Positions 1 to 42,420 of a stretch of 42,420 nucleotides of DNA are shown here, in pieces (position 1 is the stretch's first letter; each line of letters starts with the position of its first letter). The DNA lies in NCBI GenBank assembly GCA_027296055.1, contig JAPUJT010000045.1:1-42420 (forward strand), read 5' to 3'. Position numbers and translations under genes: made by a program. Under the pieces are notes generated by a model. That model saw nothing but the letters and a program-made list of their open reading frames with translations. It had not been told where the DNA came from and searched no databases. The stretch comes from Planctomycetota bacterium (GTDB lineage: Bacteria; Planctomycetota; JAPUJT01).

Positions 1-1
1 G

Positions 2-979
2 CAGTGCAACCGCGTGAGTTACCTCGCCGCCTGTCAGGTCATGGACAGGAACCCGAGAAATAGTTTCTGCAGCCCTCTCTTCCTCTACGGAAAGGCCGGC
101 GTGGGTAAGACCCACCTGATCCAGGGGATATACCGGTCGTATCACAAGAGATACCCGCGGAATTACGCCTTTCATGTCACCGGGGAGCAGTTCTCCAACA
201 GCTTTCGGGCCAGTCTCAGGAACGGGAACGTGGCCGAGTTCCGAAATCGGTACCGGCGCCTGAACCTCCTCCTGGTAGATGACATCCAGGCGCTGGCGGG
301 GAAGGCCGCGACTCAAGTCGAGTTCCTCTATACTTTTGAGGAGCTCCACCGCATGGGCAGCCGCGTTGTTCTCGCGGCAGACCGCCATCCCAATCAGATG
401 CACTCGATCAAGTCATCCCTGGTGGGACGCTTTCAGGGTGGCTTTGTCGTCCGGCTAGATTCCCCCGACCAGGAGACTCGCCGCTCGATACTCCGCGCCA
501 GGTGCAGGAAGTTCGGTCGCAGGGTTCCGAACGAGGTTCTGCAGCTTCTGGCGCGCGATGGAGGAAGCAACGTAAGGGAGATCGTCGGCGCCCTCACCAA
601 GATCATCGCTCACGCGACGCTTTGCCACGAGGATGTCGATCTGGCGCTGGCGCAGCGCGTCCTGGACAGCCTGCGCTCCGCCCGACCCAAACAGGTAACG
701 TTCCGGCAGATCGAGAAATCGGTCACCAAGTACTTCGGAATCCGACCCTCGGACCTGAAATCCCGCTCCAGGAAGCGGTCGATGGCTCTCCCCAGGCAGA
801 TCTCGATGTACCTCGCGCGAAAATGGGGCGGCTATTCCCTGAAGGAGATAGGAGATCACTTCGGTGGCAAGAGTCACACGACGGTGACTTATTCAGATGG
901 CAGAATCCGTCAGCGCTTACAAGAAGAACCGTCACTCCGGACGACAGTCGAGCGTCTCCAGGCGGAATTCCTCCGCTGA
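2..979 (+). CDS. dnaA: DnaA-family replication initiator, 5' end cut by window
   Basis: This is an AAA+ initiator that binds DnaA boxes and opens the origin. The reading frame is open to the left edge and already matches the family there (NRVSYLAACQVM, like the usual NRLAxAAAxAVA), so the N-terminal protein-interaction domain and linker lie outside the window. Visible are Walker A (GKAGVGKT), Walker B (LLLVDDIQ), a sensor region ending LVGRFQGG with the probable arginine finger, and the C-terminal DNA-binding domain with the signature IGDHFGGKSHTTV. The usual RFEWG after the arginine-finger helix is RFQGG here, so the protein is somewhat divergent. It could be a DnaA paralogue rather than the main initiator, because dnaN and recF do not follow. 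Family assignment is secure; orthology is less so. Confidence 0.88.
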   Translation, partial: QCNRVSYLAACQVMDRNPRNSFCSPLFLYGKAGVGKTHLIQGIYRSYHKRYPRNYAFHVTGEQFSNSFRASLRNGNVAEFRNRYRRLNLLLVDDIQALAGKAATQVEFLYTFEELHRMGSRVVLAADRHPNQMHSIKSSLVGRFQGGFVVRLDSPDQETRRSILRARCRKFGRRVPNEVLQLLARDGGSNVREIVGALTKIIAHATLCHEDVDLALAQRVLDSLRSARPKQVTFRQIEKSVTKYFGIRPSDLKSRSRKRSMALPRQISMYLARKWGGYSLKEIGDHFGGKSHTTVTYSDGRIRQRLQEEPSLRTTVERLQAEFLR

Positions 980-1060
980 GAGAGGTCTGCCGCACTCCTT
1001 GGGTCACAGACAGCAGTCCCCGGTCCTTGGCCGCCCCCGGCGAGGTCGGTCGAATTGCCG

Positions 1061-1089
1061 TTGGCACTGGCCGCCGCGTTTCCTATCAT
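1061..1089 (+). promoter_or_regulatory. Sigma-70-type promoter for DUF1858-recG
   Basis: TTGGCA (1061-1066) and TATCAT (1084-1089) are separated by 17 bases, and each hexamer matches the consensus at five of six positions. The expected transcription start, about 7 bases after the -10, falls on or next to the ATG at 1096, so the first transcript may be leaderless. Confidence 0.55.
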
Positions 1090-1095
1090 CCGGGC

Positions 1096-1329
1096 ATGTT
1101 GCCGACCAAGGACACGATCATCGCTGATCTCCTGGATCTTCACGCCGACGTGGCCAAGGTCCTCCTCTCCTTCGGATTGCCCTGTCACGAATGTGTGGTC
1201 GCCCCCGTGGAGACCCTGGAGCAGGGAGCGAGCCTCACAGGGCTCGATGCCGACGAGATCCTCGCGAAGCTTCGCGAGCTGCCGATCGTGGCGGGAAAGG
1301 CTGGACCTCCTTCCGATTCCAAGAGTTAG
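1096..1329 (+). CDS. DUF1858-type small protein
   Basis: A 77-residue protein resembling the DUF1858 / ScdA N-terminal-like domain. The family is a small helical domain, often found next to or fused with redox or hybrid-cluster proteins; its biochemical role is not settled. The match rests on the opening (TKDTIIADLLDLHADVAKVL), the CHEC cysteine pair around residues 30-33 and the following helix (LEQGASLTGLDADEILAKL). The ATG at 1096 was chosen because the domain starts there. There is no Shine-Dalgarno sequence in front of it, and a promoter ends six bases upstream. recG starts four bases after the stop, so the two are probably cotranscribed. Confidence 0.75.
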   Translation: MLPTKDTIIADLLDLHADVAKVLLSFGLPCHECVVAPVETLEQGASLTGLDADEILAKLRELPIVAGKAGPPSDSKS

Positions 1330-1333
1330 AGCG

Positions 1334-3421
1334 ATGACCGGGCCAGCCGCACCTCCATCTATGGATCCTTTGATGACCCCGGTTCGATACCTCAAAGGTG
1401 TGGGTCCGGGGCGGTCCGCGCTCCTGGAGTCGCTGGGGCTCACCACGGCTCTTGATGTCCTGCACCATTACCCCAGGCGCTACGAAGACCGCCAGAACCT
1501 CTGCCCGATCCGGAACCTGAAGGAAGGAGACCAGGCGACTATCTGTGGTCAAATCACATCCGTGACTCGCGCCCGAACACGTGGAGGCAAGCCGATCGTG
1601 CGCGCTCGAGTGGCCGACGAGAGCGGGACGCTCGATCTGATCTGGTTTGGCCGGTCTTACCTCTACCGCAACCTGAGGAAAGAGCCGGAGCTGTATCTCT
1701 TCGGCGGGGTCCGGCGCGACGGCCGCCTCCAGATGATCAACCCGGAGGTGGAACAGATAGGGTCGGACGAGAGCATACATACCAACCGGATCGTTCCGAT
1801 ATATCCTGTCACCGCCGGGATTTCGCAGAGGGTGATGCGGAAGATTCTGTGGTGCGCCCTGGAGCGTCACGGAAACCAGACGGTCGAATTCCTCCCCTCG
1901 GACCTTCGTCGGGAGCGACGTCTCGCAGATCTTCGCGAGGCCATTGCACAGATTCACTTTCCCGACACGGATCGAGATCGAGAGGAGGCTCGACGCCGCC
2001 TCGCCTTCGACGAATTTTTCCTTCTGGAGGCCGGCCTGGCCGTTCGAAGGGGAAGGCGTCGGCGATCCAAGAAGCGTCGGTTCCCCGTGACCGCGGAGAT
2101 CGATCGACGAATTCGCCGTCGCTTCCCGTTCCAACTCACGGAAGGACAGGAAGATGCGGTCCGTGACATAGTCGCCGACCTCGCGGGTCCCTTCTCCACC
2201 TATCGTCTCATCCAGGGAGACGTCGGATCGGGGAAGACCGTCGTGGCCCTCTACTTCCTCCTCGCCGTGATCGCCCACAAGGGGCAGGGAGCCCTGATGG
2301 CTCCCACAGAAGCCCTGGCCGACCAGCATTATCACACCGTGTCGCAAATCCTTTCGGGGAGCCGTGTTCGGATCCTCCGCCTGGCGGGCGGGCAGGGGGC
2401 GAAGAAGCGCAAGGAGGATCTGCAAAAACTGGAAGGCGGCTCGGTGGACCTGGTCGTCGGGACCCATGCCGTCATCCAGGGGGACGTCCGTTTTCGCCGC
2501 CTCGAGGCCCTCGTCATCGATGAGCAGCACAAGTTCGGTGTGCTCCAGCGGGCTGCCCTCAAGGAGAAAGGAGACGAGCCGGAAGTCCTCGTGATGACGG
2601 CCACCCCGATCCCTCGGACGCTCAGCCTGACGCTGTACGGGGACCTGGACCTCACACTGATCCGTGGGATGCCCCCGGGTAGGAAGCCGGTGACGACCCG
2701 CTGGGTCCGCCGTGCGCAGCGAGCTGAGTCGTACCGGTTCCTGAAGGCCGAGATGAAGGCCGGCAGACAGGTCTTCGTCGTCTATCCCCTGATCGAAGAA
2801 TCCAAGGACCTTCAGATCCGATCCGCCGTCAAGATGTACGAGGAGCTGAGTGGGGAGGTTTTTGCCGGGTTCACGGTCGGGCTGCTGCACGGGCGCCTCG
2901 GCCGAGAGGAGCGGGAGAAGGCACTGAAGGGCTTCCGGGAGGGAGTGATCCAGCTGCTGGTCTCGACCATCGTCATCGAAGTCGGCATCGACATCCCCAA
3001 CGCCAGCGTGATGGTGGTGGAGCACGCGGAGCGGTTCGGCCTGGCACAGCTCCACCAGCTTCGCGGTCGAATTGGCCGTGGCCCACACAAGAGCGCCTGC
3101 CTCCTCTTCGGCGATCCGAAGACACCTCAGGGCAAGGAGCGGCTCGCCGTCATGGAGACGGCGCCGGACGGGTTCCAGATTGCTGAGGAGGATCTGAGAA
3201 TTCGGGGCGCAGGGGAGTTCTTCGGCACCCGCCAGAGTGGCATGCCCCCGCTCCGGCTGGCCGATCCCATCCGGGACCTTCCGCTCCTGGAGGAAGCGCG
3301 CCGGGATGCGTTCCGGATCGTAGAATTGGACCCGCGCCTCCAGCGGGAGGAGCACCTTCCGCTCCGCCGGGCGCTGATCCACCGGCTCGGCGAGCGACTG
3401 TCCCTGGCCGACGTGGGTTGA
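1334..3421 (+). CDS. recG: ATP-dependent DNA helicase RecG
   Basis: A 695-residue branch-migrating helicase that remodels stalled forks and Holliday junctions in the cytoplasm. An N-terminal wedge/OB region opens with the family's YLKGVGPGRSALLESLGL. It is followed by the helicase core with Walker A (GDVGSGKT), the RecG-type DEQHKFGVLQR motif II, TATPIPRTL motif III and QLRGRIGRG motif VI. The length is normal for RecG. The ATG at 1334 gives the standard N-terminus; longer frames upstream only overlap the DUF1858 gene. The stop overlaps the start of the next gene (TTGA), indicating translational coupling with the CNNM/CBS pair. Confidence 0.96.
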   Translation: MTGPAAPPSMDPLMTPVRYLKGVGPGRSALLESLGLTTALDVLHHYPRRYEDRQNLCPIRNLKEGDQATICGQITSVTRARTRGGKPIVRARVADESGTLDLIWFGRSYLYRNLRKEPELYLFGGVRRDGRLQMINPEVEQIGSDESIHTNRIVPIYPVTAGISQRVMRKILWCALERHGNQTVEFLPSDLRRERRLADLREAIAQIHFPDTDRDREEARRRLAFDEFFLLEAGLAVRRGRRRRSKKRRFPVTAEIDRRIRRRFPFQLTEGQEDAVRDIVADLAGPFSTYRLIQGDVGSGKTVVALYFLLAVIAHKGQGALMAPTEALADQHYHTVSQILSGSRVRILRLAGGQGAKKRKEDLQKLEGGSVDLVVGTHAVIQGDVRFRRLEALVIDEQHKFGVLQRAALKEKGDEPEVLVMTATPIPRTLSLTLYGDLDLTLIRGMPPGRKPVTTRWVRRAQRAESYRFLKAEMKAGRQVFVVYPLIEESKDLQIRSAVKMYEELSGEVFAGFTVGLLHGRLGREEREKALKGFREGVIQLLVSTIVIEVGIDIPNASVMVVEHAERFGLAQLHQLRGRIGRGPHKSACLLFGDPKTPQGKERLAVMETAPDGFQIAEEDLRIRGAGEFFGTRQSGMPPLRLADPIRDLPLLEEARRDAFRIVELDPRLQREEHLPLRRALIHRLGERLSLADVG

Positions 3422-4704
3422 GCTTGGATACGTTTCGCGAGATTCTGCCGCAGATCCCCTTCCTTCTGGGACTTCTGGCTATATCGGCCTTCTTTTCCGG
3501 CTCCGAAACCGCCTTCTTCCTCCTGCGCCCCCACCAGCTCCGCGGGCCGTCCCTACGGCTCGCCGCCGCACTGATCCGGCAGCCGAGGCAGCTCCTGGTG
3601 ACGATCCTGCTGGGAAACATGGCCGTCAACGTGGCCTATTTCAGCAGTTCCCTCTTCGTCACGCGGGACGTCCACCGATCGGCCGGCCCGGGAGCGGCGG
3701 TGGCGGTGGGGGCGATCTTCCTGATCGCGGTGATCATCCTCGGCGAGGTTGTCCCGAAGGGCGTGGCGTCTCGCATCCCGCTAGCCTGGGCGCGAGTGGC
3801 GGTATTCCCCCTCACGATCGCCTACTCCGTCGCCGCTCCCGTTCGGTGGGGCATGGGGCTCTTCCTCGGTCCGGTGTCTCGCTGGATCGCCCGCGTCTAC
3901 CCTCCGGACGCGGGGGTCACCACCGATGAGCTTCGGATGCTCGTCGAGCTCTCCGAAGCGGAAGGGATCCTCGACGAGAAAGAGAACGAGCTGATGCAGA
4001 GGGTCCTGGGGCTGAGAGAGATGCGGGTCAGAGACGTGATGGTGCCGCGAGTCGACATCCACTCCTTCGATCTGTCGAAGGGTCGTCAGCAATTTCTGGA
4101 GATGTTCGCCCGGATGAAGGACTCGAAAGTACCCGTCTACCGGGGAGACATCGACGAGATCGACGGAATCCTGCCCGCCAGGGACGTTTACTTCTCCGAT
4201 GAGGATGACCTGTCGAAGCTCGTCCAGAAGGTGCCGTTCATACCGGAGACCAAGACGCTGGAGAGCCTCCTGCGCGACTTCCGAAAGGAACGCCAGACCG
4301 TGGCGATCGTCGTGGACGAGTACGGAGGGACAGAGGGGATGATCACCCTGGAGGACATCCTGGAGGCGATCGTCGGTGAGCTCGAGGACGAATACGACAA
4401 GGGGGAGGACCCCGTCCGAAAGGTGGGGGAGAACGCCTATCTCCTGGCGGGGAACCTGAGCATTCGCGAGTGGAAACAGATCTTCGGGGTGGACCTGCGG
4501 GCAGAGAGAGTCGGAACCCTGGGGGGGTTCGTGGTCTTCTGCCTGGGGCGTCTGCCCCGGGAAGGGGATACCGTCCAGTATGGAAACCTCTCCTTCACGG
4601 TGAAGCGGATGTCGGGCCGTCGCATCCAGACCATTCTCGTCGAGACCTCCGGATGGGGCCTCTCGGACGCGGTGGATCCTCGGATCCGGGGAGAGTCGCG
4701 ATGA
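3418..4704 (+). CDS. CNNM/CBS-domain membrane protein (CorC/HlyC family)
   Basis: A 428-residue inner-membrane protein of the CorC/YfjD family, linked in characterised members to divalent cation (Mg/Co) homeostasis. The N-terminal third is a CNNM transmembrane domain ([37 protein letters not shown]). Next come paired CBS domains beginning near [15 protein letters not shown] and ending [20 protein letters not shown], then a C-terminal CorC_HlyC domain ([20 protein letters not shown]). The start is a TTG overlapping the recG stop. The gene overlaps the next one by ATGA, and that neighbour is a paralogue lacking the CorC_HlyC domain; the two may form a hetero-oligomer. Confidence 0.9.
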
Positions 4705-5678
4705 GCTGGAGCGCCCATCTCGCCATCCTTGGTGGCTGCCTGCTCCTCAGCGCCTACTTCTCGGGGTCGGAGACGGGGGCTTACAGTCTCAATCGCCTCC
4801 GGCTGAGATACCGGGTGGGCCAGGGGGAGAGATCGGCCCGGGTGCTCACCGACCTCCTGTCCAACATGGAGATCCTCGTGAGCACGATCCTCCTGGGGAA
4901 CAGCGTGATGGCCTATCTCGCCACGGTGGTCGTCACAGCGATGTTCGATTCGGTGCTCCGGAACCCGGTGCGATCCGAAGTCGCGACCGTCCTGGTCCTC
5001 ACCCCGGTCTTCTTCGTATTCGCCGAGGTTCTCCCCAAGGAGATCTTTCGGAACCATGCGGACACCCTCCTTTATTCCGCGGCCCGTTCTCTACGGTGGA
5101 TGACCTGGATCTTCTATCCGCTCACCCTCACGCTCCGCGTGGTGATCGTGTTGATCGGCAAGCTGATCGGAGAGGAGGCGCGTAGCCACACCCTGGAGGT
5201 GAGCCCCGCCCGCCTCCGATTCACCTTTGCCGAGGGAGCGGAGTCCGGACTCCTGACCGAGTATCAGGACGAAATCGTGAAGAACATCTTCGATCTCCGC
5301 GAGGTTCGGGTCCGGGACGTCTTCATTCCGCTGAAGAGGGTGAAGGTCACGGACAACACCCTCGGCAAGGATGCGTTTCTCGAGTTTGCGCGATTGAACC
5401 GGTTCTCTCGGATTCCGATCTGGCAAGGGAGGAAAACGAACATCGTTGGCGCCGTCCACGTCTTTGATGTTCTGACGGAGGATCGTCCGGGCCTCACGAT
5501 CCGCAACTACATTCGCGAGACCCCTCGGATCCCTCCCGATGCATCGATCTACCAGGCCCTCCTGACGCTACAGGCCTCCCGGACCCCTCTCGGCGTCGTG
5601 GTGAGGAACGGGGAGGCTCTCGGAATCGTTACGGTCAAGGACCTGATCGAAGAAATCGTCGGAGAACTGGAGGGGTAG
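4701..5678 (+). CDS. CNNM/CBS-domain membrane protein, short paralogue
   Basis: A 325-residue paralogue of the preceding gene. It shares the CNNM opening (SAYFSGSETGAYSLNRLRL), the ILLGNSVMAYLATVVV and AEVLPKEIF segments, and a CBS pair starting VRDVFIPLKRVKV and ending GIVTVKDLIEEIVGELEG. It stops right after the CBS pair, so the CorC_HlyC domain is absent. The ATG at 4701 overlaps the upstream stop by four bases; longer in-frame ORFs upstream are shadows of the first paralogue. Substrate is unknown; a cation-transport-related role is inferred from the family only. Confidence 0.88.
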   Translation: MSWSAHLAILGGCLLLSAYFSGSETGAYSLNRLRLRYRVGQGERSARVLTDLLSNMEILVSTILLGNSVMAYLATVVVTAMFDSVLRNPVRSEVATVLVLTPVFFVFAEVLPKEIFRNHADTLLYSAARSLRWMTWIFYPLTLTLRVVIVLIGKLIGEEARSHTLEVSPARLRFTFAEGAESGLLTEYQDEIVKNIFDLREVRVRDVFIPLKRVKVTDNTLGKDAFLEFARLNRFSRIPIWQGRKTNIVGAVHVFDVLTEDRPGLTIRNYIRETPRIPPDASIYQALLTLQASRTPLGVVVRNGEALGIVTVKDLIEEIVGELEG

Positions 5679-5706
5679 CGAGGATCTCCCGAGGAGGGTC
5701 AGGGGA

Positions 5707-5735
5707 TTGTCATCTGCTGCTCCCATCGGTAATCT
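5707..5735 (+). promoter_or_regulatory. Possible promoter for small HTH-like gene
   Basis: TTGTCA (5707-5712), a 17-base spacer and TAATCT (5730-5735). The -35 is good, the -10 weak. It lies in the gap after the CNNM/CBS operon and before the gene starting at 5795. Confidence 0.3.
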
Positions 5736-5794
5736 AGGTGGAGATCCAGCTTGCCGTAAACAAGTCGGCCCTTGGGGGTATGAGGGGGTTTGTG

Positions 5795-6028
5795 ATGTCC
5801 TCGGATTTCGTCACACGGGAAGAAGTGCTCAAAGTGCTCCAGATCGATGAGAACGAGCTGAAACAGCTCATCTCCGACGGAGACATCAAGGCGGAGCCGT
5901 CTTCTGAGACAGTGAGGTTCAGCCTGGAGGAGGTCCTGGAGTTCAAGAGGGGCCGAGAGATAAACCCCACGGCCAGGTTGGACGCCATCGACCGCTTTAG
6001 TCCCGGTGAGGACAAGGGCGGAGAGTAG
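5795..6028 (+). CDS. Small excisionase/MerR-like HTH protein
   Basis: A 77-residue protein whose body (TREEVLKVLQIDENELKQLI, then SDGDIKA and a charged helix ending EFKRGRE) looks like a winged HTH of the excisionase/HTH_17 type. It aligns closely with the first 60 residues of the next gene. The ATG at 5795 was chosen because homology with that paralogue begins here and a G-rich ribosome-binding stretch (GAGGGGG) lies upstream; an alternative start at 5738 would add 19 unrelated residues. DNA binding is inferred from the fold resemblance. The protein happens to end in GGE, but nothing else in it resembles Pup. Confidence 0.6.
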   Translation: MSSDFVTREEVLKVLQIDENELKQLISDGDIKAEPSSETVRFSLEEVLEFKRGREINPTARLDAIDRFSPGEDKGGE

Positions 6029-6096
6029 ACCCGCTCCCGGTGCGTCGGGCCGCCTTCGCCTGCGGCTTCGGCGCCCAGGGCCTCGAGGAGTCAGGG

Positions 6097-6124
6097 TTGC
6101 CGGCGTAAGCCCGCCCGCTATAAT
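6097..6124 (+). promoter_or_regulatory. Sigma-70-type promoter upstream of membrane HTH gene
   Basis: TTGCCG (6097-6102), a 16-base spacer and a perfect TATAAT (6119-6124). The predicted transcript has a leader of about 80 bases before the ATG at 6214. That leader contains a short GC-rich inverted repeat (CCGGCTC..GAGCCGG, near 6153-6178). Confidence 0.6.
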
Positions 6125-6213
6125 GTACGCTTCCTCAGTACGTATCAGGGTTTGACCCGGCTCGGCAGCAGAGCCGGAAGCTCCGCCCGAGGAGACCGGG
6201 GAGTAGAAAGAAA

Positions 6214-6903
6214 ATGGCAACCGAATACCTCAATCTTGAAGACGTCTTGAAAGAGCTTCAGATCGATGACAACGAGCTGAAGCAGCTGGTCTCTGACGGA
6301 GATCTACGCAGCTTCCGCGACTCGGGTGTCATGAAGTTCAAGCGCGAGGACGTTCTCAAGGTCAAGAAGGGCCGCGAGACGGAACCCACCATCATCCTTA
6401 CCGATTCGGACCAGGCCATCGGGACGGAGGAATCCTCCGACGAGCTGATCCTGGACGAGGGGGAAGAGGATCAGACCATCCTGAACATCGACGACATCGT
6501 CGAGGAGGCTGCGGCCGAGCAGGAGGGAATCGGGCTCGTCGATCCTGACGAGGAAGATGCCATTGTCCCTACGGTAGAGGTTCCCGCCCTCGAGGACGAG
6601 GACGATGAGGACATGCATGTCCCCTCCGTGGAACTGGAAGAGGAGGAGGACGCCGAGGAGGTCGCCCCCAAGAGCACTTCGGCCAGCCGCGTTCAGCGAT
6701 CGGCGCGCCTCCGTGCGATGCAGATCCAGGAGAGGTCCTCCAACCTGACCTGGACTCTCTGCCTGGTCGTTACCTCGATCTTCCTGATCCCGGTCATGGC
6801 TATCTACATAAACACCCTGGAAAGTGTGGAGCCGGTATGGATCTCCGACGTGACCGGTTTCTTCCGCTCCATCGGCGAAGGGGTCTGGTCGATCTTCGCG
6901 TAG
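6214..6903 (+). CDS. HTH-like domain fused to acidic linker and membrane anchor
   Basis: A 229-residue protein of unknown function. Residues 5-55 repeat the small upstream protein (NLEDVLKELQIDDNELKQLV, then FKREDVLKVKKGRE). Residues 70-150 are extremely rich in Glu and Asp, residues 155-175 are basic (RVQRSARLRAMQIQER), and residues about 178-199 form one transmembrane helix (TWTLCLVVTSIFLIPVMAIY). A short C-terminal segment would lie on the other side of the membrane. The layout suggests a membrane-tethered DNA- or protein-binding factor with the HTH in the cytoplasm. It has its own promoter. There is no recognisable catalytic motif. Confidence 0.7.
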   Translation: MATEYLNLEDVLKELQIDDNELKQLVSDGDLRSFRDSGVMKFKREDVLKVKKGRETEPTIILTDSDQAIGTEESSDELILDEGEEDQTILNIDDIVEEAAAEQEGIGLVDPDEEDAIVPTVEVPALEDEDDEDMHVPSVELEEEEDAEEVAPKSTSASRVQRSARLRAMQIQERSSNLTWTLCLVVTSIFLIPVMAIYINTLESVEPVWISDVTGFFRSIGEGVWSIFA

Positions 6904-6963
6904 AGCCCCCCCCGTCACCCCCCAAAAAGATAAGTGACGCGCACCAACCCCCCCTCCCGGACC

Positions 6964-7136
6964 CCGAGTTTGGTCCGCGTCATGAAACCCCTGGATGTCG
7001 AAATAGGGCAGGGAAAAGCACTTCTGGACCCTGATCCTACTCCCCGCCGAATTTCAGCCCTTCTCTGGAACAGCAAGTAAGTCTTCTGAGCCTCGTGACT
7101 TGTGCCGAACGCCGAGTTTGGTGCGCGTCATGGAAC
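6964..7136 (+). repeat. Pair of 25-base direct repeats
   Basis: Copies at 6964-6988 and 7112-7136 differ at two positions (C/G and A/G). A partly matching sequence sharing the GAGTTTGGTG core is found at 26072-26090, after the TIG/PPC genes. They could be a dispersed repeat or binding sites for a regulator of the OmpA-type genes; the sequence alone does not decide. Confidence 0.5.
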
Positions 7137-7145
7137 TCTTCCGAG

Positions 7146-7174
7146 TTGACTTACCGAGAAATGTGTGCTATATC
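7146..7174 (+). promoter_or_regulatory. Extended -10 promoter for OmpA-type lipoprotein operon
   Basis: TTGACT (7146-7151), a 17-base spacer and TATATC (7169-7174) preceded by TGC, an extended -10 motif. Predicted start near 7181. Confidence 0.65.
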
Positions 7175-7191
7175 TTGTATGTGAGTTTGGG

Positions 7192-7215
7192 GATACCCCA
7201 CTATATTGTGGTATC
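7192..7215 (+). promoter_or_regulatory. Leader hairpin or operator-like inverted repeat
   Basis: GATA-CC-CCAC / GTGG-TATC arms surround the loop TATATT, with a two-base bulge. It lies about 10 bases after the predicted transcription start, so it would be at the 5' end of the mRNA or could bind a repressor. It overlaps a separate GGGGATACCCC palindrome at 7189-7199. Confidence 0.3.
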
Positions 7216-7279
7216 TATGGGCCCCGAGAAGACGAATCTGGGCCGGGGTGGGATCGCCATCCCGGGGAAGGAGGAGACG

Positions 7280-8005
7280 ATGAGACTGGGGATTTTGGTC
7301 CTGGGAGGAATGCTCCTCCTCGGCATCTCGCCCGGGTGTGTGTCGCTCAGCGAGTACGGTGCCAAGACGGACCGGATCGAGCAGCAGGACCGGTTGATTC
7401 ACGATCAGGACGCCGAGATCCTGGGGTTGATGAACATGGTGAACATCATGGAGGCGAAACTCCGCCAGGAGAAGGCGGAGAACGCCCTGCTCTCGGAGAA
7501 GTCCGCCTGGTACAGCGAGGCGATCAATCGAGCATCGGCCGAGCCGGATCCGGATTACCTGGATCGGCTTCGGGAGCTCCAGCGGGCCACGCCGGACATC
7601 GTGATCAACGAGGATACCGGTGGGATCGTCCTCGATTCGGACATCTTCTTCGGCTCCGGCAAGGCGGGCCTGAGCTCGAGGGGAAAGCGCACCCTCAAGC
7701 AGATCATCGATGTGCTGCAGGGCTCCGCCTACGCGCCCTACCAGATCGAGATCGCCGGGCACACGGACACCGACCCGATTCGCAAGTCGAAATTCAAGGA
7801 CAACTGGCAGCTGTCGGCCGACCGGGCGCGAAGCGTGCTCCTCGAGATGGTCACCCGGGGAGTGGCAGCGGAGAGGCTGCACACGGCGGGGTATTCCTAC
7901 ACGCGCCCGCGGCGTCCGAATACCTCGAAGGACAACAAGAGAATGAACCGCCGGGTGGAGATCGTTCTCTCCAGAGCTCGGTTCGAGTATTCCGAGGGGA
8001 GGTAG
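7280..8005 (+). CDS. OmpA-family peptidoglycan-binding lipoprotein (first of pair)
   Basis: A 241-residue exported protein. A hydrophobic signal (residues 4-19) ends at Cys20 in SPGC, a poor but possible lipobox. Residues about 30-75 are coiled coil (RIEQQDRLIHDQDAEILGL, MEAKLRQEKAENALL). The C-terminal half is an OmpA/MotB domain: SDIFFGSGKAGLSSRGKRTL, IEIAGHTDTDPIRKS with the peptidoglycan-contacting Asp, and NKRMNRRVEIVL with the conserved NRRVE arginine. It presumably anchors the outer envelope to peptidoglycan. The ATG at 7280 has an ideal AAGGAGGAG ribosome site, so longer upstream starts are unlikely. A paralogue follows after two bases. Confidence 0.88.
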   Translation: MRLGILVLGGMLLLGISPGCVSLSEYGAKTDRIEQQDRLIHDQDAEILGLMNMVNIMEAKLRQEKAENALLSEKSAWYSEAINRASAEPDPDYLDRLRELQRATPDIVINEDTGGIVLDSDIFFGSGKAGLSSRGKRTLKQIIDVLQGSAYAPYQIEIAGHTDTDPIRKSKFKDNWQLSADRARSVLLEMVTRGVAAERLHTAGYSYTRPRRPNTSKDNKRMNRRVEIVLSRARFEYSEGR

Positions 8006-8007
8006 CC

Positions 8008-8703
8008 GTGAGATCATTCATATCGGGACTTGCCGTCGTTCTCCTGCTCTCCGGATGTGCCATTGGCCGGGAGTCGGCCCTGCGAGTGGAAAACGGAAGC
8101 TTGAAGGACGTCGTGGACCAGGCCGATGCCGCCGTTCGTAACAGCGAGGATCGCAATCGGGTGCTCGAGGAGCAGCTCCGGGGGGAGATGTTGCTCCGGA
8201 CAGCTGCGGAGGAGAGAGTCGTGCTTCTCAAGGACGCGATCCAGCGCATGCGCGGCGCGGTCAGCGTCGAGCATTCCAGCGCCTACGATTCGATACGGGA
8301 TGGATTCGAGATCAATCCACAGAGCGGGGCGATCATCCTGTCCGACGCGGTCTATTTCGCGTCCGGCAAGCATGCACTCTCGGCCCGTGGCAAGGAGAAC
8401 CTGAGTGTCCTGGCGCGGCGGCTCGGATCCGCCGAACACGGAATGTTCAATGTGCGGGTGGACGGCCACACGGACAACCAGCCTATCCGCCGCTCGAACT
8501 ATCGTGACAACTGGGATCTCGGATTCCAGAGGGCGCAGGCGGTCCAGGAATTCTTCAGTTCCGAGGGAATAGACTCCTCGAGGATCTTCATCGCCTCGTT
8601 CGCCGACACGCAACCGATCGCCAGCAATTCCACCGCCGCTGGAAAGAAGAAGAACCGCCGGGTCGAGATCCAGATCATCGACGGCGAGGTAGAACGGGAA
8701 TAG
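8008..8703 (+). CDS. OmpA-family peptidoglycan-binding lipoprotein (second of pair)
   Basis: A 231-residue paralogue of the previous protein, in the same operon. It starts with GTG at 8008 behind GGGGAGGT and has a good lipobox (VVLLLSGC, Cys17). A coiled coil (EDRNRVLEEQLRGEMLLRTA) leads into an OmpA-like domain with SDAVYFASGKHALSARGKENL, VRVDGHTDNQPIRRS and the terminal KKNRRVEIQI. The two lipoproteins differ enough to be an old duplication. A likely role is envelope-peptidoglycan tethering. Confidence 0.88.
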   Translation: MRSFISGLAVVLLLSGCAIGRESALRVENGSLKDVVDQADAAVRNSEDRNRVLEEQLRGEMLLRTAAEERVVLLKDAIQRMRGAVSVEHSSAYDSIRDGFEINPQSGAIILSDAVYFASGKHALSARGKENLSVLARRLGSAEHGMFNVRVDGHTDNQPIRRSNYRDNWDLGFQRAQAVQEFFSSEGIDSSRIFIASFADTQPIASNSTAAGKKKNRRVEIQIIDGEVERE

Positions 8704-8807
8704 CTCATCCCCCATCAGGAGGGCTTCGTCCCCGGATTCCGTGCGTGTCCCGAAACTCGGTTGATTCCGCGCCGGAGGCGGGTTAGGATCCCCCGTCCTT
8801 TCACCCG

Positions 8808-9368
8808 ATGGGATGGGGGCGAGAAGTGCTCGAGCCTCAGCATCGTCGTCGGCTCCTGAACCTGGCCGCCGAGTCCATTCGAAATCACCTGGAGAAGCGC
8901 GAATCTCCCTCATTGGATGGCGCCTGCCCACCCCTGGACAAGCCCGCCGCCGTCTTTGTCACCCTCCGACGCGAGGGGGCCTTGAGGGGCTGTGTGGGGC
9001 TGGTCGAGAAGACCTCGCCTCTGTGGAAGGGAGTACGCGACATGGCCGTGGCGGCGGCAACCCGGGACGCTCGGTTCAAGCCGCTCGGTCTCTCCGAGCT
9101 GGAAGGGCTCAGCATCGAGATCTCCATCCTCTCGGAGCTAGAGAGGATTCAGGGCCCGGACGACATTTCCGTAGGCCGGCACGGCATCTATCTCACGAAG
9201 GGGTCCAAGTCCGGCCTCCTCCTCCCTCAAGTGGCGACCGAGCACCGTTGGGGACCCCTCCAGTTCCTCGAGCGGACCAGCATCAAGGCCGGACTCTCAT
9301 CTTCATCCTGGAAGCGCTCGACGGGGATCTTCGTCTTCTCCTGCGAGATCATCGATGGTCACGCCTAG
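8808..9368 (+). CDS. AMMECR1-domain protein
   Basis: A 186-residue protein of the AMMECR1 / AmmeMemoRadiSam system protein A family. The family hallmarks are present: TLRREGALRGCVGLVEKTSP, the AAATRDARFKPLGLSEL segment and LLLPQVATEHRWGPLQFLER. The biochemical role of the family is not established; it often co-occurs with a Memo-like protein and a radical SAM enzyme, neither of which is in this window. The 3' end overlaps the rsmA start by 14 bases. A second ORF in another frame over the same span is a shadow. Confidence 0.88.
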   Translation: MGWGREVLEPQHRRRLLNLAAESIRNHLEKRESPSLDGACPPLDKPAAVFVTLRREGALRGCVGLVEKTSPLWKGVRDMAVAAATRDARFKPLGLSELEGLSIEISILSELERIQGPDDISVGRHGIYLTKGSKSGLLLPQVATEHRWGPLQFLERTSIKAGLSSSSWKRSTGIFVFSCEIIDGHA

Positions 9369-10290
9369 CGGGATGATCAGGCTCTCCGACGTCAAGCCTT
9401 TACTCCGATCTCGGGGATTTCGACCCCGGTCGGCTCTGGGCCAGAACTTCCTTTCCGATCCGAACGCCCTTCGCTTCATCGCCGAGTCGGCCGGGGCGAG
9501 CTCCCGAGATCTCGTCCTGGAAGTGGGGACCGGGCCGGGCTTCCTCACGCAGTACCTGGCGGAGTCGGCGGGGGGTGTCTACTCGGTGGAGGTGGATCCG
9601 ATCCTGTTCGATGTCGCCTCCATCTTGCTTGCCTCTCGGTCCAACGTCCATCTGATCCGTGGCGACATCCTGGAGAGTAAGCAAAGGGTCGCCCGAAAGA
9701 TCCTGGAGCAAATTCCTGACCCGCCACAGACGGACGGATCTATCATTCATGTCTCGAACCTTCCCTATTCCGTGGCGGTTCCGATCGTGATCGGTCTCCT
9801 CGAGCAGGAGGAGCGGATCCGGAGGATGGTGATCACCGTCCAGCGAGAGATCGCCGATCGCCTGCTCGCCTCGCCGGGGACGAAGACCTACGGCGTGGCG
9901 ACGGTCTTTGTCAGGCTCTTGGCTGACGTGACCTCCTTGAAGTCCTTGCCCGCATCCGTGTTCTGGCCTGTTCCCGAGGTCCGCTCGACCGTCCTCGAGA
10001 TCCGCCGGACCCGGCCTTGCCTCGAAGATCCCGAGTACCGGCTCTTCAAGGCATTCGCTCGCGGTCTGTTCTCGCAGCGGAGAAAGACGCTCCTTCGAGG
10101 GATGCGCGGAAATCCCTCCGGACGGATCGATGATTCAACCGCCCGGACCGCTCTGGACGCAGTCGGGGTCCTCCCGGATCGCCGCGTCGAGACCCTGGAT
10201 CCGGAGGCGCTCCTGGGCCTCTTCCGGGCCGTTCGGAAGGGCTCGGGGGACCTCCCGGCCCATCTTGACACGCGCCGCAAAGGTCGATAG
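9355..10290 (+). CDS. rsmA: 16S rRNA (A1518/A1519) dimethyltransferase RsmA
   Basis: An S-adenosylmethionine-dependent enzyme that dimethylates two adjacent adenines in the 3' terminal hairpin of 16S rRNA during 30S maturation (KsgA). Motifs: RSALGQNFLSDPNAL at the N-terminus, SAM-binding VLEVGTGPGFLT, the acidic VEVDPILF, and the catalytic SNLPYSVAVPIV (NLPY). The 311 residues are slightly longer than usual because of a C-terminal extension. ATG 9355 overlaps the previous gene; ATG 9373 is an alternative start. A promoter for dnaG lies inside its 3' end. Confidence 0.94.
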   Translation: MVTPSGMIRLSDVKPLLRSRGFRPRSALGQNFLSDPNALRFIAESAGASSRDLVLEVGTGPGFLTQYLAESAGGVYSVEVDPILFDVASILLASRSNVHLIRGDILESKQRVARKILEQIPDPPQTDGSIIHVSNLPYSVAVPIVIGLLEQEERIRRMVITVQREIADRLLASPGTKTYGVATVFVRLLADVTSLKSLPASVFWPVPEVRSTVLEIRRTRPCLEDPEYRLFKAFARGLFSQRRKTLLRGMRGNPSGRIDDSTARTALDAVGVLPDRRVETLDPEALLGLFRAVRKGSGDLPAHLDTRRKGR

Positions 10291-10293
10291 ACT
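10265..10293 (+). promoter_or_regulatory. Sigma-70-type promoter for dnaG-rpoD
   Basis: A perfect TTGACA (10265-10270), a 17-base spacer and TAGACT (10288-10293), within the last codons of rsmA. It would give a leader of about 120 bases before dnaG. Confidence 0.6.
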
Positions 10294-10420
10294 AAGCCGT
10301 TTGCGATTTTTGACAGGGTCGGTGACTGGATCCCATGAGCCCTTCCTGCCCGTGAGGTATCGCGGCCGCGATGCCCCATCGCTTCCAGCATGTCGGAGGC
10401 GGCCGTATACCAGGATCTAG

Positions 10421-12148
10421 ATGGCGATACCGGAAGCGAAGGTTCTTGAAGTAAAAGAGGCGTCGGACATTGCAGACGTGATCTCTACGCGTCTGCCCCT
10501 CAGTCGCGCCGGCTCGAACCTGAAGGCCCTCTGCCCATTCCACGAGGAGAAGACGCCGTCTTTCATCGTCAGCCCGCAGCGGCAGACCTATCACTGCTTC
10601 GGGTGCGGCGCGGGTGGGGACGTTTACACCTTCCTCATGTCCCACGATCAGCTCGATTTCCCCGGGGCGGTTCGGTTTCTGGCGGATCGGGTAGGCATCG
10701 TGGTCGAAGAGGAGAAGAAGGAAGACCAGTTAGGATACCGCCTCGTCGAATTTGCCCGAAAGTTCTACGAGCATTCCCTGTGGAAGACCGGAGAGGGCGA
10801 GACGGCGCGGAGATACCTGAAGGGTCGCGGAATCACCGAGGAGACGGCGAAACGGTTCGATATGGGCTACTCCCCCGCCGGGGGTCGCGCCCTCACGGAC
10901 CTGGCCCGACAGCGGGGACTGCCCCTCCCCGCGATGGAAGAGATCGGGCTTTGCCTCCGCCGGGATGGTGATCACAGGGATCGGTTCCGACGTCGGCTGA
11001 TGTTCCCGATCAGCGACGACCGGGGCCGAACGGTCGGGTTTGGCGGCCGGATCCTGGGCGCGGGAGAGCCGAAGTATCTCAACTCTCCCGAGGGGCCCCT
11101 CTTCAGCAAGAGGAAGCTCCTCTACGGGGCTCACCTGGCGCGCGAGGCGATCCGGAAGGATGGCCGGGCGATCGTCGTCGAAGGCTACACCGATGCGATC
11201 CTCGCCCATCAGGAGGGGGTGACGGCCGTCGTCGGTTGTCTGGGGACGGCGTTCACTCCTCGACAGGCGGCGCTGATTCGCCGGTTCAGCCGGCAGGTCG
11301 TGCTCGTCTACGATCCCGACTCGGCGGGCGTGGCCGCATCCGAAAGGGGGCTAGATGTCCTCCTTTCGCATGGGCTGGACGTGAGCGTGGCCCACCTTCC
11401 CAAGGGCAAGGACCCGTTCGACTTCCTCCGAGAGCAGGGGGGCGATGCCTTCCGGCAGATCGTGAATGAAGCGGAGGACTTCTTCGAGTTCAAGCTGAGA
11501 TCGGCCCGAGCGAGGCATGATCTGCGAACGACGCGAGGCGAGGCAGAGGCGGCGCGTGAAGTGATGAGCATGGTGGAAAAGGTCGCGGATCCGATCCGAC
11601 GTGACATTCTCTATCGGAAGGCCGCGGAGGCTTTAGGGATACGGGAAGATGCCTTGAGATCCGGCTCCCCCGCCCCCGCCAGGAAGCCGAAGCGGCGCCT
11701 GCAGGCCGCGTCGAGGGCGCAGACCGAGGGGACGGAAGAGGCTATCTTCGAGATTCTGGTCAATCGCCCCGATCTGGCGAGGAAGGCGGTCAGCGCCGTT
11801 CCCCTCGAGAATTTCTCGGAGGCGAAGCGCCCGGTCGCCGAAGCGGTGTATCATCAGGTTGAGAGGGACGGGAAGGTCAACGTCGCGACTCTCCTGATCG
11901 AGCTGAAGGAGGAGAAGTACTGCCGGGTTCTCGTGGAGGCCCAGGAGGCCAGCTCAGCGGAGAAGGACTACGAGAGGACCTTGCGGGACATCCAGACCCG
12001 GTTACGAGAAAAGGCTTACGATGACGAGCGGGCAGAGCTCCGCGAAGAGTACGAACTGGCCCGGCAGCAGGGGAACACGGAGCGAGCCGACCAGATTTAC
12101 GGGAGGCTGGCCTCCTGCATCGAAGACAAAAAGAAATTGAGGGGCTAA
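10421..12148 (+). CDS. dnaG: DNA primase DnaG
   Basis: A 575-residue primase that makes RNA primers at the replication fork. The N-terminal CHC2 zinc finger uses Cys38, His41, Cys59 and Cys62 ([22 protein letters not shown]). The catalytic core follows ([20 protein letters not shown]) and the TOPRIM fold includes [12 protein letters not shown] and the acidic YDPDSAG. The C-terminal helicase-interaction domain is short and divergent. The gene is followed 20 bases later by rpoD, the classic macromolecular-synthesis arrangement. Confidence 0.96.
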
Positions 12149-12168
12149 CCCCAGGAGAGGGCAGACTC

Positions 12169-13818
12169 GTGGCAGAATCCTTGGAAAGGCTGGACGAAGA
12201 GGTCCGGCTGATAATCGAGCAGGGCAAGACCCGCGGGTACCTCACCTATGAGGACCTGAACTCGGTCCTGCCGGACCAGAGCAGCTCCCCGGAGAAGGTC
12301 GACAACATCTTGATGCTTCTCGACGAGATGGGGATCGACCTGATCGACGAATCCGGAGAGGAAGTCCCAGCGCGTTCGATCCGAAAAGGTGAGAAGAAGG
12401 ACGCGGCCAACGGGGGCGCGGTGAGGGAGCGGATCGACGATCCGGTGCGGATGTACCTCACCCAGATGGGCGAGATTCCTCTGCTCACGCGCAAGCAAGA
12501 GCTGATGCTGGCCAAGAAGATCGAGCTGACTCGCAAACGATTCCGCAAGAAGGTCCTCGAGTCGGACGTCTCGGTCCGCCGGGCCAACAAGATCCTGGAA
12601 GACGTCAAGGACGGTCAACTGGCGTTTGACAGGACGTTGAAGGTCTCCTCCGCGGACGATCTCGGGAAGGTCGAGATCACGATGCGTCTTCGGGGCAACC
12701 TGATCACGCTCCACACGCTCGTCCTCGATAACGCGCAGGACTACCACAAGCTCAAGTCGGGAGGCAGCAGGGAAGCGGAGAGAAATCGCCTTCGTGAGCA
12801 GATGCGTATCCGCCGCAAGAAATTCGTGATCCTCCTCGAGGAACTGAACATCCAGATCAAGATGATCCGGCCGATGATGGATCGCCTGATCCGTCTTGCC
12901 GATGAGCTTCAGCAATCTCTCCGGCAGATGGACCGGCTCTCCGGCTCTCGCCGCAAGGGAGATCGGGAGGCGTACCGCGAGCACCGGTATCGGGTGGAAC
13001 GGGTTCTGGATCTGGTGATGGAATCGCCCGAGAAGTTCCTCAAGCGGGTGGGACTGATCAAGGAGCGCTACGCCGAATACGAGAAGGCCAAACGGGGACT
13101 CTCCGCCGGCAACCTCCGGCTTGTGGTGAGCATCGCCAAGAAATTCAGGAACCGGGGCCTCACGTTCCTCGACCTGATCCAGGAAGGGAACACGGGTCTG
13201 ATGAAGGCGGTGGAGAAGTACGAGTATCGGAGGGGATACAAGTTCAGCACGTATGCCACCTGGTGGATTCGACAGGCGATCACTCGATCGATCGCGGATC
13301 AGGCCCGGACGATCCGGATCCCCGTGCACATGATCGAGACTATCAGCCGGGCGCGCAACGCGACGAAACGGCTCACGCAAAGGTTGGGCCGGGAGCCAAC
13401 GGTCGAGGAAGTCTCCACCGAGTTGAACATTTCCGTGGACGAGACGAAACGGGTCCTCAAGATTTCTAAGCACCCGATCTCCCTCGACCGCCCGATCGGG
13501 GAGAGCGAAGACGGATTCTTCGGAGACTTCATCCAGGACGACGGGGTCGAGTCCCCCGTGAACGCCGCCACCCACGAGATGCTGAAGGACAAGCTGGAGG
13601 CGGTCCTCGACACCCTCACCTTCCGGGAGAGGGAGATCATCAAGCTTCGCTACGGCCTTGGGGATGGTTACACCTACACCCTGGAAGAGGTAGGCCGGAT
13701 ATTCAAGGTGACACGCGAGCGCGTCCGCCAGATCGAGGCCAAGGCGGTCCGCAAGCTGCAGCATCCGGTACGAAGCCGGCTGCTGGAAGGATTCCTCGAC
13801 CATATCCCGCGTGTCTGA
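12169..13818 (+). CDS. rpoD: RNA polymerase primary sigma factor (sigma-70/RpoD)
   Basis: A 549-residue housekeeping sigma factor. Region 1.1 occupies about residues 1-65. Region 1.2 starts at [17 protein letters not shown] non-conserved helical block follows. Region 2 contains [32 protein letters not shown] and [20 protein letters not shown], which contacts the -10. Region 3 starts near RIPVHMIE. Region 4 is [20 protein letters not shown], the -35-binding helix. The start is GTG with the ribosome site AGGAGAGG. Promoters read elsewhere in the window match the specificity expected for this protein. Confidence 0.97.
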
Positions 13819-13842
13819 GATCGCGACCGGAGGTTGTGGACG

Positions 13843-14541
13843 TTGGCGACACAGATCGAAGAACTCAAAGAACTCCAGCGTCTCGACCTGACGATCTCAG
13901 GGCTTCGAGAGAACATTGACGCTCGCCCCCGGAAGATCGGCGTGCGGCAGGGAGTGGTCAAAGATTCGGCGGCCCAGATCGAGGCGAAGAAGCTCGAGAT
14001 CCAGGATTGCCAGAAGGCTCTCGACGAGCGGGATGTGGATCTGAAGGATGGGGAGGAGAAGCTGAAGCGGCTCAAGATGCTCCTCAACGCCGCCAAGACG
14101 AACGACGAGTACTCCCTTCTCAACCGGAGCATTGCTGATCAGGAAAGAAAAAACTCCCAGGCCGAGGAGCAGATCCTCGAGGCGATGGCTCGAGGCGACG
14201 AACTGAAAGCGGAGCGCGAGAAGCTAGAGGAGCAGCACGGGAAATCCGAAGAGACCCTGAGGAGCGCCGAGGAAGAGGCGGCGCGCGATACGATCTCTCT
14301 CAAGGGGACCCTGGAGGAGCGCCTCTCCGAGCGGGTCGAGCTGACCGACAAGATCGCCGATGAAGCCCTGAAACAATACGAGCGAATCTTCGTCCTGCGA
14401 CGGGACGGTGCCCTTGCCAAGGTCGACGAAAATGTCTGCCAGGGGTGCTTCATGAGCATCCCCAATCAGTGGGTCAGCCTCCTGCACATCAACCGCGATA
14501 TGGTCACCTGCCCCTCCTGCGGCCGGATCCTCTTCCTCTAG
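13843..14541 (+). CDS. Coiled-coil protein with C4-type zinc ribbon
   Basis: A 232-residue protein of the widespread zf-RING_7 / C4-type zinc-ribbon family, whose function is poorly known but which is often proposed to bind nucleic acid. A long coiled coil spans roughly residues 5-170, and the C-terminus has two cysteine pairs (VCQGCFMSIP and VTCPSCGRILFL). The start was set at the TTG at 13843 because a GGAGG sits nine bases ahead; TTG 13834 directly abuts that site. The gene lies between rpoD and the RNase P RNA gene, a neighbourhood this family often shows. Confidence 0.82.
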   Translation: MATQIEELKELQRLDLTISGLRENIDARPRKIGVRQGVVKDSAAQIEAKKLEIQDCQKALDERDVDLKDGEEKLKRLKMLLNAAKTNDEYSLLNRSIADQERKNSQAEEQILEAMARGDELKAEREKLEEQHGKSEETLRSAEEEAARDTISLKGTLEERLSERVELTDKIADEALKQYERIFVLRRDGALAKVDENVCQGCFMSIPNQWVSLLHINRDMVTCPSCGRILFL

Positions 14542-14543
14542 AG

Positions 14544-14564
14544 AAAAGGGGACAGTCCCCCTTT
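14544..14564. repeat. Palindromic GGGGACAGTCCCC repeat, copy 1
   Basis: A-rich and T-rich flanks enclose GGGGAC-A-GTCCCC, so the transcript forms a hairpin on either strand with a U-run after it. It could terminate transcription from the zinc-ribbon gene. It overlaps the probable -35 region of rnpB. A second, imperfect copy is at 24047-24070. Confidence 0.6.
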
Positions 14565-14576
14565 ATTCCTTATAAT
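14549..14576 (+). promoter_or_regulatory. Promoter for RNase P RNA
   Basis: GGGACA (14549-14554), a 16-base spacer and a perfect TATAAT (14571-14576). The predicted start, about 14583, coincides with the 5' strand of helix P1 of the RNase P RNA. Confidence 0.6.
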
Positions 14577-14582
14577 GAGCCT

Positions 14583-14990
14583 TGGAGTGCGCCGGGTGGT
14601 CGCCGGCTCGCCGACGCCCTCGGGCGGAGGCGAGCGGGAGGAAAGTCCGAACTCCATAGGACAGGGTGGTGGGTAACGCCCACCGTCCGTGAGGGCCGGG
14701 AAAGTGCCACAGAAAACATACCGCCCCTTCGGGGGTAAGGGTGAAAAGGTGCGGTAAGAGCGCACCGCTCGGCCCGTGAGGGTCGAGGCATGGTAAACCC
14801 CACCCGGAGAAAGGCCAAATAGAGGGGGATCGGGAGAAATCTCGTGCGGGGCGGTCCGTCCCGCCATGACCCCTGGGTAGGCTGCTGGAGCTCCCTCGCA
14901 AGGCGGAGCCTAGACGAATGGCCACCGAACGGGCCGGAGGGATCTCCCGCCGGTCCGGGAACAGGATTCGGCTTACAGGCGCGCTCCCGC
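14583..14990 (+). ncRNA. rnpB: RNase P RNA (type A)
   Basis: The catalytic RNA of RNase P, which removes 5' leaders from tRNA precursors. Conserved elements: GAGGAAAGTCCGAACTCC (CR-I area, near 14638), ACAGAAAACATACCG, the AAGGGTGAAAAGGTGCGGTAAGAG block, GGCATGGTAAACCCC, and the 3' ACAGGATTCGGCTTAC with the CR-V sequence. The terminal helix P1 pairs GGAGTGCGCC (14584-14593) with GGCGCGCTCC (14978-14987) through one G-T wobble. The ORFs called across this region on both strands are spurious. Confidence 0.96.
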
Positions 14991-15018
14991 AGCCCGGCCG
15001 CTTTTTGTGGCCGGGCTG
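14990..15018 (+). terminator. Strong hairpin after rnpB
   Basis: A ten-base perfect stem, CAGCCCGGCC (14990-14999) with GGCCGGGCTG (15009-15018). The T-run is in the loop rather than after the stem, so it may act as a 3'-end stabilising or processing structure rather than a canonical intrinsic terminator. Confidence 0.5.
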
Positions 15019-15136
15019 TCGTCATCTTATATAGGTCTCCGCTATCCCTCCCATCCCATGGGATGCGTCGGACCCGGCATTTGGCTAAAATCTGTCCCTT
15101 GGGCGGAATGTACGGGGTGCATTGGAAGGAGGTACG

Positions 15137-16951
15137 TTGTCCAGACCACTGGCCTGCACTCTGATCCTCTCGCTCGGCCTCGTCGGTTGCGGAAGCAGCA
15201 GCGGCAGCTCACCGGACCGGCGAGCCACTGTCGAGATGACCAGCCCGACCGGAACCCAGACCGGAGTCGTGACCCTCGCCTTCACCTTGAAGCAGCGGTC
15301 CAGCCTGTCCGCCGACATCCTCCCTGAGTACTCCCTCGATGGGGGCATGACCTACCAGCGCGCATCCGGCGCTCCAGGAGGCTTGGTGGAAGCGCTGGCG
15401 TCGGACCCGATGGGACTCCCTCATACCTTTCCCTGGGACCCCCGGGCCGATGGTGTAGCCCTGGCGGCCCTCGAGGCCAACGTCAAGTTTCGAATCACTC
15501 CCTTCACCGCCCTGACCGGAGTGGAGGCCGAGACGGACCCGTTCTCGGTCGACAACACCAGCGCCGTTTTTATCACCTCGATCTCTCCGGATTGGGGCCA
15601 GTTTGGTGACACGATCACCATCGACGGCCAGGGGTTCAGTCCCCTCCTGGTGGACAACGACATCACGTTCGGCGATCTCGGAGGCGCGGGGATACAGACG
15701 ATCCCTCTCACCTCCAGCTCCACCCGGCTCACCGTCATGGTTCCTGACCCGACCCCGATGGCCCTCCGGGACCTCTCGGGACCGCTCACCGTGACGACGC
15801 TGGCCCAGAAGTCCAACGCCGTGCAGTTCGTCGCCGTGATGCCCGGGAGCCCCCGTATCTCCGTGATCCGGCCGACCTCGATCGAGGGCAACTCTCTCCC
15901 GTGGAATGCCGGGGGGGCGTCGTCGGTCAAGGTCCAGCTTCTCTACACGGCCTCCGAGATCGGCTCGGCCGGGCTGATCGACGGACTCCGGTGGGCGACC
16001 AGCGAGGGCCTCTCCGGCTCCAATCCCGACACCGTCATGCTGTCCACCGTGAGCGTCCACATGGTCCACACGACCTTGAGCAAGCCGTCGCACATACAGG
16101 AGCTCAATTACGATGTCGCTCCCCCACGAGAGGTGGCGACGATCTCCAACTACACGATTCCGGCGAACACGAGCGGGTTCGTGGACATTCCCTTCAATCC
16201 CGGCGCGGTCTTCCCTTACAACGGCCGCGACAATCTCCTGATCGAGATCGAGGGATTCGGCAGCACGGGATTGTATTACTGGAACATCGGCAGGAGGCCG
16301 GAGGTGAGGCGGACCTGGGCGTTCGCCGGCGGCAATGTCGGAAAGGACATCGTACTCCCGGCGATCGAGGTGAGCTTCCAGGAGACGGACACCGACGACT
16401 CTTACTCCGCCGTGATGGCGGCGGTCTTCGATCTCAATAGAAACGGACCGTGCGAGCCGCCCGGTTGCATCCCCCCCGCGGTGGATACGGTCTTGCCCGC
16501 GACCGGCTCGCGAATCCAGGTCCTCCTGCTCAGCCGGGAGATCTCCGGAACCGGCATGCTGAAGGGTGTGGCGTGGAAACCCCCTTCCGCGACCAGCTCC
16601 GTAGGCGCCACCTACCAGGATCTGTCCGTGAGCGTCGGAGATCTCTTCTCGAACTCGATGAGCCCCACCTTCGTGTCGACGTTGACCCAGGTGCGGGCGC
16701 CCGCGCCCTACACGGTTCCGGCAGGCGCGACCGGCTTCATCCCGATCCCGCTGGACCTTCCCCTCAGCTTCCTCTACGACGGGACGCAAAATCTCGTTGT
16801 CGAGATCACGACGGTATCGGGGACGGCCTTGAATTCGGTGGACAGCATGAACATCTCGCCGGAGCAGCGCCTGGTGACCGCCGGCATTCCGGGCGCCGCC
16901 TCGGGCAGCGTCGTCGCCGACATGATCTCGATGCGATTGGAGTTCGATTGA
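15137..16951 (+). CDS. Large secreted lipoprotein with IPT/TIG domain and internal repeats
   Basis: A 604-residue surface or periplasmic lipoprotein of unknown function. The start is TTG 15137 behind AAGGAGGT. The signal ends at the lipobox GLVGC (Cys18), followed by a Ser/Gly linker. A region like a sequence-repeat Ig fold comes first, then an IPT/TIG domain (ISPDWGQFGDTITIDGQGFS). Two divergent repeats of about 170 residues follow, each with IxVxLLYTASEIG/LLSREISGTG, an IPANTSGFVDIPFN/VPAGATGFIPIPLD motif and an NLLIEIEGFG/NLVVEITTVS strand. The gene overlaps the next by TTGA. Confidence 0.75.
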   Translation: MSRPLACTLILSLGLVGCGSSSGSSPDRRATVEMTSPTGTQTGVVTLAFTLKQRSSLSADILPEYSLDGGMTYQRASGAPGGLVEALASDPMGLPHTFPWDPRADGVALAALEANVKFRITPFTALTGVEAETDPFSVDNTSAVFITSISPDWGQFGDTITIDGQGFSPLLVDNDITFGDLGGAGIQTIPLTSSSTRLTVMVPDPTPMALRDLSGPLTVTTLAQKSNAVQFVAVMPGSPRISVIRPTSIEGNSLPWNAGGASSVKVQLLYTASEIGSAGLIDGLRWATSEGLSGSNPDTVMLSTVSVHMVHTTLSKPSHIQELNYDVAPPREVATISNYTIPANTSGFVDIPFNPGAVFPYNGRDNLLIEIEGFGSTGLYYWNIGRRPEVRRTWAFAGGNVGKDIVLPAIEVSFQETDTDDSYSAVMAAVFDLNRNGPCEPPGCIPPAVDTVLPATGSRIQVLLLSREISGTGMLKGVAWKPPSATSSVGATYQDLSVSVGDLFSNSMSPTFVSTLTQVRAPAPYTVPAGATGFIPIPLDLPLSFLYDGTQNLVVEITTVSGTALNSVDSMNISPEQRLVTAGIPGAASGSVVADMISMRLEFD

Positions 16952-18171
16952 TCGGAACGAGAGGAAAGCGAACCCTTCTACTGCTGGGGCTCCTGGCCTC
17001 GACGCCGCTTCTGGGGGCTCGCGCCTGCGTCACGCGCACCGACTATCGTGAGAGGGTCCTCGCGGCCGCCAGGTCCGACCCGCGGCTACGGGTCGCCCTC
17101 GTGAAGGAGGCCCCGTCCGTGGACATCAGTGCCTCGGGTCCTCTTCTCGTCTACGCCTCGGACGCGACGGAACCCCTCCTCGACCTCCGCTCGCTGGACA
17201 AGGTCACGGTCTTCTCCCGCCTCGGAAAACTCGTCTGGGGAGCCCAGCTCCTCCACACCGCCACGGTCCGCATCGTCCCATCGGCGGGGGTCTCCGTCGA
17301 GATCAACGGGGCGGGCTACCGGGGCGATGTGCGAATCCACGCGGATCCGAAGGGAGCGATCACGTGCGTCAACGAAGTCGCCCTCGAGACATATCTAGCA
17401 GGAGTCATCGGGTCCGAGGTTCCTACCTCCTGGCCTGACGCGGCGCTGCGAGCGCAGGCGATCGTGGCGCGGACGTACGCCCTCTCTCGAGCCTGGGAGA
17501 GGCGAGACGCCCTTTATGACATGACCGCCGACACCCTGTCGCAAGTCTACCGGGGATTGAAATTCGAGGACCAGGTCGCCTTTCGAATCATCCATGAGAC
17601 CCGAGGTGTGATTCTCGTCTACGGCGATAAGATCTTCCCTACCTATTACATGAGCGTTTGCGGCGGTCACACCGCCTCGGCGGCCAAGGTCTTCGGAGAA
17701 TCCGCCATCCCACCCCTTCAGGGAACAGCTTGTGGCTACTGCCGGGGCGCCCGCCGATACCGTTGGCCCGTTGGCGGAAAACCGGTGACGATCTCGGAAG
17801 AGACGATTCTGGCGCGCCTCGGCCCGATGGGGATCTCCTTGAAGAGGCTCGACAGGATCGAGGGGATGCAGACGAGCCCTGACGGGTTCGCGACGCGCGT
17901 CTCCCTCCGGCATGGAGGGGAGATCTTCACCGTCTCGGCCCGGGAGTTCCGGATGGCCCTCGGCCCGGATCTGCTGTTCAGCGCCAACTTCGAGGCGGTG
18001 AAGGAGGGAAGCAACTTCGTCTTCAGCGGGCGCGGCTGGGGACACGGTGTCGGGATGTGCCAATGGGGCGCCCATGGTATGGCTCGCGCCGGATTCGACG
18101 AACGCGAGATCCTTCGGCATTACTATCCCGGCGCCGCACTGGCCCGTCTTTCACCGTCTCCTCCGGGCTAA
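16948..18171 (+). CDS. SpoIID/LytB-domain exported protein
   Basis: A 407-residue protein with a hydrophobic N-terminal signal (LLLLGLLASTPLLGA). The SpoIID domain spans about residues 140-395: LETYLAGVIGSEVPTSWPDA, ALRAQAIVARTYALSR and the signature GRGWGHGVGMCQWGAHGMA. SpoIID in endospore formers is a lytic transglycosylase that cuts denuded glycan strands; homologues in non-sporulating bacteria also act on peptidoglycan. There is no sporulation context here, so a cell-wall remodelling role is inferred. TTG 16948 overlaps the upstream stop. The Ala-rich ORF beginning at 16450 in this frame is shadow before 16948. Confidence 0.85.
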   Translation: MIGTRGKRTLLLLGLLASTPLLGARACVTRTDYRERVLAAARSDPRLRVALVKEAPSVDISASGPLLVYASDATEPLLDLRSLDKVTVFSRLGKLVWGAQLLHTATVRIVPSAGVSVEINGAGYRGDVRIHADPKGAITCVNEVALETYLAGVIGSEVPTSWPDAALRAQAIVARTYALSRAWERRDALYDMTADTLSQVYRGLKFEDQVAFRIIHETRGVILVYGDKIFPTYYMSVCGGHTASAAKVFGESAIPPLQGTACGYCRGARRYRWPVGGKPVTISEETILARLGPMGISLKRLDRIEGMQTSPDGFATRVSLRHGGEIFTVSAREFRMALGPDLLFSANFEAVKEGSNFVFSGRGWGHGVGMCQWGAHGMARAGFDEREILRHYYPGAALARLSPSPPG

Positions 18172-18207
18172 GCTCCGCAGGGACCCATCCATCCGATGCG
18201 GGGTTCG

Positions 18208-19410
18208 ATGAGAGAAGGCTTCGGCTTTCGAATTCACGCGAACGACTCCACGACGCGGGCGAGGACCGGCGTCCTGGAGACTCCTCACGGTCGAGTGGAA
18301 ACGCCGGCGTTTCTCCCCGTGGGGACGGCCGCGACCGTCAAGGCGGCAACGCCCGCGGACCTGGAGCGCGCCGGCGTCCCGATGATCCTCTGCAACACCT
18401 ATCATCTCGCACAGCGCCCCGGCAGCGAAGTCGTGCGAAGGGCCGGTGGGCTCCACGCGTTCATGGGCTGGTCACGGCCCATCCTCACGGACAGCGGCGG
18501 ATTTCAAGTCTTCTCCCTTTCATCGTTTTGCGAGGTGTCAGAGGAGGGAGTCCGCTTTCGTTCCCCCCTCGATGGTACGATGTTCTGGCTGACTCCCGAG
18601 GAGGCGATCCGATTACAGCAGGACCTGGGCAGCGATATCGCACTTCAGCTCGACGTGTGTAGCCCGAATCCCTGCCCGAAGGACCAGGCAGCCGAGGCGA
18701 TGCGTCTCACGCACCGGTGGGCCGAACGATCCCTCGCCTCGCACAACGCGTCTCGTCAGGCCCTCTTCGGCATCGTCCAGGGAGGGATCTATCCCGACCT
18801 ACGATCGGAGAGCGCGGAGCATATCGGTCGGCTGGGTTTCGATGGCATCGCCGTGGGAGGATTGAGCGTCGGAGAGGAGAAGTCGGACTTGGAGGCGGTG
18901 CTACGATCCTTGAGCCTTCCCGACGCTCTCCCCCGCCACCTCCTCGGTGTCGGGAAGCCCGAGGACCTGCTGCTCGCCATCGGCGAGGGGATGGACATGT
19001 TCGACTGCGTCATCCCCACACGGAACGCCCGCGGAGCGGGTGTCTTCACGTTTGCAGGGCGCCTCCATCTGAGGAACCGGAAATTCAAGGAAGATTTCGA
19101 CCCGGTGGAGGCGGACTGTCCCTGCCCCGCGTGCACGCAATTCTCCCGGGCCTACCTGCGTCACCTCTTCGGTGCGCGAGAGATCCTCGCGTCACAGCTG
19201 GCCACGCTGCACAATCTCACGTTCTTTCAGAGGCTCTTCGCCCGGGTCCGAGAGGCGATTTCCGAAGGCAGGTTCGGCATCTTTCGGGAGGAGTTCCTTC
19301 GGGCGTATCTCGAATCCGCGGCAGACGTTGGGATGGAAGAAGATATCCTCATCCCCCCTCCCGGCGCCCCGGATGTTCCCGATGGAACTCCCCGGGGAGG
19401 GATGCTATAA
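18208..19410 (+). CDS. tgt: tRNA-guanine transglycosylase (queuine tRNA-ribosyltransferase)
   Basis: Exchanges guanine-34 for preQ1 in GUN-anticodon tRNAs during queuosine synthesis. Seen: PAFLPVGTAATVKAATPADL, the nucleophile-bearing DSGGFQVFSL, GIVQGG, GGLSVGEEKSDLE, the second aspartate in MFDCVIPTRNARG, and a zinc site CPCPACTQFSRAYLRHL with the later His in ATLHN. Start chosen at ATG 18208; ATG 18196 is possible and adds four residues. In many bacteria tgt is followed directly by yajC-secD-secF, but here an extra exported-protein gene intervenes. Confidence 0.95.
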   Translation: MREGFGFRIHANDSTTRARTGVLETPHGRVETPAFLPVGTAATVKAATPADLERAGVPMILCNTYHLAQRPGSEVVRRAGGLHAFMGWSRPILTDSGGFQVFSLSSFCEVSEEGVRFRSPLDGTMFWLTPEEAIRLQQDLGSDIALQLDVCSPNPCPKDQAAEAMRLTHRWAERSLASHNASRQALFGIVQGGIYPDLRSESAEHIGRLGFDGIAVGGLSVGEEKSDLEAVLRSLSLPDALPRHLLGVGKPEDLLLAIGEGMDMFDCVIPTRNARGAGVFTFAGRLHLRNRKFKEDFDPVEADCPCPACTQFSRAYLRHLFGAREILASQLATLHNLTFFQRLFARVREAISEGRFGIFREEFLRAYLESAADVGMEEDILIPPPGAPDVPDGTPRGGML

Positions 19411-19411
19411 T
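19383..19411 (+). promoter_or_regulatory. Extended -10 promoter for exported-protein gene
   Basis: TGC-TATAAT (-10 at 19406-19411) with a weak -35 TGGAAC (19383-19388) at 17 bases, overlapping the tgt stop codon. The leader before the ATG at 19510 is about 90 bases. Confidence 0.5.
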
Positions 19412-19509
19412 CCGTGGTTACCAAGTTTTGTAGCTTCCTGGGGGGGTAATCCGAGGCAGATATTCAGCGGCTTGGCCGCAGTTCGGAATGAAGAATGGGA
19501 GGTAGATCC

Positions 19510-20721
19510 ATGCGCTGGCAGCTCGGTCTACTCGGTCTGATGGGTCTGGTCTGTTTGATCATGGGGCTCTCCGCCCCCGGGGCGCAGGCTCAGATCGTCT
19601 ATCGTGACAAGGTGACGACGACGCAGCTCTCCGATGGGGCGGACCTGATCGTCCTCGGAGAAGTGGTAAGGATCGAGAACGTCGGGAGCAGTGATCATCA
19701 GGGGGTTCTGATCCAGATCGAACCCGATAGGGTCCTGAAAGGCCCGGAGGAGCCCGGGCAGATCCAGATCTTCAACTTCACCCGGACGACGGGGACGCTC
19801 TCCATTGCCGAAGGGGAAAAGCCGCTTCTCTTCCTCACGGCGCTCGACAAGTCCGAGCTCGAGTGCGCTCATTGCGACAAGAAGGGCTTTGAGGTGATCG
19901 ACCTCCCCGATGGGAACTATTACGTGGTGCGCGCTTCCCGATGGGGCCTGCTCATGCCGGGTAGCGTCTATGTGGATCACGTCGCCGCGACGATTCGACT
20001 GAAGACGAAGGGTGACTACAGCGGACTGAAGAATCACTGGATGAACGGGGCAGAGAATCCCGACGGACGGATTGCTCTGGACAGCGTGATCGATCTGCTC
20101 GCCGAGGAGAAGGCGCTGGCCAACATCGACGCGACCGACTCCGCGGCGATCCTTCGCCTTGTTCGAACGCCGGGCGACCGGTTCCGACCGGTGGATCCGC
20201 TCGTTCTCCTTGCAGGGCACACGGGTCTTCCGGAAGCCTTGGCGTCTCTGATCGATCTGGCCCGATCTCCGGAGGGTCCCGAGACCGCGGTCCTGGCTTC
20301 CTCCCTTACCCTCCTCTCCGTGTCGGGTGTCGATGTCGCCTCGGCTCTGGAGGCGGAGCTGGCATCCCCCGGGGCGGAGCCCGCCGAGAAGGAGCGTTTC
20401 ATCCTCGTGGCCGCCTCGATGAAGGAGAGAAAGCTGACCGATGCCCTGATCGCTCTGGTGGCGACGCCTGAGCTTCGGAAGTCCGCACTGCTGGCGCTCG
20501 GCGACATGAAGGACCCGAAGGCCCTCCCCACCCTCCAGGCTGGACTGACAGGAGGGGAGATGAAGTTTCGCCAGGCAGCGGCCGTCGCCCTCGCCTACTT
20601 CGGCGGCGACGGCGTCAAGGCGATCATGGAGTATCAAAAGGCCCACCCCGAAGACGATCTCGCCCGATTCATTGGCGAGCTGAGGAGGAATCCCGCCCGA
20701 GTTCGGGGGCAGGTGCGCTAG
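19510..20721 (+). CDS. Exported protein with HEAT-like helical repeats
   Basis: A 403-residue protein with a typical Sec signal peptide ending APGAQAQ. The N-terminal domain (LSDGADLIVLGEVVRIENVG, LIQIEPDRVLKGPE, KPLLFLTAL) resembles a small beta domain seen in exported proteins of unknown role. It contains a cysteine pair (CAHC). The C-terminal half is Ala/Leu-rich helical repeats consistent with HEAT/Armadillo folds (LRKSALLALGDMKDPKALPT, FRQAAAVALAYFGGDGV). ATG 19510 follows GGGAGGT. A periplasmic scaffold or binding role is inferred only. Confidence 0.65.
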   Translation: MRWQLGLLGLMGLVCLIMGLSAPGAQAQIVYRDKVTTTQLSDGADLIVLGEVVRIENVGSSDHQGVLIQIEPDRVLKGPEEPGQIQIFNFTRTTGTLSIAEGEKPLLFLTALDKSELECAHCDKKGFEVIDLPDGNYYVVRASRWGLLMPGSVYVDHVAATIRLKTKGDYSGLKNHWMNGAENPDGRIALDSVIDLLAEEKALANIDATDSAAILRLVRTPGDRFRPVDPLVLLAGHTGLPEALASLIDLARSPEGPETAVLASSLTLLSVSGVDVASALEAELASPGAEPAEKERFILVAASMKERKLTDALIALVATPELRKSALLALGDMKDPKALPTLQAGLTGGEMKFRQAAAVALAYFGGDGVKAIMEYQKAHPEDDLARFIGELRRNPARVRGQVR

Positions 20722-20913
20722 AGCGCGGAAGCCTGTGGAAAATGCGGGCTGAACCTGTCCTCTCGAGAGGGCGTCCGGGAAATGGGAGGTAGTCATTCAG
20801 GGCCAGGCCCGGACGGCCTCGACCACCTGCGGAACCAGTAACCAGACTCTGAGAAAAGGTAGGCTCCCATCCCTTGGGGGCCATGGATTGTAGGTAGATA
20901 GGTAGCGGCAGCC

Positions 20914-21240
20914 ATGCCCACAGAACAGCCTGACATCCCCGCCGGGGGGGGGTTATTCCAGCTCCTCCCGATGTTCTTTATCATGTTCATGATCATGTAC
21001 TTCATGATCATCCGGCCACAGAGGAAGAAGGAAAAGAATCGACTGGAGATGCTCTCGCAGATCCGGAAGAACGATCACATCCTGACCACAGGCGGCATCT
21101 ACGGCGTCGTGATGAACGTCAAGGACGACGAATTGCTGCTCCGGATCGACGACACGAACAACGTTCGGGTCCGACTGTCTCGCAGTAGCGTGGTCGGCGT
21201 GATCGATCCGAAGGACAAGGAAGAGAAGTCGAAGGATTGA
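20914..21240 (+). CDS. yajC: Preprotein translocase subunit YajC
   Basis: A 108-residue inner-membrane protein that associates with SecDF-YidC at the Sec translocon. One transmembrane helix (LPMFFIMFMIMYFMIIRPQRK) is followed by the conserved QRKKEKNRLEMLSQIRKNDHI and TTGGIYGVV block and a short beta domain. It lies 29 bases upstream of the fused secDF gene, the standard order. Confidence 0.94.
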   Translation: MPTEQPDIPAGGGLFQLLPMFFIMFMIMYFMIIRPQRKKEKNRLEMLSQIRKNDHILTTGGIYGVVMNVKDDELLLRIDDTNNVRVRLSRSSVVGVIDPKDKEEKSKD

Positions 21241-21269
21241 TGACCCTGCAGGAAGAGGAGTAACGAGGC

Positions 21270-23945
21270 GTGTTTCGCGACTTTGGCTGGAAATTCTGGG
21301 TGATCGGTCTCGTCGTGGCGGTGATCATCGGCATACCGGTGATCGCGGGCAACTGGGTCCAGCTCGGACTCGATCTGCAGGGCGGGACGATGCTGACGTA
21401 CGGCCTCGATACGGAGACGGCCTCCGAGTTCGACGTCGTCCTGCAGGTCCTCCGGAAGCGGCTGAACACCCTGGGCCTCCGTCAACTCCTGATCCGCAGG
21501 GAGGGGACGGGCCATTTCGTCGTCCAGGTGCCCGGTGTGGACGACACGGCGATCGCGCGGATCAAGCACCTGATCGAGACGAGCGGACAGCTCTGGTTCA
21601 AGATCGAAGCGGTCCGTCAGGAGGCGCCGGAGATCAGAAAGATCTTCGAATGGAAGCAGAGGGACGAGTACGAGGAGGACTACAAGTACGACATCGGCTT
21701 GAAGGTAAACAAGGAGGGAGATCCTCTCCCCGCAGAGGACTGGAATTCCTACTCCCTGCTGATCAACAAGGGAGCGGTCGAGGGACGCCTCCTGAGTGGG
21801 GCCAACCCCACCACGGATGATTTCGGGGCCGACTCCGTCGGGTTCCAGTTCAACGCCGAGGGGGCCCGCGCCTTCGGCAAGCTCACCGAGGAGAACAAGG
21901 GTAAGAATCTCGCCATCGTCCTGGACGGGGTCGTTGTATCGGCTCCCTTGGTCAAGGACACCATCACCTCCTCGGGGATCATCACCGGGAGTTACACCCG
22001 GGACGAAGTAAACGACCTGGTCATCATCCTCCAGGGCGGCAGCCTTCCCAGCACACCCACGCCCGAGAGTGACCTGACGATCGGCCCGGGCCTCGGTCGG
22101 GACTCGATCGAGAGGGGGAAGCTCGCCACCTGGATCAGCCTCGCACTCGTCATCGGGTTCATCCTCGTCTACTACCGGGGCGCCGGCGTCGTCGCCTGCA
22201 TCACGCTCCTCCTCAACCTCGCCCTGCTCGTCTGCGTGTTGATCAACTTCGAGGCGACCCTGACGCTGCCCGGCATCGCCGGGATCGTGCTGACGGTCGG
22301 GATGGCGATCGACGCCAACATCCTGATCTTCGAACGCATCCGGGAAGAAAAGAACAAGGGGATGGGGATCCGTCAGGCGATCGAAAACGGTTACGGCCGG
22401 GCCTTCTGGACGATCTTCGACGCCAACCTGACAACCCTGATCACCGCCCTGATCCTTTTTCAGGTGGGGACGGGGCCGATCAAGGGGTTCGCTGTCACGC
22501 TCTCGATCGGGATCCTCACGAGCATGTTCAGCGCCCTCTTCGTGACGAAGGCTCTCTTCGGGTTGCTCGTCGTGAAGGGGTGGATCACCGAGTTCAAGAT
22601 CATGAGCCTGGTCGGCGAACCGAACATCCAGTTCGGTCGCTACGGGAGGCTCCCCCTGATCGTCTCTCTCGCGCTGATCCTGGGGGGGATGGCAGTATTC
22701 GCCGCGAGGGGTCAGGACAAGTACGGGATCGAGTTTACCGGGGGCGCCCTTTTTCAGATCAAGCTGAAGGAACCGGTGAGCGACGCCGAGGTCCGGCGCA
22801 GGCTGAACAAGGCCGGCGGGGAGTTCGTGAACGCGGAGGTTCAGGCCGTGGGCTTCCGACAGGGCGCCGTGGCGGAGCCGAGCAATGGTGGTGGGAATGA
22901 GAATCAGAGAGCCCTGCCGGGCGAGGAAGGGTATGAGTACCAGATCCGGGTTCGCTTGGTTCAGGAGGGGAAGGACGTCGATACCAATGTCCTGAAGTCA
23001 AGGGTGGACGACGCCTTCAAGGATGTTCTCGCTCCGGACACCTACCCTCCGCTTCCCCCCAGGGACGCCGTCCAGATGGATCCGAGCGAGCCGGGGTGGG
23101 GTAAGCTGGCTCTGGTCGTCCGGCTCGACCCGCGCATGGTCGAGATGCCGGACCTGGAGAAGCTCGCCGCCGATCTCATCGCCGACGGCTTCGAGGGTGC
23201 CGAGGTAGAGCCCTGGGAGGATGACTCGGGAGTCCTGGCGATCAAGGTCACGACGGGACTGCTCGACCTGGCCACGGAGAAGAAGAAAAATGACAAGAGG
23301 GATCTGCTGAGGAAGTTCTTCAATCAGTCGGTCGACTACCCGATCTCGGAGCCGTACTCGCGTGTGATCGACATCGGGAAATCGGTCGCCTATAACCTGA
23401 AGAGCAAGGCGATCCTGGCGATGATATTCGCCGTGTTCGCGATCGTGCTCTACATCACCTTCCGGTTCGAATTCAAGTTCGGCATCGCGGCGATCACCGC
23501 TCTCGTGCATGACGTCCTCTTCTCCATGGGGGCCGTGGCGGCGATAGATGCCAGCGGCCTCATGGACGTCAAGATCGACCTGGCGATGGTGACCGCCTTC
23601 CTCACGATCATCGGATATTCCCTCAATGACACGATCGTCGTCTTCGATCGCATTCGAGAAAACCTCGGAGGCCGGGAGAAGCTGGAGTACGCGGAGCTGG
23701 TCAACCGCAGCATCAACCAGACTCTCAGCCGTACTGTCCTCACGTCCATCACCACGTTCGTCGCCCTCCTCGCTCTCTTTCTGGCCGGGGTCAACGTGAT
23801 CCGGGACTTCTCCTTCGCCATGATGATCGGGGTCGTCGTCGGGACCTACTCCTCGATATTCATCGCCAGCCCCGTCCTGATCTTCCTCCGGAACAGGGAG
23901 GTGGCGGCGGAGGAGAGGGAGAAAGCCCAGGGCGCCAAGAGCTGA
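21270..23945 (+). CDS. secDF: SecD-SecF fusion protein translocase subunit
   Basis: An 891-residue proton-driven RND-type factor that pulls preproteins out on the periplasmic face. The SecD half (residues 1 to about 450) has TM1, GLDLQGGTMLTYGLD, a large periplasmic domain and the TM2-6 bundle with GIVLTVGMAIDANILIFERI. The SecF half starts near GRLPLIVSLALILGG, continues with YGIEFTGGALFQIKL and ends with the IIGYSLNDTIVVFDRIRENL bundle. The periplasmic loop of the SecF half is unusually long (about 200 residues, with a Gly/Asn/Glu-rich stretch). The start is GTG 21270 behind AGAGGAG. A natural fusion is known in some phyla and absent in E. coli. Confidence 0.95.
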   Translation: MFRDFGWKFWVIGLVVAVIIGIPVIAGNWVQLGLDLQGGTMLTYGLDTETASEFDVVLQVLRKRLNTLGLRQLLIRREGTGHFVVQVPGVDDTAIARIKHLIETSGQLWFKIEAVRQEAPEIRKIFEWKQRDEYEEDYKYDIGLKVNKEGDPLPAEDWNSYSLLINKGAVEGRLLSGANPTTDDFGADSVGFQFNAEGARAFGKLTEENKGKNLAIVLDGVVVSAPLVKDTITSSGIITGSYTRDEVNDLVIILQGGSLPSTPTPESDLTIGPGLGRDSIERGKLATWISLALVIGFILVYYRGAGVVACITLLLNLALLVCVLINFEATLTLPGIAGIVLTVGMAIDANILIFERIREEKNKGMGIRQAIENGYGRAFWTIFDANLTTLITALILFQVGTGPIKGFAVTLSIGILTSMFSALFVTKALFGLLVVKGWITEFKIMSLVGEPNIQFGRYGRLPLIVSLALILGGMAVFAARGQDKYGIEFTGGALFQIKLKEPVSDAEVRRRLNKAGGEFVNAEVQAVGFRQGAVAEPSNGGGNENQRALPGEEGYEYQIRVRLVQEGKDVDTNVLKSRVDDAFKDVLAPDTYPPLPPRDAVQMDPSEPGWGKLALVVRLDPRMVEMPDLEKLAADLIADGFEGAEVEPWEDDSGVLAIKVTTGLLDLATEKKKNDKRDLLRKFFNQSVDYPISEPYSRVIDIGKSVAYNLKSKAILAMIFAVFAIVLYITFRFEFKFGIAAITALVHDVLFSMGAVAAIDASGLMDVKIDLAMVTAFLTIIGYSLNDTIVVFDRIRENLGGREKLEYAELVNRSINQTLSRTVLTSITTFVALLALFLAGVNVIRDFSFAMMIGVVVGTYSSIFIASPVLIFLRNREVAAEEREKAQGAKS

Positions 23946-24046
23946 CCTCACCCGCTTGCCTCGGACCCCTGGACCTGATTTACTCTTATGAGAGGGGTGC
24001 CGGGGAGAAGTTCCTTCGCAGCAAAACGAATCCACTGAGAGTCTAG

Positions 24047-24070
24047 AAAAAGGGGACAGTCACCTTTTTT
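24047..24070. terminator. Palindromic repeat copy 2 / terminator after secDF
   Basis: AAAAAGG-G-GAC-A-GTC-A-CCTTTTTT forms a hairpin with one G-A mismatch and ends in six T, so it should act as an intrinsic terminator for secDF. It is related to the element at 14544-14564. Confidence 0.6.
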
Positions 24071-24089
24071 GTCGAGGGAGGTACGCGAG

Positions 24090-25070
24090 ATGAAGGGCCT
24101 GAAGTTCAGCATCGCACTCATGATGATCGCTGCCATTGGTTGTTCCAGAAGCGGCGGAAGCCATCGCGGAGGTGCCGTCGCGGGGAGCATCCTGGATGTG
24201 CAGCCCTCCGTGGGGACGGTCGCTGGTGGCACCTCGGTCCTCATCACGACCCAGGGACTGGCCGACTTCCAGTTGATGGCTCCCACGGTCACCTTCGACG
24301 GGAATGCGGCGACGTTCGTCCAGGCCCCAGCGGCAGATATGGTCGAGGTCCTCACCCCGACGGCCTCAGGGACGGGATGGGTAGACGTCGTTGTCACCGA
24401 GGGCGCGGTCTCTGCCACCCGCCCGATGGGTTTCGAGTATGTCACCGTGCCGCCTCCGCTTCCGTGCACGTTCGGCTCGGCCTGTCCCGATCGCGGCCTC
24501 CTGGCGGGCGGCGAGATCGTGATGATCTTGGGGGTGGATTTCGAGAACCTCCCCCGTGTCTTCTTCGACGGCGTCGAATCCCCGAACGTCCAGTTCGTAT
24601 CCACGACGGAGATCACGGCCGAGGCCCCGGGAGCCGCCGCGGCCGGCCTGGTGGACATCCAGGTAGATAATCCGTCGGGAGGGATCTGCGTCGGCACGGC
24701 GGCCTACGAGTATCTCGCGTCGAGCCCCATCATGGACAACCAGGAGCCGAACGACACGTTGATCTCCTGTTTCGCGGGGGTCCCGACGACGCTGGGCGTG
24801 TTTTACGACGGCACGTTCCACACGGGGACGGATGAGGATTGGTACTGCTTCACCGCCCTCGGGGGTCCCAGGGTTGTGACCATGAATCCGGACCCGATCA
24901 CCGATCCCAATTACGACCTCGAGTTATACGACGCGAGCGGCGCGCTCATCATGGGTTCCTACAGCGTGTTCGGCCAGGAGATGCTCACGACCCCGGGGGG
25001 GGGGACATTCTCGGTCAGGGTGATCAACCGATGTGGTGAGGTGGGCGAGTACACGATCTCGTTCGGCTAG
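24090..25070 (+). CDS. Lipoprotein with TIG and PPC-type domains (first of tandem pair)
   Basis: A 326-residue lipoprotein (lipobox AAIGC, Cys18; then a SGGSHRGG linker). Two IPT/TIG-like Ig domains follow: ILDVQPSVGTVAGGTSVLIT to GFEYVTV, and a second from LAGGEIVMILGVDFEN. The C-terminal domain resembles bacterial pre-peptidase C-terminal (PPC) domains: QEPNDTLISCF, TGTDEDWYCF, DLELYDASGALI and VRVINRCGEVGEYTISFG. Such proteins are surface-exposed adhesin- or stalk-like modules; no catalytic domain is present. ATG 24090 follows GAGGGAGGT. The first 130 residues are nearly the same as those of the next gene. Confidence 0.75.
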   Translation: MKGLKFSIALMMIAAIGCSRSGGSHRGGAVAGSILDVQPSVGTVAGGTSVLITTQGLADFQLMAPTVTFDGNAATFVQAPAADMVEVLTPTASGTGWVDVVVTEGAVSATRPMGFEYVTVPPPLPCTFGSACPDRGLLAGGEIVMILGVDFENLPRVFFDGVESPNVQFVSTTEITAEAPGAAAAGLVDIQVDNPSGGICVGTAAYEYLASSPIMDNQEPNDTLISCFAGVPTTLGVFYDGTFHTGTDEDWYCFTALGGPRVVTMNPDPITDPNYDLELYDASGALIMGSYSVFGQEMLTTPGGGTFSVRVINRCGEVGEYTISFG

Positions 25071-25094
25071 TCGGAGTAACAGGAGGGCAGCGAG

Positions 25095-26069
25095 ATGAAG
25101 TGGCTGAGGTTTGGCCTCGTGACCGTCTTGATGGCCACACTGGCATGTTCCGGAAGCGGCGGTAGCCATCGAGGTGGTACGGTCGTGGCGGACATTCTGG
25201 ACGTGCAGCCCTCCGATGGGCCGGTCGCCGGCGGCACGTCGGTCCTCATCACGACGCAGGGCTTCACAGACTTTCAGTCCATGGTTCCCACGGTCACCTT
25301 CGACGGGAATGTGGCGACGTTTGTCCAGGCCCCCGCGGCCGACCAGATCGAGGTCATCACGCCCGTGGCCGCCGGGTCGGGCTTCGTCGGCGTCGTGGTC
25401 ACCCAGGGAGCCGTCTCCGCCACCCGCCCGATGGGCTTCGAGTACACTGCCGTCTCATGCAGCATCACGTCGATTTGTCCGAGCGGGGGTGGACTTGCGG
25501 GGGGGGAGATCGCCACGATTCTCGGCGCCAACTTCGTTGCCGGGATGCGAGTCTTCTTCTCCATGGAGTCGCCGCAGGTCACGTTCGTCTCCCCGAACGA
25601 GATCTGGGCGGAGGTCACTCCATCAATCTCTGTAGGTCTCATCGACGTTTCAATCACCGACCCCTCGAGCGTTTGTGTCTTCCTCAACGGCTGGGAATAC
25701 AAGGTATTCCTGCAGTCTCCCGACAGCTTCGAGCCGAACGACACGCTGGCCACCTGCTTCTCGGTCGGCTCCATCACGACCGGGTGGTCGGCGACCGGCC
25801 TCACGATTCACGACGCCATCGATGAAGACTACTTCTGCTACAATACTCTCCTGGTTCCGGCCCTCCCGACCGTCACGATGACCCCCGATCCCAACTCCGG
25901 CAACCTGGACATCGAGCTGTTCGATGCGGCGACCGGGACGTTCCTGGCCGGCTCCTACCAGCCGTCGGGCCCGGAGTCGATTGCCACGCCGCCGGGAGCG
26001 ACCGACTACGCCGTCCGCGTCTTTGGCGATTGCGGCGCCGTCGGCACCTACTCTCTGAACATTCAATAA
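25095..26069 (+). CDS. Lipoprotein with TIG and PPC-type domains (second of tandem pair)
   Basis: A 324-residue tandem paralogue with the same order: lipobox ATLAC (Cys18), SGGSHRGG, two TIG-like domains and a PPC-like domain (EPNDTLATCFSVG, DEDYFCYNTL, DIELFDAATGTFL). The N-terminal TIG domain is almost unchanged between copies, while the second TIG and PPC domains have diverged. That pattern fits a duplication with constraint or gene conversion on the N-terminal part. It starts 24 bases after the first copy, behind AGGAGG. Function unknown; surface display is inferred. Confidence 0.75.
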   Translation: MKWLRFGLVTVLMATLACSGSGGSHRGGTVVADILDVQPSDGPVAGGTSVLITTQGFTDFQSMVPTVTFDGNVATFVQAPAADQIEVITPVAAGSGFVGVVVTQGAVSATRPMGFEYTAVSCSITSICPSGGGLAGGEIATILGANFVAGMRVFFSMESPQVTFVSPNEIWAEVTPSISVGLIDVSITDPSSVCVFLNGWEYKVFLQSPDSFEPNDTLATCFSVGSITTGWSATGLTIHDAIDEDYFCYNTLLVPALPTVTMTPDPNSGNLDIELFDAATGTFLAGSYQPSGPESIATPPGATDYAVRVFGDCGAVGTYSLNIQ

Positions 26070-26133
26070 AACCGGAGTTTGGTGGCGTGCACGAGACACG
26101 CGAGTCCGGGGCGAGTTCTGTGAGGAATTCGGG

Positions 26134-26436
26134 CTAGCGGCGGAGGAGTCTTTCGCCGGGGCGGAGGTAGCCGAACTGCTCCCGTACCTGACTTTCGACG
26201 ACGTACGGGTCGTTCTGCAACCCGTCAAGGCGGCGCTGTAGCAGCCGGACCTTCTTCTCGAGAGCCTCGATCTCCGACTGCAGGTGGCTCTCCTTCGCCT
26301 TCAGGTCTTGATTCCGGTGTCGGTGTGACATTCTGGACGCCCAGGTGAAGGCGGAGGTGGCGAGCAGGATCAGGAGGTAGGGGACGAGCCCTCGAAGTAT
26401 CCCGCGGAAAGTGATTCGCTCACGCTTGGTAGCCAT
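26134..26436 (-). CDS. FtsB/DivIC-like septum formation protein
   Basis: A 100-residue bitopic membrane protein: a short cytoplasmic basic N-terminus, one transmembrane helix ([18 protein letters not shown]), a coiled coil ([20 protein letters not shown]) and a C-terminal [20 protein letters not shown] that matches the FtsB/DivIC pattern (DPxxIExxARExLGMxxPGE). In the divisome FtsB pairs with FtsL and FtsQ. It overlaps the 3' end of eno by 17 bases, a common neighbour pair. Confidence 0.85.
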
Positions 26437-27676
26437 ACTTGCCCTCCTCGCCCAGCTCTTCTTCTATCCGGAGTAGCTGATTGTATTTGCTCGTCCGCTC
26501 GCTCCGGCAGGGAGCTCCGGACTTGATTTGACCCGCCATCATCCCGACCGCCAGATCGGCGATGCTAGGATCCTCCGTATCTCCGGAGCGGTGCGAGATC
26601 ACGGTCCGCAAGCCGGCTCGCTGGGCCGACCGGATCGTATCGAGTGTCTCCGTGACGGTCCCCACCTGGTTCCACTTGATCAGGATCGCGTTAGCGCTCC
26701 CCTCCTCGATTCCCCGCTCGAGGCGTTCCTTCCGGGTGACGAACAGATCGTCACCGAGGATCTGTATCCGATCTCCCAAGGCCGCGGTCAGGTCTTTCCA
26801 GCCCGTCCAGTCGTCCTCTCCGAGGCCATCTTCGATCGAGGCGATCGGATACGTCTCGACCAGCTCGCGATAGAAATCGATCATTCCATGGGCGTCCCGA
26901 TCTGCCCCCTCCAGCCGATACCCGCTCCCTTTCATCAGCTCGGTCGCTGCCACGTCCAGGGCGAGCTTGACCCGATTCCCCGCGTCGTAGCCGGCCTTTC
27001 CGATCGCTACCATGAGCAGGTCCAGGGCCTCTCGAGCCCCGCTTACCTCGGGGGCATACCCGCCCTCGTCCCCGACTCCCGTCTCGAGCCCCTTCTCGTC
27101 GAGAACCGAGCCGAGGGCGTGATAGATCTCCGCCCCCATCTGAAGCGCCTCGGAAAAGGACTCGGCTCCGGAGGGGACGATCTGGAACTCCTGGATTTCG
27201 AGGGCGTTGCCCGCGTGCGCACCGCCATTGATCACGTTGAAGAGGGGAACGGGGAGTAGATTCCCGCCGGCCCCGCCCAGATAACGGAAGAGCGGAATCC
27301 GGAGGGAGTTGGCCGCTGCCTTCGCCGAGGCGATCGAGACGGCGAGAATGGCGTTGGCGCCGAGAGAGGATCGGTCCTCCGTCCCGTCCAGCTCGATGAG
27401 GAGGCGGTCGATCTCGGGTTGACGGAGGACTTCCCGGCCTACCAGCACAGGAGCGATCCTGTCCTCGATGTTCCGAACCGCCTTGCGGACGCCCTTCCCG
27501 CCGTATCTCGCGTCACCATCTCGCACTTCGACTGCCTCATGGCGCCCGCGGGAAGCTCCGGAAGGAACCTGGGCCCTCCCCACGACGCCCGAGTCGACGT
27601 AAAGGTCGACCTCGAGGGTCGGATGGCCCCGAGAATCGAGGATTTCTCTTGCCTTGAGTCGCTGGATACGGGTCAT
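26420..27676 (-). CDS. eno: Enolase
   Basis: A 418-residue cytoplasmic glycolytic enzyme that interconverts 2-phosphoglycerate and phosphoenolpyruvate; also often part of the RNA degradosome. Motifs: [39 protein letters not shown] (catalytic Glu), [13 protein letters not shown] (metal-binding Glu and Asp), [10 protein letters not shown] (catalytic Lys) and [18 protein letters not shown]. The C-terminal [20 protein letters not shown] is slightly divergent from the usual GAPSRSDR. Translated toward the ftsB-like gene on the minus strand, divergent from psd. Confidence 0.96.
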
Positions 27677-27849
27677 GCCGCGCTCCCTCGGGCAGATCTC
27701 GCCCTTATCTGATATCGGTCGCCAGGTCCATTCCGTTCAGCGCCGTTCGACCCGGCCGGGTCCATGATGCGGCGTCCGACCGGAGGGGGTCAAGCCTCTA
27801 GCCTGCGTCCGGACCGTTTTTCTCCGGGGCCGGGCCGCCTCCCCCCATC

Positions 27850-27878
27850 TTGATTCGCGGGAGCGGCGCTGCTACGAT
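27850..27878 (+). promoter_or_regulatory. Extended -10 promoter for the psd operon
   Basis: TTGATT (27850-27855), a 17-base spacer and TGC-TACGAT (-10 at 27873-27878). It lies in the 244-base gap between divergent eno and psd. The rest of that gap shows no other gene; I could not read a clear promoter for eno in it. Confidence 0.55.
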
Positions 27879-27920
27879 CCCGCGCTTCCGAGCCCATTCG
27901 AGTGAAGGGGCGAGAACCTT

Positions 27921-28613
27921 ATGTCCGATCTGCGACTCCCTCTGGCCCCTTATGCCTGGAGAGAGGTGATCCTCTTCTCCGTGGCCCCGCTCCTGATCTC
28001 CCTGGGGCTTGTTGTCGGGTGGGCGACCGGCGGCCCGGGATGGCTCGGCGTGGTGGGCGCCGTAGGGGCCGTCACCTCCGCCGGAGTCGCTGCCTTCTTT
28101 CGGGATCCGACCCGATGGCCGCCCCAGGGGGAGGAAAAAGTCCTGGCCCCGGCAGACGGGAAGATCGTGGGTGTGGAAGAGGTAGACAGGGACGATTACC
28201 TGGGAGAGAAAGGCGTCGAGATCGACATCTTCCTCTCGATCTTCAACGCCCACGTGAACCGATCGCCTGTGAACGGAGTGGTCGAGGAGATCACCTACAG
28301 GAAGGGCTCCTTTCTCAGCGCCTTGCGGCCTTCGGCCGCGCGAGTGAACGAGCAGAACTCGATCAGGATCCAGGGAGAGGGGTACCGGGTCATCGTCCGT
28401 CAGATCGCCGGCGCCGTGGCCCGGCGAATCGTCTGCGCTTGCAAGATAGGCGATTCGCTGGAGCGGGGGGAGCGTATCGGGATGATAAAGTTCGGCTCCC
28501 GGACGCAGGTACTCCTTCCCACGTCGGTGTTCCAACCGGCCGTGAAGCCTGGCGATCGGGTCAAGGCTGGTATCTCGGTGATCGGCACGATCCGCAGAGA
28601 GGAGCCGTCATGA
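27921..28613 (+). CDS. psd: Phosphatidylserine decarboxylase proenzyme (short type)
   Basis: A 230-residue membrane-associated enzyme converting phosphatidylserine to phosphatidylethanolamine. Two N-terminal hydrophobic segments (residues 16-60) precede FFRDPTRWPP, VLAPADGKIVGVE, FLSIFNAHVNRSPVNG and the self-cleavage site KFGSRTQVLLP. Cleavage before Ser193 would generate the pyruvoyl group. The short length and the FGSRT site match the archaeal/Gram-positive-like Psd subfamily. It overlaps pssA by ATGA. Confidence 0.93.
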   Translation: MSDLRLPLAPYAWREVILFSVAPLLISLGLVVGWATGGPGWLGVVGAVGAVTSAGVAAFFRDPTRWPPQGEEKVLAPADGKIVGVEEVDRDDYLGEKGVEIDIFLSIFNAHVNRSPVNGVVEEITYRKGSFLSALRPSAARVNEQNSIRIQGEGYRVIVRQIAGAVARRIVCACKIGDSLERGERIGMIKFGSRTQVLLPTSVFQPAVKPGDRVKAGISVIGTIRREEPS

Positions 28614-29437
28614 AGCCGATGGGGATGATCCCATCCCTGATCACGCTCGGCAACGCCGTGTGTGGGTTCACGGCAATCTACGAGATCGCTCACGGACGGT
28701 ACCACCAGGCGGCGTGGCTGATTCTCCTGGCGATGGTATTCGACGCCTTCGATGGCAAGGTCGCCAGGATGACCAAGCAGACCTCCGACTTCGGCGCACA
28801 GCTCGACTCCCTCTCGGACGCCATCTCGTTCGGGGTCGCCCCCGCGATCCTCGTCGCCCTGATGAACCAGCCGAGTCCGGGGATCTGGTCCAAGGCGACG
28901 TGGTTCTTCTGTCTCCTCTATGTCCTCAGCGCCATTCTCCGTCTGGCCCGATACAACGTGGAGGCCAAGCGCGGAACCGCCGAGCCGGACACGTTCACCG
29001 GTCTCCCGTCCCCGGCCGCGGCCGGGATGATCTCGGCGATCGTGATACTGAGCCGCTTCATCACCGACAAGATCGAGGGCCCCCAGCTGGGATTGTTGAC
29101 CGATGTGGAGGTCCACCACCTCAGCAATCTGATCGTCTCCGTCGGCCTTCCAGCTGCCGCCCTCACCCTCGGCTACCTGATGGTCTCGAGCCGGGTCAAG
29201 TATGTACATGTCTTCAACCGTTACCTGAGCGGAAAGAGACCCTTTCACTACTTCACCGGGCTGATCTTCTTCGTCGTCCTGGTCGCCGCGGTTCGCGAGA
29301 TCGCCCTCTTTCTCGGGTTCCTCGCCTACGTCTCCCACGGCCCGATCAGTCTCCTGATCCGGGAGATTCGCCAGCCGAAGGCGGACATGAAGGCCGCGCC
29401 GGCCGATCCTTCAACGCGCCCTCCCGGTAGCGCCTGA
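28610..29437 (+). CDS. pssA: CDP-diacylglycerol-serine O-phosphatidyltransferase
   Basis: A 275-residue integral membrane enzyme of the CDP-alcohol phosphatidyltransferase family. It makes phosphatidylserine, the substrate of the adjacent Psd. The catalytic signature DAFDGKVARMTKQTSDFGAQ followed by LDSLSD fits DG-x2-AR-x8-G-x3-D-x3-D. Several transmembrane helices surround it. ATG 28610 overlaps the psd stop, so the pair is coupled. A longer ORF from 27902 in this frame is only shadow before 28610. Confidence 0.94.
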   Translation: MKPMGMIPSLITLGNAVCGFTAIYEIAHGRYHQAAWLILLAMVFDAFDGKVARMTKQTSDFGAQLDSLSDAISFGVAPAILVALMNQPSPGIWSKATWFFCLLYVLSAILRLARYNVEAKRGTAEPDTFTGLPSPAAAGMISAIVILSRFITDKIEGPQLGLLTDVEVHHLSNLIVSVGLPAAALTLGYLMVSSRVKYVHVFNRYLSGKRPFHYFTGLIFFVVLVAAVREIALFLGFLAYVSHGPISLLIREIRQPKADMKAAPADPSTRPPGSA

Positions 29438-29445
29438 TCCTCCCG

Positions 29446-29919
29446 ATGTCCGTTCTCGCCTACGTCGGTCTCGGCTCGAACCTGGGACCCAGGGAACATC
29501 ACATCGAGTCCGCCCTGGAGGAGCTGGATCGAGGCGAGGGGATACATCTCCTGAGGAAATCTCCTCTCTACGAGACCGCCCCGGTGGGTGGGCCGCCCCA
29601 GGGGAAGTACTTGAACGGCGTGGCCGAGATCGAGGCAGAGATTCCGGCGGCCGATCTCCTCTCCTGCCTCCTCGCCATCGAGGAGCGGCTGGGACGTGTC
29701 CGAAGAGAACGATGGGGCCCCCGCGTCATCGATCTCGATCTGCTCCTGTACGGCAGCGAGGAATTCGAGGAGCCACAACTGATCCTGCCACACCCGCGGC
29801 TACGTGAGCGCGAGTTTGTCCTTCGCCCCCTCGCCGATCTGGATCGGGACCTTCCGATCCCCCCGGATGGAAAGAAGGTGGGCGATCTCCTCGACGCGAT
29901 CCAGGAAGTGACGCGGTGA
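29446..29919 (+). CDS. folK: 6-hydroxymethyl-7,8-dihydropterin pyrophosphokinase
   Basis: A 157-residue folate enzyme transferring pyrophosphate from ATP to 6-hydroxymethyl-dihydropterin. The family pattern is clear: YVGLGSNLGPREHHIESALE, SPLYETAPVGGPPQGKYLNG, LLAIEERLGRVRRERWGPRV, IDLDLLLYG and LPHPRLREREFVLRPLAD. It lies eight bases after pssA and overlaps panC by four. Confidence 0.95.
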   Translation: MSVLAYVGLGSNLGPREHHIESALEELDRGEGIHLLRKSPLYETAPVGGPPQGKYLNGVAEIEAEIPAADLLSCLLAIEERLGRVRRERWGPRVIDLDLLLYGSEEFEEPQLILPHPRLREREFVLRPLADLDRDLPIPPDGKKVGDLLDAIQEVTR

Positions 29920-30770
29920 AGGCGGAGGTGATCGAGACGATCCGGGAAATGGTCGGCAGGACCCAACGCCTGCGGGCGAAAGGCAAATCGATCGGGTTCG
30001 TCCCGACGATGGGCGCCCTCCATGAGGGGCACCTCTCGCTGATGCGGCGATCGCGCGCAGAAAATGACGTCTCGGTGATCAGCATCTTCGTCAACCCCAC
30101 GCAGTTTGCCCCCGGGGAGGACTTCGAGGAGTACCCTCGACCCATCGCCGAGGATGTGCGCAAGGCGGAGGAGGCCGGGGTCGATCTGATCTTCACCACG
30201 ACCCCTGAGGAAATGTACCCGACGGGCTATTCGACCTTCGTCGAGGAGGAACGGGTCACACGGCCTCTCTGCGGGAAAACCCGCCCTACCTTTTTTCGGG
30301 GTGTACTCACCGCCGTTCTGAAACTCTGCCAGATCGTCCGGCCCCATCGAGTCTACTTCGGCGAGAAGGATTTCCAGCAGTGCCGCGCTGTGCAGAGGAT
30401 GGTTTCCGACTTCCACCTCGACGTCGAGATCATTTCCTGTCCGATCGTCCGGGAGGACGACGGTCTGGCCCTCTCGTCTCGAAATGTCTATCTCAGCGCG
30501 AGCGAGAGGGAGGAGGCGCTGACGATCCCCAAGAGCCTCGATCTCGCCGAGTCGCTCGTCTCGGAGGGGGTGCGCGACCCCGCGGTCCTCGTGGCAAGAA
30601 TGACCGAATTGATCACCGAGATCCCGTCCGCCAGGATCGACTACATCGAGACCCTGAGCGCGGACGACCTGAGCACGATCGAGAGGCTGCAGGGGGATGT
30701 CCTCGTGGCCGTCGCCGTCTGGATCGGCAAGACGCGCCTGATCGACAATCGTGTCCTTGCCATAGGCTGA
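29916..30770 (+). CDS. panC: Pantothenate synthetase (pantoate-beta-alanine ligase)
   Basis: A 284-residue cytoplasmic enzyme joining pantoate and beta-alanine with ATP. Motifs: GFVPTMGALHEGHLSLMRRS, SIFVNPTQFAPGEDFEEYPR, FGEKDFQQCRAVQRMV and LALSSRNVYLSASEREEAL. The start is GTG 29916 overlapping folK by four bases (GTGA). Together folK-panC makes a cofactor module within the psd-pssA-folK-panC-ispE-spoVG run. Confidence 0.95.
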   Translation: MKAEVIETIREMVGRTQRLRAKGKSIGFVPTMGALHEGHLSLMRRSRAENDVSVISIFVNPTQFAPGEDFEEYPRPIAEDVRKAEEAGVDLIFTTTPEEMYPTGYSTFVEEERVTRPLCGKTRPTFFRGVLTAVLKLCQIVRPHRVYFGEKDFQQCRAVQRMVSDFHLDVEIISCPIVREDDGLALSSRNVYLSASEREEALTIPKSLDLAESLVSEGVRDPAVLVARMTELITEIPSARIDYIETLSADDLSTIERLQGDVLVAVAVWIGKTRLIDNRVLAIG

Positions 30771-30777
30771 GTATTGC

Positions 30778-31656
30778 ATGCGCATCGAACAAGCTGATGA
30801 CCGGATAACCGTCCACGCCCCGGCCAAGCTGAACCTCTATCTGGACGTACTCTCCCGCCGGACCGACGGCTATCACGAACTGGATACGGTGATCCAGGCG
30901 ATCGACATCTACGACAGGCTGGATCTCATTCCCACGGATCGAGGAGTGCACCTGAATTGCTCCTTGCCCGATCTCCCGACGGATGAGAGGAACATCGTCC
31001 ATCGCGCCGCCGAGTCGATCCTCGAGCGCGCTGACGCGAAATGCGGGGTAGAGATCACGCTCACCAAGCGAATTCCCGTGGGTGGCGGGCTCGGCGGAGG
31101 ATCGAGCGACGCGGCGGCGACGCTCGTCGGCATGAACCGGTTGCTTGACCTGAGGCTGCCACGACACGAGATTGCGGACCTTGCAGCGCACCTGGGATCC
31201 GACGTCCCGTTCTTCCTCTCGGATGGCGCCGCCCGATGCCGTGGACGCGGCGAGCGCGTGGAGCCCATCGAAGGGGCAGCCCAGTTCGAGTATGTCGTGG
31301 TCTGGCCAGGGATTCCCTGCTCGACGGCGGAGGTCTACCAGGCGTTTGGATTCGGCTTGACACCCCAAAATCACGGTGCTAGCTTTGTCGCCGGAGCACT
31401 CGTATCGAACGATCCAGGGCAACTCGCGGCTGGGCGATTCAATCGTCTGGAAGAGGTCGTTTATCGGCTCCATCCCGAACTCACGGAGCTTAAACGCGCG
31501 CTGGAACAATCCCCTCTCAGGGGGGTAGGGGTGACCGGGTCCGGATCCTGCCTGTTCGGGCTCGTCGATCCCGCAAGTGCCGGGGAAGACATCGAGAAGC
31601 AGATCCATCAGGCGACAGGATTGACAGTGTATCGAGCCAGGGGGCTTGGTCAGTAG
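30778..31656 (+). CDS. ispE: 4-diphosphocytidyl-2-C-methyl-D-erythritol kinase
   Basis: A 292-residue GHMP kinase of the MEP isoprenoid pathway. Seen: [20 protein letters not shown], the ATP-binding [40 protein letters not shown], and [12 protein letters not shown] near the C-terminus. It starts seven bases after panC. It is followed by spoVG, an ispE-spoVG neighbourhood also known from Firmicutes. Confidence 0.95.
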
Positions 31657-31672
31657 GGAAGGGAGTCCTGAC

Positions 31673-32395
31673 GTGGAGATCACCGATGTGAAGGTGAAGT
31701 TGGTCGAGGATCGTAGCGACAAGCTCCTCGCCTTCTGCACGATCACCATTGACGACGACTTCGTGATCCGGGATCTCAAGATCATCGAGGGGCCCAAGGG
31801 GGCCTTCGTGGCGATGCCCAGTCGCAAGCTCACCGACCGCTGCCCGAGGTGCAGCGGCAAGAACCATCGACTGTCGAAATTCTGCAACAACTGCGGGGCG
31901 AAGCTCTCCGAATCTCGATCTCGCCGAGGGGACGGAGGACGAACGAGGCTTCACGCCGATATCGCGCATCCCATCACCTCGGAGTGCCGCGAGTTCCTCC
32001 AGAAGAAAGTCCTGGCGGCCTTCGAGGCGGAGCGCGAGCGATCGACGCAGGAGGGTTACATCCCACCCGATCTGGACGCCGACTTTGCGGAAGAGAAGGC
32101 GGAGGAAGCCGCTGCGAGTCGCCGGAAGCAATCTTCCAGGAGAGAGCCGGCGACGAGGGAGCCAGAGAGGAGAGAGGCCGAGCCCCAATCTGCCGAGGTG
32201 GCTGGCCCGAGTGAGAGTCCGCCCCCGCCTCCTCCCGCGGCGGAGCCGAGTCGCCCCGATCGTCCCCCTCGCAGGAGGGATGCCCCGCCGAGGGAACGCG
32301 CTCCCGTGAAGCGGCAGGAACCTGTCCCGCCGCCCGCACCACCCTCATCGTCCGAAGATAGCGACGACAACTTCAGCTCGGGCATCTTTCGATAG
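31673..32395 (+). CDS. spoVG: SpoVG-family protein with inserted zinc ribbon
   Basis: A 240-residue protein. Residues 1-50 ([40 protein letters not shown]) and 96-120 ([20 protein letters not shown]) together make a complete SpoVG domain, an RNA/DNA-binding regulator known from Firmicutes. Between the usual MPS and DIAHP motifs, normally separated by only a few residues, sits an insertion of about 45 residues with Cys57, Cys60, Cys71 and Cys74 (RCPRC, FCNNCG), a zinc-ribbon arrangement. After residue 130 follows a long Glu/Arg then Pro-rich low-complexity tail. Ordinary SpoVG is about 85-100 residues. GTG 31673 was chosen because the domain begins there, behind GGGAAGGGAG. Confidence 0.88.
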
Positions 32396-32524
32396 AAGAG
32401 CAGCCCCGTTCCGAACTCGTCCCCATCTGCCGGGGATGCTATTCTACAGGAACGAGACAGTATCAGACCCTGGACCCCAGGCGGCTATCCCCCTGGAGAG
32501 GGTGCCGGCCAGGCTAGAGACCCC

Positions 32525-33406
32525 ATGGCAGATCCTTTCGGGCAACGATTTCGCCAGAGATCCTCGTATCGCATGCCAGTGCCATCCCGCTGGAGTGGAT
32601 CCGTCAAGGCCATCCTGGGTCTGTACCTGGGGATCTACGTCCTCCAGTTCATAGTTTCCGCGGAACGTTTCGGGTCCGTTCAGATCGAGCGCTACGTCGC
32701 CCTCTCCTCAGCTGAGATCCTGACCGGCCCCTGGCGCATCTTGAGCTTCTCTTTCTTCCATTCCTTGGTTGATCCGTTCCACTTCTTCATCGTCTTCCTC
32801 TCCCTGGCCATCGTCTCGCCCGACCTCGAGAAGCGGCTGGGCAGGCGCGTCCTCATCGTCCTCTACCTCGGCTCGGGCCTCCTGAGCGGGATCCTCCACC
32901 TCGTCTTCAGCGCCGCCCTCCCCGGATACGTGCCCCCGGCAGTCCAGACCCTGGGCGCCTCGGGAGTCGCTTACAGCCTGCTGTTCGCCTATTTCTGGTA
33001 CCTGCGAGATCAGGAGGCGTTCGGTCTGCTCCGGGGGAAGATTCTCGCCCCGATCCTGTTTCTGGCAGTCTCCCTCTCGGGGTTTCAATCACACCAAACC
33101 ATCGCGGAACACGGGGTAGAGGTCGAGTACCGGACCCAGCTGGGCGGGGTCCTCTTCAGTGTCGGCTTCATTTTTCTCACCCCGCGCTGGAGGCGATTCG
33201 TCTCGCGCCGCAAGACTTCACGCCAATTGCGCCAGATCGTGATGGACAACGAGATCGCGGCCCGGGTGGATTTTCTTCTGGAGAAGATCCACCAGCAGGG
33301 GATGGGAACCCTCACCCGCTCCGAGCGCCGATTCCTCCGGAAGGCAAGCGTCCGCTACCGAATCGACTCCTCCCCTGAAAAGGCCCCCCCGCAGTCACAA
33401 GGTTAG
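32525..33406 (+). CDS. Rhomboid-family membrane protein, probably inactive
   Basis: A 293-residue multi-pass protein with the rhomboid layout. FFHSLVDPFHFF matches the TM2 histidine region, and LGASGVAYSLL holds the GxSG serine at residue 146. The TM6 position, usually AHLGG, reads TQLGG (Gln205), so the catalytic His is missing, and the TM2 Asn of HxxxN is also absent. The C-terminal cytoplasmic tail (RVDFLLEKIHQQGMGTLTRSE) matches the DUF6576-like segment found after bacterial rhomboids. Family is clear; proteolysis is doubtful. ATG 32525 or 32572 may be the start. Confidence 0.8.
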   Translation: MADPFGQRFRQRSSYRMPVPSRWSGSVKAILGLYLGIYVLQFIVSAERFGSVQIERYVALSSAEILTGPWRILSFSFFHSLVDPFHFFIVFLSLAIVSPDLEKRLGRRVLIVLYLGSGLLSGILHLVFSAALPGYVPPAVQTLGASGVAYSLLFAYFWYLRDQEAFGLLRGKILAPILFLAVSLSGFQSHQTIAEHGVEVEYRTQLGGVLFSVGFIFLTPRWRRFVSRRKTSRQLRQIVMDNEIAARVDFLLEKIHQQGMGTLTRSERRFLRKASVRYRIDSSPEKAPPQSQG

Positions 33407-33481
33407 CGCTCCACGACTCTTGGACCGATGGCGGACCGCCATCGCGCTATGATTCAGCGTGGAGTATGGTATGATACGGTG

Positions 33482-33490
33482 TGATATAAT
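33482..33490 (+). promoter_or_regulatory. Extended -10 promoter element
   Basis: TGA-TATAAT (-10 at 33485-33490) without a clear -35. It lies 81 bases before the ATG at 33572, in an A+T-richer stretch with TATG/TATGATA direct repetition upstream. Confidence 0.5.
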
Positions 33491-33571
33491 GTTACCCGGG
33501 GTTTGCACGTAACCTTTTGGCGTGGAAGGCTCTTGGCAAATTCCGATGGTCCCCTGAGGCGAGTCCACAGC

Positions 33572-34753
33572 ATGGCCCAAGGGAAAAGTCCCGCGCCACG
33601 CAAGGCTCGAAAGGGTCTGGCGCGGAAAGTACTGATCAACTGGCTCAGGTACGACACCAGCATATTTCACGATTCCTTCCCGGCGACCGAGAGCAACGTC
33701 AGGCGGGTCATTCTGGAGCTGGAGCGATTTACCGGCTGCCACGTCACAGACACAGACAGATTCAACGTGGACAAGGTGGCCGAGTGGGTTCGCATAAATG
33801 CGGCTCCCTTCGCCGAGCGGATGGAGCCCCCCCCGTTCGTTGATACCCCGCTTCCTGAGGATGATGGCGATTGGGCGGCTACTGTGGCAGCGCCCGGCGA
33901 GCCTCCCGGCGCGGATGAAGTGGAACAGATCCACATCGAAAGCTCCGTCTGGGACAAGCTGGAAGTGAGCCGTGCCGCCACGAACGATGGAGAGGACGGG
34001 AATTCTCCCGAGGTGTCCGAACCGGCGGCTGCCGATTCCTCCCCTGTCCTGGACGCGCCAGAAGCTTTCCTGGGGGATCCGGATCAAACTTTGAACCTCT
34101 TCGTTCCGCCGGAGGCCACGTCCGATCTGGAGACCGAGGGGGTGATGGCCCCGGGGTCCGACGGGAGCGGCGCCGGGACGGTCGGCCACCGGCAGGATAA
34201 GGACAAGGCCTACATCCGCAAGCGGGAGCAGCCGCCTGCCGATCCCGACATGCCGTCCACCGCGGAGGAAGCGGAACGCGTGGTGCTCGAAGTCATCCGC
34301 GATGCCGCCAACAGCAGCCTCGGCGCCGTCTACACGGATCCCGTGGAAGCGGTCCGGGAGCTGGGAGCAGCCTACGTGGCGATGACCGACAGCCTCGCCC
34401 AGCTGATCACCGACGTTCGGGACTTGACCGGCAAGGAGGTCGAGGTGGTGTCGAACCCGCGGTTTCAGATGGACAAGATCCGGGCGGCGATTCGAGAGAC
34501 GATGAACGCCTTCCGCCAGATGCTCCACGACCGCCCGAAAGATGAGATCGGCGAGCAGGGGAAGAGAGAGATCGTCAAGCTCGAGGAAGAGTTGAAAAAG
34601 CTCCGGGGAGCCATGGAGAGCCAGTTCGCGATCACGGCGCAGATCCGGGGCGCCTTCGAGAAGATCATGAAGGAGAGGATGACGAGGAAGCCAGCGAAGA
34701 TGCCGGTCAAGAAGGCCGCGAGGAAGCCGAAGGGGGCTGGCAAGAAGAGTTAA
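33572..34753 (+). CDS. Uncharacterised protein with acidic middle and Lys-rich tail
   Basis: A 393-residue protein that I do not recognise. Residues 1-16 are basic, and residues about 18-80 look like a compact helical domain (VLINWLRYDTSIFHDSFPAT, VRRVILELERFTGCHVTDTD). A long acidic, Pro-rich disordered region spans about 85-230. A helical/coiled-coil region spans about 235-365 (VREMTNAFRQ-like helices and EIVKLEEELKKLRGAMESQF). The last 25 residues are Lys/Ala/Pro-rich (KPAKMPVKKAARKPKGAGKK), like histone H1-type or DNA-binding tails. ATG 33572 was preferred to TTG 33503 because the upstream codons show no domain. It appears to lead an operon with the next two genes. Confidence 0.6.
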   Translation: MAQGKSPAPRKARKGLARKVLINWLRYDTSIFHDSFPATESNVRRVILELERFTGCHVTDTDRFNVDKVAEWVRINAAPFAERMEPPPFVDTPLPEDDGDWAATVAAPGEPPGADEVEQIHIESSVWDKLEVSRAATNDGEDGNSPEVSEPAAADSSPVLDAPEAFLGDPDQTLNLFVPPEATSDLETEGVMAPGSDGSGAGTVGHRQDKDKAYIRKREQPPADPDMPSTAEEAERVVLEVIRDAANSSLGAVYTDPVEAVRELGAAYVAMTDSLAQLITDVRDLTGKEVEVVSNPRFQMDKIRAAIRETMNAFRQMLHDRPKDEIGEQGKREIVKLEEELKKLRGAMESQFAITAQIRGAFEKIMKERMTRKPAKMPVKKAARKPKGAGKKS

Positions 34754-34790
34754 GGGTGGGCTCGACGAGAAGCGAAAACGGGAGGAAGGG

Positions 34791-35387
34791 ATGGAGTCCG
34801 AGGGCCCAGGAAATCTGGATACTTACTTTCAAAGGCTAGAAGAAGACCGAGCCTTTGCCGAGGAATTGAAGAAGTACATGGAGACCCCCGAGGAGGGGGA
34901 GGCGGAGGGGGAGGAAGAGGCCGCGGTCGAGGAGGAGGCCGCGGGGGAGGTCGCCGAGGTCCCCGGGCCCGCGGAGGCGCCGTCCGAAGGGCCCCCACCG
35001 TCCACGGGACCGTTCCCGGTCATCGACAAGACCCCGCCTCGCAAACCCGCGGGGCCGGTAACCCTGATGGACCTCCATGGGGCCGGAGAGCGGGCGCAGA
35101 TCCTGAGAGAGAGGCGGAAGCGGGCCCTCACCAAGCTCCGGGCAACACGGAAGAGGCTTCTGGAGTCCTGGCAGGCCCTCGGAGAGACCCAGGCAAGGCT
35201 CGAGGAGGGGGAGCGAAAGTTGGGAGAATTTCGCGCCCGAGAAGATCAGAACCTCGCTAGAATTGAGGACCTTCAGGACGGCCTGCAGAAGCTCAGCCAG
35301 GCCTACGACCAGCACCTGAAGATCATGTCAGGACTAAAGGACGTGTACGATAACCTTCTCGGTGACGAGAAGAAGAAGCGAGGTTGA
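34791..35387 (+). CDS. Uncharacterised acidic coiled-coil protein
   Basis: A 198-residue protein with no recognised domain. A short N-terminal helix (LDTYFQRLEEDRAFAEELKK) leads into a Glu/Ala-rich then Pro-rich linker (residues 33-90). A long C-terminal coiled coil follows (REERRKRALTKLRATRK-type heptads to residue 190) and ends in a Lys-rich tail. It lies 37 bases after the previous gene, behind GGAGGAAGG, so both are likely in one operon. A scaffold role is possible but not shown. Confidence 0.6.
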   Translation: MESEGPGNLDTYFQRLEEDRAFAEELKKYMETPEEGEAEGEEEAAVEEEAAGEVAEVPGPAEAPSEGPPPSTGPFPVIDKTPPRKPAGPVTLMDLHGAGERAQILRERRKRALTKLRATRKRLLESWQALGETQARLEEGERKLGEFRAREDQNLARIEDLQDGLQKLSQAYDQHLKIMSGLKDVYDNLLGDEKKKRG

Positions 35388-35400
35388 CGGAAGAGGGAAT

Positions 35401-36111
35401 ATGGCCAGGCGCAGTACGGCGGGAAAGAAAGTGCCCAAGCGCTCGTCCAAGATGCGAGTCCCGCGGCGCATCAGCACCAAGGTCAAGGCGATCGGTCCCC
35501 TGGACCGGTACTGGGTAACCTGCAGCGGGTGCTTCGAGGAGTTCGAGTTGAAGCCGAAGGACAACGGCTCCGACCTCGTCTGCCCGAGTTGCGATCACAC
35601 CTCCGAGCCACCTGGCAAGGCGTTCATCGAGCAGATGTCCCGCTACTCCGTCAAGGAACGGGATCTGTTCCTTCGGTCCGCCGTTCCGATCGGCGCCGCC
35701 TTCTTACTCGCTGTGATCTGGATGAACATGCTCACCGGGCGCTCCACCCTCCCATCCACGGGACTCACTGCTGCGATCACGGCCGACGCCACCGAGATCC
35801 CGGTCTCCTCCACCGAAGGCTTCGGCGATTCCGGCACCCTGCTCGTCGAATCTCCGGACGGTCAGGTCGAGATCATCGCCTACGAAGGAGTCAAGAAAGA
35901 CCAGACCGCCTTCACCGGCGCGATCCGTGAGGCCACTGATGTGACCAACCCCTCGGAGCACGGCGTGGGCGAGAGGGTCATCAGCAAGAGCTACCGGACG
36001 AACACCGTCGTCTTCAACGTCTTCTTCGCCCTCGCCATCATCGGCCTCTTCGGCTACGGTCTCTTCAAGAGCTTCTCCTACGAGAAGAGCCGCTGGTCCG
36101 CCTACTTCTAA
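35401..36111 (+). CDS. Membrane protein with N-terminal zinc ribbon
   Basis: A 236-residue protein. After a basic N-terminus, a zinc ribbon uses Cys41, Cys44, Cys61 and Cys64 (TCSGCFEEFEL, LVCPSCDH). A first transmembrane helix (residues about 93-111, VPIGAAFLLAVIWMNML) leads to an exported beta-type domain of about 85 residues (AITADATEIPVSSTEGFGDS, VEIIAYEGVKKDQTAFTGAI). A second helix (203-222, VFNVFFALAIIGLFGYGLF) returns to the cytoplasm. The extracytoplasmic part resembles short phage-tail-like beta modules only loosely. Third gene of the 33.5-36.1 kb cluster. Confidence 0.6.
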   Translation: MARRSTAGKKVPKRSSKMRVPRRISTKVKAIGPLDRYWVTCSGCFEEFELKPKDNGSDLVCPSCDHTSEPPGKAFIEQMSRYSVKERDLFLRSAVPIGAAFLLAVIWMNMLTGRSTLPSTGLTAAITADATEIPVSSTEGFGDSGTLLVESPDGQVEIIAYEGVKKDQTAFTGAIREATDVTNPSEHGVGERVISKSYRTNTVVFNVFFALAIIGLFGYGLFKSFSYEKSRWSAYF

Positions 36112-36240
36112 ACGCCTGCAGTCACCGCAGCGCTCTCGATTCCTGCGACCAGAAATATCATCACGACCTTCCCCCCTCTCGACACAGGGAGTGGTAGGGG
36201 CTAGGGTGTTACGCGAACTGACTCCCATCGGGTACCGGCG

Positions 36241-37002
36241 ATGATTCGAACCGCATCCGTTTCCCTCATATTGACGGCTCTCCTCTTCGGCTGCTCGTTC
36301 GCGCCCGACGTGGACGCTCCATCTTCTACCCTCGTCCTACAGGTCCCGGAAGGCCAGGAGCCGACAGGCCCGGTTGGAGGGCAAGCGCGGACGCGCCCTT
36401 CACCGCGACGGCCCTCGCCTGATTCGCGATACAGGTACAAGATTCCGAAAAACTTTGTGGGAAGGGGTCACTTCAGGCTTAACGTGGGCCCCCGATGGAT
36501 GGCGAGTGGCAATCTCGGGAGAGTCGTAGAACAATCCGGATCGATGGCCGGATCGGAGTTGAGTTTCAATACCCCGGCAGGTGAGGGTTCCGCTCTATCT
36601 ATCGGCCTTTGGTTCGCCGGGGGTCGGACGGAAGTGAAGCACACCGAAATGGGGTGGGGTGGGGGAGGCGTCGGGGGAGGGCTCAAATACCACTTTCTCT
36701 ACGGACCCCCAGGAAACGTGTACGTCTCCGCCCAGGCAGGGTACACCCACTGGAGAGGATTTGAGGACGACACGATCACGCATCCGGGATTCGATTTGAC
36801 TCTGTTCAAGCGCGATGGGCCGCAAGAGTACGAACCACGAGACCTGTACGGATATGAAATGGCGGTGGGCCTCGGAGCCGATTGGTTCTCGGGAAACCTG
36901 ATAGCGGTCGGCGGCCGCCTCACGTACCGCTACCAGGATGGAACCCGGGGGTTTACCGCACACTGGATCGAGATGACCTACAACGCCACCATCCGCTTCT
37001 AG
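36241..37002 (+). CDS. Putative outer-membrane beta-rich lipoprotein
   Basis: A 253-residue exported protein. The signal ends with a good lipobox (LLFGC, Cys18), followed by a Pro/Arg-rich linker. The remaining 190 residues alternate glycine-, aromatic- and charge-rich strands (FRLNVGPRWMASGNLGRV, ALSIGLWFAGGRTEV, VYVSAQAGYTHWRGFE, LIAVGGRLTYRYQDGT) and end MTYNATIRF. The terminal Phe is typical of outer-membrane barrels, although a lipid anchor plus barrel is unusual. Function unknown. It converges on the Dop/PafA-like gene. Confidence 0.55.
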   Translation: MIRTASVSLILTALLFGCSFAPDVDAPSSTLVLQVPEGQEPTGPVGGQARTRPSPRRPSPDSRYRYKIPKNFVGRGHFRLNVGPRWMASGNLGRVVEQSGSMAGSELSFNTPAGEGSALSIGLWFAGGRTEVKHTEMGWGGGGVGGGLKYHFLYGPPGNVYVSAQAGYTHWRGFEDDTITHPGFDLTLFKRDGPQEYEPRDLYGYEMAVGLGADWFSGNLIAVGGRLTYRYQDGTRGFTAHWIEMTYNATIRF

Positions 37003-37047
37003 CAGTATCCGGGGTCACGCCCAAGGGTAGGGAGATTTCTGGTTCCC

Positions 37048-38958
37048 CTAATCCTCGTCGTCGTCATCGGGTGGATTTTCTTTCAAGATGCTGAGGTCGA
37101 TTTCATCGCCGAACGGATCGTCGAGGCGGATGACCTTGCCGAGGCCGCGGAGGGCGACGCGCTTCCAGCCGACCTGAGCGCGTTCGTGACGATCCCAGGT
37201 CCAGCGAATGATCTCGCCGCGGGCCTGGGCGCGAGTGCCCTGAGGTGGATCGACTTTCGCCCGCTCGACGGCGAGGGGATCGGTGATGCGTGTGGCGAGG
37301 CGGTTACGCTCTATCTCCCGGAAATAGCCGCCGGCGGGCGCGATCTGGTGGTACTTCAGGTCGGCCATCTTGACGGTGTAGTAAAGATTCCGGAAACGGG
37401 TGTAAGTATCTTCTCCCTCCTCTTCTCTCTCGAGAGCGGCCTGGACACGACGGCGGGATGGCTCGGGTAGGTCCGCCAGATTCTCGGGCAGCGCTCCGTC
37501 CGTTTCCAGCCGGATCTCCTCCAGGAGTCGTCCCCACACGACGAACTCGGACCAGTTGCTCTCCTCGAGGACGAGCCGATCCAGGATCCTCTTCTTGATC
37601 ACCCAGTCGAGCTCGCGCTCCAGACCCATAGGGTTGTTGTCCACTCCGCGGAGGATCGTCCCCCATAGATCCAGCAACCGGCCAGTTTCTTCCGGGACCT
37701 CCTCCTCGGCCAGCGAGGCCCGGACCCCATCGAGGTACCGCTTCTGGATCTGCAGGGCCGAGAGGCTCTCCCCTCGGGTCGTCTCGAGCCTGCCGGCGTG
37801 GCCCGCGCGGTTGACCTCCCGGAGGGCCTTCATCGGCGATCGCAAGACGAGATCGGGGAAGGTGTGTCCTCGCTCGATCGCATCGATGATCAGGGCGGTG
37901 GTGCCGATCTTGAGGTACTGCGCCACCTCTGCCATGTTCGAGTCGGAGAAGAGGATGTGCAGTCTCTTGTGCTCCCGGAAGGCGGAGAACGGCTCGAAGA
38001 CGAACTGCTTGATGTCGAACATCGGCTTGTTGGCGTCGTCCCAGTAGACCTTCATCACCTTCCGGATGAACGGGGCGCGCTGGGAGATCCGATAGCCCGT
38101 CTCCGATCCTGTGGGGGAAGCGTCGCCGGACCCGGTGAAGATCAGTCGAGAGATCAGATGGGCGGTGAGATGCTTCTTGTACTTCTGGAGGACGAGCCGG
38201 GAGAGGTAGGCCGAGTAAAAAGTGATCGCGGGATAGAGCCCGAACTTCAAGACCAGGCCGGTCGCCTTGGCGAGGTGATCGTCACGAAGACCGGCGAGAT
38301 ACTGTCCGACCGCTCGGAAGGGCCGGTCGAGGAGATGAAAGACCGGGCCGATGACGGGAAGCGTTGCTCCCGTACGCAGCAGAAAATGCACCGAGCCGTA
38401 GACGATGGCGGAGATGAACAACACAAAGAGAAGGACGATGACCGATAGGACGAACGGAGAGACGAGGAAGATCGATGTGAACGCAAGTCCCAGGGCAAGG
38501 ATGATCCGCGTGATCGGTCCGGGACGATCCTCCACCAGGTAGTTCTCGTGTGTGCCGTAGGAGTTGCCGAAGGCATCGGCGCTGTTCTTGCCGATCAGAA
38601 CCTTTCCGAACCATCCCTCTGCCTGAAGATGTTTCTCGGCGACTCGCGCGGCCGCCTGGAGGATCTCGTCGATCGCCCTCTGGTAGGTCATGAGATCGAG
38701 AGGTGTTCGGCACTCCGGCGTCGCCGCCTCGACGAGCCCGTGACTGAAAGCGTCGGCGTGCGCTTCATAATGAATGAAGGCGCTGTTGGAGAGGAAACGC
38801 CCCTCCTTGCGGTAGAGGGCCTCGAGAGTGATGTGCGTCCCCTCGAGGGCTCGGATCAGGGCATCGTAGATCTTGCGGGGAGTCGGTCGGAGGGAGCCTT
38901 CCTCAGGCCGGAATAGGAGGGCGTATTCGGTCTCGAGCCCGAGTATCCGCCGGCGCAT
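37048..38958 (-). CDS. Pup ligase/depupylase-family (PafA/Dop-like) enzyme with membrane insertion
   Basis: A 636-residue member of the PafA/Dop carboxylate-amine ligase family, which ligates or removes Pup using a glutamine-synthetase-like fold. In order: MRRRILGLETEY (1-12), EAATPEC (77-83), KNSADAFGNSYGTHENY (124-140), FTGSG (274-278), ISQRAPF (291-297), SDSNMAEVAQYLKIGTTAL (338-356), TRAQARGE (575-582) and DDPFG (613-617). Several blocks (TGSG, ISQR, LKIGTTALIID) look more Dop-like than PafA-like. Between HENYLV and FTGSG lies an extra segment of about 110 residues with a very hydrophobic hairpin (152-194). The catalytic Asp appears as Glu65 (HYEAH). A second insertion is near 466-527 and the C-terminus is acidic (DDDDED). 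ATG 38958 gives the family N-terminus; GTG 38967 is the alternative. Neither has a ribosome site. Confidence 0.92.
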   Translation of the reverse strand: MRRRILGLETEYALLFRPEEGSLRPTPRKIYDALIRALEGTHITLEALYRKEGRFLSNSAFIHYEAHADAFSHGLVEAATPECRTPLDLMTYQRAIDEILQAAARVAEKHLQAEGWFGKVLIGKNSADAFGNSYGTHENYLVEDRPGPITRIILALGLAFTSIFLVSPFVLSVIVLLFVLFISAIVYGSVHFLLRTGATLPVIGPVFHLLDRPFRAVGQYLAGLRDDHLAKATGLVLKFGLYPAITFYSAYLSRLVLQKYKKHLTAHLISRLIFTGSGDASPTGSETGYRISQRAPFIRKVMKVYWDDANKPMFDIKQFVFEPFSAFREHKRLHILFSDSNMAEVAQYLKIGTTALIIDAIERGHTFPDLVLRSPMKALREVNRAGHAGRLETTRGESLSALQIQKRYLDGVRASLAEEEVPEETGRLLDLWGTILRGVDNNPMGLERELDWVIKKRILDRLVLEESNWSEFVVWGRLLEEIRLETDGALPENLADLPEPSRRRVQAALEREEEGEDTYTRFRNLYYTVKMADLKYHQIAPAGGYFREIERNRLATRITDPLAVERAKVDPPQGTRAQARGEIIRWTWDRHERAQVGWKRVALRGLGKVIRLDDPFGDEIDLSILKENPPDDDDED

Positions 38959-38974
38959 TCGCCACACTGATAAA

Positions 38975-39017
38975 GACTTAATAAAAAAGAGAGGTGGAAG
39001 AAGATTTCTTCCACCTC
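38975..39017 (-). terminator. Intrinsic terminator between pup-like gene and Dop/PafA-like gene
   Basis: On the minus strand, a perfect 12-base stem (arms 38991-39002 and 39006-39017, GAGGTGGAAGAA paired with TTCTTCCACCTC) with a three-base loop is followed at once by TCTTTTTTATT. The T-run lies only on this strand's downstream side. It starts 34 bases after the pup-like stop codon and ends just before the Dop/PafA-like start, so only read-through reaches the enzyme gene unless an unseen promoter exists. Confidence 0.85.
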
Positions 39018-39050
39018 CCCATGATAATCATCTTCCGAGAGGAACGAGGG

Positions 39051-39188
39051 CTATTCGCCGCCTCGGGGGACTTTCCAGCCCTCGACATACTCTGCAGGCC
39101 GCTTACGGAGATCGGCGAGGATCGCCTGCTTGATCTCCTGGTCCTTCTCTCGCGTGCGAGGCCTGGTTTTCTGACGGATCCTCAACAT
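39051..39188 (-). CDS. Pup-like small protein modifier
   Basis: A 45-residue protein, too short for a normal gene caller in this frame, but well supported. The ATG at 39188 is preceded by GGAGGT at an ideal distance, a promoter with a perfect -10 lies 53 bases ahead, and a terminator follows. The C-terminus AEYVEGWKVPRGGE resembles the Pup tail (Mycobacterium AEDFVRAYVQKGGQ): a hydrophobic helix, a basic residue, then Gly-Gly and Glu. A terminal Glu would need no deamidation before ligation. It is shorter than Pup (about 64 residues) and basic (13 Lys/Arg against 7 Asp/Glu), whereas Pup is acidic. Its next gene is a Pup ligase/depupylase homologue. Role as a conjugated modifier is inferred from both facts. 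Confidence 0.85.
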   Translation of the reverse strand: MLRIRQKTRPRTREKDQEIKQAILADLRKRPAEYVEGWKVPRGGE

Positions 39189-39197
39189 GAGGGACCT
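39179..39197 (-). promoter_or_regulatory. Ribosome-binding site fixing the start of the Pup-like gene
   Basis: Minus-strand AGGAGGT lies five bases before the ATG at 39188. It rules out the longer reading frame from 39557, which runs inside the glycosyltransferase gene in a different frame. Confidence 0.8.
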
Positions 39198-39240
39198 CCT
39201 GCCTTTGTGTGCGGGGTCATCTCGGTGCTGCCACCATCCA

Positions 39241-39269
39241 ATTATAGGTAACCCAGGCAATGTCTGCAA
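39241..39269 (-). promoter_or_regulatory. Promoter for the Pup-like gene
   Basis: Minus strand: TTGCAG (39269-39264), a 17-base spacer and a perfect TATAAT (39246-39241). It lies in the gap after the glycosyltransferase stop. Predicted leader of about 45 bases. The -35 is half-matched. Confidence 0.6.
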
Positions 39270-39283
39270 GCGGTATTCGGCGG

Positions 39284-40339
39284 CTAGTTCAGGGGGGACG
39301 AGGCAGGGGAATGCCGGTGGATCGCATCCAGGACGTGCTCGGGCCGGATGTTCTCCATGCAGACGTGCCGGAGGCAGGGAATCCGGCGGGAACGCCGGAG
39401 GCAGTGCAGGCCTCGATTCCGCTGGATGACCACGGTCCCGGGAGCCATGGGCATGTATCGGAGGTAGTTGGTCGGCCCGAAAAGGGCGAAGGCTCGGGTC
39501 CCCGAGGCGCCTGCCACGTGCAGGGGCCCTGTGTCGGCTCCCACCACGAATGAGCATTTCTTGAAGGTAGGGGGAAGAGTGCGGAGGTTCAGCTTCTGAG
39601 TGAAATCGAAGCAGGACGGCGGCAGCGACCCGTTCTGAAGGACTCTTTCGGGGTGGTTCGAGATGATCAGCACCTGATACCCATCCTCCGAGAGTCCCTT
39701 GGCCACCTCCATGAAGAGCGTGCCCTGCCAGAGCTTCCGACGACGGGCACTGTCCAGAATCAACCCCACCATGGGCCTGTCGAGATCCACCCCCCCGGCC
39801 CGCAGGATCTCATACGCCTCATCCCGGTCCTCCGGCTGCCCCTCGAGGCCATAGCCCCTGTCGGATACCGGAACCCCCAGATGGCGTGCGAAAGCGAGGT
39901 AGCGATCCACGTTGTTCTTTGGCCGGTGGCGCACCATGAGGGGCGGGATCTTCTGGTTGGTCGCCACCCAGGTTCCGTCCATGCTGTCTCCGTAGTTGTA
40001 ACCGAGCTTTCGCTTGGCCCCCGAAAGCAAGGTGACAAGCCCCCCCTTCAAGAGCCCCCCCAGGTCGATCAGGAGGTCATACCGACGACGTCTCAGGATC
40101 CAGGAGACCCGGATGATCTCCCAGATCGTATTTCTGCGAAAGACGATCAAGTCGTCGTAGGTGCCGTGGTGGCGGAGGAGGTCGGCCTGGGGCTTCTTCA
40201 CGAGAAGCGTGATCCAGGATTCCGAGTAGTGCCTGCGCGTGGCGCGCAGAAACGGCATCGCCTGGATCGTGTTGCCGATCCGCGACGGAAAGACGACCAC
40301 GATCGACCGGATGCGAGACTTGGAGTAGCGGTTCGCCAT
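39284..40339 (-). CDS. Family 9 glycosyltransferase (heptosyltransferase-type)
   Basis: A 351-residue GT9 enzyme of the WaaC/WaaF type, which in Gram-negatives adds heptose to the lipopolysaccharide core from an ADP-heptose donor. N-terminal IRSIVVVFPSRIGNTIQAMP, then WITLLVKKPQADLLRH, YDLLIDLGGLLKG, and a C-terminal GADTGPLHVAGASGTRAFAL with FGPTNYLRYMP donor-binding motifs. The last segment has a Cys-containing LHCLRRSRRIPCLRHVCMENI, common in GT9. ATG 40339 has the better ribosome-site spacing; ATG 40345 is the alternative. It lies divergent from pgk and upstream of the Pup-like gene. Confidence 0.88.
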   Translation of the reverse strand: MANRYSKSRIRSIVVVFPSRIGNTIQAMPFLRATRRHYSESWITLLVKKPQADLLRHHGTYDDLIVFRRNTIWEIIRVSWILRRRRYDLLIDLGGLLKGGLVTLLSGAKRKLGYNYGDSMDGTWVATNQKIPPLMVRHRPKNNVDRYLAFARHLGVPVSDRGYGLEGQPEDRDEAYEILRAGGVDLDRPMVGLILDSARRRKLWQGTLFMEVAKGLSEDGYQVLIISNHPERVLQNGSLPPSCFDFTQKLNLRTLPPTFKKCSFVVGADTGPLHVAGASGTRAFALFGPTNYLRYMPMAPGTVVIQRNRGLHCLRRSRRIPCLRHVCMENIRPEHVLDAIHRHSPASSPLN

Positions 40340-40378
40340 GCCCATCGACTCCTCGGATCACCCCCCGGAGGAATCAAA

Positions 40379-40406
40379 ATCGTAACACAACCCCTTGCCC
40401 TGTCAA
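40379..40406 (-). promoter_or_regulatory. Promoter for glycosyltransferase gene
   Basis: Minus strand: a perfect TTGACA (40406-40401), a 16-base spacer and TACGAT (40384-40379). It shares the 169-base gap with the pgk promoter, which points the other way. Confidence 0.6.
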
Positions 40407-40421
40407 CGATAGGCGCCCGCC

Positions 40422-40449
40422 TTGACTCGACTTCCGGCGTTGCTATAAT
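40422..40449 (+). promoter_or_regulatory. Extended -10 promoter for pgk-rpe
   Basis: TTGACT (40422-40427), a 16-base spacer and TGC-TATAAT (-10 at 40444-40449). It is 16 bases from the -35 of the divergent glycosyltransferase promoter, so one regulator could affect both. Confidence 0.65.
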
Positions 40450-40508
40450 GCGCCCCCTTCGTGGGAATTTTCCTCGACCCGCATCGCCGGGACCGGCTGT
40501 GGAGGCCG

Positions 40509-41675
40509 ATGCGCTCGCTCAAGGATCTCGACGTCAAGGGCAGGCGGGTACTCGTCCGCCTCGACCTGAACGTCCCCCTCACCGAGGACGGGAGGGTCGG
40601 GGACGACACGCGGATCCGCGCGGGCATCCCGACGGTCCGATTCGTCTCCGAACGAGGAGGGAGGGTGATCCTCCTCTCGCATCTCGGGCGTCCGGAGGGA
40701 CGCCCCGACCCGCGGCTCTCCCTGAAGCCAGTCGCCGCGCGCCTCTCCGAAATTCTGGGGCGGCCGGTCCCCCTGGCGGCGGGAATCGTGGGAGATGATG
40801 TCCGGCAGGCGATCGACGGGATGGGGGATGGCGATTTCCTCCTCCTGGAGAACCTCCGATTCCACCCGGGGGAGAAGGCCGGCGCGGACGATTTCATCGA
40901 GGAGCTCTCCTCGCTGGGCGATCTATACATCAATGACGCATTCGGGACATGCCACCGGAGCGACGCCTCGGTCGCCGGTCTCCCGAGGAAACTTCCCTCC
41001 GCAGCCGGTCTCCTGGTGGAGAAGGAGCTGTCCACACTGGATCGGCTCCTGAGAGACCCGAGCCGACCCTTCGTCGGGGTCCTCGGAGGGGCCAAGATCA
41101 CGGATAAGCTGCCGGTAGTGCGGAACTTGCTCCCGATCTCGGATCGGCTCCTGATCGGGGGAGGAATGGCGTATACGTTTCTCCTCGCCCGGGGAGACTC
41201 GATCGGCGCCTCCCTGGCCGATCGAGAATTGCTGGATCTTGCGCGCTCCCTGTTGAAAGATGGAGGGGATAAGATTCTGCTCCCGCAGGACCATCTCGTC
41301 CTCACGAAGGACGGGGAGGTCAAGTCGGTGGAGGAGGTGCCGGAGGGTGCGAAGGCCTACGATATCGGACCGGGCACGAGGGAGGCTTTCGCAGAAGCCC
41401 TCGGATCGGCCCGGACGGTCGTCTGGAATGGACCGATGGGTGTCTTCGAGACGGAGCCGTTCGACCAGGGGACCCGGGCGGTAGCCGATGTGATCGCCGG
41501 CCTGGACGGAGCCCTCTCGGTTGTCGGAGGCGGCGAGACGATCGCGGCAATCTCCGGCATGGGCAGGGAGAAATCATTCACCCATGTCTCCACCGGGGGG
41601 GGCGCCTTCATCGAGTACGTCTCGGGGAAGACGCTGCCCGGCGTGCAGGCGCTCGAGAGCGGACCGAAAGACTGA
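40509..41675 (+). CDS. pgk: Phosphoglycerate kinase
   Basis: A 388-residue glycolytic enzyme transferring phosphate from 1,3-bisphosphoglycerate to ADP. Motifs: RVLVRLDLNVPL, ILLSHLGRPEGR, LLLENLRFHPGEKAG, VLGGAKITDKLPV, VVWNGPMGVFE and VVGGGETIAAI, ending with FIEYVSGKTLPGV. ATG 40509 was chosen because the family N-terminus begins there; the in-frame start at 40461 adds 16 unrelated residues. rpe follows after 40 bases, so these are probably cotranscribed. Confidence 0.96.
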   Translation: MRSLKDLDVKGRRVLVRLDLNVPLTEDGRVGDDTRIRAGIPTVRFVSERGGRVILLSHLGRPEGRPDPRLSLKPVAARLSEILGRPVPLAAGIVGDDVRQAIDGMGDGDFLLLENLRFHPGEKAGADDFIEELSSLGDLYINDAFGTCHRSDASVAGLPRKLPSAAGLLVEKELSTLDRLLRDPSRPFVGVLGGAKITDKLPVVRNLLPISDRLLIGGGMAYTFLLARGDSIGASLADRELLDLARSLLKDGGDKILLPQDHLVLTKDGEVKSVEEVPEGAKAYDIGPGTREAFAEALGSARTVVWNGPMGVFETEPFDQGTRAVADVIAGLDGALSVVGGGETIAAISGMGREKSFTHVSTGGGAFIEYVSGKTLPGVQALESGPKD

Positions 41676-41715
41676 ACCGGTGGCCGCGGGACGGGCCCCG
41701 CGGAGGAGGAAGACC

Positions 41716-42420
41716 TTGGGACAGACTCCCACGAACGGCGCGATCCGGATCGCCCCATCGATCCTGGCAGGGGACTTCTCCCAGCTGCGGTCGGAGCTTG
41801 CCCGGATGAAGACGGCGGGGGCGGACTGGATTCACCTGGATGTGATGGACGGCCATTTCGTCCCGAACCTGACGATTGGACCCCCGGTGGTCGAGTCGCT
41901 GAGGCCGCACACCGACCTCATCTTCGATGTGCATCTGATGATCGAGAACCCGGAGAATTATGTCGAGGCCTTCGCCCGCGCCGGAGCGGATATCATCACC
42001 TTCCACGTGGAGGCGGCCGACGATCCGGTCCAGGTGGCCCGGCTGATCCGGGACAAGTGGGGGAAGAAGGCGGGCATCGCCCTCTCCCCGCGAACGCCAT
42101 CGGGGGCCGTGCTCGGTCTCCTCTCCGAGGTGGACCTCGTGCTCGTCATGACGGTCAATCCCGGCTTCGGCGGGCAGAAGTTCATGAAGGCAGTGATCCC
42201 GAAGATCCAGGACGTCTACCACCACCTGCCCGACGGTGTCGATCTGGAGGTGGACGGCGGTCTGATGTCCGAGGTCGTGGGCCTCGCCGCGGCGGCGGGC
42301 GCCAACGTGATCGTCGCGGGAACGGCAATACTTCGAGCGCAGGATCCCGCCCATGCGATACGTGCCCTCAAGAAGAGGGCGGCGGAATGTTACCCGGGGA
42401 AGAAGAACAAGCCGGTTGGT
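41716..42420 (+). CDS. rpe: Ribulose-phosphate 3-epimerase, 3' end cut by window
   Basis: A TIM-barrel enzyme interconverting ribulose-5-phosphate and xylulose-5-phosphate. TTG 41716 follows GGAGGAGG by six bases and opens the frame. Seen: IRIAPSILAGDFSQL, WIHLDVMDGHFVPNLTIGP with the metal-binding His and Asp, FDVHLMIENPENYVE, ALSPRTP, MTVNPGFGGQKFMKA, LEVDGGL, and NVIVAGTAI. The 235 codons seen already reach normal length (about 220), and the frame runs past the window's end with a short Lys-rich tail, so only the last residues are missing. Confidence 0.95.
   Translation, partial: MGQTPTNGAIRIAPSILAGDFSQLRSELARMKTAGADWIHLDVMDGHFVPNLTIGPPVVESLRPHTDLIFDVHLMIENPENYVEAFARAGADIITFHVEAADDPVQVARLIRDKWGKKAGIALSPRTPSGAVLGLLSEVDLVLVMTVNPGFGGQKFMKAVIPKIQDVYHHLPDGVDLEVDGGLMSEVVGLAAAAGANVIVAGTAILRAQDPAHAIRALKKRAAECYPGKKNKPVG

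Follow-up and report, generated by a model that had tools for sequence, protein, structure and literature searches.

A Pup-like modifier and a membrane-type Pup-ligase homologue as a likely two-gene tagging system in a Planctomycetota bacterium

A 45-aa Pup-like modifier and the membrane-type Pup-ligase homologue encoded beside it probably form a membrane-anchored tagging system in a Planctomycetota bacterium, in which the terminal Glu of the modifier would be phosphorylated with ATP and joined to an amine. The two genes lie on the minus strand of the window, by which we mean the whole stretch of 42,420 nt that was analysed (contig JAPUJT010000045.1 of assembly GCA_027296055.1; Table 1). Judged by its sequences, the pair belongs to a kind predicted by Iyer, Burroughs and Aravind in 2008 (PMC2588565), and the kind itself is not new. 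What the present alignments and searches appear to add is an Asp-to-Glu swap in the ligase, minimal modifiers that all end in Glu, a modifier tail that is one residue longer, a two-gene minimum and, in the window, a strong terminator between the genes.

Table 1. Positions in the window of the modifier gene, the ligase gene and the elements associated with them
Feature	Position	Strand	Remark
45-aa Pup-like modifier gene	39051..39188	-	45 codons, stop within interval
Ribosome binding site AGGAGG	39195..39200	-	6 nt before modifier ATG; read directly
Possible promoter: TTGCAG, 17 nt, TATAAT	39241..39269	-	by eye; -35 weak
Intrinsic-terminator-like hairpin, modifier/ligase gap	38988..39020	-	15 pairs, then T-run
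Membrane-type Pup-ligase homologue, 639 aa	37048..38967	-	GTG start; ATG alternative 38958
Hydrophobic helical insertion, residues 149-261	38185..38523	-	soon after HENY motif
Glu68 codon, at PafA catalytic-Asp column	38764..38766	-	alignment

A short Pup-like modifier next to a Pup-ligase homologue had been proposed in an earlier, sequence-only reading of this DNA, and both genes were recovered. The modifier runs MLRIRQ...YVEGWKVPRGGE, its tail is AEYVEGWKVPRGGE and its whole sequence is MLRIRQKTRPRTREKDQEIKQAILADLRKRPAEYVEGWKVPRGGE; the last residue is Glu45, so that a ligation-ready Glu is indeed encoded. A longer in-frame ORF of 168 aa overlaps the upstream gene, which encodes a glycosyltransferase-9 protein by family match. 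The ATG at 39188 is preferred to this ORF because five database homologues, 71-93% identical to the window modifier, are all exactly 45 aa. The near-ideal ribosome site ascribed to this start was confirmed. The gene's own promoter is plausible only: a TATAAT at 39246-39241 and a -35 TTGCAG that matches at 3/6 positions were picked out by eye, but a promoter scan upstream of the modifier found none. When the window's genome was searched with the modifier profile, which includes this sequence, the modifier was the sole significant match (E 1.5e-13). PADLOC returned no defence match for it.

Pup is about 60-70 residues long and acidic, with a coiled-coil middle. The window modifier departs from that description in being 45 aa and basic, with a net charge, (K+R)-(D+E), of +6, and in its predicted structure (pLDDT 74), which has helices at residues 10-29 and 31-35 only and a loose tail. 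Like actinobacterial Pup, it has an aromatic-Val pair and a helix ahead of a GG[EQ] tail. The modifier tail is one residue longer, with the aromatic at position -11 in the modifiers compared to -10 in the canonical Pups examined. A comparison of the tails of 12 modifiers with those of six canonical Pups, in which one deleted residue was allowed and the last three residues were held fixed, gave a score of 26.1 against 6.3 (sd 1.9) for shuffles (0/500), an excess that is overstated because the compared rows are related to one another. Alignment of the modifiers to a ten-row Pup alignment with hhalign (E 8e-4, probability 24%) also paired these columns, with a gap of one residue; the probability was 2.9% against three UBact-type modifiers plus one Pup. 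Family searches were negative. In Pfam and NCBIfam the window modifier had no match at E <= 10, and none of 34 modifiers matched Pfam Pup (PF05639) at E <= 10, a search in which the HMMER filters drop most weak matches; a canonical Pup control matched Pfam Pup at 6e-16. When the modifier profile was run against PDB sequences, the matches were at chance level only and included no Pup. We read the modifier as remote kin of Pup by its tail.

The profile search found 33 small relatives of the modifier. Asp26, Gly44 and Glu45 are invariant in the 34-row modifier alignment, whose seeds without exception had Glu as their last residue, and conservation is strongest at the C-terminus. To count modifiers by position, ORFs of at least 30 codons with any ending were scanned upstream of ligase loci that had at least 150 nt of upstream sequence; L025 and L043, with less, were left out. 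The 27 loci scanned include close kin, some from one genus and two pairs from one genome. Within 200 nt of the ligase, the upstream ORF ended in GE at 19/27 loci and in AE at 3/27, and a GE- or AE-ended ORF was found at 22/27 loci within this distance and at 25/27 within 450 nt. The best unrelated end dipeptide reached 3 and 7 loci, respectively, and a GQ-ended ORF was found upstream of the ligase at none of the 27. The occurrence of a GE- or AE-ended ORF upstream of related ligases is more than chance. At one exception (L018/L052), the modifier was not found nearby, L018 being scanned over 17 kb in a genome that is 66% complete. At the other, L014, the genome (G129) carries the modifier on another contig, unlinked from the ligase (L051 = G129:C24; L014/L034), which suggests that the modifier and ligase genes act in trans. 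Over 20 genomes, the modifier profile matched 11 places at E < 0.01, 10 of them adjoining a ligase, and gave no match at this threshold in nine of the genomes.

Loss of the ORF or of its tail beside orthologous ligases, and a dN/dS near 1, were the outcomes that the sequence-only reading had named as speaking against its proposal. Next to related ligases, both the ORF and a G[GA]E-like tail are retained, and dN/dS was 0.12-0.44 in 7/7 modifier pairs (DNA from eight chosen loci, 29-48 codons), the pairs overlapping, six of them spanning only the last 29-30 codons, and all of them from relatives outside the window's close kin. The positive charge noted earlier holds for the window modifier but is not a family trait. 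Among 40 modifiers, 21 are positive, four zero and 15 negative; net charges span -5 to +7 if P0014 and P0019, with their apparent upstream extensions, are set aside. The close kin of the window modifier are basic, as are some other members. Of the 40 modifiers, 38 have the aromatic at -11 and P0026 has it at -12, and the L020 protein has none. The tails of L020, L023, L024 and L026, which are from one family, are without the usual aromatic-Val pair, and other tails end in DGE (L012), HGE (L022), EGE (L046) or VGE (L068). At L023 and L026, both from one genus, the ORF upstream of the ligase ends in TPGGGE and holds a hydrophobic stretch, with an uncertain start codon; this modifier is perhaps membrane-anchored.

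The window ligase matches Pup_ligase (PF03136) with an E-value of 2e-88 and reaches the cut-off of neither the PafA family (TIGR03686, 233.6 vs 551.3 bits) nor the Dop family (TIGR03688, 201.5 vs 492.3 bits). A partial ligase, P0044, is 95% identical to it. The AlphaFold2 model of the ligase has the predicted fold of PafA and Dop. The insertion is about 113 residues long and nearly all helix, and DSSP assigns one unbroken helix at 151-200 of the model, with no hairpin break. Two hydrophobic 19-mers are found in the window ligase and one to four across its clade. The insertion measures 87-125 residues in 34/34 clade rows, compared to 0-10 in the other 28 rows of the alignment. All 34 clade rows have a hydrophobic 19-mer inside the insertion and 33 have none outside it; four of the 28 insertion-free rows also have one or two somewhere. 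In contrast to the basic modifier, the ligase has an acidic C-terminus (DDDDED; window 37048-37068, minus strand), which in P0042 and P0043 is less acidic. As a candidate defence gene the ligase was rejected, its sole PADLOC match being at chance level (Cmr5, E 0.027).

The 34 insertion-bearing ligases formed one clade, apart from PafA and Dop and with a support of 100/100, in an unrooted tree of 62 chosen rows (34 with the insertion, 14 labelled PafA, one canonical Dop and 13 tandem UBact-type or related) from which the insertion columns had been removed and in which 14 rows were flagged for odd composition. Thirty-six columns are at least 90% conserved in both the clade and PafA, and one of these, column 68, differs between the two. 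It is Glu in 33/33 clade rows with a residue there, and Asp in 14/14 PafA rows and 10/10 UBact-type rows with a residue; the canonical Dop row, a fragment, lacks this column. The alignment from F58 to E68 is gap-free among the rows displayed. Together, the insertion and the Glu at the catalytic-Asp column set this branch apart in the alignment. Counted in the alignment, the Asp is residue 64 of PafA 4b0t, which we take to be the conserved loop Asp held as the catalytic base. A review names a conserved loop Asp as the proposed catalytic base of both PafA and Dop (PMC3511204), and D94 of Dop is held to activate water (PMC8599861); a third paper (PMC10465538) gave no match to catalytic-Asp terms.

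We infer conjugation, acceptor and topology from these sequence features. The ligase would sit in the cell membrane through its insertion, with its catalytic face in the cytoplasm. ATP would activate the Glu45 side chain of the modifier, which would amount to PafA chemistry at the membrane, with Glu68 acting in place of the catalytic Asp. The phosphate would then be displaced by an amine, for which a lysine on a membrane-associated protein is the most probable source. The tag would alter the activity or location of its target, with no delivery to a 20S proteasome. As the Glu is encoded, a deamidase would be unnecessary. Removal of the modifier, if any, may be carried out by the same enzyme, since PafA of M. 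tuberculosis has depupylase activity (PMC5358908).

The ligase could instead be mainly a hydrolase or amidase like Dop, acting on the modifier or on the conjugates of another ligase. By Z, the AlphaFold2 model resembles Dop slightly more than PafA, and a 2020 study reports that Planctomycetes homologues are 29-31% identical to both PafA and Dop and align partially with the Dop-loop (PMC7947786). However, the window's genome shows no further Pup_ligase locus that could supply conjugates, and a deamidase would have nothing to do, given that no GQ end occurs at the 27 loci. Nor is the clade on the Dop side of the tree. Residue 540 is His, as in 14/14 PafA rows, compared to Ser in the one canonical Dop row, although two of the four UBact Dop-side rows also have His. 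We consider a mainly hydrolytic enzyme improbable.

An acceptor other than a protein lysine, be it the amine of a membrane lipid or a small amine (a polyamine, for instance), is likewise unlikely; such a system would work in the manner of Atg8 lipidation or of gamma-glutamyl-polyamine synthesis on a peptide. The insertion follows soon after the HENY strand, and the clade-wide change from Asp to Glu falls at a residue held to activate the attacking nucleophile, both of which would suit such an acceptor, but the simplest assumption is that the lysine chemistry was inherited from PafA. Something of a long shot is the specific proposal that the ligase changed its catalytic Asp to Glu to accept a lipid head-group amine, giving a third branch of pupylation, with two genes, at the membrane and free of deamidase and proteasome, in which a 45-residue Pup is lipidated like Atg8.

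The window's assembly comprises 5.26 Mb and is 91.7% complete with 5.6% contamination, so absences from it are provisional. It has one Pup_ligase locus, and a Dop paralogue was not found. For ARC/Mpa, there was no PF16450 match, and 13 TIGR03689 matches were all under the cut-off, those listed covering the AAA core. The single PF00227 match is HslV, adjoining HslU (both recognised by eye). No 20S alpha or beta subunit was found in the assembly, and TIGR03690 had no match, in agreement with the earlier suggestion that the modifier may not direct substrates to a proteasome. We surveyed 38 genomes, namely 24 Planctomycetota assigned to the membrane-insert type, eight with other Pup_ligase genes, five reached by name and one actinobacterial control. 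TIGR03690 and TIGR03689 scored above their cut-offs only in the control; weaker matches occurred in seven further genomes for TIGR03690 and in all genomes for TIGR03689, the latter over the common AAA core. PF00227 matched at most once per genome in the 24 of the membrane-insert type and not at all in 10 of them, many being incomplete, and G295, one of the five reached by name, had two partial matches. Absence of PF00227 was dropped as a mark of the membrane-insert type, as it is also missing from 5/8 genomes with other Pup_ligase genes.

With HslVU present in the window's genome, the pair might feed a proteolytic machine other than the 20S proteasome, such as HslUV or FtsH, that recognises the tag, and a membrane-bound ligase would go well with a protease in the membrane. 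Against this stand the 10 of 24 membrane-insert-type genomes that lack a PF00227 match and the N-terminal part of the modifier, which varies across the family; we consider this route rather unlikely.

The terminator that the sequence-only reading had seen is present, in the 83-nt gap that separates the modifier from the ligase. The 101-nt fold around the hairpin has a z of -4.2, and 0/200 shuffles were equally stable. Terminator-like sites occur in this gap at 3/21 loci, the window included, a count that leaves out three more loci that gave no pair. In the preferred reading, the hairpin would keep the modifier in excess of the ligase. So strong a terminator would also fit a 45-codon leader peptide of a transcription attenuator, a very unlikely reading that we reject because conservation is at the protein level (strongest at the C-terminus, with dN/dS < 0.5 in relatives), because G129 has an unlinked modifier copy and because 18 of the 21 loci are without a terminator in the gap.

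In Rhodopirellula and Plesiocystis, Iyer and colleagues noted ligases whose membrane insertion follows core strand 4; they found no proteasome linkage and suggested that membrane proteins are tagged (PMC2588565). The window ligase likewise has its membrane-type insertion directly C-terminal to that strand, a small Pup-like gene lies alongside, and proteasome genes are not linked to the pair. Ligases from L043 (named Roseimaritima) and L046 (named Pirellula) fall in the same clade as the window ligase, and we take both to be kin of Rhodopirellula. There are also apparent differences. The 2008 study reported four transmembrane segments, Pups of 50-90 residues and a linked membrane-protein gene, whereas the window ligase has about two strong hydrophobic stretches, the modifier has 45 residues and no neighbour besides the ligase is conserved across lineages (26 stretches including the window, ORFs of 110 or more aa). 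Candidates for a conserved third gene were rejected on their coordinates, as the other shared ORFs overlap the ligase antisense or occur at only a few loci within a single family. The Asp-to-Glu change seen here is absent from the main text of the 2008 paper. In the open-licence literature searched, as far as titles, abstract starts and the matches listed go, no experiment on the membrane-insert branch was found; neither there nor in the 2008 main text was there mention of the Asp-to-Glu swap, the all-Glu ends or the tail register. Single-copy Planctomycetes homologues served as the outgroup in the 2020 study (PMC7947786), on which ground the branch may be close to what existed before PafA and Dop separated.

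Compared to the actinobacterial Pup-proteasome system, the window's assembly lacks a second Pup_ligase locus, an over-threshold ARC match and a 20S pair, and its ligase has Glu in place of the catalytic Asp of PafA as well as the hydrophobic insertion. The tandem loci of PafA/Dop relatives (L004-L007, L030 and L031) are presumably of UBact type. These systems share with the window pair the Pup_ligase fold and a short modifier with a G[EQ] end. They differ in having two Pup_ligase genes in tandem rather than one, no insertion (0-10 aa), Asp at the catalytic column and, in some cases, Gln as the last residue. An ARC-like ATPase lies alongside in 6/8 UBact-type genomes, whereas none scored over threshold in the window's genome. 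The ARC-like matches adjoining the tandem loci of G013, G016, G049, G036 and G019 extend over most of the model; the match beside the G265 locus is shorter, and there is none beside those of G050 and G191. UBact tails had been described earlier as RSGE/RTGE-like. This holds in part for the tandem or related loci, whose modifiers end in GGQ (L004 and L005), GGE (L006), LPGE (L030), TSGE (L031) and RSGQ (L029).

Pup_ligase was found in 32/294 genomes of the phylum sample, 24 of which were assigned to the membrane-insert type, 22 because an insertion was seen at the locus and two (G163 and G190) on fragments only. Relatives are likewise found in MAGs named Thermoanaerobaculia, Oligoflexales and Acidobacteria, where the modifiers end in VPGGGE, VVEGGE and VPEGGE. 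Plasmid carriage was considered and rejected, the two actinobacterial records concerned being weak matches. Pupylation is known through the proteasome, and this branch, which keeps the tag and the ligase in searched genomes without a 20S pair or an over-threshold ARC ATPase, would show a role of a Pup-type tag beyond that of a degradation signal. Candidatus Uabimicrobium amorphum is a planctomycete reported to engulf other cells. It has a 45-aa modifier (P0018), which puts a named organism at hand for tests. G036 carries, at L060, L061 and G036:C217, two membrane-type ligase/modifier pairs as well as a tandem locus of UBact type that includes an ARC-like gene; its membrane-type pairs and tandem system may serve different targets.

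Elsewhere in the window, a complete RNase P class A RNA lies at 14584-14991 on the plus strand (Rfam RF00010, 274 bits). An 891-aa ORF at 21270-23945 (plus strand) looks by eye like a SecD-SecF fusion, and 24069-26069 on the same strand holds two tandem secreted-looking paralogues of about 330 aa each, similar by eye.
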